The notes beneath the pieces were generated by a model. It ran no database searches. It worked only from the letters and a program-made list of their open reading frames with translations, and was not told where the DNA came from. A stretch of DNA of 42,218 nucleotides from positions 1 to 42,218 of IMG/VR virus record IMGVR_UViG_3300043313_000919, one strand, 5' to 3'. This document shows positions 1-42,218 of this stretch, piece after piece. How positions within the stretch are numbered: position 1 is the stretch's first letter; each line of letters opens with the position of its first letter. Source of the DNA: a virus. The translations under genes and the position numbers were made by a program.

Positions 1-69
1 TCACCGCGTCTCTCTCTCCCCGGACTTCACCCGACCCGCCGGCAGCGACCAGTACCCCCCATCGATGTT

Positions 70-110
70 GATCATGATAGCAAGATCATCTAGCCAAGGA
101 GAATGATCAT
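70..110. promoter_or_regulatory. GATCAT repeat cluster before the first gene
   Basis: The hexamer GATCAT occurs at 70-75, 84-89 and 105-110, the last inside an 8-bp palindrome that overlaps the start of the first gene. The spacing (14 and 21 bp) and the palindromic nature suggest a possible regulator-binding site. No clear -10/-35 pair was found, and bases 1-69 hold nothing recognisable. This is inference from repetition only. Confidence 0.25.
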
Positions 111-429
111 GGACCCCGACGTATTCACCGATGCCGAGGCCGAGCGCCGGCGCGACGCAGAGGCCGAGCGCTGGCTACGTGGTCGCGTGTTCTGGTTGGT
201 GCGCGACGTCGACATCACCGGCATATCAGGCACCGGTGTCGTTGCTGACGGCGTGCAGTTCCCCGATGGCACCGTCGTGATGCGGTGGTGTGCTGTCGAC
301 AATGCCCACGCCAAGCGCGGCGTAAAGCCGACCACGCAGGTGCATGATGATCTTGAGTCAGCTATCGCTCTGCACGGGCACAACGGCGCGACGCGCATCG
401 TGTGGGTCGACTCCCCACCAGGTGGCTAA
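109..429 (+). CDS. Hypothetical protein, 106 aa
   Basis: First complete gene in the window, of unknown function. The ATG at 109 is preferred to the in-frame ATG at 103 because the ribosome site AAGGAG (96-101) lies 7 bases before 109 but only 1 base before 103. The N-terminus is a short charged helix rich in Glu, Ala and Arg; the remainder looks like a small beta-rich domain with no recognisable motif. Its stop TAA shares its last base with the ATG of the next gene, so the two are probably translationally coupled. The position just before the terminase genes is typical of small accessory phage genes. Confidence 0.75.
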   Translation: MDPDVFTDAEAERRRDAEAERWLRGRVFWLVRDVDITGISGTGVVADGVQFPDGTVVMRWCAVDNAHAKRGVKPTTQVHDDLESAIALHGHNGATRIVWVDSPPGG

Positions 430-668
430 TGCTGGCTTTGGTGTTCGCACTGCTCGGCGCCGGCGTCATCGTGATCTGGTCGCTGCTCGGCGCGTACGGT
501 CTGGTGCATCTGGCGCTGCAGCTGAGGCGGCCGCGGCTCACGCCGCTGCTCGAGCAACCTGGCCCGGGCGCGTGTCGCTCATGCGGCCGCGACGACCTGC
601 CCCTTAACGTCGGCGGCGAGTGCTGGTTTTGCCACCAGCTGACCACCGGCCAGGAGGCACCCCAATGA
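429..668 (+). CDS. Small membrane protein with zinc-ribbon tail, 79 aa
   Basis: The protein has one hydrophobic helix at about residues 2-30, a short basic stretch, and then a C-terminal zinc-ribbon-like module with Cys49-x2-Cys52 and Cys65-x2-Cys68. That predicts a membrane-anchored metal-binding protein, probably with the ribbon in the cytoplasm. The ATG at 429 overlaps the preceding stop (TAATG), which is better than the GTG at 402, a start that would overlap the upstream gene by 28 bp. The stop overlaps the next start (ATGA). Function is unknown; coupling to its neighbours suggests one polycistronic message leading to the terminase. Confidence 0.7.
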   Translation: MLALVFALLGAGVIVIWSLLGAYGLVHLALQLRRPRLTPLLEQPGPGACRSCGRDDLPLNVGGECWFCHQLTTGQEAPQ

Positions 669-919
669 GCACCACCGTCAACCGCGACCTGACATCCGAG
701 GAGCTCGCCGCGGCGCAGCTGCTCACCGACCTCGAGCAGATTGTGCCCATCAAGGTCGGCGACAGGGTGATTTTCACGTTGCCAAGTCACACGCCATTGC
801 CGCAGCTGTACGCATTCCGCAGCGTTGTGCAGACCTACCTGCCCGGTCTTGATTTCGTTGTCATCACCGAAGCCATACAGGTGAGCGTGCTGCGCGCCGA
901 GGCCGAGGATGTCGCGTAG
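665..919 (+). CDS. Hypothetical protein, 84 aa
   Basis: A small soluble protein whose start overlaps the stop of the membrane/zinc-ribbon gene by four bases. It has an acidic helical N-terminus and a central strand-rich part with 'VGDRVIFTLP', followed by a helix. I do not recognise the family. The tail overlaps the next gene by 11 bp, so it belongs to the same tightly packed pre-terminase operon. Confidence 0.7.
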   Translation: MSTTVNRDLTSEELAAAQLLTDLEQIVPIKVGDRVIFTLPSHTPLPQLYAFRSVVQTYLPGLDFVVITEAIQVSVLRAEAEDVA

Positions 920-1145
920 GCGCCTCGCCTATGCGGCTGTGGCGCTCCTAATCGGCGCTCTCAGCGCTGCGGCTGTCGTACGTATCGGCATCGGGGTGCA
1001 TCACGTGCTCTCGATGACCGCCATGCAGGTCGCGCGCAAAGTGCTCGAGCTCATGGTGCTGCGCAAGGCCGGCCTCGCCGAGCGGGTCATTGTCGGCCTG
1101 CTCGAGATCGCCGATCACGTGAGGGGATGGAGTGGTCACACGTAA
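909..1145 (+). CDS. Small membrane protein, 78 aa
   Basis: An Arg-rich start (MSRRR) precedes one clear transmembrane helix at about residues 6-24; the rest is amphipathic helix. The positive-inside rule places the short N-terminus in the cytoplasm. It overlaps the gene before by 11 bp and the terminase small subunit by 14 bp. Function is unknown. Confidence 0.65.
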   Translation: MSRRRLAYAAVALLIGALSAAAVVRIGIGVHHVLSMTAMQVARKVLELMVLRKAGLAERVIVGLLEIADHVRGWSGHT

Positions 1146-1596
1146 GCGCGGCCTCGCCGCCGTACCGGACAGCAAGCGGCCGGCGCCGCCAGATCTGCGT
1201 GATGCGCTCGCCGAGGCGCTCGCCGCCATGCAATGGAACACCACCGCAGACAACGCCATGATCGCGCTGGCCAAGCGCTATGCGCAGCAGATCGAGGAGG
1301 CCGTCGAGCGCGCCGAGGAGCTCGAGCAGCTGTGGCGCGAGGCTCACCGCATGGGCGACGAGCGCGACCTATTCCGCAAGCGCCTTGAGCGCCTTGAGGC
1401 CAAATGTGAGGTCGACCGCATGGTCGGCTGGCTGGGCCCGCAGCTGCAGGGGGTAATTCGAGAGCTCGGCGGCTCATCGATGGCTCGAAAGTCATTCGGC
1501 AAGGGCAGCGAGGGGGGTAGTCGACTCGATGGCCTCCGCAAACGAACACCTGGCGTTCGACCTGGCGCAGCAGGTACTGGGGAAGACAGCACCTAG
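1132..1596 (+). CDS. terS: Terminase small subunit
   Basis: Probable DNA-recognition subunit of the packaging motor, 154 aa. It lies directly before and overlaps the large subunit by 68 bp, the usual arrangement. The N-terminal RGLAAVPDSKRP stretch, followed by a helical block with 'NAMIALAKRYAQQIEEA' and a coiled-coil region (about residues 45-95), resembles small terminases of actinobacterial siphoviruses. The GTG start at 1132 sits behind a purine-rich site (GAGGGG, 1121-1126). The C-terminal 35 residues are basic and low in complexity and may be a tail that contacts DNA or the large subunit. The call rests on position and helical pattern, because small terminases diverge quickly. Confidence 0.72.
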   Translation: MVTRKRGLAAVPDSKRPAPPDLRDALAEALAAMQWNTTADNAMIALAKRYAQQIEEAVERAEELEQLWREAHRMGDERDLFRKRLERLEAKCEVDRMVGWLGPQLQGVIRELGGSSMARKSFGKGSEGGSRLDGLRKRTPGVRPGAAGTGEDST

Positions 1597-3100
1597 AGTT
1601 TTCACCGCGCCGCTCGTGCAGGGCCCACCCGGCCCGTGCGGGTGCGGCTGCGCGCTGGATGACACCAACACCCTCGGTTTTGCCGTCGAGGAGTTCGCTC
1701 GAGACATCCTCGGCCGGCCATTGTTCCGCTGGCAGCGCTGGCTGGTCATCCACGCCATGGAATTGCTGTCCAACGACTGGCCGCGGTTCCGCCAGGTGCT
1801 CGTGCTGGTCGGCCGGCAGAACGGCAAAACAGAGCTCTGCGTCATCCTCAGCCTCTTCTGGTTGTGGGTGCAGCAGGTGCCCATGGTGCTCGGCACCTCA
1901 ACCAAGCTCGATTACTCGCGCATCTCATGGAAAAAAGCCATCAAGCTCGCGCGGGCCACCGCAGACCTCCGCGGCAACGTCGCCGTGCGCAAGGAGAACG
2001 GCAAGGAGGAGCTCAAGGCCGTCTGGGATGCCGACGCTGAGGATGAGTCGGTGTACAAGATCGCGGCGAGCAACGAGGAGGGCGGTCGCTCGCTGACCAT
2101 CCATCGCCTCATCGAGGATGAGCTCAGGCAGCACCACGACTACTCGGCACACGATGCGGCGAAAAACGCCATGAATGCTGTGGATGACGGGCAAGCGTGG
2201 GCGATCACCAATGAGGGCGATGACCGTGCCGTCGTGCTGCACGATCTGCACGATGACGCGCTGCTGTTCATCGCGCAGGGCCAAGGCGACCTGCGCCTCG
2301 GTTTGTTCTCATACTCGGCCGAGCCAGGCTGCGACCTCCTCGACGTCGAGCAGGCCGCGCAGTCAAACCCCTCGATGGGTGAAAAGGGCGGCGTCAACTG
2401 GCTCAACCTGGTCGGCGACGCCAAGCGAGCGGCACTTAAGGGCGGCGCGGTCGAGGCCGGCTACCGCACCGAGGTGCTGTGCCAGCGGGTGCGCCAGCTG
2501 CGCAGCATGCCTATCAGCCTCGAGGCGTGGGCGGCGACCTCGAAAGACATTCACCCCGACCCCGAGGCCGGTGAGACCTGGCCCGATCCCGTGCCTGACC
2601 AGGGGCCGGCGTTTTTCGTCGTTGTCGGTGAGGATCAAACCTCTGCAGCGATCGCTGTGGCCGGCGGCTACGATGGCCGGCCACATGTCGAGTACGCCTA
2701 CGCCGGCGCACCTGACGGCCTGGTCGCTCGAGCCAAGGAGCTCGCCGAGACTCACCCCCTGGCGCCGTGGGGCGCATTCAACGCCGGCCAAACTCGCGCC
2801 TGGTCGCCGCAGTTCGCCACGTTCAACGTCGAGCTCAAGCTGCTCGGTGTCCCTGAGACCGTCGCAGCCTGCGCGCACCTGCAGCGACTGGCCAATCTGT
2901 TTAGGTTCACCCACTCGCCCAACCAGAGCGCCGAGGAATCACTCGCCGGCGCGGAGCGTCGCAAGACTGTCGGCGGCGGCTGGGTCTGGGATTGGGAGAA
3001 ATCCACCAGTGATCTGACCATGATCAGCGCCGCCACCGGCGCGCTGTGGCTGCTTGAGTCGGTGCCGACCTATAAGCCAGCGTTCGCATTCTCTGCTTAG
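1529..3100 (+). CDS. terL: Terminase large subunit
   Basis: ATPase-nuclease that pumps and cuts genomic DNA during packaging, 523 aa. The N-terminal ATPase carries an 'FRWQRWLV' adenine-binding-like motif near residue 67, Walker A GRQNGKT at 95-101 and Walker B-like LIEDE at 194-198. The C-terminal RNase H-like nuclease begins near residue 361 with a hydrophobic strand followed by an acidic GEDQT. Length and motif order match HK97/phiC31-type large terminases. The ATG at 1529 overlaps the small subunit and has a GAGGGGGG-like site upstream. It is followed after 10 bases by a small membrane gene and then the portal, the standard packaging order. Confidence 0.95.
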   Translation: MASANEHLAFDLAQQVLGKTAPRVFTAPLVQGPPGPCGCGCALDDTNTLGFAVEEFARDILGRPLFRWQRWLVIHAMELLSNDWPRFRQVLVLVGRQNGKTELCVILSLFWLWVQQVPMVLGTSTKLDYSRISWKKAIKLARATADLRGNVAVRKENGKEELKAVWDADAEDESVYKIAASNEEGGRSLTIHRLIEDELRQHHDYSAHDAAKNAMNAVDDGQAWAITNEGDDRAVVLHDLHDDALLFIAQGQGDLRLGLFSYSAEPGCDLLDVEQAAQSNPSMGEKGGVNWLNLVGDAKRAALKGGAVEAGYRTEVLCQRVRQLRSMPISLEAWAATSKDIHPDPEAGETWPDPVPDQGPAFFVVVGEDQTSAAIAVAGGYDGRPHVEYAYAGAPDGLVARAKELAETHPLAPWGAFNAGQTRAWSPQFATFNVELKLLGVPETVAACAHLQRLANLFRFTHSPNQSAEESLAGAERRKTVGGGWVWDWEKSTSDLTMISAATGALWLLESVPTYKPAFAFSA

Positions 3101-3110
3101 GGGGTTTCCC

Positions 3111-3371
3111 ATGACTGTGAGCGAGCTATACCCCCAACCACGGCCGCAGGTGGAGGGCCCGCGGCCGCCAGCCGTACAGGATTCTGTCAACCCCCGAGCG
3201 ATCGCGCCGAGGCGTACGCACTCACTGCCTGTCGAGATCACTTTGCTCGCGCTCGCCGGCCTGCTGTACGTGTTCGGATTGCTGCTCGGCTGGGTATCGC
3301 TGCCGTTTAACTGGGCCATGGGCGCCGTACGCGCCGGCTGGATTGACGCGCGGCAGCGGGGCGGCATCTAG
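3111..3371 (+). CDS. Small membrane protein between terminase and portal, 86 aa
   Basis: The N-terminal half is Pro-rich and polar. A strong transmembrane helix follows at about residues 41-64, and the C-terminus is short and Arg-containing. The ATG at 3111 has AGGGGG at 3099-3104. The stop shares one base with the GTG of the portal, so translation is probably coupled. An inserted membrane protein is not needed for packaging; it may be an accessory gene such as an exclusion or entry factor, but nothing in the sequence proves a role. Confidence 0.7.
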   Translation: MTVSELYPQPRPQVEGPRPPAVQDSVNPRAIAPRRTHSLPVEITLLALAGLLYVFGLLLGWVSLPFNWAMGAVRAGWIDARQRGGI

Positions 3372-4816
3372 TGCCCAAACTGCTCGAGAAGGTCAAGACC
3401 AACCGCCGGCCGGCGGCTAAGTCGTGGGGTGGCAACCCGACCATCTGGGAGCAGGATGCGCTGCGCTTTGCGATGTTCGGCGCCGGCCCGTCGCTGGGCG
3501 ACACCGAGAGCATCGATCACGATTTCGTCAGCTACGTGCTGCAGGCGATCGGTGAGAATCCGATCATTTTCGGCGCCAAGGAGCGCCGGCGCCAGGTGTT
3601 CGCTCAAGCGAATTTCATGTGGCAGACCATGGAGAGCGGCCGCGGCGGCAAGCTCTCCTCAACCGCTGCTCTCGACGTGCTGCGCAAGCCGTGGCCTAAC
3701 GGCTCACTGCCCGAGCTCCTCGGCCGTATGGAGGGCGACGTCACTGCCGCCGGCAACTTCTACGCCACTTTGGTCGATGAGCGGGGCAAGATCGGTCGCG
3801 CCGCCAAGGGCAGCGCCACCGCGCGCATCTCGAGGCTGCGACCCGATTGGATCACCATCGTCATCGGGGTGCCCAAGGAGTCAGACGCGGACGTGTACGA
3901 CCCCCGCGCCCGCATAATCAGCTACCTGTACCGCACCCCGCGCAACCGCGAGCCGCTCACGCTGCTGCCCGAGGAGGTCTGCCACTACTCACCGGTGCCC
4001 GATCTGATCTCGAGATTCCGCGGCATGTCATGGCTTACCCCGGTGCTGCTTGAAATCCTGGCCGATAAGGCCGCCACGCAGCACAAGCTCAATTTCTTCG
4101 CCAACGGCGCCGTGCACGCCATGGCGATCAAGTACCCGCCGAACACCTCGGCGCAGCTGCTGCGTGAGTACAAGAAGCTGTACGACGAGGAGTATGCCGG
4201 CGTCGATAACCATTACAAGACCTTTCACATTGCCGGCGCCGACCCGATCCCGATGAGCGCCGATTTTCAGCAGCTCGACCTCAAACACACCCAAGGCGCC
4301 GGCGAAACACGCATCGCACTGGCCGCCGGCGTACCCGCGGCCATCCTCGGCATCTCCGAGGGCCTCGAGGGGTCGACGCTCAACCAGGGCAACTTTGGCG
4401 CAGCGCGCCGGCTGTTCGTTGACACCACGATCAGAGACCTCTGGTCAATGGCCGGGCCGGCGCTCGAGACGCTGTTCACGCCTCCGCAGCAAAATCAGCG
4501 CCTGTGGTACGACCCCCGCGATGTCCCGTTCCTGCGTGAGGACGCTAAGGACGACGCCGCAATCAAAAACCAGGATGCGCAAACACTCAAGGCGCTGGTC
4601 GAGGCTGGCTGGGATTGGAATGCGGCCGTCGAATACGTCACGACCGGCGATCTTGCCAATCTGAAAAATGCGCACTCGGGCCTATTGCCGGTGCAGCTGC
4701 AACCGCCAGGGCAAACCAATCAACCCCCGGCCGGTGCGCCGAGCGGGTCAAACAATTCACCTCAGAACGGAAGCGGGAGAAATGGCAACACGGTCGAAGC
4801 TGCAGCACGGCGTTGA
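3371..4816 (+). CDS. Portal protein
   Basis: A 481-aa protein of HK97/SPP1-type portal length that would form the dodecameric ring at the packaging vertex. Evidence is the position between TerL and the prohead protease plus family-like segments: an early 'NPIIFGAKERR' helix, the 'GNFYATLVDE' strand, an 'SWLTPVLLEILADKAATQHK' helix and a C-terminal half with 'GVPAAILGISEGLEGSTLNQG', typical of portals from actinophages. The last 40 residues are Gln/Pro/Asn-rich and probably disordered. The 3' end overlaps the protease gene by 35 bp. Confidence 0.92.
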   Translation: MPKLLEKVKTNRRPAAKSWGGNPTIWEQDALRFAMFGAGPSLGDTESIDHDFVSYVLQAIGENPIIFGAKERRRQVFAQANFMWQTMESGRGGKLSSTAALDVLRKPWPNGSLPELLGRMEGDVTAAGNFYATLVDERGKIGRAAKGSATARISRLRPDWITIVIGVPKESDADVYDPRARIISYLYRTPRNREPLTLLPEEVCHYSPVPDLISRFRGMSWLTPVLLEILADKAATQHKLNFFANGAVHAMAIKYPPNTSAQLLREYKKLYDEEYAGVDNHYKTFHIAGADPIPMSADFQQLDLKHTQGAGETRIALAAGVPAAILGISEGLEGSTLNQGNFGAARRLFVDTTIRDLWSMAGPALETLFTPPQQNQRLWYDPRDVPFLREDAKDDAAIKNQDAQTLKALVEAGWDWNAAVEYVTTGDLANLKNAHSGLLPVQLQPPGQTNQPPAGAPSGSNNSPQNGSGRNGNTVEAAARR

Positions 4817-5927
4817 GATCAAGAGCGCCGACAAGGGCGAGGTCTCCGCAGTTATTGCCACGCTCAACGTCAAGGATCACGACGGCGACGTTGCCACCGA
4901 GGAAACGTTCACCCCTGGTGCTGAGGTGGTGATCTCCTCATATAACCACTCGAGCATGTATGGCGCTTCGCTGCCCGTGGGCAAGGGCAAGATCCGCGTC
5001 GCGTCCGGCGCAGCGATCCTCGACGGCAAGTTTTGGATCGAGAACCTGCCCGAGGCGCGCAGCGCCTTCGAGGTGGTCAAGCAGATGGGCACCTCGCAGG
5101 AGTGGTCGTACGGATACAAGGTCATCGACTCTGAGCCCGGCACGTTTGACGGCGAGCGGGTGCAGTTCCTCAAGGCCGTCGATGTGTTCGAGGCCTCGCC
5201 GGTGATCCGCGGCGCCGGCCTCAACACCCACACATTGTCGGTCAAGGGCCTCAAGGATGGCGCCGAGCTCGACCCCGCTGACGCAATCGAAAGGGTGCGC
5301 GCCATGTCCGAGTACCGTTCCGCGATCCGGCCACACGAAACCCTCACCTCGCTCAAGGCCTGGCTGCTGCGCGACGCTGAGGCCAAGCTCGGCGAGCAGC
5401 CCACCATTCTCGACCTGCGCTCGATGTACGCGTGGGTCGACCCGACCGGCGACCCCGAGGTCAAGGGCTCATATGCGTACCCGCACCACGATGGGCCTGG
5501 CGGGCCGGCGAACATCCGCGCCTGCCTCGCCGGCATTGCCAAGTTGAATTACGCCACCGCGACGGGGCCCGGGATTCCCGACGGCGACCGGCGCGGGGTG
5601 TATAACCATCTTGCTGCCCACGTGTTCGAGGCTGAGATCACACCGAGCGATCTGACTTCGGGCAAGGGCGAAAGTCTCAAGTTCTCCGACCAGCTGGTCG
5701 CTGTCTTGGCAGCTGAGCAGGAAATGGTCGAGCGGTCGAGCGGTGTCTTGGCACTGCGCCGCAGCAAGGGTAAGACGCACGCCGCATTCAGTGCACTGGC
5801 GCTCGAGTGGTCGCTCGACAACCAGAAGGCGCTGCGCTCTCACCTCGACACCCCGCAGGTCGACGCTGCGCGAGAGCTCGCGCGGTTCATCCAAATACAG
5901 CAACAGCTGGCACAGACAGGAGTATGA
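4782..5927 (+). CDS. Prohead protease (HK97 S78-like), C-terminally extended
   Basis: Capsid maturation protease, 381 aa from the ATG at 4782; a purine-rich GCGGGAGA lies just upstream, and the longer upstream frame is an unlikely start. Residues 1-165 show the S78 pattern: an N-terminal strand block with 'DHDGDV', a His in 'YNHSSM' and 'EASPVIRGAG', the usual end of the protease core. The C-terminal 200 residues, with 'YPHHDGPGGP' and 'DRRGVYNHLAAH', form an extension seen in phage protease genes that also carry scaffold-like or DUF2213-like parts. It probably cleaves the delta domain of the capsid protein encoded directly downstream. A short tandem GGTCGAGC repeat lies near 5726-5742. Confidence 0.82.
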   Translation: MATRSKLQHGVEIKSADKGEVSAVIATLNVKDHDGDVATEETFTPGAEVVISSYNHSSMYGASLPVGKGKIRVASGAAILDGKFWIENLPEARSAFEVVKQMGTSQEWSYGYKVIDSEPGTFDGERVQFLKAVDVFEASPVIRGAGLNTHTLSVKGLKDGAELDPADAIERVRAMSEYRSAIRPHETLTSLKAWLLRDAEAKLGEQPTILDLRSMYAWVDPTGDPEVKGSYAYPHHDGPGGPANIRACLAGIAKLNYATATGPGIPDGDRRGVYNHLAAHVFEAEITPSDLTSGKGESLKFSDQLVAVLAAEQEMVERSSGVLALRRSKGKTHAAFSALALEWSLDNQKALRSHLDTPQVDAARELARFIQIQQQLAQTGV

Positions 5928-5929
5928 CA

Positions 5930-7198
5930 ATGGCGTTTCCCGCGCTAGAAGAGGCACAGGGCAAGCTCGCGCTCAAGCAGCGCGAGATCGGCGAGATTTT
6001 CGACCAGGCCGGCGAGGCCATGGATCTCAGCAAGGTGAGCACCACCCTGCTGAGCGGCGACACCTACCAGCGCGCCCACCAGATCAAGATTCGCAACGAT
6101 GAGCTCAGCGATCTCGGCAAGCAGGTCGGCGACCTGACGGCCGTGCAGCAGGCCGCCGATCGGGCCAAGATGGCCGGCGACCTCGGCTCTGACGGCTCAG
6201 GTGAGCCTGATACCAAGCGCTCGGGTGGCCTCGGTGCGTTCGAGGGCGGCTACGGCATCCCGCAGGCACCGCGCAAGACCATCGGCGAGATGTTCGTTGC
6301 ATCCAAGGCGCTCACCGATCGGCGCGGCAGCATCGGGCCCGAGGTGCACCTTGACTATGAGCTCAAGACGCTGCTCACCACCACGGCCGGCTGGGCGCCC
6401 GAGGTGCTGCGCAACGACCGGTTCATCGAGTTCGCCACGCGGCCGATTCAGGTGGCCGACCTGCTGCCGCAGACAACGACCGCGCAGGCCGCTGTCAAGT
6501 ACATGGAAGAGACCACCTTCACCAACTCAGCGGCAGAAACCGCTGAGGGTGGTACGTACCCCGAGTCGGCGCTGGCGTTCACCGAGAAGCTCAGCCCGGT
6601 GCAAAAGATCCCGACATTCATTCCGGTCACCGATGAGCAGCTTGATGACGTTGCGCGCATGCGGGGCATCATCGAGAACCGTCTCGCGTTCATGATCCGG
6701 CAGCGTCTCGACCTGCAGATCATCGCCGGCAACGGCACCGCGCCCAACCTGCGAGGCATCCTCAACGTCGCCGGTATTCAGACCCAAGCCAAGGGCACCG
6801 ACCCCGGGCCCGACGCCATCTACAAGGCGATCGTCAAGGTCAACACCACGGGGCAGGCAGCGGCCAACGCTGTACTGCTCAACCCTCTCGACTGGCAGAA
6901 CATCCGGTTGCTGCGCACCGCTGACGGCATCTACATCTGGGGCAACCCCTCAGAGGCAGGGCCCGAGCGTGTGTGGGGTCTGCGGGTGGCTCAGGCGCAG
7001 GCTGCGACCGCCGGCACCGGTGTCGTTGGCGACTTTGCCAACTTCGCCGAGCTCTCGGTGCGTTCCGGCATCGACGTGCAGGTGAGCAACTCTCACAGCA
7101 CGTTTTTCGTTGAGGGCAAGCTCGCGGTGCGGGCCGACATCCGCGCCGCACTCGTGTGGTACCGGCCGGCTGCATTCTGCACCGTTACCGGCCTCTGA
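5930..7198 (+). CDS. Major capsid protein (HK97 fold)
   Basis: A 422-aa shell protein. The start at 5930 is chosen because CAGGAG (5917-5922) is 7 bases before it but only one base before the alternative ATG at 5924. Residues 1 to about 110 form a charged helical delta domain that probably acts as internal scaffold and is removed by the protease. The capsid core begins near residue 125, with 'TTTAGWAPEVLRNDRF', an E-loop-like region and 'VTDEQLDDVA', and ends with the 'FFVEGKLAVRADIRAALVWYRPAAF' type of P/A-domain motif common to this family. A perfect hairpin follows at 7214-7253. Confidence 0.95.
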   Translation: MAFPALEEAQGKLALKQREIGEIFDQAGEAMDLSKVSTTLLSGDTYQRAHQIKIRNDELSDLGKQVGDLTAVQQAADRAKMAGDLGSDGSGEPDTKRSGGLGAFEGGYGIPQAPRKTIGEMFVASKALTDRRGSIGPEVHLDYELKTLLTTTAGWAPEVLRNDRFIEFATRPIQVADLLPQTTTAQAAVKYMEETTFTNSAAETAEGGTYPESALAFTEKLSPVQKIPTFIPVTDEQLDDVARMRGIIENRLAFMIRQRLDLQIIAGNGTAPNLRGILNVAGIQTQAKGTDPGPDAIYKAIVKVNTTGQAAANAVLLNPLDWQNIRLLRTADGIYIWGNPSEAGPERVWGLRVAQAQAATAGTGVVGDFANFAELSVRSGIDVQVSNSHSTFFVEGKLAVRADIRAALVWYRPAAFCTVTGL

Positions 7199-7213
7199 TC
7201 TGATCAAATGGTG

Positions 7214-7253
7214 TGTGTCCCTGCCTCTTACTGTTCCCCGGGGCAGGGACACA
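7214..7253 (+). terminator. Perfect 12-bp hairpin after the capsid gene
   Basis: TGTGTCCCTGCC at 7214-7225 pairs perfectly with GGCAGGGACACA at 7242-7253 around a 16-base loop, starting 16 bases after the capsid stop. There is no T-run, so it may be a partial or Rho-assisted terminator or an mRNA 3'-end stabiliser that sets capsid protein above downstream proteins. It ends 15 bases before the next start codon. Confidence 0.65.
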
Positions 7254-7268
7254 TCGAGAGGGGTAGAT

Positions 7269-7574
7269 ATGGCACAGCTGCCTTGGGGTCAGGCCGGCCC
7301 CGTGCTGACTGTTGCGGCGTCTCCGCTGGTGTCGCCGTGGTTGGATTGCTCGGGCCACTCTCAGGTAGTGCCGTGGTTTGCGTTCGCCGGCGGCACCTCG
7401 GTGCATTCGATCGAGGGGTCATTCGACGGGGTCAATGTCGACACCGATGCCGTCTACGGTGCGCCGACCTCCGGTACGCCGTTTACTGTGCTCTCGCCAT
7501 TCATCCGATGGAAGACGGTGCAGACGGTCGCCGATGCGACTAAAAGCAAGATTTATCTCAGGGCTCGACCCTAG
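7269..7574 (+). CDS. Small structural-region protein, 101 aa
   Basis: Unknown function. It sits directly after the capsid gene and its hairpin, behind a strong GAGAGGGG site. The sequence is rich in Gly, Ser, Thr, Val and Pro with few charges, as expected for a small beta-sandwich protein, and has no signal peptide or long helix. The slot after the capsid gene often holds a head decoration or cement protein, but I do not recognise a family, so that remains an inference from position. Confidence 0.7.
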   Translation: MAQLPWGQAGPVLTVAASPLVSPWLDCSGHSQVVPWFAFAGGTSVHSIEGSFDGVNVDTDAVYGAPTSGTPFTVLSPFIRWKTVQTVADATKSKIYLRARP

Positions 7575-7589
7575 GAAAGGAACCAAGAA

Positions 7590-7814
7590 ATGCCAATTGT
7601 GGCGGGTGGGCGAATCAACCCACCGACGACCGCCGGCGTCACTAATCCCGGCATCAGGGCCGGGAACGTGTACGCCGTTGAGGCTGTACCCACCGATGCC
7701 AACGTCGGCCTGCAAGCCGGCGAGCTCGCTAATGGCATGTTCGCCCAGAACGTGCTAACGGGCTTCCTGTACGAGCGCCAGGCCGGCGCCTGGGTCCGAA
7801 TCGACACGGTGTGA
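7590..7814 (+). CDS. Small structural-region protein, 74 aa
   Basis: Starts after an AGGAAAGG ribosome site. The protein is Gly/Ala/Val-rich and probably all-beta, with 'PTTAGVTNPGIRAGNVYAVE' near the start. Its stop overlaps the GTG of the next gene (GTGTGA). Function is unknown; the position suggests a minor head component. Confidence 0.65.
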   Translation: MPIVAGGRINPPTTAGVTNPGIRAGNVYAVEAVPTDANVGLQAGELANGMFAQNVLTGFLYERQAGAWVRIDTV

Positions 7815-8008
7815 TTATCAAGGGCCGTTGGTACTGGACCAACAACAAGGAGGAGCTCGTACCCGAGGGGGATGAGCGGGCCGCGTTCCTGGCCTACCCC
7901 GACGGCGATGAGGTCGGCGACGACGAGGCGCGCAAGCTTGGCCTCGCCGCCAAGATGCGGCGCGCAACCAGCGACAAGCAACTCAAGGCCGGCAGCAAAG
8001 ACAAGTAA
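7811..8008 (+). CDS. Small acidic protein in the head region, 65 aa
   Basis: GTG start overlapping the previous stop by four bases. The N-terminal half has aromatic and acidic residues (WYW, then PEGDERAAF), followed by 'GDDEARKLGL' and a basic helical end. Comparable short genes are common between capsid and connector genes in actinophages, with no assigned role. A hairpin lies downstream at 8071-8111. Confidence 0.65.
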   Translation: MIIKGRWYWTNNKEELVPEGDERAAFLAYPDGDEVGDDEARKLGLAAKMRRATSDKQLKAGSKDK

Positions 8009-8070
8009 CCCCGCTATACCCCTCACTGCGACCACGGGGCGCAGCGCAAGGCACGGGGGAGATATCGACA

Positions 8071-8111
8071 TGGGTCCGCCACCGTCTTAGGGCGGGAAAC
8101 GGTGGGGCCCA
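8071..8111 (+). terminator. Stem-loop before the SAP-like head gene
   Basis: CCACCGT at 8079-8085 pairs with ACGGTGG at 8099-8105, extended outward by TGGG 8071-8074 with CCCA 8108-8111 across a small internal loop. It lies in the 130-base gap 8009-8138, which contains no other gene. As at the capsid hairpin there is no T-tract, so attenuation or RNA processing is more likely than a full terminator. Confidence 0.5.
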
Positions 8112-8138
8112 CCGAACACAACCAAGGAGAGCACCACG

Positions 8139-8651
8139 ATGACTGACGGCAAGGGCCAGGGCCAGGCTGACAAGAAGGCCGCCGAGGATCGCACCGCAGA
8201 GGTCGCGGCCGAGCAGGAAGTCGAGCAGACCGTCGGCACCGACCAGCCAGGGCCGCGCGCCGACAGCGCACCCGAGCGGCGTGAGGTCGACGCTCACCTC
8301 GACCCGTTCCCCGACTACGGCACGGCGGAGCTCGACGAGCTCCGCTCGCTGGTCAGTGAGCGCGGCGTCGAGATCAACCGAGACGTCGAAAAGGCGCAAC
8401 TGATCAAGCAGCTGCGTGACGCTGACATCAAGGCCATCGAGCGCGGCCGCGCGGTCGAGCAGCCCGAGGGCAACGTGTACGCGTCCTATGACGTGGTACC
8501 CCTCGAGAAGCTGCGCGAGCTCGCCAAGAGGCGCGACGTCGCGCTCGATGAGGATTTCGAGCGGGCCCACCTCATCACCGAGCTCAGGGCGGCTGACACC
8601 AGCGGCGGCGTCGGCGTCGAGATCAACCTCGCCGACGGCAGCAAGAAGTAA
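8139..8651 (+). CDS. Protein with two tandem SAP/HeH-like motifs, 170 aa
   Basis: Residues 1-55 are acidic, Gln/Ala-rich and probably disordered. Two similar helix-extended-helix units follow, about residues 60-96 and 117-153, sharing the pattern L-x2-Lr-x-L-x3-R-V ... ka-x-LI-x2-LR-x-AD. This pattern resembles SAP or HeH/LEM-like motifs, which often contact DNA, and similar short repeats occur in phage genes near the head-tail connectors. The AAGGAG site at 8123-8128 supports the ATG at 8139. The protein may touch packaged DNA or organise connector assembly; this is inference. The tandem copy points to internal duplication. Confidence 0.7.
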   Translation: MTDGKGQGQADKKAAEDRTAEVAAEQEVEQTVGTDQPGPRADSAPERREVDAHLDPFPDYGTAELDELRSLVSERGVEINRDVEKAQLIKQLRDADIKAIERGRAVEQPEGNVYASYDVVPLEKLRELAKRRDVALDEDFERAHLITELRAADTSGGVGVEINLADGSKK

Positions 8652-8666
8652 GGGCGGCGGCGCCAG

Positions 8667-9146
8667 GTGCCTAATCCCAATTGGCCAGCACTCCTCGACC
8701 CGATGTCGCTGACCGACGTCAACCCCACCGACGTCGAGGCGGCAATCTCTCGTGTGCGCTCATATTGCGATTGGCACCTGGCGCCGGCATTCGCCGAAAC
8801 CGTTGAGGTGGACGGCGCCAATGGCAGGTGGCGGCTCAACAGCCTCAAGATCACCGCGGTCGCCTCGGTCACCGACATCGACACTGGCCTCGTGGTCGCC
8901 GATATCAAGTTCGAGCGCGGCCGCGTATGGAGCACCGCCTCACGGGCCAGCCGCACCGTGCTTATCAACTTCACCCACGGCTATACGGTCTGTCCGCCCG
9001 ATGTCGTTGAGTTCGTCCGCCAGCTGGCCAAGTCGGGCCCGGTGTCGCCGCCGATCTCGCAGGCCACCGTCGGCACGGTCAACGTGAGTTACCGCGAACC
9101 ATCCTTCGCCGCGCTTAACGACTACAGGCTGCCGCAGATCGCGTAA
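8667..9146 (+). CDS. Head-to-tail connector (gp6/gp15-like adaptor)
   Basis: 159-aa protein, probably the ring that docks below the portal. A helical N-terminus with 'DVEAAISRVRSYCDWHLAP', a strand-rich middle ('ITAVASVTDIDTG') and a C-terminal 'FTHGYTVCPPDVVEFVRQLA' helix match the usual adaptor architecture of HK97 gp6/SPP1 gp15-type connectors. It starts with GTG at 8667 and ends three bases before the translocase gene. The order adaptor, stopper, gp10-like, terminator is preserved except for the intervening translocase. Confidence 0.82.
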   Translation: MPNPNWPALLDPMSLTDVNPTDVEAAISRVRSYCDWHLAPAFAETVEVDGANGRWRLNSLKITAVASVTDIDTGLVVADIKFERGRVWSTASRASRTVLINFTHGYTVCPPDVVEFVRQLAKSGPVSPPISQATVGTVNVSYREPSFAALNDYRLPQIA

Positions 9147-9149
9147 GTC

Positions 9150-10643
9150 ATGCCCCGTCTGCCAGGAGACCACGCCGCGCTCATCCGAGCGGAGCACGTC
9201 AAGGTTGGCGTGTTCGCAACCCTTGCATTCTGGGCGCTGCGTCGCTTCGGTCGAGGATTCCGCATCCTCAGCGCACACCCGATCACCGCGGCCGCGCTGG
9301 CCATCATCATCACCGGCCTCATCGCCAGCCCGTTGCTGCTTGCCGGCATCACCGGCGTCGGCGTCGCTGGCCTCGGTGTGTGGCGTTGGCGATCGCCGGC
9401 CAGCTATCACGAGGCGGTCAGCTTTCGGATACGCGGATTCATCCGCGGCCTCGCCGTGTATCGCCGCAAGTGGAAGCGGGCAATGCTGAAATGCGGCATC
9501 ATCACCGAGCACGAGGCGCCGCCGGTGCTGCTGAGTGTGAGCTCCTCGGCGAGGTCTGGCGTCGACACCCTTAGGGTGCGGATGCCCGACGGGCACAAGG
9601 TGCCGCGTTACGCCGAGCAGGCCTCGGTGCTGGGCCCGACGTTCGGTGGGTTCATCTGCCAGGTCAAGCCAATGCCCAATGTGCAGGGCCCGATTCAAAG
9701 ACGGCTGCCGATCGGGCCGCACGAATCGCTGGCCTACCGGCCGCAAGAGGTGCGCATACAGATCTCGACCCGCGACGTGCTGGTCAAGTCGGTACCACCA
9801 CCCGAGCTCGACGACGCCGACCCGTTCCCGGCCGAGGGGTTTGAGCTCGGCCTCAGGGGCGACTCGCCAACCTGGGAGCCGTCGCCGTTTCGGTTCAAGC
9901 TCAACGCGCCGACCATGATCGCCGGCGCCACCCAATCGGGCAAAACGTCGCTGGTGCGCACCCTGGTGCGTGCCATGTCACCGGGCATCGGTCAGGGCCT
10001 CATCCGCGCCGGCGGAATCAACCCCAAGGGTGACGCCACTCTCGCCGCGGCCGCGCATCTGTTCGATCGCTACATCGCCGGCGCAGCTGGTGGCGATGTC
10101 ACGATGTTTGAGGAGCCGATCACTCTCGAGCTCGAGACCTGGGTCAAGTTCCTGCGGTTCAGGGCCGAGGAGCTCGGCAGTGGTTTCGAGGAGTTTCGGC
10201 CGTCGCTTAAGTACCCGCTGCTGCCGCTGGTCATTGATGAGGGTGCGCTGCTGGTGTTCTACGCCACCCACCCCAAGCTGCGCCGGCGCATGCGTTCGGC
10301 CGTCTCGATTCTGGCCAGCCAGGGCGCCGGCCTCGGCGTCATCCCGGTGTTCCTGGTGCAAGACCCCCGCATCGAGATTGTGCAGATGCGTGAGTTGTTC
10401 ACCCGCAAAATTGCGATGCGTGGCGCGGGGTTGGTGTTGACGCACAATGGTGAGCTCGCCGATGACATCCCTGACGACGGCAAGCACCAGGGGTATGCGT
10501 TCCTCGAGGAGCAGGGGCACGCCGTGCTCACTCGCTGGCGAGCGGCGTACACCACCGTGCAGGACGTTCGGATGTGCGCACCGCACCCCGCGCTGCCACC
10601 GCTGGTCAGCGAGATGCGGCTCAGTCCGGTTGCAATGGCCTAA
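9150..10643 (+). CDS. FtsK/SpoIIIE/TraB-like DNA translocase, membrane-anchored
   Basis: A 497-aa protein with two hydrophobic helices at about residues 45-62 and 63-78, a 170-residue linker, and a RecA-type motor with Walker A GATQSGKT at 259-266 and Walker B LPLVIDE at 358-364. The layout matches the FtsK/SpoIIIE superfamily and the single-protein conjugation translocases of actinobacterial plasmids and integrative elements (TraB/TraSA), which pump double-stranded DNA through a hexamer. A C-terminal winged-helix gamma domain is not evident: only about 130 residues follow Walker B. The gene is inserted between two connector genes and sits 3 bases after the upstream stop, so it is expressed with head genes. 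A small hairpin follows at 10712-10740. Its role in the phage is unknown. Confidence 0.85.
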   Translation: MPRLPGDHAALIRAEHVKVGVFATLAFWALRRFGRGFRILSAHPITAAALAIIITGLIASPLLLAGITGVGVAGLGVWRWRSPASYHEAVSFRIRGFIRGLAVYRRKWKRAMLKCGIITEHEAPPVLLSVSSSARSGVDTLRVRMPDGHKVPRYAEQASVLGPTFGGFICQVKPMPNVQGPIQRRLPIGPHESLAYRPQEVRIQISTRDVLVKSVPPPELDDADPFPAEGFELGLRGDSPTWEPSPFRFKLNAPTMIAGATQSGKTSLVRTLVRAMSPGIGQGLIRAGGINPKGDATLAAAAHLFDRYIAGAAGGDVTMFEEPITLELETWVKFLRFRAEELGSGFEEFRPSLKYPLLPLVIDEGALLVFYATHPKLRRRMRSAVSILASQGAGLGVIPVFLVQDPRIEIVQMRELFTRKIAMRGAGLVLTHNGELADDIPDDGKHQGYAFLEEQGHAVLTRWRAAYTTVQDVRMCAPHPALPPLVSEMRLSPVAMA

Positions 10644-10711
10644 TTAGATTTCTCCCCCACCTGCCCGGTAGTCAGTCATGCGGACGTACTCGCACAGCGT
10701 GGATCGGGAGA

Positions 10712-10740
10712 GCCAGACAACGGCGGGCGCGCGGTCTGGC
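10712..10740 (+). terminator. Short inverted repeat after the translocase gene
   Basis: GCCAGAC at 10712-10718 and GTCTGGC at 10734-10740 form a perfect 7-bp stem around a 15-base GC-rich loop. It lies in the 121-base gap between the translocase stop and the stopper gene and may end or attenuate the upstream message. No T-run is present. Confidence 0.35.
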
Positions 10741-10764
10741 ACCAAAACCAAAGAAGGGGGCACG

Positions 10765-11085
10765 ATGGCGCTGCCTCCACAATTCCGCGTGCACAGCGTC
10801 ACCGTCGAAACGCAGACCGCTGAGAGTGGCCTCGGCGACCTGTACGCCGCGCCGGTGCGCGTCGCTGGGTTTCTCGATTACAACCGCCAGATTGTGCGAG
10901 CTCGAGACGGCGCCGAGGTGGTGTCCGAGGCCACGTTCCTCACCGACCTCGACGCTGTTGGCGTTTTTGTTCCCGACTCGAGGGTGACGCTGCCCGACAG
11001 TACGCAGACATACGTGCTCAGCGCCAGGCCGCGAGATGACGGCGGCATCACCGGCCTGGCGCATCTCGAGGTCACACTGCGTTGA
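10765..11085 (+). CDS. Head-tail stopper/closure protein
   Basis: A 106-aa beta-rich protein started from the ATG at 10765 behind AAGGGGG. Segments such as 'DGAEVVSEATFLTD', 'PDSRVTLPD' and a final 'GLAHLEVTL' match the small stopper proteins (SPP1 gp16/HK97 gp7-like) of actinophages, which close the connector after packaging. The upstream in-frame ATG at 10678 has no ribosome site and falls in the hairpin region, so it was rejected. Neighbours are the gp10-like and tail-terminator genes. Confidence 0.75.
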   Translation: MALPPQFRVHSVTVETQTAESGLGDLYAAPVRVAGFLDYNRQIVRARDGAEVVSEATFLTDLDAVGVFVPDSRVTLPDSTQTYVLSARPRDDGGITGLAHLEVTLR

Positions 11086-11098
11086 CAGGAGGCTCGCT

Positions 11099-11449
11099 AT
11101 GGCCGACGGCTGGACAGGGCACCTCGACGTAGGGCCCATACGCTCCGAGACACGCAGCGCCGCCGCTGAGGGCCTGCAGCAGGCCGCTGAGCGGGTGGGC
11201 GAGCGTTCCGATGCCGACGTGCCGGTGCAGACCGGCCGGCTGCGTGGATCTCGCCGCGTCAGCACCGACCGCCAGGCGCTCGAGGCCGTGGTCAGCTATG
11301 ACACCTCCTACGCCGTCGAGGTGCACGAGGACATGAGCAGGCACCACCCCGACGGCCACGCCAAATATCTCGAGGGTGCATTCAACGAATTGCGCGCCTC
11401 GCTGCTCGATGAGGTCGCCGCCAAGATCCGACAGGCGTGGGGTTCATGA
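11099..11449 (+). CDS. HK97 gp10-like head-tail/tail component
   Basis: A 116-aa protein of the HK97-gp10 family. The diagnostic part is 'DVPVQTGRLRGSRRV' followed by 'SYDTSYAVEVHEDM' and 'GHAKYLEGA'. Members act at the head-tail joint or as a tail component placed between stopper and terminator. Its start has a strong CAGGAGG site. The stop overlaps the ATG of the tail terminator by four bases. Confidence 0.85.
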   Translation: MADGWTGHLDVGPIRSETRSAAAEGLQQAAERVGERSDADVPVQTGRLRGSRRVSTDRQALEAVVSYDTSYAVEVHEDMSRHHPDGHAKYLEGAFNELRASLLDEVAAKIRQAWGS

Positions 11450-11892
11450 ATCTTGACGATTTCGATCAGGATCTGCTCGAGGGGTTTGCTCAGCTGCTGC
11501 AGGTCGAGGGGGTCGGTACCTACCGACCGACCGCCGGCTATGCCGTCAGCGAGACGGGCATTTACCTCGAGGGCACCCCCGACACCGCCAGCCGAGTGAT
11601 TCAGCTGACCACGTACAGCGTTGACGAACATCCCGCCTACGGCAGCGACGTCATCGGCCTGCAGGTCATCACCAGGTGGGAGAACGCTAACCCGTTCCCC
11701 TGCCGCAGGCTCGACACGCAGATTTTCAACCGGCTGCAGGGCCGCGCCAGCTTCACACTGCCAACGGGTATACGTGTCGAGACCTGCTCGAGGCGCTCGG
11801 GCGCCTCGCTCGGCATGGACTCCTCGAAACGTTGGGGCCGCTCGAGTAACTATTACCTCCGTGTCCACCGTCCGACGCTCTACCGCCTCTGA
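11446..11892 (+). CDS. Tail terminator protein
   Basis: 148 aa, in the position where the hexameric protein that caps tail-tube growth is expected. It has an N-terminal helix ('LDDFDQDLLEGFAQLLQ') and then an alternating strand pattern with 'RVIQLTTYSVDEHP' and 'GLQVITRW', like actinophage tail terminators of the HK97 gpU type. In most related phages the major tail protein comes next; here a tailspike-like gene and a small gene intervene. Confidence 0.78.
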   Translation: MNLDDFDQDLLEGFAQLLQVEGVGTYRPTAGYAVSETGIYLEGTPDTASRVIQLTTYSVDEHPAYGSDVIGLQVITRWENANPFPCRRLDTQIFNRLQGRASFTLPTGIRVETCSRRSGASLGMDSSKRWGRSSNYYLRVHRPTLYRL

Positions 11893-11901
11893 GGGGGGTC
11901 A

Positions 11902-13572
11902 ATGGTCACACTGCGCAACCTCGAGACCGGTGACATTGTTGTTGTTTCGAGTACTGTCGCTATCTGGCTAATGGCCAATGGCGCGTGGGTGGTCGCGTCA
12001 GGCTCACTCAATGTTGACCCAACCGATGATGCTGCCTTTGCCGTCCCTGCGCCTACCGGTGTTGCCTCCATCGATACGGCGAACATTCAGGCTCGAATTG
12101 ATGCAGCGAATGCGGCCGGCGGCGGCCGTGTGATTGGGCCAGGCGGCCGCGGAACGCGCGTGTTCTCTGTGACCACATTAAGGATGCGTTCCTACGTTTC
12201 TTTAGAGAACATTTCTTTGAAGTTGAGTGACAACACTAATGGCAATGTGATTGAGCTGTATAATGCGCGGCAGGAACAGATTGGACTGCGCAATATCTAC
12301 ATTGATGGCAGTAAAGCCAGCCAGACCGCTGGTCATGGCGTCTACATCATCAACGACTCCAACACGAACGGCGCCTTTGCATCGGGGTTATTGAACCCGC
12401 ACCATTTCATTGACAATCTGCTTATTCAGAACTGCAAGCAAGACGGTCTGCGTCTGGACGGCGACACTCTCGGCGGCGAAAACCACGTCTCTAACGTGTT
12501 CGCCTACGCCTGCGACCGGTACGGCTTCTATGCCATCACCCCCGACAGCTTCTGGGATCGCTGCGTCTCCGGCCAATCCGGCGAACAGGGCTTCTATTTG
12601 GAATCACCGAACAGTCGTTACAACAACTGCAAATCATGGTTTTCCGGGCGCCTCGATTCCAGCAAGGGCGACGGGTACTACCTCACCTCGGGGATGCGGC
12701 AAGAGCTTACCGGCTGCGAGGCGCAGGATAATAAGCGTCACGGATTCGTTTTATTCACCACCAAATACGCCACCCTAACCGGATGCATCGCCGATTCCAA
12801 CGGCCAGGGCGCCTCCGGCGCCGGTTACCGGATCGACGGCGCTCAGGGCTGCTATATCAGCGGGCTGTCGTATGACCGGCAGATCACACCGACTCAGATT
12901 AACCACCTCTCGATAGCCAATGCTCCTATCGGCAACTTGATCGACCTGGCCTGCGGACCTTACGCTGCCGGTGGCGCCGCCATCAATGGAGCTATCGGCA
13001 GCAACAGGGTTCGCGCAGTTCCTTTCAGCGACAACGATGCCCGATCTAGATACGGAGCTTTTGACCGTGGCTGGGTTGCTGAGAATATGCCGATTGATTC
13101 AGCCCTGAATGCGACAACACCAACCGTTGCGGGCCGGATGGAGTTCGCAAAGGTTCGGCTCCCTGTCGATGCGACCATCACGAATGTTCTGCTGGGGATG
13201 AGCGCCGTGGGGTCGGGACTGACGGCAGGTCAGTGTTTCGCCAACCTCTACACCGGCGCCGGAGTGAAGATCGCGTCAACCGCCGACCAGGCGAGCAACT
13301 GGGCCAGCGGCGTAGGGGTCAAGGCGATGGCCCTAGCTGGTGGGCCGTACGCACGGACCGCTGGCGACTATTACGTCACCTGGTGGTACAACGGCACGAC
13401 CTCCCCGACCTGGCTGCGCTCATCCGGGCAGGGCTCCGGGTTTATCAACGCAGGATTTTCTGCACCTAACTTGTTGTGGGGTTCGGCCGATACCGGTTTG
13501 ACGACGACAGCACCAGCGAACATGGGCACTCAAACGGGGCAGGGCAGCGCTTTCTACGCAGGCCTGTCCTGA
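11902..13572 (+). CDS. Right-handed beta-helix tailspike/pectate-lyase-like protein
   Basis: A 556-aa protein with an N-terminal attachment-like part, a linker with 'IDTANIQARIDAANAAGGGRV' (a classic entry to phage beta-helix depolymerases) and then repeated short strands with Asn, Gly and Cys from about residue 85 to 330 ('GLRNIYIDG', 'IDNLLIQNCKQDGLRLDG', 'GFYLES', 'LTGCEAQDNKRHGFVL'). Residues 380-556 form a separate beta-rich C-terminal domain. Such proteins bind or cleave host polysaccharide. The gene sits between tail terminator and major tail protein instead of the baseplate region. Its codons use T and A at third positions far more than neighbours, especially at 12160-12330, suggesting recent acquisition. 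Confidence 0.85.
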   Translation: MVTLRNLETGDIVVVSSTVAIWLMANGAWVVASGSLNVDPTDDAAFAVPAPTGVASIDTANIQARIDAANAAGGGRVIGPGGRGTRVFSVTTLRMRSYVSLENISLKLSDNTNGNVIELYNARQEQIGLRNIYIDGSKASQTAGHGVYIINDSNTNGAFASGLLNPHHFIDNLLIQNCKQDGLRLDGDTLGGENHVSNVFAYACDRYGFYAITPDSFWDRCVSGQSGEQGFYLESPNSRYNNCKSWFSGRLDSSKGDGYYLTSGMRQELTGCEAQDNKRHGFVLFTTKYATLTGCIADSNGQGASGAGYRIDGAQGCYISGLSYDRQITPTQINHLSIANAPIGNLIDLACGPYAAGGAAINGAIGSNRVRAVPFSDNDARSRYGAFDRGWVAENMPIDSALNATTPTVAGRMEFAKVRLPVDATITNVLLGMSAVGSGLTAGQCFANLYTGAGVKIASTADQASNWASGVGVKAMALAGGPYARTAGDYYVTWWYNGTTSPTWLRSSGQGSGFINAGFSAPNLLWGSADTGLTTTAPANMGTQTGQGSAFYAGLS

Positions 13573-13601
13573 TTCAAATTCTCTCGAAAGGAAGACCCAG
13601 C

Positions 13602-13808
13602 ATGCCCCAGCTACTTGACCCCAAGACCAACGATGTGCACGCCGTTGGCGATGAATTGGCCGACTACTACCGCCGCCAGGGGTGGGTGGATTACGTCGAC
13701 CCCGAGCTCGCAGCTGCTGCCGCGGCTGCGCTTGAGCAGTCAGGAAACGCCGACGGGAAGCGGCAGCGTTCCGCCGACAAGGCCACCCAAAACACCCCTA
13801 AGGAGTAA
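13602..13808 (+). CDS. Small protein before the major tail protein, 68 aa
   Basis: Starts behind AAAGGAAG. It has an N-terminal 'PQLLDPKTNDVHAVGDELADYY' part, an Ala-rich helix and a Lys/Asn-rich end. It resembles in build the 65-aa gene at 7811: a short acidic head followed by a basic tail. It is separated from the major tail gene by only five bases. Role unknown; presumably a minor virion or assembly factor. Confidence 0.65.
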   Translation: MPQLLDPKTNDVHAVGDELADYYRRQGWVDYVDPELAAAAAAALEQSGNADGKRQRSADKATQNTPKE

Positions 13809-13813
13809 CAACC

Positions 13814-14590
13814 ATGGCAGCACCGCCTCGCGTGCAACTCGGCACCGACCAGCTGGCCCGCGACTGGTGGGTCGATGTCAACACTGGGAGCGTCGCCACC
13901 CCCAACTGGGTACCAGTGAACGGGTGGCAGGAGCTCAAGCCGACGTTCAACCCGACGACTCAAGACTCGAGCGACTATGACTCGAGCGGTTACAAGGACA
14001 GCGCCGTAACCGCTATCGAGTGGGGCCTCACCGGCAAGCTCGGTCGCAAGTCCGTCGCGTTGACGCCGACGGCATACGACCCCGGCCAGGAGGTGCTGCG
14101 CCTCGCCGCGCTGCAGCAGGGCCAGGGCAACCGCGTGCAGATCCGTTTCTATGAGACCCCTGGCGGCATCGGTGGTAGCGGCGCCAACCCGCGCATCGAG
14201 GCTTACTCGGGTTTCGTCAATGTGCAGTGGGAGCCTGACGGCGGCGGCATGGAGGCGCTCAACACCGTCAGCGTCACCCTCGGCGGCAAGGGTCAGCGCA
14301 CCGCAATCACCCATCCTGAAGACGGCACCACGGCGGCGCCAGTCATCACCTCGGTGGTGCCCAACAGCGGCATCGCGGCTGCGGGTGGTGGGCTGCTCAT
14401 CGCGTTCGGCAGCAACTTCGCCAGCGTCACGGCGGTCACCATCAACGCCGTCGCGCTCAGCGTTGCAGATTGGGAGTACATCAACGGCGCGATCGCTCTC
14501 AAGGCGTCCGCTCAGTCTGCCGGTGCGAAGAACATGACCGTTACCAACCCCGGCGGTGTGTCCAACACCTACGTGCTGACCTACGTCTAG
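13814..14590 (+). CDS. Major tail protein with C-terminal Ig-like (IPT/TIG) domain
   Basis: 258-aa tail-tube subunit. The N-terminal 170 residues have the tube-protein pattern, with 'GWQELKPTFNPTTQDSSDYDS', a 'GLTGKLGRKSV' strand and 'YSGFVNVQWEPDGGGMEALNTV'. Residues of about 175-258 form an IPT/TIG immunoglobulin-like domain beginning 'PVITSVVPNSGIAAAGGG' and ending in 'NPGGVSNTYVLTYV'. Such domains decorate the outside of siphovirus tails and may bind host surface sugars. A perfect 11-bp hairpin follows at 14607-14644, matching the arrangement after the capsid gene. Confidence 0.9.
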   Translation: MAAPPRVQLGTDQLARDWWVDVNTGSVATPNWVPVNGWQELKPTFNPTTQDSSDYDSSGYKDSAVTAIEWGLTGKLGRKSVALTPTAYDPGQEVLRLAALQQGQGNRVQIRFYETPGGIGGSGANPRIEAYSGFVNVQWEPDGGGMEALNTVSVTLGGKGQRTAITHPEDGTTAAPVITSVVPNSGIAAAGGGLLIAFGSNFASVTAVTINAVALSVADWEYINGAIALKASAQSAGAKNMTVTNPGGVSNTYVLTYV

Positions 14591-14606
14591 GCCGTCGGTT
14601 GCTATC

Positions 14607-14644
14607 CGTGGTGGGCGGGGAAACCTGGCGCCTCGCCCACCACG
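14607..14644 (+). terminator. Perfect 11-bp hairpin after the major tail gene
   Basis: CGTGGTGGGCG at 14607-14617 pairs exactly with CGCCCACCACG at 14634-14644 around a 16-base loop. It starts 16 bases past the stop codon, the same offset and loop size as the hairpin after the capsid gene. No T-run follows, so attenuation or 3'-end protection is likelier than full termination. Confidence 0.65.
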
Positions 14645-14679
14645 CCAGGTAAGCCAGGAATCTAGGCCAGGAGTTTTGC

Positions 14680-15222
14680 ATGCCCTTAGAACCGCTCGAG
14701 TCGTTTTTCGACGCCACCCTGACGCTGCCGATCAGCGCCAAAAAGTCGTACGTCATCCCGTCGCCAGATGCTGATACCGGCCTGCAAGTGCAACGGCTCA
14801 CGATCATCGGTCAGCGGGCCGCGCAGAATGAGTCGCTGAGCGATGACGATAAGGCGTTCCTGCAGAGCATGCCCGAGCTCGACGACGAGCAGCTGCTGCG
14901 CCGGCTGCTGTCTGACAAGGTGGTCGACCAGATGGTCGCCGACAAGCTGTCGTGGCACGCTCGCCAGGTTGTCGTCGGCGCCGTGATGCATTGGGTGGCG
15001 TTCGGCCAGGAGGCCGCCGAGGAGTATTGGAAGGCGGCCGCGGGCCCAAAATCACAGCCGGCAGCGGCGCCGCAGGATCGCAAAGCGCCGGCCAAGAAGG
15101 CAGCGGCCAAGAAGGCGGCGAGCTCGCGCGCTTCCTCGACCCGGCGGAGTTCCGGCAACCCGGCCAAGAAGGCAGCGCCGGCGGCCACTCGTGGCGCGAG
15201 CTCCTCGACTACTGGGCGCTAG
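14680..15222 (+). CDS. Tail assembly chaperone, short form (gpG-like)
   Basis: A 180-aa protein between the major tail protein and the tape measure, the fixed place of tail chaperones. Residues 1-115 are an acidic helical domain ('LSDDDKAFLQSMPELDDEQLLRRLL', 'HARQVVVGAVMHWVAFGQ'). The rest is a Lys/Ala/Ser-rich disordered tail in the zero frame. The slippery heptamer CCCAAAA at 15045-15051 lies in the correct register for a -1 shift into the overlapping frame that ends at 15455. The protein coats the tape measure before tube polymerisation. Confidence 0.85.
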   Translation: MPLEPLESFFDATLTLPISAKKSYVIPSPDADTGLQVQRLTIIGQRAAQNESLSDDDKAFLQSMPELDDEQLLRRLLSDKVVDQMVADKLSWHARQVVVGAVMHWVAFGQEAAEEYWKAAAGPKSQPAAAPQDRKAPAKKAAAKKAASSRASSTRRSSGNPAKKAAPAATRGASSSTTGR

Positions 15223-15455
15223 TCGAGGCCGACCTGCACCAGTTCTACGGCCTCAACCTTTGGCACCCTGACAGCTATCGAGCGATCGCGTGGCATTACC
15301 TCAAGTCACGCGTCGAGCAGCTGCTCGCCATCCCGCCGACCGTGATCTATCAGCCAACCGAGAACGGCTACCGACGGGTAGTGATGCCGGCCACCCGCAT
15401 CGGCCTGCAACTCGAGCCACCCGATGAGGGCGACGGCGAATCGAAAGGGCGGTGA
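14680..15455 (+). CDS. Tail assembly chaperone, frameshifted long form (gpGT-like)
   Basis: A slip at 15045-15051 would join the first 124 codons of the short form to the -1 frame and give about 258 aa. The new C-terminus contains the expected T domain: 'HSWRELLDYWALVEADLHQF' followed by 'LWHPDSYRAIAWHYLKSRVEQLL'. This tryptophan-rich helical pattern is typical of gpT-like extensions and has no ribosome site of its own. The fusion ends 3 bases before the tape measure start. The ratio of short to long form usually controls correct tape-measure loading. Confidence 0.78.
15045..15051 (+). promoter_or_regulatory. CCCAAAA -1 slippery site
   Basis: In the zero frame the bases read C-CCA-AAA, a perfect X-XXY-YYZ heptamer, so the tRNAs on CCA and AAA can re-pair after a one-base backward slip. 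The -1 frame is then open to 15455. Downstream GC-rich sequence may provide the stimulating structure. No other matching heptamer was found between 15001 and 15222. Confidence 0.75.
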
Positions 15456-15458
15456 GTA

Positions 15459-18400
15459 GTGGACCTCGGCACACTGCGCGGCACCCTGCAGCTTGACGAT
15501 TCACCGTTCGACAAGGTGCTCGACAAATCGCAAGAGAAGGTACGCAACTGGGGCAGTACCTCGGCCAAGATCGCCGTCGGCGCCGGCCTGGCCATCGGTG
15601 GGGCGATCGCCGGCAGCCTCGCCGGCGCGATGAATCTGCAGCCCGCACGCAACAAGCTGCGAGCTCAACTCAACCTGAGCGCCAAGGACTCGGCCAAGGT
15701 CGGCCAGGTCGCCGGCCGACTGTTCGGCAATGCCTACGGCGACAGCCTCGGCCAGGTCAACGATGCCGTTAAGTCGGTCGGCAACAACATGGTCAGCCTC
15801 AAGCGCACCAGCAGCACCGAGCTCGAGGGCATCACGGCCAAGGTGCTCGACGTCGCGCACGCGTTCGACCAGGATCTCAACAAGGTAACCGGCGCCGCCG
15901 GCCAGCTCATGCGTACCGGGCTGGCCAAGAATGCGACGCAGGCCATGGACATCATCACCCGCGGCCTGCAGTCGCCGGCGAACAAGGCCGACGACCTGCT
16001 CGACACGTTCAACGAATACGGCACCCAATTTCGCAAGCTCGGCCTCAGCGGGCCCAAGGCGCTCGGCCTCATCAATCAGGCCGTCGAGGCCGGCGCCCGT
16101 GACAGCGACGTCGCAGCTGATGCGCTCAAGGAATTTTCGATCCGGGCGATCGATGGCAGCAAGCTCACCGCTCAGGGGTTCAAGGGCCTCGGCCTCGACG
16201 CAAAGAAGATGGCCGGCGAGATCTCCAAGGGTGGGCCGGCTGCCGAGAAGGCACTCGGCACCACCCTCGAGAAGCTGCGCGGCATCAAGGATCCGGCCAA
16301 GCAGGCGCAGCTGGCAACGGCGTTGTTCGGCACGCAGGCCGAGGATCTCGGGGCGGCGCTGTTCAACATGGTGCCGGCGCGGGCAGTCAAGGATGTCGGC
16401 AAGCTCGCCGGCGCGGCGACCGATATGGGTAAGAAGCTCAACGACAACGCGTCGAGCAATATCGAGTCATTCAAGCGCAAGGCACAGCTGGCTTTTGTCG
16501 ACACCATCGGCGGCCGCATCCTGCCGGCGGTGACGAAATTTACGGCCTACATGGCGACCAATTTTGGGCCGGCGCTCAAGGCCTCGGCGCAGTGGATTCA
16601 ACGCAACCAGGCCTGGCTCAAGCCGCTCGCCGTGGCGCTCGGAGTGATGGCCGGCATCATCCTGGTTGTGGTCGCCGCCATGCGCGTCTGGGCGGCCGTG
16701 CAGGCCATCCTCAACGTGGTCATGGCGGCCAACCCGATCGGCATCGTGATCATTTTGATCGCCGGCCTGGTCGCCGGCCTCATCTATGCCTACAAGCACT
16801 CGCAGAAGTTCCGCGACATCGTGCAGGGCGCCATGCGTGGCGTCGGCGCGGCGTTTACCTGGCTGGTGGCAGCCGGCAAGGTCGCGCTGCACGGCATCGT
16901 CGTCGCCGTTAATTGGGTGATCGCCGCGGCGCGCTCGGTGCTCACCTGGCTCAAGGGTCACTGGCGCACGATTGTGTTTTTCATCGGCGGGCCAGTGGGC
17001 ATCGTGGTGCTGCTCATCACCAAATATTGGTCTCAGATCACTGGTGCATTCAGGGCCGCGGCCCGTTGGGTCGGCAGCGTGTTCAAGGCCGGCTGGGCCC
17101 TGGTGCGCAAGTTCATCATCGATCCCGTGCTCGCCGCGTGGAATTGGCTAGTCGCCACCTCGCGTCGTATCCGGGCATTGTTCGGCGCTCTGATCTCGTA
17201 CGTGGTGGGCCCGTTTGCGCGCGGCTGGGCCCGCATCCAAGACCTCATGCGGGGCCCGATCGATCGAGCCAAGACTGCCATCAGTCGCATCATCGACGGG
17301 GTAAAGCGGATATTCTCCGACGGCGTAAAGCGCATCGGTGAGATCTGGGCAGGCATCCAAGAGAAGGCTAGGAAGCCCGTCAGTTTCATCATTAACACCG
17401 TGATCAACAAGGGCCTGCTCGGTGGCTATAACTGGGTGGCCGGCAAGCTCGGCCTCAACAAGATTGCGCCCGTCAAGATCAAGGGATTCTACGGCGGCGG
17501 GCCGACCGGCGGCGGCGTCAGCGATCGGCAGATCGCCGGCGTGACGCATGCCAATGAGCACGTCGTGACCGCCGCCGAGACTCGCGCAGCTGGCGGTCAC
17601 GGCACCTGGGAACGCATTAGGGCGATGGCCAGGGCCGGCGCGCTGCGCGGGTTTTTCCTCGGCGGCCGAGCACCGGTGCCCGGTCCCTGGCATCGACACA
17701 GCGGTTACAGCTGGGCGCGCTGGGCAGGGGATAACCCCGGGCCCGTCGGCCGGCCGGTGCACGCGTGGAAGTCGGGCACCATCGCCGCGATACGTCTGCT
17801 GCGCAGCAGCTACGGCCGGCACATCATCGAGAACGCCGCCGGCGCCCGCGCCTACTATGCCCACCTACTGTCGACCTCGGTGAGACCTGGCCAGCACGTC
17901 AACGCCGGCCAGGTGATCGCCCACACTGGCGGCCGCAGGGGCGCGCTCGGCAGCGGCAACTCAACCGGGCCGCACTTGCACTTTGAGATCAGGGGCGGCA
18001 GTGCTGCGATCAGCAGCGCCGGCGGCACCATCCTCGCCGCGGCCGCGGCCAAGCCGTCGTGGCTGGGTAAGTTCTCCTCTGCGGTCACGCTGCTCAAATC
18101 CAAGATCAAGGGCGGTCTCGCCGACCTGAAATCGTTGGGCAGCAGCCCGTGGGCGAACGTGGTTAAGGCAGTGCCCAACAAGCTGGTCGACGCCATGATC
18201 GAAAAGGTCAAGACCTCCTGGTCATCGTTCCTCTCGAACGCACCAGGATCGGCTGCTAACGCTGGGTTCACCAACACCGGCGGCGGGTCCAACCGGGCGA
18301 TCGGCCTGCGCATGATGCAGCAGCGTTGGCCGGCCGGCCAGTGGGGTGCGCTCAACAACCTCTGGACCCGTGAGAGCGGCTGGCGTACCACCGCCAAGAA

Positions 18401-18836
18401 TCCGAGCAGCGGTGCGTACGGCATCCCGCAGGCTCTGCCGGGGTCCAAGATGGCCAGCGCCGGCAGCGACTGGCGCACCAACCCGGCCACCCAAATCAAG
18501 TGGGGACTCGGCTACATCGCCAGCAGGTACGGCTCGCCGGCGGGGGCGTGGGCGCACTCGCAGCGCACGGGGTGGTACGCCAACGGCACCGCCTCGGCCG
18601 CGCCCGGCTACGGCTGGACGTCGGAGAAGGGCGCCGAGCTCGTGGTCAACCCGCAGCTGCGCAAGTACGGCGGCGGCGAGCGGGTGTTCAATGCCGGCGA
18701 GACCAAGAAGATGCTCGGCGGATTGGGGGCAGGCGTGACGCAGTACAACAATTTCCCGGCCACCATGGACCCACAGACGGCCGCTGAGGCTGCCGGGGGG
18801 CGCCTGGCTGTGATGCTAAGGGCCAACGGCTGGTGA
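15459..18836 (+). CDS. Tape measure protein with M23 peptidase and transglycosylase-like domains
   Basis: At 1125 aa it is the longest gene in the window and sets tail length. The N-terminal third is helical and carries a TMP core (about residues 80-330, with 'FNEYGTQFRKLGLSGPKALGLI'). A long hydrophobic segment spans about residues 385-447. Near residues 740-850 is an M23-like endopeptidase, with 'YYAHLLSTSVRPGQHVNAGQ' and a HLHFE motif at 839-843. Residues of about 955-1045 form a lysozyme/SLT-like fold with a Glu in 'WTRESGWR' and 'SGAYGIPQALPGSKM'. Both would cut host peptidoglycan during DNA entry. It starts with GTG and overlaps the next gene by four bases. Confidence 0.93.
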   Translation: MDLGTLRGTLQLDDSPFDKVLDKSQEKVRNWGSTSAKIAVGAGLAIGGAIAGSLAGAMNLQPARNKLRAQLNLSAKDSAKVGQVAGRLFGNAYGDSLGQVNDAVKSVGNNMVSLKRTSSTELEGITAKVLDVAHAFDQDLNKVTGAAGQLMRTGLAKNATQAMDIITRGLQSPANKADDLLDTFNEYGTQFRKLGLSGPKALGLINQAVEAGARDSDVAADALKEFSIRAIDGSKLTAQGFKGLGLDAKKMAGEISKGGPAAEKALGTTLEKLRGIKDPAKQAQLATALFGTQAEDLGAALFNMVPARAVKDVGKLAGAATDMGKKLNDNASSNIESFKRKAQLAFVDTIGGRILPAVTKFTAYMATNFGPALKASAQWIQRNQAWLKPLAVALGVMAGIILVVVAAMRVWAAVQAILNVVMAANPIGIVIILIAGLVAGLIYAYKHSQKFRDIVQGAMRGVGAAFTWLVAAGKVALHGIVVAVNWVIAAARSVLTWLKGHWRTIVFFIGGPVGIVVLLITKYWSQITGAFRAAARWVGSVFKAGWALVRKFIIDPVLAAWNWLVATSRRIRALFGALISYVVGPFARGWARIQDLMRGPIDRAKTAISRIIDGVKRIFSDGVKRIGEIWAGIQEKARKPVSFIINTVINKGLLGGYNWVAGKLGLNKIAPVKIKGFYGGGPTGGGVSDRQIAGVTHANEHVVTAAETRAAGGHGTWERIRAMARAGALRGFFLGGRAPVPGPWHRHSGYSWARWAGDNPGPVGRPVHAWKSGTIAAIRLLRSSYGRHIIENAAGARAYYAHLLSTSVRPGQHVNAGQVIAHTGGRRGALGSGNSTGPHLHFEIRGGSAAISSAGGTILAAAAAKPSWLGKFSSAVTLLKSKIKGGLADLKSLGSSPWANVVKAVPNKLVDAMIEKVKTSWSSFLSNAPGSAANAGFTNTGGGSNRAIGLRMMQQRWPAGQWGALNNLWTRESGWRTTAKNPSSGAYGIPQALPGSKMASAGSDWRTNPATQIKWGLGYIASRYGSPAGAWAHSQRTGWYANGTASAAPGYGWTSEKGAELVVNPQLRKYGGGERVFNAGETKKMLGGLGAGVTQYNNFPATMDPQTAAEAAGGRLAVMLRANGW

Positions 18837-19756
18837 CCAGCGAGGACGTCACAGACGGCCGCGCAATACGCCTTGCAGGCCTGCCCGACTTCAACGCCAC
18901 CGATGCCAGTTTCCGCATCACCTCGTTTGAGGGAATCTTCACCGCGCCGGCGCCCGATGCCCAGTTCGCTGCAGCTGGCGCCGGTGCCGGCGCGGTGCCG
19001 TCTGGCGGGTGGCTGCCCAAGGAAAGGCCGCTCGTGCTCGCCGGCTACATCTACTCCTCTAGCCTCGCGCTGTTGCCGGGTTTGGCTCGTTCGCTGCTGG
19101 CTGCGCTGCCGACGACCGTTGAGAGCACCGTGCAGATCTTGGCCAACGGCCGCGACACCCTCGACCTGCAGGTGTTCGTACGGCGCTACGATGCCGCGCC
19201 GATGCCGATCTCCTCGCGCCTCGACTTCACCATCCCGCTGCTTGCTGCCGACCCCTACCTGTACGGCCTCACCCCACTCGCCGGCGGCATGGGGGTGTTC
19301 GCCGGCTCGATCTGGTATCAGCCATACAGCAAGCCGAGCGGCACCTGGGTGCGGCAATACGTCAAGGCCGGCAGCGTCTGGACTCTGCAATACGCCAAGC
19401 AGGTCGCCAGCGGGCCGTACGGCGAGTCGCTCACGCTCAGCCCGCCGCTAGGTGGGGCCACCTCGAGGCGCTTGACGTTCACCGTGTACGGGCCGCTCAC
19501 CGCCGGCGATTGGCAGATCATCCAAGTGGGCACCGACCGCAAGATGTGGGTGCAGCTGAGCCTCGCCGGCGGTCAGTCATTGACCATCGACTGCAACAGC
19601 GAAACCGTCACGATGGCCGGCCAGGATGTCACCAGCTATCTGTACGGCGACATGCTCACCCTCGAGCCAGGGGGGTCGACGTATCAGCTGACCTCGGCCA
19701 CTCAAAACCTGACCGCGTACGCCACCGTCTCGGCGTTGCCGGCGTATGAGATCTAA
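18833..19756 (+). CDS. Distal tail protein (Dit-like)
   Basis: 307 aa, directly after the tape measure, where the ring protein that joins tube and baseplate is encoded. The N-terminal part has 'ERPLVLAGYIYSSS' and 'TVQILANGRDTLDLQVFVRR', and the middle holds 'FTIPLLAADPYLYG', characteristic of Dit proteins of actinophages (SPP1 gp19.1/phage tail family). The C-terminal half is a beta-sandwich ('RRLTFTVYGPLTAGDW', 'SLTIDCNSETVTMAGQDV'). GTG start overlapping the tape measure stop. Confidence 0.85.
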   Translation: MTSEDVTDGRAIRLAGLPDFNATDASFRITSFEGIFTAPAPDAQFAAAGAGAGAVPSGGWLPKERPLVLAGYIYSSSLALLPGLARSLLAALPTTVESTVQILANGRDTLDLQVFVRRYDAAPMPISSRLDFTIPLLAADPYLYGLTPLAGGMGVFAGSIWYQPYSKPSGTWVRQYVKAGSVWTLQYAKQVASGPYGESLTLSPPLGGATSRRLTFTVYGPLTAGDWQIIQVGTDRKMWVQLSLAGGQSLTIDCNSETVTMAGQDVTSYLYGDMLTLEPGGSTYQLTSATQNLTAYATVSALPAYEI

Positions 19757-19765
19757 GGAGCTCCC

Positions 19766-20716
19766 ATGGTTGCAATCAAGGGCGACGGCATCGGGCCGCT
19801 CGATGCCTCGGGCACGACGACCCCGTTTGCCGGCAACGCGCTCGACACCGTGCGCCATGGCTACTATCTGGCCGCGCGCGGTGGCGGTATCGGTGGCAAG
19901 GGCGGCATTCTCGAGGGCCTGGTGCCGAGCATCGTTGCCGGCCAGATGCAGCTGTCTTTCACCGCCGGCTCGGCGTTTGCGCCTGAGCGGGACGCCTCGG
20001 CCATCCCGCTCGCTCGCGGCTATGACGTTTGGAACGATGCGGCCAGCGTGGTGCAGTTCACCGCCGCACACGCCACCCTGCCGCGCATCGACACCGTGGT
20101 CGCGGCCGCGGTCGACGGCGAGGACGGCGCTGTCGGCACCGGCGCGCTGGCGTACGGTTACCACCTGGCCGTGGTGCCCGGCACCCCCAACGCCAGCCCG
20201 GTCACGCCGACCGATGCGAACATCACCACCTACCTCGGCCGCGGCGGCTGGACGCGGCTGTACGACTGCACCATCCCGGCCGCCAGCACGCAGATCAGCC
20301 TCGGCAACTGCCTGTTCAGAGGCAACCGGCTCAACGCGTGGAATCTCATAGCCGACATCCCGTTTACGCTCACCCTCACGGGGTTCAATAACCCGGTCAA
20401 CCCCCGATACAAGTTCGACAATCTGACCAAGCGGGTCGACCTCGACCTCAGCGTCGATCGTTCTGGTGGCACCCTGACAGCCAACAGCGGTGGCAACCTG
20501 TCACCCGACGCCGACATCACCACCAACTGGCCGAGCGTGCTGCTGCCGGCCGTCGATGCCTACCTGCCGATGCACCGCGCCGGCGTCATCACCTACTGGG
20601 GCCGCGTCGACAACGGCACCACGCGGCTAGTGCTCACTCACCTGCAGATGCCGAGCGAGACGCTGGTCAACGGCACCACCGTGCGCATCGCCGGCCAATA
20701 CTTCTTGGACAGCTGA
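19766..20716 (+). CDS. Minor tail protein
   Basis: 316 aa with low charge and a high Gly, Thr and Ala content, in the baseplate cluster. The N-terminal half, with 'SFTAGSAFAPERDASAIPLARGYDVW' split by strands and 'PRIDTVVAAAVDGEDGA', resembles the bead-like phage proteins that carry a small hub domain and then a receptor-facing domain. The C-terminal 100 residues are strand-rich. An AAGGAG site precedes the ATG at 19766. The exact position in the baseplate cannot be told from the sequence. Confidence 0.75.
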   Translation: MVAIKGDGIGPLDASGTTTPFAGNALDTVRHGYYLAARGGGIGGKGGILEGLVPSIVAGQMQLSFTAGSAFAPERDASAIPLARGYDVWNDAASVVQFTAAHATLPRIDTVVAAAVDGEDGAVGTGALAYGYHLAVVPGTPNASPVTPTDANITTYLGRGGWTRLYDCTIPAASTQISLGNCLFRGNRLNAWNLIADIPFTLTLTGFNNPVNPRYKFDNLTKRVDLDLSVDRSGGTLTANSGGNLSPDADITTNWPSVLLPAVDAYLPMHRAGVITYWGRVDNGTTRLVLTHLQMPSETLVNGTTVRIAGQYFLDS

Positions 20717-20718
20717 GC

Positions 20719-21921
20719 GTGGGCCTGCGCTGGCACGTCTGCGACTCGCTCACCGGCAACATCGTGGGCCGGCTGCCCGTCAACGGCTACGACATCACCG
20801 AGGAGATACGCGCCTCGACGGTGGGCAACCTCAAGGTGCCGATGCCGTCGAGCGCCAAGGGCATCGACGCGCTGCGCGACCTCATCATGCCCGGTGACCG
20901 CCGGCCGCACGGCCGCGCGATCGCCATGGAAGACACCGCGACAGGTCAAATTCTGTTCTATGGGCCCATGGTGCAAAAGCCGGCCCACGACGGCGCCATC
21001 ATCGCCATCACCGTCACCGACTGGTCGGCCTGGTTTCGCAGCTGCGTGGTGCGCCCCACAGGCAGCAAGTTCGTCACCAAGCGCGACGCCACTTGGGTTG
21101 CCATCGAGCAGGGCGTGATCATGACGGATCTGTTCAAGATCGCGCTCGGCACCGACACCCTCGGCAACCCGGCCGGCAAGCCCAACATCGTGGTCGACAC
21201 CGCGCCCATCTCGGGCACCACCCGCACCAAGACGGCGCGGATGTTCTCCAAGATCGGCGAGCATCTCGATGAGTACGCCAACCTCGCCGGCGGTGTCGAG
21301 TGGTACACCTACGGCACTCGAGCTCCATACGGCACCACCATCGTCGGCCACGTGGCGGCGGCCTGGCCTGAGCGCAGCAGCGGCATCGCACCCATACGTG
21401 TCAGCTGGCGCCAGGATCTGCAGGGCCGCGCCTCGGGCAACGTCGACAAGTTCACCTGGCCAGGTGGCGAGGACGCGCCCACCCGCGAGTGGGCGGTCGA
21501 TGGCAATGAGGACGCCGCGCTGTGGGGTTACGACCAGGCCACCAGCATCGGCGTGACCGACATCTTTTGGGAGGGCAGCATCGATCTGGTCGACGGCACC
21601 ACCACCAAGGCGCAGGCCTCGGCGCGGGCCAAGGGTGAGCTCACCCGCGTGCTCGGGTTTGACGGCCTGCCCGAGGTGACGCTGCCGGTGCGCTCCGACG
21701 GCAAGGGCCTGACATTCACTAGCCTGGTCGTCGGCGATCGCGCGCGAGTCGAGATCGACGACCGATGGAATCGCACAATCAATACGCCGGCGTCGAGGAT
21801 CACCCGCCGCGTCATGGCTGGCGGCGTCGGTCAGGCCACCACGCAGACGCTCACCATCGACATCGATGACAACACGCAACCCCTCGGCGGGCTGCCCGGC
21901 GTGCCGGTGACTGGTGGCTGA
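20719..21921 (+). CDS. Minor tail protein, Tal/gp27-like baseplate hub
   Basis: 400 aa with a GTG start two bases after the preceding stop. 'WHVCDSLTGNIVGRLPVNGYD' opens a phage hub-type domain. 'DALRDLIMPGDRRPHGRAIAMED' and 'ITVTDWSAWFRSCVV' are typical of tail-associated proteins that close the tube. Length and order (tape measure, Dit, adhesin-like, hub) fit siphovirus baseplates. The end is a polar strand-rich region with 'TQTLTIDIDDN'. Confidence 0.75.
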   Translation: MGLRWHVCDSLTGNIVGRLPVNGYDITEEIRASTVGNLKVPMPSSAKGIDALRDLIMPGDRRPHGRAIAMEDTATGQILFYGPMVQKPAHDGAIIAITVTDWSAWFRSCVVRPTGSKFVTKRDATWVAIEQGVIMTDLFKIALGTDTLGNPAGKPNIVVDTAPISGTTRTKTARMFSKIGEHLDEYANLAGGVEWYTYGTRAPYGTTIVGHVAAAWPERSSGIAPIRVSWRQDLQGRASGNVDKFTWPGGEDAPTREWAVDGNEDAALWGYDQATSIGVTDIFWEGSIDLVDGTTTKAQASARAKGELTRVLGFDGLPEVTLPVRSDGKGLTFTSLVVGDRARVEIDDRWNRTINTPASRITRRVMAGGVGQATTQTLTIDIDDNTQPLGGLPGVPVTGG

Positions 21922-22681
21922 CGCCGAGCAGGAGGTGCTGCGAGCTCAGCGCCGCGCGGCCGATCAGCTGGGCAAGCTCCTCGGCCGCGGCCGCCGGCCG
22001 ACCCGCTCGGTGCACATCCCGGTGCTGCAGCCCGACCCGCCGTTTTCCAGCGGCATCAATCTCTGGCTCGACCCGGCCGGCAACCTGCGCAGCTACGGGC
22101 CCGACGGCACCAAATACCAGTACACCAAGACCACCGTCACGGCTAACTCGGGCAGCTTCCCGGCCGACCCGCAGCCCGAGACCAAGCAGACCATTTACGA
22201 CGCGCAGTGGGCGGCGACCTACTGCGACACCCACGGCCTCGAGACCGGCACACCTGGCCTTTGGTACGGCGACGACCGAGACGGCCTGCACCTCGGCCGC
22301 AAGCTCATGATCGGTCTGCCCGATGCCACCATTCGCAGCGACACCGCCGGCGGCGTCATCGAGAAGGTCGACATAACCGCCACCAACCTCGATGCGTACG
22401 CCGACTCGGTGTCGCTGCATTGGGGCCTGCACAATGTGACCGGCTCGGCGCCGGCGACCTACTCGGCGGTACGCAAGGATGGATACATCGGCACCTGGCC
22501 CAAGGTCGGGTTTGACGCCAGCAGCGGCGGCACCAGGTATCGCAATGTGCACGTGGGTTTCGGCACCATGCTGCGTGACAACACCGCCAAGGGGTTCACC
22601 ATCGACCAGCCTGGCGGGTGGGGCGGCGCCGGTATCCTCGACTGGACGTCGGTCAAAATCAGAATCACCTATACCGTATGA
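21914..22681 (+). CDS. Minor tail/baseplate protein
   Basis: 255 aa; GTG start overlapping the hub gene by eight bases. The N-terminal 35 residues are basic and helical ('EVLRAQRRAADQLGKLLGRGRRP'), followed by a beta-rich domain rich in Gly, Tyr, Asp and Trp that looks carbohydrate- or surface-binding ('GINLWLDPAGNLRSYGPDG', 'ILDWTSVKIRITYTV'). It is the last gene of the tail block, so a peripheral host-contact role is plausible but not proven. Confidence 0.7.
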   Translation: MADAEQEVLRAQRRAADQLGKLLGRGRRPTRSVHIPVLQPDPPFSSGINLWLDPAGNLRSYGPDGTKYQYTKTTVTANSGSFPADPQPETKQTIYDAQWAATYCDTHGLETGTPGLWYGDDRDGLHLGRKLMIGLPDATIRSDTAGGVIEKVDITATNLDAYADSVSLHWGLHNVTGSAPATYSAVRKDGYIGTWPKVGFDASSGGTRYRNVHVGFGTMLRDNTAKGFTIDQPGGWGGAGILDWTSVKIRITYTV

Positions 22682-23181
22682 CGACCCCAATTGAGAGGCC
22701 GCCAGTCGTGATTGTCAGGAGTGTTCGCCGCCGTCTCGGTTTCCGCGGCCTCGCCTTGATTCTGTTCGGCATTATGTTCGTATTGATCGGCGTCGGCGTT
22801 ACGTTCAATCCCGCTCGGGTGACCGGCCTGTTTTATACCTACCTGCCCCTATGGACGCGCGTGGGCCTCTGGGCGGGTGCGGGGATGATGGCCATCATCG
22901 GCGCTATTCGGCCCGGGTTGGGCGAGAAGCATTGGCCTGGTCGCACGGAGCGGCCGCCAGTGGCGGAGATCATGGGGTTTTCGGCGCTGGCTATTGCGCC
23001 AACGGAGCGGGCCCTGTCGTTTCTTTGGGGCCTGATCGACGGGCATGCGAGCGGGGCCTGGGTCACTGGTTTCGCCGTGTATCTGCTGCTTACGTCGATC
23101 ATTTTGTTGGTGTCTCGCTGGCCGGAACCGGTGCACCCCGGCGACCTGACGGCGGCTCAACCTCTGAGAGCGGCTCGGTGA
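22678..23181 (+). CDS. Multi-pass membrane protein, 167 aa
   Basis: Transmembrane helices lie at about residues 24-42, 61-78, 98-118 (weaker) and 126-145, with a basic N-terminal arm. The ATG at 22678 overlaps the tail gene stop by four bases. Placed at the start of the lysis block, it may be a holin or holin partner, but its length and number of helices exceed the usual two-helix holin, and the clearer holin candidate is at 24817. Confidence 0.7.
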   Translation: MTTPIERPPVVIVRSVRRRLGFRGLALILFGIMFVLIGVGVTFNPARVTGLFYTYLPLWTRVGLWAGAGMMAIIGAIRPGLGEKHWPGRTERPPVAEIMGFSALAIAPTERALSFLWGLIDGHASGAWVTGFAVYLLLTSIILLVSRWPEPVHPGDLTAAQPLRAAR

Positions 23182-23498
23182 TGGCGGTGGCTGAGTGGGT
23201 TGCGCCGACTGTCACCATTCTCGGCGGCGTGGTGGCAGCGTGGATTACTGGCAAGTTTGCGTTTCGAGCCTCCGACTCCAAGGTGACCGTCGACAAGGAG
23301 CTCGGCTCGGGTGCGCTCGCGCTGCAGATCGCTGAGCGGCTCGACGGCGAGGTAAAAGATATGCGCCGCACCCTGGCCGACGTGCGGCTCGCCTGGCGGC
23401 AACACCTGAAATGGGATGACGCCGTAATCGATGAATTGGAGACGCTCGACCCGGGCGCATCGAGGCGACTGCCCGAGCGCCCGGAACTACCTTTTTAG
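23181..23498 (+). CDS. Single-helix membrane protein with coiled coil, 105 aa
   Basis: An N-terminal transmembrane helix (about residues 4-24) is followed by a charged helical stretch ('LALQIAERLDGEVKDMRRTLADV') likely to form a coiled coil. The start is GTG 23178 or ATG 23181 (GTGATG); ATG is preferred and overlaps the upstream stop by one base. A protein of this build beside lysins could be a holin accessory or an inner-membrane spanin-like factor. Confidence 0.65.
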   Translation: MAVAEWVAPTVTILGGVVAAWITGKFAFRASDSKVTVDKELGSGALALQIAERLDGEVKDMRRTLADVRLAWRQHLKWDDAVIDELETLDPGASRRLPERPELPF

Positions 23499-23507
23499 GG
23501 GGACACC

Positions 23508-24032
23508 ATGACCGTCAGCAACGACCAGATCATCAAGGCCAAAAATGAGGGGCTGGCCAATCTCGAAACCGCCGCCGTGGTGTGCGATGAAACGGGGGCA
23601 AAGTTTTACCACCTCTGCGCGCTGCTCGAAAAGGAAAGCGGCGGCCACAACGTCTACGGGCACGACGCTGGCGGCGCGCTGGCAGGATTCCCCGGCACCG
23701 TCAACAAGGGCAATTATGAGGTGTTCCGCTGGCTGGTTTTCGTCAAGCTACAGACCAGCAACGGCGTCGGGCCGATGCAGATCACGGCTAAAAGCCTGCT
23801 GGCCGATATGGAGAAAATCGGCCTAAAGCCGTGGGACGCTCACGACAATATGACGTACGGCTCGCAGCTGTGGATTGGCTACTATGCAGCTGCTCGCAAT
23901 TCCGGCCTCGGCGTGCATGACGCCATCGCCAAGGCCGGCGCCGCATACAACGGCTCGACCGCCTACGGGCTGCGGTTGCTCGAGCTCATGATCAAGTGGC
24001 GCGGCATTGTTGGCAGTTCCGATTACAGCTGA
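23508..24032 (+). CDS. Lysozyme/transglycosylase-like lysin
   Basis: A 174-aa enzyme-like protein with the lysozyme-fold signature: catalytic Glu43 in 'LLEKESGG', then 'GVGPMQIT' at about residues 86-93 and a C-terminal 'AIAKAGAAYNGS', resembling the glycan-cleaving domains of actinophage endolysins and SLT transglycosylases. It cuts the glycan strand of peptidoglycan. There is no signal peptide, so export would need a holin. An AGGGGGACACC leader precedes the ATG at 23508. It is encoded next to a second, peptidase-like lysin, which may mean a two-protein split of a modular endolysin. Confidence 0.82.
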   Translation: MTVSNDQIIKAKNEGLANLETAAVVCDETGAKFYHLCALLEKESGGHNVYGHDAGGALAGFPGTVNKGNYEVFRWLVFVKLQTSNGVGPMQITAKSLLADMEKIGLKPWDAHDNMTYGSQLWIGYYAAARNSGLGVHDAIAKAGAAYNGSTAYGLRLLELMIKWRGIVGSSDYS

Positions 24033-24042
24033 GGAGAATCTC

Positions 24043-24804
24043 GTGAGCTACCCGCCAGGCGCCACCGAGCGCGTCGAGTTCGGTGGCGTGCGCACCACCC
24101 GCCGCACGCAGCGCATGGTGCTCGAGGCGCGTTATCTGTTCAGGCTGCGGGGTGGTGGTACGTATCCCACGATCAGCCAGGGCGGCTGGTCGACCTCGGT
24201 TGACGCCAGCGCCGGCACCCACGGCCGCGATGCGATGGATGACCGCACCCGCCTCATGTCCCGCTCGCGTCGGCTGCTGTGGGAGTGGTGCAATTGGGAG
24301 GTTGGTTTCGCCGGCTGGCCGCGCCCCTACCTCGCCGGCATCTGGCCCGCGCACTTCCATAAGCTGCCCAAGGGTGGCGATCTGTCCGATGCCGCCGATC
24401 GCCAGATAGTGCAATGGTTTCAAGGTGACAACGCGCTCAGGTCCGACCGGGATTACCCGCGCATCCTGAGCTCGGGTTTCGTCGCTCGCACCTGGGAGAA
24501 ATACCTCAAGATCAAGCCGAGCGGCACCGTCGACTTGTCGGGTCTGGTGGCAGCATTCCACGCCGGCGCGGCCGCCGACCCCGCACAAGATGAGGGCGAC
24601 AACGACGTGCAGCAGGTGCAGACCGCACTCAACCATTACCTCGATTCCAAGCTGGCTCTCGACGGCATCGCGGGGCCGGCGACTCGAGGCGTTTACTCGA
24701 CCTACCAGTCGCGCGTGTACGGCGTGGCCAAGATGTCACCGAGCGCTGACGGCATCCCGGGGGTTGACTCGCTCTACAAGCTCGGCCTCAAGTCCGTCGC
24801 CTAG
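24043..24804 (+). CDS. Second lysin, M15-like peptidase with C-terminal PG-binding domain
   Basis: 253 aa from the GTG at 24043 behind GAGGAGAAT. Residues of about 45-110 contain 'SAGTH' with His60, nearby Asp63/66/67, and 'WPAHFH' with His104/His106, the spacing of metal-binding residues in M15-type peptidases. Residues of about 190-253 form a peptidoglycan-binding domain ('NDVQQVQTALNHYL', 'DGIAGPATRGVY'), which anchors the enzyme to the wall. With the preceding lysozyme-like gene it would cleave both sugar and peptide bonds. The M15 assignment is by motif only. Confidence 0.72.
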   Translation: MSYPPGATERVEFGGVRTTRRTQRMVLEARYLFRLRGGGTYPTISQGGWSTSVDASAGTHGRDAMDDRTRLMSRSRRLLWEWCNWEVGFAGWPRPYLAGIWPAHFHKLPKGGDLSDAADRQIVQWFQGDNALRSDRDYPRILSSGFVARTWEKYLKIKPSGTVDLSGLVAAFHAGAAADPAQDEGDNDVQQVQTALNHYLDSKLALDGIAGPATRGVYSTYQSRVYGVAKMSPSADGIPGVDSLYKLGLKSVA

Positions 24805-24816
24805 GAAGGGCACACC

Positions 24817-25137
24817 GTGAGCTCACAGAACCCCGTCTCGCCCAAGCTGTACGCGGCCGCGATCGGCGCCGGCGCCGGCACTATCGCCTCGACGTTTGCG
24901 CTCTGGCTGCTCGGCGCCTGGGCGTTCGGCGCCGGCTGGTCGTCTGACCGCGTTGACAATGCGATCGCCGCCGTGCCGACACCGCTGGCGCTGTTCGTCG
25001 GCCTGCTCATCACCCTCGGCCTGACCGCCGCCGGCGCCTACATCAAGCAAGACCCCGAGCGGCTGCCGACGCTGGGTACCGATCAGCGCAAGCGGGTCGG
25101 CCTCACCGGCATCGACACGCGACCTCGAGAGGGGTGA
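24817..25137 (+). CDS. Holin (two transmembrane helices)
   Basis: 106 aa from GTG, 12 bases after the lysin. Helix 1 is at about residues 11-37 (Ala/Gly/Leu-rich) and helix 2 at about 52-75, followed by a polar tail with Lys and Arg. Two helices with a charged C-terminus are the usual holin design, and the gene lies immediately downstream of both lysins. It would form the lesion that lets the lysins reach the wall. Confidence 0.75.
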   Translation: MSSQNPVSPKLYAAAIGAGAGTIASTFALWLLGAWAFGAGWSSDRVDNAIAAVPTPLALFVGLLITLGLTAAGAYIKQDPERLPTLGTDQRKRVGLTGIDTRPREG

Positions 25138-25140
25138 GGC

Positions 25141-25221
25141 ATGAGAGATACCATCATCGGCACCGTCATCGGTGTGTTGGTGATCATCATTCTGGTGCTG
25201 GTGATTCTGCGGTTGACCTAG
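25141..25221 (+). CDS. 26-aa membrane peptide
   Basis: ATG-to-TAG reading frame of 26 codons, starting three bases after the holin stop, behind GAGAGGGG. After MRDT the peptide is almost wholly Ile, Val and Leu, a single transmembrane helix ending in Arg. The tight spacing and the strongly biased composition suggest a real gene, possibly an antiholin or holin-tuning peptide. Confidence 0.6.
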   Translation: MRDTIIGTVIGVLVIIILVLVILRLT

Positions 25222-25271
25222 GTCCCTGGGGGCGTAACGTGTTGATCATCCTCAACCTAAGGAGAAACCCC

Positions 25272-25466
25272 ATGACCCGCAGAATCCTCATCGGCCTCGC
25301 CGCCATCGGCGCCGTGCTCATCTCCAGCGCCACCCCCGCATCCGCTGACCCAATCACCTGTCCACCCGGCCAGAGCTCACAACAGGTCTCACCCGGCGTC
25401 TGGTCGTGTGTGAATCACGGCGGCAACACCGACAACAGCGCCGACCCGCGCAATCCCAACCAGTAG
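25272..25466 (+). CDS. Small exported protein with signal peptide, 64 aa
   Basis: The N-terminus has the classic signal peptide form: 'MTRR', a hydrophobic core and 'TPASADP', with predicted cleavage after the Ala of ASA. The mature part of about 40 residues has two cysteines likely to form a disulphide, plus Asn, Gly and Pro. An AAGGAG site lies at 25258-25263. Similar tiny secreted proteins close the lysis region in some actinophages; their role is unknown. Confidence 0.7.
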   Translation: MTRRILIGLAAIGAVLISSATPASADPITCPPGQSSQQVSPGVWSCVNHGGNTDNSADPRNPNQ

Positions 25467-25479
25467 CCTCAGAACGACT

Positions 25480-25512
25480 CTCGCCCCCCACGCTGCAGAC
25501 GTGAGGGGCGAG
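25480..25512 (+). terminator. Stem-loop after the lysis genes
   Basis: CTCGCCCC at 25480-25487 pairs with GGGGCGAG at 25505-25512, with an inner CACG/CGTG pair. It lies 14 bases after the last late gene and precedes the stronger terminator at 25594-25631, so the two may act in series. Confidence 0.55.
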
Positions 25513-25553
25513 GTCGCGGAGGATCGCTACTGTTACGCGGTGCCGCGTGCCGA

Positions 25554-25569
25554 GCACCGTGCACGGTGC
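25554..25569. promoter_or_regulatory. 16-bp perfect palindrome GCACCGTGCACGGTGC
   Basis: Perfectly self-complementary over 16 bp, located between the two stem-loops in a non-coding stretch. Its uninterrupted symmetry fits a dimeric protein-binding site better than an RNA hairpin, which would have no loop. No partner copy was seen elsewhere in the window. Confidence 0.4.
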
Positions 25570-25593
25570 CAAGCAAGATCGATAACATAACAG

Positions 25594-25631
25594 AACACCC
25601 CCGGCCTCAGTGCGAGGTCGGGGGTGTTTTT
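25594..25631 (+). terminator. Rho-independent terminator of the late operon
   Basis: AACACCCCCG at 25594-25603 pairs with CGGGGGTGTT at 25619-25628, followed by a T-run to 25631. This is the best canonical terminator in the window. On the minus strand the outward flank is moderately T-rich, so it may also stop the convergent minus-strand genes that end at 25639. Confidence 0.9.
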
Positions 25632-25638
25632 GCGTTCT

Positions 25639-25851
25639 CTAGAAGTCCTCCGCGCTGACGTCGTTGCGGCTGGCCATGAGGAGCGTGGGCCCGCCGGGCA
25701 TGCGCTGCCGCGCCTCGAGCTCGATGACGTTGCGGCTGACATGGCTGGCGAAGTCGGTACCGCCGGGCCGGTTGACGTAGGTGATCGTCACCTCGACCTC
25801 GCCGCGAGCGTAGGCCTCGACAAACTCCCGGATGGCTGCGTTGGTGATCAT
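25639..25851 (-). CDS. Hypothetical minus-strand protein, 70 aa
   Basis: Last gene of the only minus-strand operon in the window, ending eight bases from the terminator. The protein has an N-terminal helix ('IREFVEAYARGEVEVTI') and a strand-rich remainder with 'GGTDFASHV'. I do not recognise it. The frame is separated by only four bases from the next upstream gene. Confidence 0.6.
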   Translation of the reverse strand: MITNAAIREFVEAYARGEVEVTITYVNRPGGTDFASHVSRNVIELEARQRMPGGPTLLMASRNDVSAEDF

Positions 25852-25855
25852 CGGG

Positions 25856-26053
25856 TCAGCAGTCGTAGGTGTCGGGGTCGGGGGGGTACTCGGCGCCGGA
25901 GGGGGCGGTGCAGTCGGCGCTGGCGGTCGCTTGGTTCATGCTGTCGGAGAAGGCTTGCAGCGTCCGCATGCCGATGATGACGCCGGCGATAAGGATCAGC
26001 GCAATGGTCAAGGTGGAAATTGCGGTGATCCACGCTGGGACTGTGTTTCTCAT
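25856..26053 (-). CDS. Small membrane protein, minus strand, 65 aa
   Basis: One transmembrane helix at about residues 7-29 follows 'MRNTVPAW'; the outer part has two cysteines and is rich in Asp, Pro and Ser. The start at 26053 overlaps the stop of the upstream gene by four bases, behind a CCTCC (minus-strand GGAGG) site. It could be a superinfection or membrane accessory protein; no family is recognised. Confidence 0.65.
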   Translation of the reverse strand: MRNTVPAWITAISTLTIALILIAGVIIGMRTLQAFSDSMNQATASADCTAPSGAEYPPDPDTYDC

Positions 26054-26262
26054 GAGCCACCCTCCTCGCCGAGGCCATCCCACGGCGGGGAGTCCTCGAG
26101 TTCGGCGAGCTCGGCCAGCGACAGAAGCTCGCAGACTTCGGTGATGTAGCCGCGTGACTCGAGCTCGATTGTCACCGCGCCCGTCTTGGTAAACGGCAGA
26201 GGCCCGATCGCGACCGAGGTGTCGATGACGGGGCTGGTGCCGATGACGACATAGCGGGTCAT
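26050..26262 (-). CDS. Hypothetical minus-strand protein, 70 aa
   Basis: The first gene of the minus operon, from the ATG at 26262; the frame stays open to a TTG at 26364, but no ribosome site supports the longer form. It contains 'VIGTSPVIDTSVAIGPLPF', a strand-rich segment, then an acidic helical end ('LSLAELAELEDSPPWDG'). Its role is unknown, and nothing in it looks like a repressor. Confidence 0.55.
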   Translation of the reverse strand: MTRYVVIGTSPVIDTSVAIGPLPFTKTGAVTIELESRGYITEVCELLSLAELAELEDSPPWDGLGEEGGS

Positions 26263-26432
26263 CGGCTGCCACCAGCTGACACCGAGATGCGAGGCAGGTG
26301 AAACGGCCGCCAGGAGAACGTAACGCGCACGCCTAGCCAGGTCCAAGACTTTCGATATCCCCAACTCATGAGCGCAACTCTAGCATCCCGAGCGTGCGTT
26401 TGTATGCGTTGGTGTGTGTTACCTTGGGCGGC
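26263..26432. promoter_or_regulatory. Divergent intergenic region
   Basis: Separates the minus-strand trio from the rightward early genes, so it must hold promoters in both directions. A direct repeat TGCGTT occurs at 26395-26400 and 26405-26410 in the T-rich stretch leading to the HTH gene. No convincing -35/-10 pair with standard spacing could be assigned. Confidence 0.45.
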
Positions 26433-26618
26433 ATGAGGTACACGACTCGCCAAGTGGCTGCGCGTTACGGTGTCACAGAGGACACCGTGCGGCGTTGGAT
26501 ACGTGAGGGGCGTCTCGAGGCCACCAACATCGGCACCGGAGAGCGCAAGATCTATCGCATGACAGAGAACAACCTCGAGAAGTTTGAAAGGGGCACAGAT
26601 GTCGCCGTGACGGCGTAA
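26433..26618 (+). CDS. MerR/excisionase-type winged HTH protein, 61 aa
   Basis: The whole protein is a helix-turn-helix of the excisionase/MerR kind: 'TTRQVAARYGVTEDTVRRWIREGRLEA' gives helices 1-2 with the W-I-R-x-G-x-L signature, followed by a short beta wing and 'KIYRMTENNLEKFE'. It binds DNA, and it sits first in the rightward early operon next to a divergent promoter region, as a transcription switch or directionality factor would. No integrase was found in this window, so a regulatory role is favoured. Confidence 0.85.
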   Translation: MRYTTRQVAARYGVTEDTVRRWIREGRLEATNIGTGERKIYRMTENNLEKFERGTDVAVTA

Positions 26619-26754
26619 TCTCCTCGCCTAGTTGCTGGCTGTGCTGGCCGCGGTTGCTTGGGGGTCGCGCACGACGGGGGATGCGTGGGCGACAGGTAGC
26701 TAGCCGCGGTTACCGGTCACCTCGGAGGGACAGCGCTGGGCGAGCTGAGGGGGG

Positions 26755-26785
26755 CGGTGCCGCTGGTCTCTGGCCGGCGGCACCG
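26755..26785 (+). terminator. Stem-loop in the early leader
   Basis: CGGTGCCG at 26755-26762 pairs with CGGCACCG at 26778-26785, followed by TTTCA. It lies in the 213-base gap 26619-26831, which otherwise shows no gene. It could be a leaky terminator after the HTH gene. Confidence 0.45.
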
Positions 26786-26831
26786 TTTCATCAAATGAGC
26801 AGATCAAACCTAGGGGAAAGGCAGGCACCAG

Positions 26832-27026
26832 ATGCCACGAAAGACGAGAATCCGTTACACCGTTATCGATCGGCCCGGCGAGCACGAGCACGTTGCGCGT
26901 TGGCGTGGCCGGTGCACCTACTGCGGGCATCGAGTGGGCCCCAACGTACGACAGACACGCTCTCAGCCGTGGCGGATTCCTTCTGAAGTCATCCACCGCT
27001 ATCTTGCGATGCGCTGCTCGTGTTGA
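26832..27026 (+). CDS. Small basic Cys-containing protein, 64 aa
   Basis: ATG at 26832 behind GGGGAAAGG. It is basic, with 'WRGRCTYCGHRVG' and a terminal 'RCSC', so four cysteines are spaced as a possible zinc knuckle (Cys-x2-Cys ... Cys-x-Cys). Function is unknown; small zinc proteins are frequent in this region. Confidence 0.6.
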   Translation: MPRKTRIRYTVIDRPGEHEHVARWRGRCTYCGHRVGPNVRQTRSQPWRIPSEVIHRYLAMRCSC

Positions 27027-27035
27027 GCTGAGCAC

Positions 27036-27197
27036 ATGGATGATTTCGGGCACCAGATGCATGACCTCAGCCGCGCCGAGCTCCTCGACGTCGAGCACGA
27101 GCTCGAGCACGAGGAGGACGTCGGCGACCAGGAGCTCATCGAGGAGGCGCACGACAAGCTCGACCAGGTGCTCAAGGAGCTCGCCAGTCGTGGCTGA
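27036..27197 (+). CDS. Acidic coiled-coil mini-protein, 53 aa
   Basis: ATG-to-TGA frame of 53 codons ten bases after the previous gene. Very acidic, with heptad-like Leu spacing and many Glu, Asp and His ('DVEHELEHEEDVGDQELIEE'). It is probably a small dimeric helix protein of unknown role. Its stop lies inside the start of the next reading frame, which begins with GTG at 27190. Confidence 0.6.
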   Translation: MDDFGHQMHDLSRAELLDVEHELEHEEDVGDQELIEEAHDKLDQVLKELASRG

Positions 27198-27411
27198 GGA
27201 ATACCGACTGATCTGCTCGCTGGCACCGAATTGGAATCGCTCGCCGGCGAGTCGCATGACCAAGGGCAAGGCCGAGGCCACGCTAAGCAAGATGCGCGGG
27301 TGCCCCGGCCAGCACACCATCGAAAGGATCGCACCACATGCCAGCAAGCACCGAGAGAATCGAGCAGCTGCTCAAGACCTACTGGGCAGCGACGGCGACA
27401 TTCAACAATGA
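27190..27411 (+). CDS. Hypothetical protein, 73 aa
   Basis: GTG start overlapping the preceding stop by eight bases. It contains 'EYRLICSLAPNWNRSP' and a basic 'KMRGCPGQHTIERI'. The last 25 residues lie in the first part of the next gene in another frame, so part of this product may be spurious. The N-terminal half looks like a small phage protein family, but I cannot name it. Confidence 0.45.
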   Translation: MAEEYRLICSLAPNWNRSPASRMTKGKAEATLSKMRGCPGQHTIERIAPHASKHRENRAAAQDLLGSDGDIQQ

Positions 27412-27688
27412 GGTTGTCGTCGGCTACACCCCCGAGCAGATCACCGAGCGCCTCGCGCAGTGGGGCCTCGATGACCCGCAGCACCGCCGCGACGCAACCA
27501 TCGAGGCCAGCGAGCTCGGCCGCGTTCCGGCCTGGTCGCAGCTGACCGAGGAGGAGCGCGGCCACTTCGCGCTGTACGTCATGACAAACCTGTTCCCCGT
27601 GATGCTCGGCGTCGCTAAGGGGTTACGTGATCGCCGGCTGTCTCGGCTTATGCCGAGCTCGAGCACCGCTGAGAGGGGGGAAAATTGA
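27338..27688 (+). CDS. Hypothetical protein, 116 aa
   Basis: ATG at 27338 behind GAAAGGA. The protein is helical, with 'ERIEQLLKTYWAATATFNNEVV', 'TPEQITERLAQWGL' and 'LTEEERGHFALYVM'. No known domain is visible. It overlaps the TTG start of the next membrane mini-gene. Confidence 0.7.
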   Translation: MPASTERIEQLLKTYWAATATFNNEVVVGYTPEQITERLAQWGLDDPQHRRDATIEASELGRVPAWSQLTEEERGHFALYVMTNLFPVMLGVAKGLRDRRLSRLMPSSSTAERGEN

Positions 27689-27786
27689 TCGCCGTATTCA
27701 TCATCGCCGCCGCGTTCGCCGGCTACATCGTCGGCTGGTGGCGAGGGTGGGGTGCCGGCCGCGCCGGTGAGCCAGGGCTCGACTGA
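27685..27786 (+). CDS. 33-aa membrane protein
   Basis: TTG start behind GAGAGGGGGG and overlapping the prior stop by four bases. It consists of a transmembrane helix ('IAVFIIAAAFAGYIVG') and a short basic tail. Its strong ribosome site and hydrophobic bias support a real small gene despite its length. Confidence 0.55.
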   Translation: MIAVFIIAAAFAGYIVGWWRGWGAGRAGEPGLD

Positions 27787-27828
27787 GTTAAACCAAGCAA
27801 ACCCAAACGCAACGAAAGGCCAGGGGGA

Positions 27829-28329
27829 GTGACACAGCAACAGCAACGCGACCAGCACGGTCGCTTTATCGCCAGTACCGAGGAGATCGTCGACACCGAG
27901 GAGGAGTTCCCGCTGTACGAACCTGACGACGACCTCACCACCATTGAGGCCGTCGTCGTCGAGACCAGCACCGACCTGGTGCCGGCGCCGGCGGCCGAGC
28001 TCGCCGTCATTCCAGAACCGTCGCCGCTGCCAGAACGCTTGCTGTGGGACGCGCTCGGCAAGCGTTGGCTGGGCCTCGAACGCTGGGCCAAGGAGATTGA
28101 GGCCACCATCGCCGCCATCGAGGCGCTGCACCGAGGAGCGCGTGAGCCGGTCGGCGTCGAGCACACGTTCACCATGCTCGCCAAGATCAACCCCGGCATC
28201 CACGACCGGCTGTGGCCACCCTCGCGGGAGGTGCTGCGGCCTGAGGCTGAGGTGCGGGCCGACATCGAGGAGACGCTCTGGCGGGCCGGCGTCGAGGAGG
28301 CGCTACTCGAGACGCAGGTGCGTCAGTGA
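27829..28329 (+). CDS. Hypothetical protein, 166 aa
   Basis: GTG start behind AAAGGCCAGGGGGA. The N-terminal 75 residues are polar and acidic ('QQQQRDQHGRF', 'DTEEEFPLYEP') and probably disordered; residues 80-160 form a helical bundle ('KEIEATIAAIEALHRGA'). Unknown function. Its 3' end overlaps the next gene by four bases. Confidence 0.7.
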   Translation: MTQQQQRDQHGRFIASTEEIVDTEEEFPLYEPDDDLTTIEAVVVETSTDLVPAPAAELAVIPEPSPLPERLLWDALGKRWLGLERWAKEIEATIAAIEALHRGAREPVGVEHTFTMLAKINPGIHDRLWPPSREVLRPEAEVRADIEETLWRAGVEEALLETQVRQ

Positions 28330-28505
28330 GCTCACGCGTCAAGAAGGCACGGGGCAAACCCAAGCCCGTCGGCTCACCCGATCGGCGTGAGACCGACCCA
28401 CAAGTGTTCTGGCTGCGCCAGGTGCTCGGGATTCCCCCGGGCCAGCGTGTGCCATTTCGCCAGGAGCGCCGCGCCATGCGGCGCAGGAAGAAAGGCCAGG
28501 AATGA
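28326..28505 (+). CDS. Basic mini-protein, 59 aa
   Basis: GTG-to-TGA frame joined to both neighbours by four-base overlaps. It is strongly basic (Lys and Arg at both ends), with a central 'DPQVFWLRQVLGIPPGQ'. Such composition suggests nucleic-acid binding, but there is no known motif. Confidence 0.6.
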   Translation: MSSRVKKARGKPKPVGSPDRRETDPQVFWLRQVLGIPPGQRVPFRQERRAMRRRKKGQE

Positions 28506-28870
28506 TCAGATTCAAGATCTCGCGCCGCGAGATAGCGCAGGTGCGTGGGTTCACCCAAGCGGCCGGCGACATCACCCTCACCATGATCGAGAGCATGCCG
28601 CCGCGGCTGCTGCTCACCGTCGGCGACCGTGAGCTCGAGCTCGGCACCTGCATTACGCCGGCGCAGCCGCTCGAGGAGGCGATCGCCGAGGCGCTCGAGT
28701 TAGTCGAGGCCGATGAGGAGCGAATGCACAGCCAGGGGAAGGCCACCCGCGCCGATTTCACCCTTATGTACGGCGACGGCGATCTGCCTGTCGAGCCTCT
28801 CGAGGTCGAAGATCCCGCCGCGGCCGCACGCCAGCAATACAACGATGCAATAAGGAGAGAACTGCAATGA
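28502..28870 (+). CDS. Hypothetical protein, 122 aa
   Basis: ATG start overlapping the basic gene. It has a strand-rich first half ('AGDITLTMIESMPPRLLLTVGDRELELG') followed by an acidic helix ('EEAIAEALELVEADEERM'). Unknown family. The stop overlaps the next ATG by four bases. Confidence 0.7.
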   Translation: MIRFKISRREIAQVRGFTQAAGDITLTMIESMPPRLLLTVGDRELELGTCITPAQPLEEAIAEALELVEADEERMHSQGKATRADFTLMYGDGDLPVEPLEVEDPAAAARQQYNDAIRRELQ

Positions 28871-29583
28871 GCCAGGAAACCATCACCGACGCCAGGAGCC
28901 ACCGAGACTGCGAGCACGAGGGCACGCCGGCAGCGCGAGCTCAATGCCGTAAGGAGAGGCTCGCAGCGCAGGCCGTGCGGTCTGCCGAGGCACGCATCGC
29001 CGAGCTCGAGGAGCGGGTCGCGCAGCAGGAGCGCACAATCGACCGTGCGGCCGCGCGCAACGGCGCGCTGCAGCTCGACCTCGAGACGGTGCGCAACCAG
29101 CTGGCCCGTGCCTCGCGTGAGCTCAATGAGGCCTGGCTAGCTAAGGATCGCGCCATCGATGACCGTGACAAGGCGCAGGCCGTGGCCGACAGTCTGCGCG
29201 ATCTCATCAAGAAGATGCGCGGCCGCATCGAGGAGCTCGAGAAGCACAAGCGCGACAGCGACGCCACCATGCATCGCGCCAACGGCCTGCTGTTTGCGCA
29301 GGATGCCGCCATCCGAGTCTCGACCGTCGTTCTCGACGGCCTGCTCCTCGAGCAGGGGCGGGGCACGCCGCGCCTGGTGGCCACCGCCGAGGAGCTCGAT
29401 GAGCTCAAACCTGGCAGCGTGGTGCGCCGCAACGGCCAGGTGTACATCAAGAAGGCCAACGCCGCCGGCACCGTGTGGAAGTCGACCGAGTGGAAGTCGA
29501 CCGATGGCCACTACTCGAGCAGCCACATGCTGGCGGCCGCCGGCGAGCGATTCACCATCGAGGTGCTGCATGCGGCGCCTTAA
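28867..29583 (+). CDS. Coiled-coil protein with C-terminal beta domain, 238 aa
   Basis: Residues of about 25-145 are a long charged coiled coil ('ARIAELEERVAQQERTIDRA', 'MRGRIEELEKHKRDSD'). Residues of about 165-238 form a small beta domain ('AEELDELKPGSVVRRNGQVY') seen in other phage proteins of unknown role. A perfect 15-bp tandem duplication at 29475-29504 encodes the doubled WKSTE/WKSTD segment. It overlaps the phosphodiesterase gene by 14 bases. Confidence 0.75.
   Translation: MSQETITDARSHRDCEHEGTPAARAQCRKERLAAQAVRSAEARIAELEERVAQQERTIDRAAARNGALQLDLETVRNQLARASRELNEAWLAKDRAIDDRDKAQAVADSLRDLIKKMRGRIEELEKHKRDSDATMHRANGLLFAQDAAIRVSTVVLDGLLLEQGRGTPRLVATAEELDELKPGSVVRRNGQVYIKKANAAGTVWKSTEWKSTDGHYSSSHMLAAAGERFTIEVLHAAP
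29475..29504 (+). repeat. Perfect 15-bp tandem duplication
   Basis: GTGGAAGTCGACCGA occurs twice end to end (29475-29489, 29490-29504), adding five in-frame residues in the C-terminal domain of the coiled-coil gene. The perfect identity suggests a recent slippage event. Confidence 0.85.
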
Positions 29584-30421
29584 AACCATCACCGCGATCG
29601 CGCTGGCGATCCTCACCATAGGAGCACCCATGGCAGCAGCAGCTGGACCCCACGCGCTCATCGCCCACCGCGGCGTATTCGGCGCAGTGGCGCAGGAGCT
29701 CGGCATCGCCGAGAGCGGCCTCAAGGCGCTCACGTGGGCAGAAGACAACGGCGCCGACATCCTTGACACCGACGTCGTGCTTACGACTGAGCCGTCGGGC
29801 AGCCACAAGCTGGCGGCGTCTCACGACGTCACCGCCGACCGGGTGACCACCTGCAGCGGTGAGATCTATGATCACTCGCTCGATTGGTTCAAGGCCTGCC
29901 TGCTCGAGTTGCCCGATGGCACCAACACCACCGAGCACCCTGCCAGCCTCAACCAGGTGCTCGATCTGTTCCTGACCTTCCCCTCGGCCCGCAAGCTCAC
30001 CCTTGAGACCAAGGGCCCGGGCTGGTCGCAGACCATGGTCAACCGGCTGCGCGACGTGCTCAGAGACAAGGGCCTGCTCAGCTCGCGGGTGATTGTGCAC
30101 TCATTCAGCGAGTCGCTGCTCCTCAAGTTCAAGAGTGCCGGCATACCCGCCCGCGGCATCGTGGTCGACAGCACCAATCGGCCGAGCGTCGCAACGGTCA
30201 AGTCGTACGTCGGCAGCCTGGGCGCCGGCTGGGCGTTCTGCAAGCTCGAGGTGGTCAATGAGGCCTACGTGCAGTCGCTGCGCGCCGCCGGCGTCAAGGT
30301 CGCCATCTGGACGCTGGACAACCAGACCGAATACGGCGCCGCCATGAAACTCGGTGACGTCGATGGCTGGGTCGTCAACGATCTGCTCGGCGCCCGTAAG
30401 TATCTGGCGAGCGTGACCTAA
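29570..30421 (+). CDS. Secreted glycerophosphodiester phosphodiesterase (GDPD)
   Basis: 283 aa. Residues 1-25 are a signal peptide (MRRLK, hydrophobic core, MAAAA cleavage). The mature enzyme starts with 'ALIAHRGVFG' (His33, Arg34), has an acidic cluster with Glu48 and Asp66/Asp68 and 'ASHD' (His85), and then the barrel strands 'KLTLETKGPG' and 'VAIWTLDN'. This matches the GDPD TIM barrel, which hydrolyses glycerophosphodiesters with a metal ion. Being exported, its substrate would be outside the host membrane: deacylated phospholipids or glycerophosphate polymers of the wall. It is placed in the early region rather than with lysins, just before the pentamer repeats. Confidence 0.88.
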   Translation: MRRLKTITAIALAILTIGAPMAAAAGPHALIAHRGVFGAVAQELGIAESGLKALTWAEDNGADILDTDVVLTTEPSGSHKLAASHDVTADRVTTCSGEIYDHSLDWFKACLLELPDGTNTTEHPASLNQVLDLFLTFPSARKLTLETKGPGWSQTMVNRLRDVLRDKGLLSSRVIVHSFSESLLLKFKSAGIPARGIVVDSTNRPSVATVKSYVGSLGAGWAFCKLEVVNEAYVQSLRAAGVKVAIWTLDNQTEYGAAMKLGDVDGWVVNDLLGARKYLASVT

Positions 30422-30433
30422 GAAGAGCGTTGC

Positions 30434-30588
30434 GAGGCGCGGCTAGGCGAGGCGTGGCGTGGCAAGGCGAGGTGTGGCAAGGCACGGCAATGCGAGGCTA
30501 GGCGAGGCCGGGCACGGCACGGCGAGGCGCGGCAAGGCGAGGCCGTGCAAGGCGCGGCCAGGCAGGGCAGGGCCGGGCGAGGCGGGGC
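30434..30588 (+). repeat. Pentamer repeat array, left arm (31 x NNGGC)
   Basis: Thirty-one consecutive 5-bp units fit NNGGC with few mismatches; common units are GAGGC, GCGGC, AAGGC, GTGGC and ACGGC. The third base onward (GGC) is nearly constant and the first two vary. No open frame with a ribosome site uses it. It begins 13 bases after the GDPD stop and, with the right arm, fills most of the gene-free stretch 30422-30773. Confidence 0.9.
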
Positions 30589-30645
30589 AGGGGTTTCACC
30601 AGCAGCGACGGTCTCCGATCGGGTTCGACTCCCGATGCTGCACGC
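30589..30645 (+). other. Unique core with tRNA T-arm-like hairpin between the pentamer arms
   Basis: A 57-base non-repetitive core contains ATCGGG (30618-30623), the loop TTCGACT (30624-30630) and CCCGAT (30631-30636); the loop matches the tRNA T-loop consensus TTCRANY exactly. A second stem pairs CAGC (30600-30603) with GCTG (30637-30640). A full tRNA cannot be folded, because acceptor and anticodon arms are missing. It may be the 3' end of a broken tRNA, an attachment-site-like core, or a structured RNA. Confidence 0.55.
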
Positions 30646-30735
30646 GAGGCGCGGCATGGCAGTGCGAGGCGAGGCCGGGCGCGGTGTGGCAAGGCCGGGC
30701 GCGGCGCGGCGCGGCGAGGCGAGGCAGGGCAGGGC
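30646..30735 (+). repeat. Pentamer repeat array, right arm (18 x NNGGC)
   Basis: Eighteen further units in the same orientation as the left arm, with runs of GCGGC and GAGGC. The array ends 38 bases before the RAMP-like gene, whose ribosome site GGAAGG lies just downstream at 30762-30767. Confidence 0.9.
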
Positions 30736-30773
30736 AAGGGGACAAATCAACTACAAGCCAGGGAAGGCAGGAC

Positions 30774-31349
30774 ATGATTAGAACAATCGAGGCATCGATC
30801 GAGGGATTGGCGGCGGTGCTTATGCACCGATTCGAGGAGGCCGGTGAGGTCGAGGCCGAGGCGCGAGCGATCAAAATTGCCAACGCCACGCCACGCGAGA
30901 AGGCCGAGCGCACCGCATACCGGCGCCAGGATGGCACCCTCTACATGCCGGGGGCGGCCATCGCTCGGCTGCTGCGCGAGGCTGGTGGCAGTCACAAGCA
31001 AACCGGCAGCCGCAAAAGCCTTAAATACATCGTCCCAGCCGGTGTCATGATCCTTGACGACGAGATCGGTCTGCACGATGCGAGCGGTGACCCGCTCACC
31101 GAGATCGAGGTTGACTCGCGCCCGATCACGATTCCGTCGACCAAGGGCCGCATCATGCGCCACCGCGCACGCATAGAGAAGTGGCGCGCGACGTTCCACA
31201 TCGAGATCGATGAGACTGTGCTCGGAGTGCAAACGGTGCACCAGCTGCTCGAGGAGGGCGGCCGCCGTATCGGTGTGCTCGACTACCGGCCAGAACGTGG
31301 CGGACCTTTCGGCCGGTTCGCTGTGATCGCATGGGAAGAGATCTCGTGA
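30774..31349 (+). CDS. RAMP/Cas7-like fold phage protein, 191 aa
   Basis: The ATG at 30774 is chosen because the longer upstream frame only translates the pentamer array. The protein opens with 'IEASIEGLAAVLMHRF' and continues with 'ERTAYRRQDGTLYMPGAAIA', a mid part with 'GVMILDDEIGLHD' and an end motif 'IGVLDYRPERGGPFGRFAV'. This order (strand-helix start, small-residue loop, Gly-rich segment near the end) is like the phage proteins I associate with the RAMP/Cas7-like RRM fold, which bind single-stranded nucleic acid. That assignment is from pattern memory and is tentative. It heads the gene run that includes two nucleases and an SSB-like protein. Confidence 0.5.
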   Translation: MIRTIEASIEGLAAVLMHRFEEAGEVEAEARAIKIANATPREKAERTAYRRQDGTLYMPGAAIARLLREAGGSHKQTGSRKSLKYIVPAGVMILDDEIGLHDASGDPLTEIEVDSRPITIPSTKGRIMRHRARIEKWRATFHIEIDETVLGVQTVHQLLEEGGRRIGVLDYRPERGGPFGRFAVIAWEEIS

Positions 31350-31579
31350 CGTTGCGCGACGACCAGCTGCCACCTAAGGAGCTCTGGTTTGGCACAACCG
31401 AGGGCGAGTGGCCGCTCGCAGTGCTCCACAACGTGCCGCAGGTGATCGCCTGGCTCGAGGCAGGCGAGCCTGGCCGTAAGCGCAGGGCCTGGCGGGTGGT
31501 CAGCTACGAGCTCGGGCCCGAGCTCTGCGTCATCCGTAACCAGCCGATCTTGGCCGAGGTGACCGATGCAGGCAGCTGA
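31346..31579 (+). CDS. Hypothetical protein, 77 aa
   Basis: GTG at 31346 overlaps the RAMP-like stop by four bases and is preferred to the in-frame ATG at 31331. It contains 'PKELWFGTTEGEWPLAVLHN' and a strand-rich end. Unknown family. It overlaps the VRR-NUC gene by 14 bases. Confidence 0.65.
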   Translation: MTLRDDQLPPKELWFGTTEGEWPLAVLHNVPQVIAWLEAGEPGRKRRAWRVVSYELGPELCVIRNQPILAEVTDAGS

Positions 31580-31913
31580 CTACGCGCTCACCATGTCCGA
31601 GGATGACCTGCAGGCCGGCGTCGAGGAGCTGCTCACGTCTCTGGGATATCTCTGGTTTCACGATGAGGACAGCCGGCGCAACGAGGCCGGCCTGCCCGAT
31701 CTCATTGCCGTGCATGAACGCACGGGTTTCCTGCTCATCGTTGAGCTCAAAAAGGAAAACGGCAAAGCGCGGCCGAAACAAGCCCGCTGGCTGGCGGCGC
31801 TGCGCCGGCGTCAGCGCCAGGCCTATTTGTGCTGCATCTGGCGGCCGTCGCACTGGCGCAGCGGTGAAATCATGCGGGTGCTCAAACAAGGAGCGGGGGT
31901 ACTCAATGGCTAA
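31566..31913 (+). CDS. VRR-NUC domain nuclease
   Basis: 115-aa single-domain nuclease of the PD-(D/E)XK VRR-NUC family: 'EAGLPDLIAVHE' supplies the conserved G-x-P-D, 'LLIVELKKENGKARPKQARW' supplies E-x-K and the downstream Gln. Length equals the minimal phage version. Family members cut branched or flapped DNA, and in phages they are thought to act in recombination or replication intermediates. The start ATG lies inside the preceding gene. Confidence 0.88.
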   Translation: MQAADYALTMSEDDLQAGVEELLTSLGYLWFHDEDSRRNEAGLPDLIAVHERTGFLLIVELKKENGKARPKQARWLAALRRRQRQAYLCCIWRPSHWRSGEIMRVLKQGAGVLNG

Positions 31914-32106
31914 AAGCTACGTTCCCGAGCGCACCCTCGAGGTGCAGTACAACCCCCGCGCCGAGTGCAACATCGTGGGGTGCGATTGGGAGGTCGGCGC
32001 CTCGCGGTCGGCGCGGCAGCGCGCCAAGGATCATGTCAGATTCACCGGTCACGAGGTCATCATCACCGTCGAGCGCATAGCAACCTGGGGGCCGAAAGAT
32101 GGATGA
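31906..32106 (+). CDS. C2H2-like mini zinc finger, 66 aa (copy 1)
   Basis: Contains Cys-x4-Cys ('CNIVGC'), an aromatic 'DWEVG' spacer and His-x5-His ('DHVRFTGH'), then a beta hairpin 'EVIITVERIATWGP'. Two other small genes in the window (36619, 37755) share the layout, so they are paralogues. The metal ligands suggest DNA or RNA binding. ATG at 31906 behind GGAGCGGGGG. Confidence 0.75.
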   Translation: MAKSYVPERTLEVQYNPRAECNIVGCDWEVGASRSARQRAKDHVRFTGHEVIITVERIATWGPKDG

Positions 32107-32434
32107 GACCGAGCAGCTGCGCGAGGTCATCAAGAAGCTGCAGACCACGGTGCGCCGACTCGAGGGCGAGATCGAGGATCTCACCGAGGAGCGTGACAAC
32201 GCCGAGGAGATCGCTGAGGAGGCGCAAGACCTCGAGGGCAGCATCACCGGCGTGGTGGTCGAGGCGATCGCCGTGACGTGGCGCGACGGGCCGACCGCCG
32301 GCATGCAGCTGGTGGCTGACGCGCTGCCCGGTGAGCACTGGCCTGACGTGTCGCACGACTGGCTCAGCCGCTGGCAGGCTCGGACAGCTGCTCAGTGCAT
32401 GCATCCCAACGTGTACATCACGGCGGCGATATGA
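32099..32434 (+). CDS. Coiled-coil protein, 111 aa
   Basis: Residues 1-50 form an acidic coiled coil ('IKKLQTTVRRLEGEIEDLTEE'). The remainder has 'VTWRDGPTAGMQLVADALPG' and ends in 'CMHPNVYITAAI'. Function unknown. It overlaps both neighbours by a few bases. Confidence 0.65.
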   Translation: MDETEQLREVIKKLQTTVRRLEGEIEDLTEERDNAEEIAEEAQDLEGSITGVVVEAIAVTWRDGPTAGMQLVADALPGEHWPDVSHDWLSRWQARTAAQCMHPNVYITAAI

Positions 32435-32613
32435 CCAGGGACGACTACCATCGGCGGCGGCTCAACGGCGTGGTCGACGTGCACGAGGCGCCGGCCAAGC
32501 CGCGCCGGCGCGCACCCCTACCGGCCGGCCTGCAGGCCGTGATCATTGTCGAGGTCGCCATCATCTTGCTGCTCGGCGGCGTGCTCCTCGGGTTTGGGTT
32601 GGCGCTGTGGTGA
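32431..32613 (+). CDS. Small membrane protein, 60 aa
   Basis: A basic N-terminal half precedes one transmembrane helix at about residues 35-58 ('VIIVEVAIILLLGGVLLGF'). The ATG at 32431 overlaps the previous stop by four bases. Confidence 0.65.
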   Translation: MTRDDYHRRRLNGVVDVHEAPAKPRRRAPLPAGLQAVIIVEVAIILLLGGVLLGFGLALW

Positions 32614-33200
32614 TGTGGTCGCTGGTGTTCCTGGCGTGGCTGTTCAAGCCCATACGCCGCGCTGTGGCCGATCTGGTCAGAGATGTCATCGACGGCCACG
32701 TCTGGGCCTATGAGGTGCTGCGCGATCGCCACCGGGCCAACCAGGCGCGTACGCGATTTGTCAAGGCCTACGCTCGCGGCGGCGGCCGGCCGCACGGCGT
32801 CATGGTCATTCAGACCAGCGGGCTCGAGCCTGGCTATGTACCTCCGTCGGCCTCCCTCATCGGAGGTTGGAGCGGGCCACCCTGGCCGGCGTTACCCGAG
32901 CTCGATGAGCACCTGGCCGATGACCGCCAGATCGTCGGCGCGCTCAATGACATCGAGGCCTGGCAGCGCAAGGCCAATGACCGCGAGCGCTGGGCGTATG
33001 AGGTGATCGCGCGGCCGCATCTCGTGCCGTTTGACGCACCCGGTGAGGTGGTACGCCAGTGGGGCGGGCAGACCCTATGCGAAACCGAGCTCGCCGGCGC
33101 GCTCCACAAGTACCACCCGGCCTATCGCGTCTCGATGTATTACGACACGAGCCGCGATGTGTACCGAGTCCGATTCCGTGAAAGGGGATCACCCCAATGA
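32613..33200 (+). CDS. Hypothetical protein, 195 aa
   Basis: A short hydrophobic start ('WSLVFLAWLF') may anchor it at the membrane, followed by a helical region ('VWAYEVLRDRHRANQA') and a soluble C-terminus with 'LAGALHKYHPAYRVSMYYD'. No known motif. ATG at 32613, or GTG at 32610 (GTGATG). Confidence 0.65.
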   Translation: MWSLVFLAWLFKPIRRAVADLVRDVIDGHVWAYEVLRDRHRANQARTRFVKAYARGGGRPHGVMVIQTSGLEPGYVPPSASLIGGWSGPPWPALPELDEHLADDRQIVGALNDIEAWQRKANDRERWAYEVIARPHLVPFDAPGEVVRQWGGQTLCETELAGALHKYHPAYRVSMYYDTSRDVYRVRFRERGSPQ

Positions 33201-33556
33201 TTAGCCAGGCCAGGCTCGAGGAGCTCGAGCAAAGTCTCAATGAAATCGCCGATCGAAAACTGGTCGGCGAATTGCTTGCCGAGATACGGGCGCTGCGCCT
33301 GCAGGTGCAACTGCTCGAGCAGGCACTGCTCGAGCAGCCCGACATCGACACCGGCGTCAGCCTGTACTACCGGCCACCGGACAGCGACCGCATCGTGCCG
33401 ATGATCCCGAGGGCCGCGGTGCCGCGCATTCACGCCGAGGCGCTCAACCTGGCGGCCGCCGAGCTCGAGGCCGAGAAGGTTGCCGGCACGCAGCAGTGGA
33501 AGACCTGGGCGGCCTCGTGGCTGCGCCGGCGAGCTCAGCGTGTCACCGGCCAATGA
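33197..33556 (+). CDS. Coiled-coil protein, 119 aa
   Basis: Residues 1-45 form a Leu/Glu-rich coiled coil ('LVGELLAEIRALRLQVQLLE'). The rest contains 'SLYYRPPDSDRIVPMIP' and a basic helix. Unknown function; it overlaps both neighbours by four bases. Confidence 0.7.
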   Translation: MISQARLEELEQSLNEIADRKLVGELLAEIRALRLQVQLLEQALLEQPDIDTGVSLYYRPPDSDRIVPMIPRAAVPRIHAEALNLAAAELEAEKVAGTQQWKTWAASWLRRRAQRVTGQ

Positions 33557-33795
33557 TTCGGGTTTACACCAGCAAGCAGGCGCAGCGAGCGCACCTGCTG
33601 CCCGAGTACGGTCAGGGGCCTAACTCGCACACGCCGGCGCTGTGCGGACGCACACCTAGTTGGTTCGGCTATTGGATGGGCACCGGCAGCTGGGCAGAGT
33701 CCGAACACGTCAAAGCGCTGCAGCTGTGCCGTCAGTGTGAGCGTGTCGCCTCGCAAAATGTCAGCGCCGAGGTGCAGGATGACCAAGCCAACTAG
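33553..33795 (+). CDS. Small Cys-containing phage protein, 80 aa
   Basis: Carries 'ALCGR', 'SWFGYW' and 'QLCRQCERV', a pattern I know from short actinophage proteins with a Cys-x2-Cys knuckle that follow small structural or replication genes. It probably binds zinc. It precedes the exonuclease gene by 15 bases. Confidence 0.65.
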   Translation: MIRVYTSKQAQRAHLLPEYGQGPNSHTPALCGRTPSWFGYWMGTGSWAESEHVKALQLCRQCERVASQNVSAEVQDDQAN

Positions 33796-33810
33796 GGGAA
33801 GGCGCCAGCG

Positions 33811-34926
33811 GTGCAACGCATTGACGGACTTGACTACATCACCATCCCGCGCAAGCCAAAGCGGGACCGATACGGACGTCCGCGCGTGTGGCTGCCCGGC
33901 TTCCAGCCCGACCTGAGTGGCACCGCCGAGGCCGAGCAGGCCAACGATGAGGCCAAGCGCTCATACACCCGCTGCACCAAATTCATCGACGTCATCGACG
34001 ACGAATATCAGCTGGTGCTGTGGAAGCTGCGCCAGGTGCTGCGCGGCGCGGTGATGGCTGAGGATGTGGTGCTCAGCGCCGCCGGCCTGGGTCCGCAGCC
34101 CGACAAGTTCGAGGCCCATGACGGGTACGTCGAGTGGCGAGAAAAGTACAACAAGCTGACGCGCGAGCTCACCAACATCGCGCGCTCGGGTGCCAAGGCC
34201 AACATCGGCGATGCGTTGCACGCGTTCAGCGAGCGCCTTGACCGCGGCCTCGACGTCGACCCGCGCGAGGTGCCCGAGCGGTACCACCAGCACCTGCGCA
34301 ACTACATGGCGGCGACTGCTGAGCTCCGCTCGATTCATATCGAGCGGTTCATGGTGTGCGATGAGCTCGGCGTCGGCGGCACCCCCGATCGGGTGCTACT
34401 CGATGAGCGAGACCGAATCGTTATCGGCGATGTCAAGACGGGCAACGTCGATTACGACCCCGAGAAGATTGCCCGGCAGCTGGCCATCTACAGCCGCAGT
34501 CAGTTCTACGATGACGCGACCGGTCGGCGCTGGCTCGACCACCCAATCGACCAGGAGTGGGGCACCGTCATCAAGCTCGACGCTCGCACCGGTATCTGCG
34601 AGCTCATCGACGTCAACCTCACCGAGGGCTGGGAGGGCGTCCTCACGTGCCAGCGGGTACGCAGCGAGCGCAACCGCAAGGTCACCGTGCGCCCGCACAT
34701 CTCGCCCAATGCCCCGGTGCTGCCATCTGCAGAGGAGGTGACACCTGAAACCTTGGCGGCGATCATCACAGCGATCGGCGCCGCACCCTCACCAGAGGCG
34801 CTCGACCAGATATGGCAAGCGGCCGCGCATCTTTGGACCGAGGCGATGACCGAGCGAGTCAAGGAGCGACTCGGCGAGCTCACGCTCGAGGCCGCAGGGC
34901 CCATGCTCACCGTCGTCAGCGGGTAA
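33811..34926 (+). CDS. Cas4/RecB-like PD-(D/E)XK exonuclease
   Basis: A 371-aa nuclease. Conserved elements in order are His137 in 'GDALHAFSERL', Asp193 in 'GGTPDRVL', Asp207-x-Lys209 in 'IGDVKT' and Gln223 in 'ARQLAIY', the RecB-family layout. Actinophage proteins of this kind are usually labelled Cas4-family exonucleases; they resect DNA ends for recombination or replication. I do not see the full set of four cysteines that Cas4 uses for an iron-sulphur cluster, so RecB-like is the safer name. GTG start. It lies just before an SSB-like gene. Confidence 0.85.
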   Translation: MQRIDGLDYITIPRKPKRDRYGRPRVWLPGFQPDLSGTAEAEQANDEAKRSYTRCTKFIDVIDDEYQLVLWKLRQVLRGAVMAEDVVLSAAGLGPQPDKFEAHDGYVEWREKYNKLTRELTNIARSGAKANIGDALHAFSERLDRGLDVDPREVPERYHQHLRNYMAATAELRSIHIERFMVCDELGVGGTPDRVLLDERDRIVIGDVKTGNVDYDPEKIARQLAIYSRSQFYDDATGRRWLDHPIDQEWGTVIKLDARTGICELIDVNLTEGWEGVLTCQRVRSERNRKVTVRPHISPNAPVLPSAEEVTPETLAAIITAIGAAPSPEALDQIWQAAAHLWTEAMTERVKERLGELTLEAAGPMLTVVSG

Positions 34927-34967
34927 CCCCGCATCAAATCAAAACGTCTAAACGAATTGGGAGAACA

Positions 34968-35603
34968 ATGTCAGACGATTACGCCAAGCCAGGCAAGCCA
35001 GTGGCGCCACCGCCGAAACCGGGCTTTGACTGGCCGCGGTACAACGGGCGCCTATTGATCATTTGGCCTCGGAGCTATGAGGCTGGCAAGCAGACCCGTT
35101 ACGGCGAGCGCGACGTGGTGCGGGCCGACATCATGGTTGTCGACACCGGGGAACAACTGCGCGACGTCGCTATCTTCCCGTACTACCTGGTGACGCAGCT
35201 GCGCGACACATTGGGCGGCAAGGTGCTCGGCCGGCTCGGTCAAGACCTCAGCCAGACGGGCAAATCGCCGTGGATTCTGTTCGAGGCCACCGACGCCGAC
35301 ATCGCTCAAGCCAAGGCGTTTGAGGCCAACGGACATCGGCCGCTGGGCCCATCACAGCCGGTTCAGCAGGCGCAGCCGGTATACCAGGGCCCACCGCAAC
35401 AGCAGCCTCAGCAGGCGCCGCAGCAGCAATACCCACAGGCACAGCCGGCACAGCAGGGCCAGCCCTACCAGGGCCAGCCGGCGTACGACCAGGGCCAGCC
35501 GCAACAGCAGCCGGCACAGCAGGCGCCTCAGCAACAGCCACCGCAGCAGCAATGGCCTCAGCCGGCGCAGCAAGCAGCACCCCAAGCGCAGCGACCATGG
35601 TGA
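34968..35603 (+). CDS. SSB-like OB-fold protein with Gln/Pro-rich tail, 211 aa
   Basis: Residues of about 15-115 form a strand-rich domain with 'RYNGRLLIIWPRSYE', 'RADIMVVDTGEQLRDVAIFP' and 'ILFEATDADIAQAKAF', compatible with an OB fold. Residues 125-211 are almost only Gln, Pro, Ala and Tyr and end in 'RPW', comparable to the flexible tail and tip of bacterial SSB although the tip is not acidic. It follows the exonuclease gene after 41 bases, behind GGGAGAA. A role in protecting single strands during replication is inferred. Confidence 0.6.
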   Translation: MSDDYAKPGKPVAPPPKPGFDWPRYNGRLLIIWPRSYEAGKQTRYGERDVVRADIMVVDTGEQLRDVAIFPYYLVTQLRDTLGGKVLGRLGQDLSQTGKSPWILFEATDADIAQAKAFEANGHRPLGPSQPVQQAQPVYQGPPQQQPQQAPQQQYPQAQPAQQGQPYQGQPAYDQGQPQQQPAQQAPQQQPPQQQWPQPAQQAAPQAQRPW

Positions 35604-35947
35604 GCACGGTGGGCACCCTGGCCACCTCGGTGCGTCAGCAGGTCATGACCTGCCCGTCGTGCGATAAGCCGATCATGGCCGAGCTCGCGCTCAGGGCCGA
35701 GCAGCCAGACGGCAGCCTCACCGGTGCTGCCGGCAAGGAGGTCAGGTTGACCGCCACCCTGGTCGGGGTCAAGGTCGACCACGACTGCCTGCCCAAGGCG
35801 ACTCGCTCCTCGACACCGCGCAAACCTCGGCAGCCAGCTGGGCACACGCCAGTGCCGGCAGTCGAGGATGAGCCGGGGCCGTTGCCGGCACCGGCGAGCG
35901 CACTGGCTGAGGCGCACCGCAACCAGCTGAAAGCGAGGCGCGGCTAA
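35597..35947 (+). CDS. Zinc-ribbon-like protein, 116 aa
   Basis: Starts with ATG (or the GTG three bases later) overlapping the SSB-like stop. It contains 'TCPSCDKPI' near residue 20 and a second Cys in 'DHDCLPK', so a Cys-His metal site is likely, followed by a long Pro/Ala/Arg tail. It shares one base with the next gene. Confidence 0.65.
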   Translation: MVSTVGTLATSVRQQVMTCPSCDKPIMAELALRAEQPDGSLTGAAGKEVRLTATLVGVKVDHDCLPKATRSSTPRKPRQPAGHTPVPAVEDEPGPLPAPASALAEAHRNQLKARRG

Positions 35948-36372
35948 TGGGCATCGACAACAAGTACGGCCGCGTCATGTTCGAGTACGGCAGCATCGGC
36001 GAGGACGAACCGGTGTTCGTGCTGCGAGCTCGTGACTCGCTGAGCGTCGGCCACATCCTCATGTACGGCGTGCTGTGCGAGGCAGCCGGCTCACCGCCGG
36101 AACACCTCGCGGCGATCGAGGAGGCCATCGATCAGTTTGAGGCCTGGCAGGCCGACAACATTGAACAGCTGCGACTGCCGACCTCGGCCGAGTATTGGGC
36201 GCGGGTGCGAGCCTCTCATCTGTCGGGAAGGTTGCCGGCGACCCCCATGTGCCGAGCGATCGCAGACGCCAAGGCCACCGCTGAGGTCGTGCGCGGCCTC
36301 CTCAACGACCCCGGCGTCACGGTCGGCGAGGACCATTACAAGGCGAGGCCGGACGTCGAGCCGGGGTCGTAA
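35947..36372 (+). CDS. Hypothetical protein, 141 aa
   Basis: Probably alpha/beta, with 'GEDEPVFVLRARDSLSVGH' and helical 'HLAAIEEAIDQFEAWQADNI'. A related small protein in actinophages is of unknown role. The start shares one base with the preceding stop, and its stop shares one base with the next ATG. Confidence 0.7.
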   Translation: MGIDNKYGRVMFEYGSIGEDEPVFVLRARDSLSVGHILMYGVLCEAAGSPPEHLAAIEEAIDQFEAWQADNIEQLRLPTSAEYWARVRASHLSGRLPATPMCRAIADAKATAEVVRGLLNDPGVTVGEDHYKARPDVEPGS

Positions 36373-36533
36373 TGGGTTGGCTCGATGACCTGTTTGGCGC
36401 ACCCAAGAAGTGCGGCAAGCCGGTGATTGTCGAGGTCAGAGTGCCGGGATTCTGGGGCGACAAGAAGGTGCCCAAGACCATGGCATGCACAAGAGGCCCG
36501 GGCCATTGGGGCGGCTGCGACCCAATGGCGTAG
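36372..36533 (+). CDS. Small Cys-containing protein, 53 aa
   Basis: ATG-to-TAG frame overlapping the preceding stop by one base. It contains a 'PKKCGKP' start and 'ACTRGPGHWGGCDP', giving three cysteines and a histidine for a possible metal site. Unknown function. Confidence 0.55.
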   Translation: MGWLDDLFGAPKKCGKPVIVEVRVPGFWGDKKVPKTMACTRGPGHWGGCDPMA

Positions 36534-36554
36534 CCGCTGGCCCGTATCAGAACA

Positions 36555-36597
36555 GACAACACCGCTCGTAAAACCCCCGAGCACGAGCGGTGTTGTC
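36555..36597 (+). terminator. Perfect 15-bp hairpin
   Basis: GACAACACCGCTCGT at 36555-36569 pairs exactly with ACGAGCGGTGTTGTC at 36583-36597 around a 13-base loop. It lies between the 53-aa gene and the second mini zinc finger. No T-run follows, so it could be an operator, an RNA-processing site or a partial terminator dividing the early operon. Confidence 0.65.
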
Positions 36598-36618
36598 GAC
36601 CTCAGGGGGAGGACAGAA

Positions 36619-36825
36619 GTGACAGCAGTGACGAAAGTGCACGAAATCGAGGTGCAGCAGCGGCTCACGATGAGGCTGCGAGCCCGGTGCGAAACCGACG
36701 GCTGCGGCCGCACGTGGACCTACAGCAAGCGCACCCTCAAGGTCGCTAAGGATCACGCGCGTGCCAAGGGTCACGAGGTGGCGATCATCGAGGAGACCAT
36801 CACCGTCTGGGCGCCGGCGTCATGA
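36619..36825 (+). CDS. C2H2-like mini zinc finger, 68 aa (copy 2)
   Basis: Cys-x4-Cys ('CETDGC'), a Trp-containing spacer ('RTWTYSKRTLK') and His-x5-His ('DHARAKGH'), then 'EVAIIEETITVWAP'. The end of the protein is closely similar to copy 1. GTG at 36619 behind GGGGGAGGAC. Confidence 0.78.
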   Translation: MTAVTKVHEIEVQQRLTMRLRARCETDGCGRTWTYSKRTLKVAKDHARAKGHEVAIIEETITVWAPAS

Positions 36826-37106
36826 CGTGGGATGAGGCGCTCGCGTTGGCCAAGGCCAACGGTTACGTCGTGCTCAAGGAGACGTCATACCGCCGCGCGC
36901 AGGAGCGGCAGCGCATCGCTCAGGTGATTGCTGAGGATGAAAGACGCCGGCGCGAGAGTGCTGAGGAGTGGGCCCGCGGCTGCCTCTACGATGAGCGCCG
37001 CATCGCAGAGCGGTTGACGTTCGTCTATGGCGTCGCTCGAGCTCACGGCGCCACCGTCGAGGAGCTCGGCGCCGACCCGATCACCAGGCCACCGAGGCAG
37101 CGATGA
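36822..37106 (+). CDS. Hypothetical helical protein, 94 aa
   Basis: An almost wholly helical, Arg/Glu-rich protein ('YRRAQERQRIAQVIAEDERR'), likely coiled coil. It overlaps the zinc finger stop and the prim-pol start by four bases each, so it is coupled to replication genes. Unknown function. Confidence 0.65.
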   Translation: MTWDEALALAKANGYVVLKETSYRRAQERQRIAQVIAEDERRRRESAEEWARGCLYDERRIAERLTFVYGVARAHGATVEELGADPITRPPRQR

Positions 37107-37768
37107 CCGCGCCAACGGTGGCCGATCTCGAGCCAGCCCTGCAGCTGGCCATGAGCCTCGGCAATTGGCCCAAGGTGGCCGAGCTCGAGCAGCTGCTCGA
37201 CCAGGCGCAACAGCGAGAGCGCGTACCACCCCCGCCAATGGTGAGTGCGGCACTGTGGTACGCCCAGCAAGGCCTGCGAGTCTTCCCCTGCCTGCCACTC
37301 GACAAACGGCCGGCGACACCCAACGGATTCCTCGACGCCACCACCGACCCCGAGGTCATCGCCAGCTGGTGGGCCTACAGCGGCCGCGAGTTCAACGTCG
37401 GCATTGCCACCGGGCACCTGGTCGATGTCATCGACGTCGATCCCGCCGGCGTCCGCACCTGGGTGCAGATGCTCGAGGATGGCCTCGAGCTCGACGTCGT
37501 TGGATCTGCCACCACCCGCCGGCCGGCCGGCCTGCACTTCTATGTGCCGGCGAGCGGCATGACCACCGATCCGGGCGACCCCAACAGCGGGCACGCCGGC
37601 GTCGATTTCAAGGGCCTCGGCGGCTATGTGATCGCACCGCCGTCGGTGGTGGCGCTGCATGCGCATGAGGTGCCCGACGAGCTCAGCTGGCAGGGCCCGC
37701 CGCGTCAGATCAGATACCGCTGGCTGCGGCCGCTCGAGCTCGGGAGGTGGGCGCGTGGCCAGGCCTGA
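37103..37768 (+). CDS. Stand-alone prim-pol (AEP) domain
   Basis: A 221-aa archaeo-eukaryotic primase-polymerase catalytic domain. The metal motif is Asp111-x-Asp113 in 'VIDVDPAG', followed by His145 in 'AGLHFYV' and Asp168 in 'VDFKGLGGYVIAPPS'. It makes primers, and possibly extends them, for phage replication. Usually this domain is fused to a PriCT and helicase part; here it ends early, and those parts are in the ATPase gene at 37967. A zinc finger gene overlaps its 3' end by 14 bases and sits between the two halves. Confidence 0.9.
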   Translation: MTAPTVADLEPALQLAMSLGNWPKVAELEQLLDQAQQRERVPPPPMVSAALWYAQQGLRVFPCLPLDKRPATPNGFLDATTDPEVIASWWAYSGREFNVGIATGHLVDVIDVDPAGVRTWVQMLEDGLELDVVGSATTRRPAGLHFYVPASGMTTDPGDPNSGHAGVDFKGLGGYVIAPPSVVALHAHEVPDELSWQGPPRQIRYRWLRPLELGRWARGQA

Positions 37769-37949
37769 CTACCGCTCCGAATGTTTCGACTGCGCTTGGC
37801 GCTCCGCTCGGCAGACCACCGACGCTGCGCGGCGCCACGCCAAGCGCACCGGGCACACGGCGGCGTGCGTCGTTGAGGTCGACCACATCTATCGAGGCAA
37901 CCCCGCCGCCGCCGCACCCCCCAACCAGCCAGCCATACCAGGCACCTGA
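37755..37949 (+). CDS. C2H2-like mini zinc finger, 64 aa (copy 3)
   Basis: GTG start inside the prim-pol 3' end. It contains Cys-x2-Cys ('CFDC'), a Trp spacer and His-x5-His ('RHAKRTGH'), then 'ACVVEVDHIYRG'. It is related to copies 1 and 2 but has a shorter Cys spacing. Its place between prim-pol and ATPase suggests that it may attach to or regulate that complex. Confidence 0.72.
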   Translation: MARPDYRSECFDCAWRSARQTTDAARRHAKRTGHTAACVVEVDHIYRGNPAAAAPPNQPAIPGT

Positions 37950-37966
37950 GATCGGCAGCTGCCCCC

Positions 37967-39757
37967 ATGCCGGAAAACACCACCGCGCCGCCACCACGTA
38001 AGGCGCTGAGCGACTACTGGCACGCCGATAAGACGGGCGCACCCGCAGCCAGGTCGACGTCTCAGAACGGCGCACAGCCGCCGCTGAGCGTCGCCGGCGC
38101 CAACCCCACGTATGTGCAGAAGGCCGTCGACGCCGAGCTCGAGGCGCTGCGCTCGACACCCGAGGGCGGCCGCAACAATGCGCTCAACACCGCGGCGTAC
38201 AACCTCGGCCAGCTGGTCGGCGGCCGCGAGCTCACCGAGGCCGAGGTCGAGCAGCTGCTCAGCACGGTCGGCCGCGAGATCGGCCTAAGCGATCCCGAGA
38301 TATTCAAAACAGTCAACTCGGGAATTAGCGCCGGCGCCAAACAGCCTCGCACCGCGCCGCCGCCGACAATGTTGCACGTGCCGGCGGTCACGGTGCTAGA
38401 GAATGGCGCGGCACCAGATGAAACACCCGAGCGCACCTCATGGTGGCCTCAACCAATTGCCGAGCGTGCGGCTGCTTTTGCCGAGACGCCGGCACCCAAT
38501 CAATTGCGCCGCGACGACGGCGAGTGCCTTTTCTACTCGGGCAAGGTCAACGGCATTATCGGCGAATCGGAATCGGGCAAAAGTTGGATTGCGTTATTGG
38601 CAATAGTGCAGGCGCTTATCAGGGTCGAGCGGGTGCTCATCTTAGATTTCGAGGACTCACCGAGCTCGATCTATCGCCGGCTGCAGCAGCTGGGAGTCGA
38701 GGACGACAAGCTGCCCCTGGTGCACTACGCCGACCCCGACGAGGCGCTCGGCCTGCTGCAGCGCAACGACCTCATCGAGGCGCTCGGCGTCGGTTACAGC
38801 ATCATCGTGCTCGACGGGGTGAACGCGGCCATGACGCTGCTGGGCTACGACCTCAACAGCAACACCGACGCCACGCTGTTTGCGACCTTGCTGCTGCGGC
38901 CGCTGGCCCACACCGGCAGCTGCGTCATCACCGTCGATCACGTGCCCAAGAATCCCGACGGTCGCAACAAGGGCGGCATCGGCGCGCAGGCAAAGCGCGC
39001 AATGATCACCGGCTGCCAGCTGGTCGCCGAGGTCGCCGAGCCGTTCGGCAAGGGCCAAGACGGCGCCATCAAGCTGCTGGTCGATAAGGACAAAAACGGC
39101 ATTGTTCGAGGAATGTCGAGCGGCGGCAAATACGCCGGCAAGGCATTGGTTGAATCCAGCGCCGATAGCGTGCGCATTAAGATCTCGGCGCCCACCCTGA
39201 CCGACCGTGCAGAGCAGCCCGACACCCAAGCCGACTGGGCGCCCACAATTGTTATGGAAAAAATCTCGATGCTGCTCGAGAGGCTCACCGAGCCGTGCAG
39301 CTTCCGCTCAATCAAATTCGCCACCACCGGCAAGGATGAGACCATCCGCAAGGCGATCGATGTGCTGCATCGCCGCGGTTATATGGAGATCACCAGCGGG
39401 CCGCGAGGCTCGACGCTGCACCGCAGCGTGAGGCCATACCGGGCGCCCGATTCCGATACGACCCATGCCTCTGGCGCCTCCACCGTTCACCGTGTCCCGA
39501 GTGTGTCCCCGAGTGTGTCCGGACACGGTGAAGTGAATGTGTCGACCGTGTCCACCCAACCACCCCTCTACGAGGGGGGTGGACACGGGACACACTCACG
39601 GGTCGCCGGGACAGACGAAAAGCCAACCGTGTCCCGGGACACACTCGACATCCCTGACGGTTTCAGCCACTGCAACGACTGCGGCGAGTTGACCGCTGAG
39701 GCCGAGATCGAGGTCAACGCCGGGTACTGCAACAGCTGCCAACGGAGCGATGCCTAA
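37967..39757 (+). CDS. PriCT + RecA-fold replicative ATPase (RepA/DnaB-like)
   Basis: A 596-aa protein. Residues of about 50-130 look like a primase C-terminal (PriCT) linker domain ('EGGRNNALNTAAYNLGQLV' and 'SGISAGAKQPR'). Residues of about 185-420 form a RecA-type ATPase with Walker A GESESGKS at 199-206, Walker B IIVLD at 279-283 and a 'DHVPK' motif at 324-328. A winged helix follows near 430-490. Residues of about 497-565 are low complexity and overlie DNA repeats at 39492-39646. The end is a zinc ribbon ('CNDCGE', 'CNSCQ'). It probably unwinds DNA together with the prim-pol. ATG at 37967 has only a weak ribosome site. Confidence 0.85.
   Translation: MPENTTAPPPRKALSDYWHADKTGAPAARSTSQNGAQPPLSVAGANPTYVQKAVDAELEALRSTPEGGRNNALNTAAYNLGQLVGGRELTEAEVEQLLSTVGREIGLSDPEIFKTVNSGISAGAKQPRTAPPPTMLHVPAVTVLENGAAPDETPERTSWWPQPIAERAAAFAETPAPNQLRRDDGECLFYSGKVNGIIGESESGKSWIALLAIVQALIRVERVLILDFEDSPSSIYRRLQQLGVEDDKLPLVHYADPDEALGLLQRNDLIEALGVGYSIIVLDGVNAAMTLLGYDLNSNTDATLFATLLLRPLAHTGSCVITVDHVPKNPDGRNKGGIGAQAKRAMITGCQLVAEVAEPFGKGQDGAIKLLVDKDKNGIVRGMSSGGKYAGKALVESSADSVRIKISAPTLTDRAEQPDTQADWAPTIVMEKISMLLERLTEPCSFRSIKFATTGKDETIRKAIDVLHRRGYMEITSGPRGSTLHRSVRPYRAPDSDTTHASGASTVHRVPSVSPSVSGHGEVNVSTVSTQPPLYEGGGHGTHSRVAGTDEKPTVSRDTLDIPDGFSHCNDCGELTAEAEIEVNAGYCNSCQRSDA
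39492..39646. other. Iteron-like repeats in the ATPase gene, candidate origin of replication
   Basis: GTGTCC or its complement occurs nine times in about 150 bp: forward at 39492, 39503, 39515, 39548 and 39629; reverse at 39521, 39581, 39588 and 39637. The 10-mer GAGTGTGTCC is present forward at 39499 and 39511 and reversed at 39588 and 39637. Two perfect palindromes occur (39515-39526 and 39629-39642), plus a large stem-loop at 39546-39588. The encoded peptide is low complexity, so the DNA itself seems constrained. This resembles the lambda O-ori arrangement. Confidence 0.72.
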
Positions 39758-40110
39758 TGCAGAATCCGAAACACTGGCGCTCAAGCTGCCCGGCCTGTGG
39801 TGCGCGAAAAGATCAACCCTGCATCACTGCCGACGGATATACCGCTGAGCGAGTGCACTGGGGCCGGCCGTCGCTGTCGCGGCCGCTGGTCAAAATAGAA
39901 GGCCGCGGCAAAGAATTGGTTTTCTTTCTGCATGAGTTCACCGTCGTCGCCGACCTGGCCGGTCGCAATAATTCCAGCTTTGTCGCCAGCAAAGAGTGGC
40001 CGGTGCTATTCACCGGCACCAATATCTGCGGCGACTGTGGTGAGCCGTACGACCAGCGTGGATTGCTGCGGCGCTGCGGCGAGCGACACCCTGGTCGAGT
40101 CCGTGCATGA
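39757..40110 (+). CDS. Zinc-binding protein with two Cys clusters, 117 aa
   Basis: N-terminal 'CPACGARKDQPC' followed by a His and Arg form a zinc site common to small actinophage proteins. A C-terminal 'CGDCGEPYD' and a further Cys make a second knuckle. Between them is 'GKELVFFLHEFTVVADLAG'. The ATG overlaps the ATPase stop by one base. Role unknown; nucleic-acid binding is plausible. Confidence 0.72.
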   Translation: MQNPKHWRSSCPACGARKDQPCITADGYTAERVHWGRPSLSRPLVKIEGRGKELVFFLHEFTVVADLAGRNNSSFVASKEWPVLFTGTNICGDCGEPYDQRGLLRRCGERHPGRVRA

Positions 40111-40472
40111 GCCGAGATGCTCGCGGCCGCGCCTGCCGGCGATGTGGCGATCCGATCCTGCGCGGTCTATCCGATGACTGGTGCGCCGCCGAGGTCGAGG
40201 TCAACCCCACCCCGCTCAACGTGTTCGGCGAGATGCTGGCGCGTATCGCTCACCTTGGCACCTATGACCTGCACCGCGAGGGCGACCACCTCAGGCTGCA
40301 TAGCCGAGATCATTGGCAGATCGCTGGCCGGCCGGCCGGCATTTTGGTGTACTGCTGGCGGGTCGATGTTTTGGCTGAGCACCGCTGCGGCTGGGTGTTC
40401 CCTGCTGCCCCGTCGTTGCTCAGATCGCGCACCGTCAGTACCGGTGACCTCGATGGGCCACCACCGTTTTGA
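40107..40472 (+). CDS. Hypothetical protein with Cys motif, 121 aa
   Basis: It opens with 'CRRCGDPI' and 'DDWC', suggesting a short zinc knuckle, then a mixed domain with 'LHREGDHLRLHSRDHWQIAG'. Function is unknown. The ATG overlaps the preceding stop by four bases. Confidence 0.65.
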   Translation: MSRDARGRACRRCGDPILRGLSDDWCAAEVEVNPTPLNVFGEMLARIAHLGTYDLHREGDHLRLHSRDHWQIAGRPAGILVYCWRVDVLAEHRCGWVFPAAPSLLRSRTVSTGDLDGPPPF

Positions 40473-40480
40473 GGAGAGCC

Positions 40481-40765
40481 ATGCCAGCTGCACACAAGGA
40501 AACCCACCCCGACACCCCGGCCGATGCCGGCATTGTCAGGTCGCGCCCGTGGGTTGCCGAAAAAAAGATTAGCCGGAATTATCCGGTCTGCCCGCACTGC
40601 GCCGACGGTCGGTTAACCTTCCATTGCAAAACACTGCAGGCCTGCACCTGGCTGCTATGCGATGACTGCGGCGCGCTTATTGATCCGAGTGATTGGTCGC
40701 ATGCATTTAACCGGGGTGGATTAGCGCACGGCCGCACATTGTTTAAGCACTGCTCAGGAAAATAA
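40481..40765 (+). CDS. Zinc-ribbon protein, 94 aa
   Basis: Four cysteines arranged as 'CPHC' and 'CDDCG' around a beta region ('LTFHCKTLQACTWLL') form a compact zinc ribbon, and the end contains 'HAFNRGGLAHG'. The ATG at 40481 is eight bases after the previous gene, behind GAGGAG. Confidence 0.7.
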   Translation: MPAAHKETHPDTPADAGIVRSRPWVAEKKISRNYPVCPHCADGRLTFHCKTLQACTWLLCDDCGALIDPSDWSHAFNRGGLAHGRTLFKHCSGK

Positions 40766-40774
40766 GGGGAGGCA

Positions 40775-41512
40775 ATGCCGCAAGATCGCACGTGTGCCAC
40801 ATGCCCGAGGCCGATGCGGGCCAATAACCTCGCAATCTGCCGGCATTGTGAAAATGAGCTCAGGCGCCGATTAGGCGACCAGGCTGCGCACCGTGACGAC
40901 CTCGAGCTCGAGCACCGCCGCCAGGTACGCAAGGCCGAGGCCACCCGCCGCGCCGGCCTCAGCTTCCCGATCCTGTTTGTCGAGCAGGCCTCGCGGCTGC
41001 TCAAGCGCCAGCTGGCGCTGCTCGAGATGTGGGTCTGGCGCCTCATCGACCGTGACCTCAGGCGCAAGCGCCGCGTGCAGGGGTACACCGTGATGCGGCC
41101 GGCGCTTACCATGCCGAGAGCTCGCAGCGTGCCCGTGTTCGGCGCCTGGCTGGCGACGCACCTGTCGGTGCTGCGCCGGCGCGTCGATGCGGCCGACATG
41201 CTGCGCGAGCTCCGCGCGCTCGACGCCGAGATCATCACCCTCATCGATCTGCCGGCAATGCGCACCAACCTGCGCGTTGGGCCATGCCCCAAGAAGTGGC
41301 CGACCGACGACGGCGAGCAGCACTGCCCCGGTGAGGTATTCGCCTACGTGCCGGCCGACGAGACCGCACCCGCCTACATGCGCTGCGACGCGTGCGGTGC
41401 AGAATGGCCATCGAGATACTGGTTTGACGCCGGTGACGACATCATCGCCAGGGCGCTCGAGCTTGACCATCAGCGCGAACTGGCCGAGGAGATGACCAAG
41501 GGGGTTGCGTGA
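40775..41512 (+). CDS. Zinc-binding helical protein, 245 aa
   Basis: N-terminal 'CATCPRPM' and 'CRHCENEL' make a zinc knuckle. Residues 40-190 are long helices, among them 'VEQASRLLKRQLALLEMWVW'. The C-terminal 'GPCPKKW', 'HCPGE' and 'CDACGAEWP' form a second ribbon. This architecture recurs in actinophage early regions as an unnamed family. It may bridge nucleic acid and protein partners; that is inference. Its stop overlaps the next GTG by four bases. Confidence 0.72.
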   Translation: MPQDRTCATCPRPMRANNLAICRHCENELRRRLGDQAAHRDDLELEHRRQVRKAEATRRAGLSFPILFVEQASRLLKRQLALLEMWVWRLIDRDLRRKRRVQGYTVMRPALTMPRARSVPVFGAWLATHLSVLRRRVDAADMLRELRALDAEIITLIDLPAMRTNLRVGPCPKKWPTDDGEQHCPGEVFAYVPADETAPAYMRCDACGAEWPSRYWFDAGDDIIARALELDHQRELAEEMTKGVA

Positions 41513-41616
41513 GCCAACGGGCCAAGGATGCGCTGACGCTGGGTTTCGCCCTGCTGCTGCTCATAATTGGGATGTGGGCCATGCACCAGGGAGCGGTCGC
41601 GGCATTCAACTCATGA
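41509..41616 (+). CDS. 35-aa membrane peptide
   Basis: GTG-to-TGA frame joined by four-base overlaps to both neighbours. A single transmembrane helix ('TLGFALLLLIIGMWAM') has a basic N-terminal side. Overlap at both ends supports it as a real gene. Confidence 0.6.
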   Translation: MSQRAKDALTLGFALLLLIIGMWAMHQGAVAAFNS

Positions 41617-41828
41617 CGATCGCCGATGCGGCGCACATTACCGAGGTGCCCGAGCGCACCATCCGGCGGTGGGCCGCCGACGGCCTCATCGCCGCACCGC
41701 GCATCGACCACCTGCAGCGCGTCTCGCTGCGCCAGGTCAACCCGCACGCAGATGCGTGGCATTTGCGGCGCAAACTCGGAACACGCCGAGCTCGGGTGCG
41801 GGTCGACATTCTTGCTTACTTGACATAA
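41613..41828 (+). CDS. MerR-type HTH protein, 71 aa
   Basis: Starts with 'TIADAAHITEVPERTIRRWAADGLIAAPRI', the helix-turn-helix-wing of MerR/excisionase-like proteins, with a basic C-terminal half ('RRKLGTRRARVRV'). It is the second such regulator in the window, after the one at 26433. It precedes a palindrome-bearing intergenic region and could control the gene that follows. Confidence 0.8.
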   Translation: MTIADAAHITEVPERTIRRWAADGLIAAPRIDHLQRVSLRQVNPHADAWHLRRKLGTRRARVRVDILAYLT

Positions 41829-41860
41829 GCGCCGTAGCCTCCTGCTAGCTGGGGTGGAGT

Positions 41861-41918
41861 GTCTCTAGAGACCGCTGGCACCACCCTCAGCGTTCTGGCC
41901 GAGGGGTAGTCGTACGAC
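41861..41918. promoter_or_regulatory. Two palindromes in the 3' intergenic region
   Basis: GTCTCTAGAGAC (41861-41872) and GTCGTACGAC (41909-41918) are perfect palindromes of 12 and 10 bp in the 182-base gap 41829-42010, flanked by an imperfect GGTGG/CCACC pair. They look like dimer-binding sites for the adjacent HTH protein or part of a terminator-promoter unit. A clear -10/-35 pair was not found. Confidence 0.45.
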
Positions 41919-42010
41919 CTCGATGCGCCCGCAGGGGAAGGCTGGCAAGTCGCGGCAGCGTCCATTGCCCCTCGGCCTACCAATCACCAAACACTTGAGG
42001 AGGCCTCGCA

Positions 42011-42218
42011 GTGGCTGGCGTCGACTTTATGTTCAACATCGGGCGCGGTGGGCTGAAGTATTACTACTACGCAGTGAAGAACGCTCTGGTTGTCACCGCA
42101 GGGCAGTTCACCTCGGGCGCAACCGCTGCCTTTGTGCTGGTGCCCATCGAGACCACCTCGATCGAGGCCGACGGCACGCTGCGCGACTATGACGACTTGG
42201 CCGCGCTGATCGCCGGCG
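42011..42218 (+). CDS. Probable virion protein, 5' part only (69 codons)
   Basis: GTG at 42011 behind GAGGAGG (41997-42003); the frame is open to the window edge. It begins 'MAGVDFMFNIGRGGLKYYYY', and later 'TLRDYDDLAALIAG' resembles small actinophage structural proteins that follow a short strand-rich start with a conserved Leu-Arg-Asp segment. Placed after the early region, it may start another late cluster. Identification is by pattern memory and is tentative. Confidence 0.55.
   Translation, partial: MAGVDFMFNIGRGGLKYYYYAVKNALVVTAGQFTSGATAAFVLVPIETTSIEADGTLRDYDDLAALIAG

Follow-up and report, generated by a model that had tools for sequence, protein, structure and literature searches.

An AICE-type DNA translocase gene apparently captured into the head–tail connector operon of an actinobacterial siphovirus

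The open reading frame at 9150–10643 of the window (the whole stretch of DNA analysed here, a linear IMG/VR record of 42,218 bases) is very likely a captured AICE-type tra gene. It encodes a 497-residue membrane motor of the FtsK superfamily and lies between the genes for the head–tail adaptor and the head–tail stopper, with the triplet GTC separating the adaptor stop codon (TAA at 9144–9146) from its own ATG at 9150. AICE-type Tra is known to carry out conjugation as a single protein. In AICEs sensu Ghinet et al. a single FtsK-like Tra moves dsDNA (PMC3218068), and Tra/TraB alone transfers dsDNA from cell to cell in AICEs and Streptomyces plasmids (PMC3218068, PMC9513070). In the open literature searched, we found no report of an AICE-type tra gene within a phage virion operon. 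The limits of the reading frame, its location three bases past the adaptor gene, the intact Walker motifs and the two-helix anchor are all in agreement with the first-pass annotation. The features of the region are as follows.

8667–9146, + strand: head–tail adaptor gene (phrog_442, E = 6e-22), the left border of the insert; contiguous with the stopper gene in relatives
9150–10643, + strand: gene for an AICE-type Tra / FtsK-like membrane DNA translocase (497 residues, ATG start), assigned from homologs and structure
9210–9392, + strand: N-terminal predicted membrane helices (residues 21–42, 44–58 and 61–81), from DSSP on the AlphaFold model and hydropathy
9840–10601, + strand: RecA-like motor domain (about residues 231–484), within the structural match to TcpA and FtsK
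9924–9947, + strand: Walker A, GATQSGKT (residues 259–266), from sequence
10236–10241, + strand: Asp363–Glu364 of Walker B (LVIDE), invariant in 41 sequences
10359–10361, + strand: Gln404, the invariant glutamine of the QDP motif in the family alignment
10644–10764, no strand: 121 bp gap between the tra insert and the stopper gene
10765–11085, + strand: head–tail stopper gene (phrog_3881, E = 2e-20 for the ORF read from 10678), the right border of the insert

The late module of the window is of the normal siphovirus type, with the order terminase (1529–3100), portal, protease, major capsid protein, adaptor, stopper, neck, tail terminator, major tail protein and tape measure. The large terminase is normal (phrog_9, E = 3e-47). 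At the nucleotide level, positions 1–25,000 do not match any known phage.

The FtsK HMM check that the first-pass annotation had proposed gives a match to PF01580 (FtsK_SpoIIIE), but for the window protein alone it reaches 17.3 bits and stays below the curated cut-off of 24 bits. PHROG 1358 (FtsK) matches weakly (E = 1.6e-4). The family assignment therefore rests on homologs and structure. All 41 members of the family match PF01580 at E ≤ 0.01 (best 2e-19), and the family profile reaches Escherichia coli FtsK at E = 7e-24. The best relative in tblastn, a protein with an FtsK domain, belongs to pMR2 of Micromonospora rosaria (33% identity over 83%, E = 6e-40); its gene stands in the order GntR-like regulator, FtsK, DUF2637, replication initiator, xis and int. 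Homology to the Tra proteins of AICEs and plasmids spans both the membrane and the motor parts, with coverages of 83–94% and E values down to that of pMR2. Together with the Z scores of 25–27 of the AlphaFold model, the tblastn result places the relatedness to the Tra/FtsK family far beyond chance. A profile scan with one genome per species returned 448 chromosomal relatives. Among the best 80 of these, 79 lie beside a RepSA-type rep gene (median distance 154 bp) and 66 are also near a detectable integrase gene. The lengths of the AICE relatives are mostly 458–530 residues.

Searching 50,697 phage records by tblastn with the window protein gave no direct phage homolog, and its own peptide patterns have no match in IMG/VR. 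In the tree the window copy is nested among the AICE and plasmid sequences on a very long branch with weak support; a single clade of all phage copies is not rejected by the AU test (p = 0.39).

An AlphaFold model of the window protein was built on 41 homologs (mean pLDDT 83, pTM 0.75) and compared with solved structures, also using Foldseek. The closest solved structure is the conjugation ATPase TcpA (PDB entry 6o1z; Z = 26.7, r.m.s.d. 4.9 over 332 residues), and the FtsK motor (PDB entry 2ius) superposes with Z = 25.5 and an r.m.s.d. of 3.7 over 311 residues. These matches cover residues of about 95–488 of the model. A PDB sequence search with the single window protein returned nothing relevant, so the family profile and the model are needed to see the structural relatives. 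Hydropathy predicts two adjacent hydrophobic segments (residues 36–54 and 56–77) in the N-terminal region, and the model has the three helices listed above. The N-terminal [RK]xPGD motif is common to the window protein and the Tra proteins of Nonomuraea, Herbidospora, Streptosporangium and others (AICEs of Streptosporangiales), which supports the ATG at 9150 as the start and the capture of a complete gene.

Walker A, Walker B and every other column that is invariant across the 41 homologs are retained in the window protein; in Walker A the invariant residues are Gly259, Thr261, Gly264 and Lys265. Gln404 may occupy a sensor-like position. AICE Tra has 62 positions with a conservation of 95% or more; 39 of these (63%) are retained in the window copy, compared with 88% or more in the AICE sequences and 73–90% in other phage copies, and it is the most diverged of the copies examined. 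It lacks the QVxMVLGxGA segment, one conserved loop, as well as the arginine of the QGR motif, and the aspartate of DPKG is replaced (Asn291). Judged from the sequence, these losses may reflect a changed task or a weakened motor.

The protein terminates about 13 residues past the motor, which ends at about residue 484 of 497. This leaves no room for an FtsK γ domain or for the C-terminal HTH of TraB. The short C-terminus looks like a trait of the subfamily, since many AICE relatives end there too. The 'FtsK/TraB' label of the first-pass annotation thus holds as a motor of the type used by actinobacterial conjugative elements, while 'TraB' proper is too narrow for a protein missing the C-terminal DNA-recognition domain.

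Compared with AICE Tra proteins (the pMR2 type and that of a Nonomuraea AICE), the window protein is of equal length class and shares the N-terminal membrane region, the α/β FtsK motor, the Walker motifs and a QDPR...R(D/E)LF motif; many AICE Tra proteins likewise have no C-terminal extension of the size of a wHTH. Unlike in AICEs, the gene is found in a virion operon that has no rep, xis, int or spd, the identity is 33% at most, and the DPKG aspartate, the QGR arginine and the QVxMVLGxGA segment have been lost. The Tra protein of the Streptomyces plasmid pIJ101 (TraB/Tra type, as is TraB of pSVH1) has a homologous motor (hhalign probability 98.5%, E = 2.9e-15, using the family profile), but its 648 residues run about 100 residues beyond the aligned motor. 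In TraB the C-terminal HTH reads 8 bp clt repeats (PMC5365140). FtsK and SpoIIIE have a similar motor fold, yet the window protein has neither the γ domain nor the long linker, and its sequence is far closer to AICE Tra than to FtsK/SpoIIIE. TcpA, the conjugation coupling ATPase of Clostridium perfringens pCW3, operates with a T4SS-like apparatus (PMC5365140), none of which was found in the window. FtsK-superfamily motors are also known on phages, namely gp199 of Omegavirus Minerva, those of the Streptomyces phages Jay2Jay and Gilgamesh, and ORF63 of Thermobifida phage P1312 (PMC4569894). In the three records viewed these genes lie outside the head–tail genes, and a tblastn search with the window protein does not recover any of the group.

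The slot between adaptor and stopper was compared in 13 relatives, comprising five annotated phages and eight related loci, and is empty in all of them, although none is a very close relative. In phages SV1 and Alderaan (Streptomyces), GMA1 (Gordonia), 1191A (Arthrobacter) and Quenya (Microbacterium) the preceding connector gene abuts or overlaps the stopper gene. The related loci are L088 and seven loci on chromosomes whose stopper, terminator and tail genes are homologous; in these an upstream ORF stops at most a few tens of bases from the stopper, and the slot shows no FtsK gene. Relative to these, the window carries an insert of 1.6 kb consisting of the tra gene and the 121 bp gap, an arrangement that identifies it, at the level of sequence, as a one-gene capture into the head–tail connector operon. 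The 80 relatives of the major capsid protein in IMG/VR all lack a tra gene. Since they have different connector genes as well, they say nothing about the slot, which was therefore compared in relatives with the same stopper and tail module.

The codon fit of tra (0.308) is inside the range of the head genes (0.27–0.36) and its GC3 signature is the same as that of the virion genes, so the gene did not arrive recently from a source whose codon usage differs. Conservation in the same slot, a check suggested in the first-pass annotation, is not borne out. The same annotation had named absence from close relatives together with a decayed composition as signs against a functional pump. The gene is indeed absent from these rather distant relatives, while its codon use is ordinary and its frame open.

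An 8 bp direct repeat, AGTCATGC, at 9146–9153 and 10674–10681 frames the tra insert. It was spotted post hoc; perhaps it is a trace of the junction, and it may equally be due to chance.

Co-expression with the virion genes, also claimed in the first-pass annotation, is suggested by the layout. No σ70-like promoter was found across 8500–11500, though promoters of other types may be present. The 121 bp gap holds neither a promoter-like nor a terminator-like site, and its RNA folds no better than shuffled sequences (z = −0.18). An autonomous moron with its own promoter and terminator was rejected on these grounds.

A profile scan of IMG/VR for the translocase family gave 16 loci. In five high-GC phage contigs that are unrelated to the window, an AICE-like tra gene also sits inside the virion operon, in a different slot:

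L094, 9782–11275: AICE-type translocase directly downstream of the portal/protease gene (phrog_859)
L095, 1443–2942: AICE-type translocase directly downstream of the portal/protease gene
L096, 2821–4250: AICE-type translocase directly downstream of the portal/protease gene
L097, 9536–10774: AICE-type translocase directly downstream of the portal/protease gene
L099, 4728–5954: AICE-type translocase directly downstream of the portal/protease gene

The major capsid gene lies downstream of the translocase gene in L094 (phrog_777), L097 and L099, the three contigs that are long enough. The head genes of this group (phrog_776/777) belong to families other than, and unrelated to, those of the window. 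Its translocases are nearer to the AICE consensus (79–90% of the conserved positions in the two tested), and their pairwise dN/dS values, from simple Nei–Gojobori counts, are 0.30–0.59. The finding that a phage has captured a conjugation-type translocase is real and well supported, and it has a parallel in an unrelated phage group. Elsewhere, the translocase gene is upstream of the terminase gene in L102 and L103, and in L103 also upstream of the portal gene, while in L098 and L100 it is in stretches without recognized head genes. By tblastn, an AICE rep gene is found in none of the phage-like IMG/VR loci. L093, although listed as a virus, was rejected as a phage locus; it is an AICE with Tra, a RepSA-type rep gene and an integrase gene, and its Tra is nearly identical to one of Kribbella antiqua. 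The translocase of L100 (9158–10981) carries a C-terminal extension, which probably accounts for the one MUG113/T5orf172 (GIY-YIG-like) match of the family scan.

The prim-pol, which the first-pass annotation had taken as a second trait of an integrative conjugative element, has its best matches among actinophage primase/polymerases, with 82 phage records, identities of up to 43% and a best E value of 1e-25, versus three weaker plasmid matches. It is, by sequence, an ordinary phage gene of a type common in actinophages, and was rejected as an AICE trait since phage-type matches dominate. AICE Rep (RepSA-type), integrase and Spd have no significant match in the window, and neither a relaxase nor a VirB4-like gene is among the window ORFs scanned, a set that covers the small ORFs in part. 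As for clt-type repeats, the window shows only short tandem repeats away from the tra gene.

We propose that an actinobacterial siphovirus captured a complete AICE-type tra gene into its connector operon, early enough for the gene to have adopted phage codon usage. Tra would be made late, together with the virion proteins; at the membrane of the cell or at the septum it would assemble into a ring of six subunits and drive double-stranded DNA at the expense of ATP. The first-pass annotation had raised genome entry, clearing of DNA and transfer between mycelial cells as putative activities; from what is known of the family, dsDNA being transferred or positioned at the membrane fits best. The window Tra is probably an active dsDNA pump, and for capture and pump activity taken jointly the balance is slightly favourable. 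The diverged residues count against an active pump, since the motor may be altered or weakened, and no partner (Spd, Rep or clt) was found in the window. As there is no C-terminal DNA-recognition domain, the target DNA would probably be selected by location, concentration or a partner. The likeliest benefit would be that phage DNA or cut host DNA crosses the septa between hyphal compartments, spreading or positioning genomes before lysis, in analogy to the Tra/Spd systems that spread plasmids. This movement within the mycelium is a tentative proposal, with the substrate and the benefit inferred; a mycelial host is suggested by the hosts of relatives.

The position among the head genes may instead reflect a role in virion assembly, where the translocase would clear or feed DNA at assembly sites near the membrane or assist packaging. 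Such an aid to morphogenesis would explain the head-cluster position in two unrelated phage groups and the location upstream of terminase or portal genes in L102 and L103, but we consider it unlikely: the window has a normal large terminase, the 13 relatives with the same connector build manage without tra, and the protein has a predicted membrane anchor. A captured gene that is tolerated under relaxed constraint and has no present function would fit the long branch, the lost conserved residues and loop, and the absence from all relatives examined. An open frame of 1.5 kb with the codon and GC3 signature of the virion genes, the retained core ATPase residues and the purifying selection on the copies of the parallel phage group make such a decaying passenger quite improbable.

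It is very doubtful that the phage Tra acts in a conflict between elements, joining or competing with the Tra hexamers of resident AICEs or plasmids, blocking conjugation or excluding other phages. Such a role would fit a protein that has diverged from its family in hosts where AICEs abound, and whose predicted motor keeps the family fold while several conserved residues are lost; however, Walker A and B are intact, unlike in a typical dominant-negative protein, a late operon fits exclusion poorly, and at 25–33% identity mixed hexamers are unlikely. An AICE fragment wrongly joined to a phage contig during assembly is hardly credible. No near relative with the tra gene was found, but tra is a lone gene flanked on either side by phage genes of one module in their proper order, its composition and codon fit are those of the phage genes, and no other AICE gene was found in the window.

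Returning to the captured DNA pump, its relatives lie among the particle genes of unrelated viruses, so a conjugation motor may serve some phages in the late phase of infection. A lone tra gene in the head–tail operon of one phage, and its conservation between portal/protease and capsid genes in an unrelated phage group, suggest that membrane DNA pumping can belong to the late programme. It is conceivable, if rather speculative, that in unrelated lineages phages of mycelial actinobacteria have brought conjugative dsDNA translocases into the virion operon and employ them late in infection to carry phage genomes or host DNA across septa or to adjacent cells. If true, this would be a phage with a built-in conjugation motor, and it becomes a testable question whether phage infection spreads along a hypha, or DNA moves between cells, without virions.

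Three further regions of the window deserve mention. Positions 29570–30421 hold a phage-borne gene for a glycerophosphodiester phosphodiesterase (GDPD; PF03009, E = 4e-13) with an N-terminus resembling a signal peptide, and positions 30432–30725, a stretch without a called gene, contain short imperfect G-rich tandem repeats (period 5/15). A gene for a right-handed β-helix protein (PF13229, E = 2e-8) at 11902–13572 lies between the tail terminator and major tail protein genes, which are almost contiguous in the relatives L218 and L219. Its codon fit is −0.028, compared with 0.24–0.44 in all other long genes tested, and it is a second, probably more recent insert in the connector/tail cluster.

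Follow-up and report, generated by a model that had tools for sequence, protein, structure and literature searches.

Embedded near the 3′ end of a replicative ATPase gene, and lying within its open reading frame (ORF), the virus record analyzed here (42,218 bases, called the window when the whole stretch is meant) carries a dense field of short repeats arranged around a stem-loop. From its sequence and that of its relatives, we are confident in reading this field as an iteron-type phage origin inside the gene of its own initiator-helicase, which makes it very probably the site at which the phage starts copying its DNA.

The field (Table 1) contains nine copies of GTGTCC/GGACAC in 151 bp (39492 to 39642), the number that an earlier note on this DNA had reported for about 150 bp. 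Forward copies start at 39492, 39503, 39515, 39548, and 39629, and reversed copies start at 39521, 39581, 39588, and 39637; the other 42 kb of the window contains eight more. The 10-mer GAGTGTGTCC, which the note had described as present twice forward and twice reversed, occurs four times in the window in just these orientations, always in the field, and ACCGTGTCC also has four copies, every one inside the field. Both of the perfect palindromes it had listed are present, and its stem-loop with an inner hairpin is real when compared with shuffles, with an outer stem that we measured as slightly longer than it had stated. The C-run/TA/G-run core of this stem-loop is CCCCTCTACGAGGGGGG. The overlying peptide is indeed of low complexity and lies between the predicted winged helix and a CxxC...CxxC tail.

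Table 1. Positions of the genes, protein parts, and repeat elements in the window
Feature	Position	Strand	Basis
Prim-Pol (AEP primase-polymerase), 221 aa	37103-37768	+	Pfam PF09250, E=3.7e-29
Replicative RecA-fold ATPase with C-terminal winged helix, 596 aa (P0001)	37967-39757	+	PF13481 AAA_25, E=1.5e-9
Winged helix, residues about 427-487, proposed iteron-binding domain	39245-39427	+	AlphaFold2 model
Predicted recognition helix, residues 457-469, including Arg461	39335-39373	+	AlphaFold2 model
Iteron and hairpin field, proposed replication origin (in-ORF version)	39490-39647		Repeats, fold, shuffles, relatives
Three forward GTGTCC iterons (39492, 39503, 39515), spacing 11 and 12 bp	39492-39520	+	Count
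Perfect palindrome GTGTCCGGACAC (forward and reversed iteron)	39515-39526		Sequence
Forward iteron directly 5′ of hairpin	39548-39553	+	Count
Central stem-loop, outer stem 12 bp (39546-39557/39577-39588)	39546-39588		DNA fold, z=-5.4
Inner hairpin CCCTC/GAGGG (39564-39568/39572-39576), apex loop TAC (39569-39571)	Within stem-loop		DNA fold
Two reversed GGACAC iterons (39581, 39588), 3′ of hairpin	39581-39593	-	Count
Perfect palindrome GTGTCCCGGGACAC (forward and reversed iteron)	39629-39642		Sequence
CxxC...CxxC tail (zinc-ribbon-like), C-terminal, 3′ of field	39671-39757	+	Translation; compared with relatives

Codon-preserving shuffles, the comparison that the earlier note had proposed, do not match this density. 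With the whole gene as the source of synonymous codons, 0 of 10,000 shuffles reached nine copies (maximum, 5), and when only the segment's own codons were shuffled, the maximum was 8 copies of GTGTCC/GGACAC, which is still below nine. With any 6-mer allowed, 0 of 1,000 codon-preserving shuffles matched the window field. The same any-6-mer test was applied to other in-ORF elements from the relatives described below, and 11 of 17 (window included) were never matched in 1,000 shuffles; L306, L309, and L311 were matched once or twice, and matches were more frequent for L277 (7 per 1,000), L215 (25 per 1,000), and L307 (67 per 1,000). At the 6-mer level, the field is the densest in the window, and at the 7-mer level (5 copies), it ranks below a low-complexity stretch at 30.43 to 30.74 kb (7 copies of GCCTCGC). 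Over about 300 bp, that stretch (30430 to 30740) consists of GC-rich 5-bp units of degenerate sequence (RGGCN), broken near 30590 to 30645 by a short sequence that resembles a tRNA T arm; ARAGORN found no tRNA in the window.

The assignment of the ATPase to the RecA fold is based not only on the Pfam match but also on a RecA profile and on fold matches. An AlphaFold2 model of residues 154 to 508 (mean pLDDT, 91) combines a RecA core with a well-formed winged helix, the secondary structure of which is helix 274 to 286, helix 293 to 299, helix 304 to 316, strand 320 to 324, and strand 330 to 334 (model numbering, to which 153 is added). In a PDB fold search with the whole model, RecA/KaiC cores dominate the matches, and the winged helix was not placed by this search. 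Among the relatives, strong conservation of the RecA part contrasts with variability of the winged helix, as is expected if recognition changes with the iteron word. Residues from about 45 to 130 match primase proteins, and it is only from these matches that we infer a PriCT region; no PriCT Pfam model was reached. The description of the system in the earlier note as a PriCT-RecA ATPase with a separate Prim-Pol is thus borne out for the RecA part and for the Prim-Pol, the gene for which is separate in the window, with one short ORF between it and the ATPase gene; the PriCT part stays at the level of these primase matches. In most relatives, the Prim-Pol instead lies in a long open frame (mostly 690 to 1,175 aa) with enough room to hold the ATPase too. 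The Pfam model detects Prim-Pol in 25 of 28 related virus records; tblastn with the window Prim-Pol detected it in only 6 of 56 relatives, a count that reflects the limited sensitivity of that search. A DnaB-type helicase (DnaB_C) was found in 0 of 29 records.

A single-protein pattern search and a DNA similarity search found no relative. An alignment-based search of IMG/VR with the ATPase protein detected 421 viral relatives, of which 80 were kept (L212 to L291; 38 to 53% identity), and a search of GTDB genomes added 23 loci (L292 to L314), for which the named records are from Actinomycetota or uncultured organisms. Although these 80 viral relatives were found without use of the repeat, the densest repeat falls 0 to 250 bp past the winged helix in nearly every locus. 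Among 107 loci from viruses, host genomes, and two plasmids that extend 300 bp or more downstream, 101 have their densest 7-mer repeat, judged over the whole locus, at the 3′ end of the ATPase gene, 3 have a tie, and in 3 this place ranks lower; without the four loci that had first been picked up through the word, the count is 98 of 103. The window is itself among the three lower loci because its full 42 kb includes the low-complexity stretch at 30.4 kb. The earlier note had asked whether relatives with the same protein lack the repeats, and these counts indicate that, as a rule, they do not. Two loci (L300 and L312) encode a related ATPase and have no repeat field after the ATPase gene; they may be decayed prophage modules or have their origin elsewhere.

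Comparison of these loci reveals a common layout built around a hairpin, the two arms of which are a C-run and a G-run, with TA in the apex between them. Iterons of 6 to 8 bp, 10 to 11 bp apart, flank this hairpin, most of them forward on its 5′ side and reversed on its 3′ side. Like-oriented iterons are most often 10 bp (70 cases) or 11 bp (60 cases) apart. Their orientation is a tendency only, with 196 forward and 85 reversed iterons before the hairpin and 41 forward and 62 reversed iterons after it. The iteron word varies by clade (GTGTCC, TCGTCC, GGTTCC, CTTTCCC, TTGACCG, and others), so that GTGTCC is a clade-specific word rather than a family-wide one, and the most constant part of the element is the central hairpin, with the consensus CCCC(C/T)C-TA-nGRGGGG. 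A strict form of the hairpin pattern is found in 47 of 72 nonredundant elements, compared with a mean of 5.4 in shuffles, and most of the elements that fail it have a variant with the apex TA; a few do not (MinS1, L234, L296, L299, and L015). The TA was built into the search pattern, but other central dinucleotides match fewer elements, the next best being CT (41 elements), which overlaps CTA. The hairpin core is present in 77 of the 107 elements (about 48 kb), versus 28 matches in 765 kb elsewhere.

The coding status of the element is not constant. Of the 71 nonredundant elements that were classified, 20 sit within the ORF, 11 span the stop codon, and 40 come after it. Those within the ORF have iterons in mixed reading frames, their linker peptide is of low complexity as it is in the window, and the protein tails that follow the field differ from each other. 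Because most fields are noncoding and just past the stop codon and those in ORFs use mixed frames, it is the DNA rather than the peptide that is conserved, as the earlier note had surmised from the window.

The reverse approach, in which 2.9 million viral contigs were scanned for the DNA word alone, mostly returned unrelated repeats, and loci were kept only if they encoded a homologous ATPase. Contigs L018, L081, L170, and L015 encode ATPases 32 to 35% identical to that of the window, and L055, a truncated contig, encodes one that is 28% identical. A GTGTCC field is in the matching place inside the ORF in L170 and just past the stop codon in L018, L081, and L055; L015 has a small field of GCGTCC plus GTGTCC copies. 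Outside this family, three lower-GC virus contigs (L151, L178, and L182) encode a different RecA-type ATPase with a winged-helix-like part after it and have GGACAC/GTGTCC fields in the C-terminal coding part, which is a like layout in a distant family. Two further contigs (L040 and L058) encode a phage replication-type protein with tandem GGACAC in midgene (peptide DTLTDTPTDTPTDT), another possible in-coding origin.

Several named phages that were found by protein alone have related ATPases and repeat fields at or just past the stop codon, made up of other words: 11 copies of TCGTCC in MinS1, 12 of GGTTCA in Dagobah, 7 of ATCGGCA in P8625, and 6 of CCTCCAC in prophiGD05-1. MinS1 (L202; MZ923504.1) is recorded as a Microcystis phage, yet it has an Lsr2-family gene in addition to the ATPase/TCGTCC module, for which the named bacterial hosts are Actinomycetota, and its host assignment merits a check. 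In prophiGD05-1 (L207), a Mycobacteroides prophage, the segment at 4563 to 4800, past a different ATPase gene, has CCTCCAC/GTGGAGG palindromes that flank an AT-rich stretch, and this looks like a conventional origin. Plasmids also have the arrangement. Kineococcus pKRAD02 (L210; 12.9 kb) encodes a related ATPase, and the 3′ end of that gene holds a GGGAACC field; the related ATPase gene of Streptomyces p-XQ-29-C, a linear plasmid of 7.9 kb, has a CCTGCCC field at its end and beyond. No match to other known replication-initiator families was found among the scanned proteins of these two plasmids (a subset of their ORFs). A second field in pKRAD02 (CACGGCG, 6 copies, about 10821 to 11100) lies near a ParA gene (9484 to 10275) and is probably a centromere, separate from the origin-like field.

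We also compared winged-helix residues with the iteron words. Global covariation of the winged helix and the iteron was not significant (486 of 5,000 permutations). Of 866 residue tests, the top result came from residue 461, which is Arg with G[T/C]CC words (nominal p=9e-5, rising to about 0.08 with Bonferroni correction), followed by residue 450, which is also in the winged helix. The association of Arg461 with the word is suggestive only. Winged helices of Prim-Pol fusion proteins have been proposed to recognize origins (PMC5862659).

Repeats of this kind near a replication gene could have other functions. Direct repeats downstream of repA act as parS in mycobacteriophages Miko and Rachaly (PMC7157519), and by this precedent the field might be a centromere or another partition or incompatibility site. 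However, ParA was found in 0 of 25 tested records, including the window, and ParB_N was found in only 2, and the CACGGCG field of pKRAD02 by the ParA gene is separate and far from the GGGAACC field; we give a centromere an outside chance at best. Phased short repeats are also found in operators, and a rep protein may well autoregulate, which would make the field an operator array for the ATPase or a repressor, or else a stoperator set. No tool result favors this, and a search of 39300 to 39900 (sigma-70 pattern only) revealed no promoter-like site. In addition, the field follows the rep gene or sits within its ORF, and the confinement of GAGTGTGTCC and ACCGTGTCC to the field is unlike the dispersal of stoperators. 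We consider an operator array or stoperator set very unlikely to be what the field is, but autoregulation may occur on top of origin function.

The stability of the hairpin and its location just past the stop codon in many relatives would suit an RNA element, or a terminator or attenuator formed by a transcript hairpin. Against this, the central hairpin is not followed by a T-run, the terminator scan gave only two sites, both on the minus strand and at other positions, Rfam has no match in 37000 to 41000, the element is inside the ORF in 20 lineages, and phased repeats flank the hairpin, all of which leave an RNA element a remote prospect. Inverted repeats are used at recombination attachment and packaging sites too, but no tyrosine integrase was found in the window record (which may be incomplete), only 13 of 25 tested records have one, and the field follows the ATPase gene on two plasmids as well; a site of either type is hardly conceivable here. 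The low complexity of the linker in the window and in the in-ORF relatives could suggest that codon and residue bias in a linker peptide gave rise to the repeats as a by-product, an explanation to which we give practically no chance. The codon-preserving shuffles never reach the window count, and the repeats are noncoding in most relatives and in mixed frames in the coding ones, which rules out linker bias as the sole cause.

An iteron origin has counterparts among known replicons, and among those that have been tested, the replication locus of Streptomyces plasmid pWTY27 appears to be the closest analogue in gene order and type of repeat. This theta plasmid requires repA, repB (the product of which is predicted to be a primase/polymerase), and an iteron region of 300 bp, and in footprinting, RepA specifically bound a region with GTGGGAAC/TTCCCAC repeats and left the loop of an inverted repeat unprotected (PMC3583192). 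The locus also propagates in linear form, from which bidirectional replication was inferred, and pFP1 and pFP11 are cited beside it as akin (PMC3583192). The published coordinates suggest that the iteron region follows repA (PMC3583192). As in the window, a primase/polymerase gene and a replication gene (repA in pWTY27) adjoin short repeats that run in both orientations, a long inverted repeat is present, and GTGGGAAC is the same kind of repeat as the GTTCCC/GGTTCC of the relatives. Unlike the window, pWTY27 is a plasmid rather than a phage, has a noncoding iteron region, and encodes a RepA that was left as "hypothetical."

The Rep protein of SaPI and Cch2 of SCCmec bind iterons just downstream of their own genes via a C-terminal domain, and in SCCmec, priming by a partner enzyme prefers origin sequence, which we count as a likeness (PMC7581432). 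The window has the same order of helicase domains, with an initiator helicase, a C-terminal domain that is predicted to bind DNA, and iterons directly 3′ (in many relatives) or at the 3′ end of the gene. The conserved central C-run/TA/G-run hairpin sets the present element apart, as does an origin that may be in coding sequence. The window ATPase is of the AAA_25/RecA fold, and we found no family that it has in common with SaPI Rep or Cch2; we place it beside them for its probable mode of action and do not count it as a member of their group. In Sulfolobus plasmid pRN1, a stem-loop 3′ of a Prim-Pol/helicase/winged-helix gene is required (PMC4234260). Prim-Pol, helicase, winged helix, and a stem-loop just 3′ of the rep gene are thus shared with the present system, but pRN1 is an archaeal plasmid with an SF3 helicase and a stem-loop of about 100 nt without iterons.

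The earlier note had drawn a parallel with phage lambda, in which an iteron origin is likewise within the coding sequence of the initiator. Lambda O, an initiator in its own right, recruits host DnaB, whereas the proposed initiator here is the ATPase itself. No lambda O model is among the Pfam/PHROG matches of the ATPase, and only a minority of relatives have the field inside the gene (20 of 71), so that the comparison holds for place and not for kinship of the initiator. RSF1010 (IncQ) has a RecA-fold hexameric helicase, a dedicated primase, oriV iterons, and ssi hairpin priming sites, and thus resembles the present system in its parts. In RSF1010, these are divided among three proteins (RepA, RepB′, and RepC) and separate sites, in contrast to the window, where a single protein has both the ATPase and the proposed iteron-binding domain and the hairpin and iterons form one compact element.

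If the field is the origin, the ATPase's own winged helix is most likely what binds the iterons. The C-terminal winged helix of the RecA-fold ATPase would bind GTGTCC iterons about one helical turn apart, which would give a one-sided array on either flank of the hairpin. The converging arrays would set ATPase assemblies on both sides of the C-run/TA/G-run hairpin, which would then open or extrude. An ATPase ring would load and unwind the DNA, and on the strand thus exposed, the adjacent Prim-Pol would synthesize the first primer; the TA apex is a possible but speculative priming site.

In its phased repeats (nine copies in the window; 10 to 11 bp) and its location by a rep gene (101 of 107), the element is like other iteron origins, but an AT-rich unwinding region beside the repeats is lacking. 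None is next to the field in the window, and across 47 elements, no AT peak stands out (the mean AT content, taken relative to each locus, is -0.07 at the hairpin itself and reaches +0.07 at most in its surroundings). There is also no clear switch in GC skew across the window. These two absences are among the main weaknesses of the origin reading. Origins usually have an AT-rich region, although it is not considered a universal feature, and here the hairpin may stand in for it.

We found no description of the element in the literature searched, a search that most subscription papers were beyond. A bolder proposal, which we make tentatively and regard as doubtful, is that it represents a widespread new class of compact origin, shared by phages, prophages, and plasmids. 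The iterons, specific to each clade, would draw a (Prim-Pol-)RecA-winged-helix initiator to the near-constant C-run/TA/G-run hairpin; this hairpin, in place of an AT-rich region, would be the opening site, and the Prim-Pol primer would start at its TA apex. The origin reading itself would predict, from sequence alone, the replication origin for a large group of phages (the viral relatives detected by the ATPase search). It would also give a minimal replicon for vectors, consisting of the Prim-Pol, the ATPase-winged helix, and about 160 bp of DNA, and a natural set of matched winged-helix/iteron pairs from which DNA-binding specificity may be read out. Some lineages, moreover, have this cis element inside the reading frame and others have it outside, which makes it a clear example of coding sequence shaped by a DNA signal.
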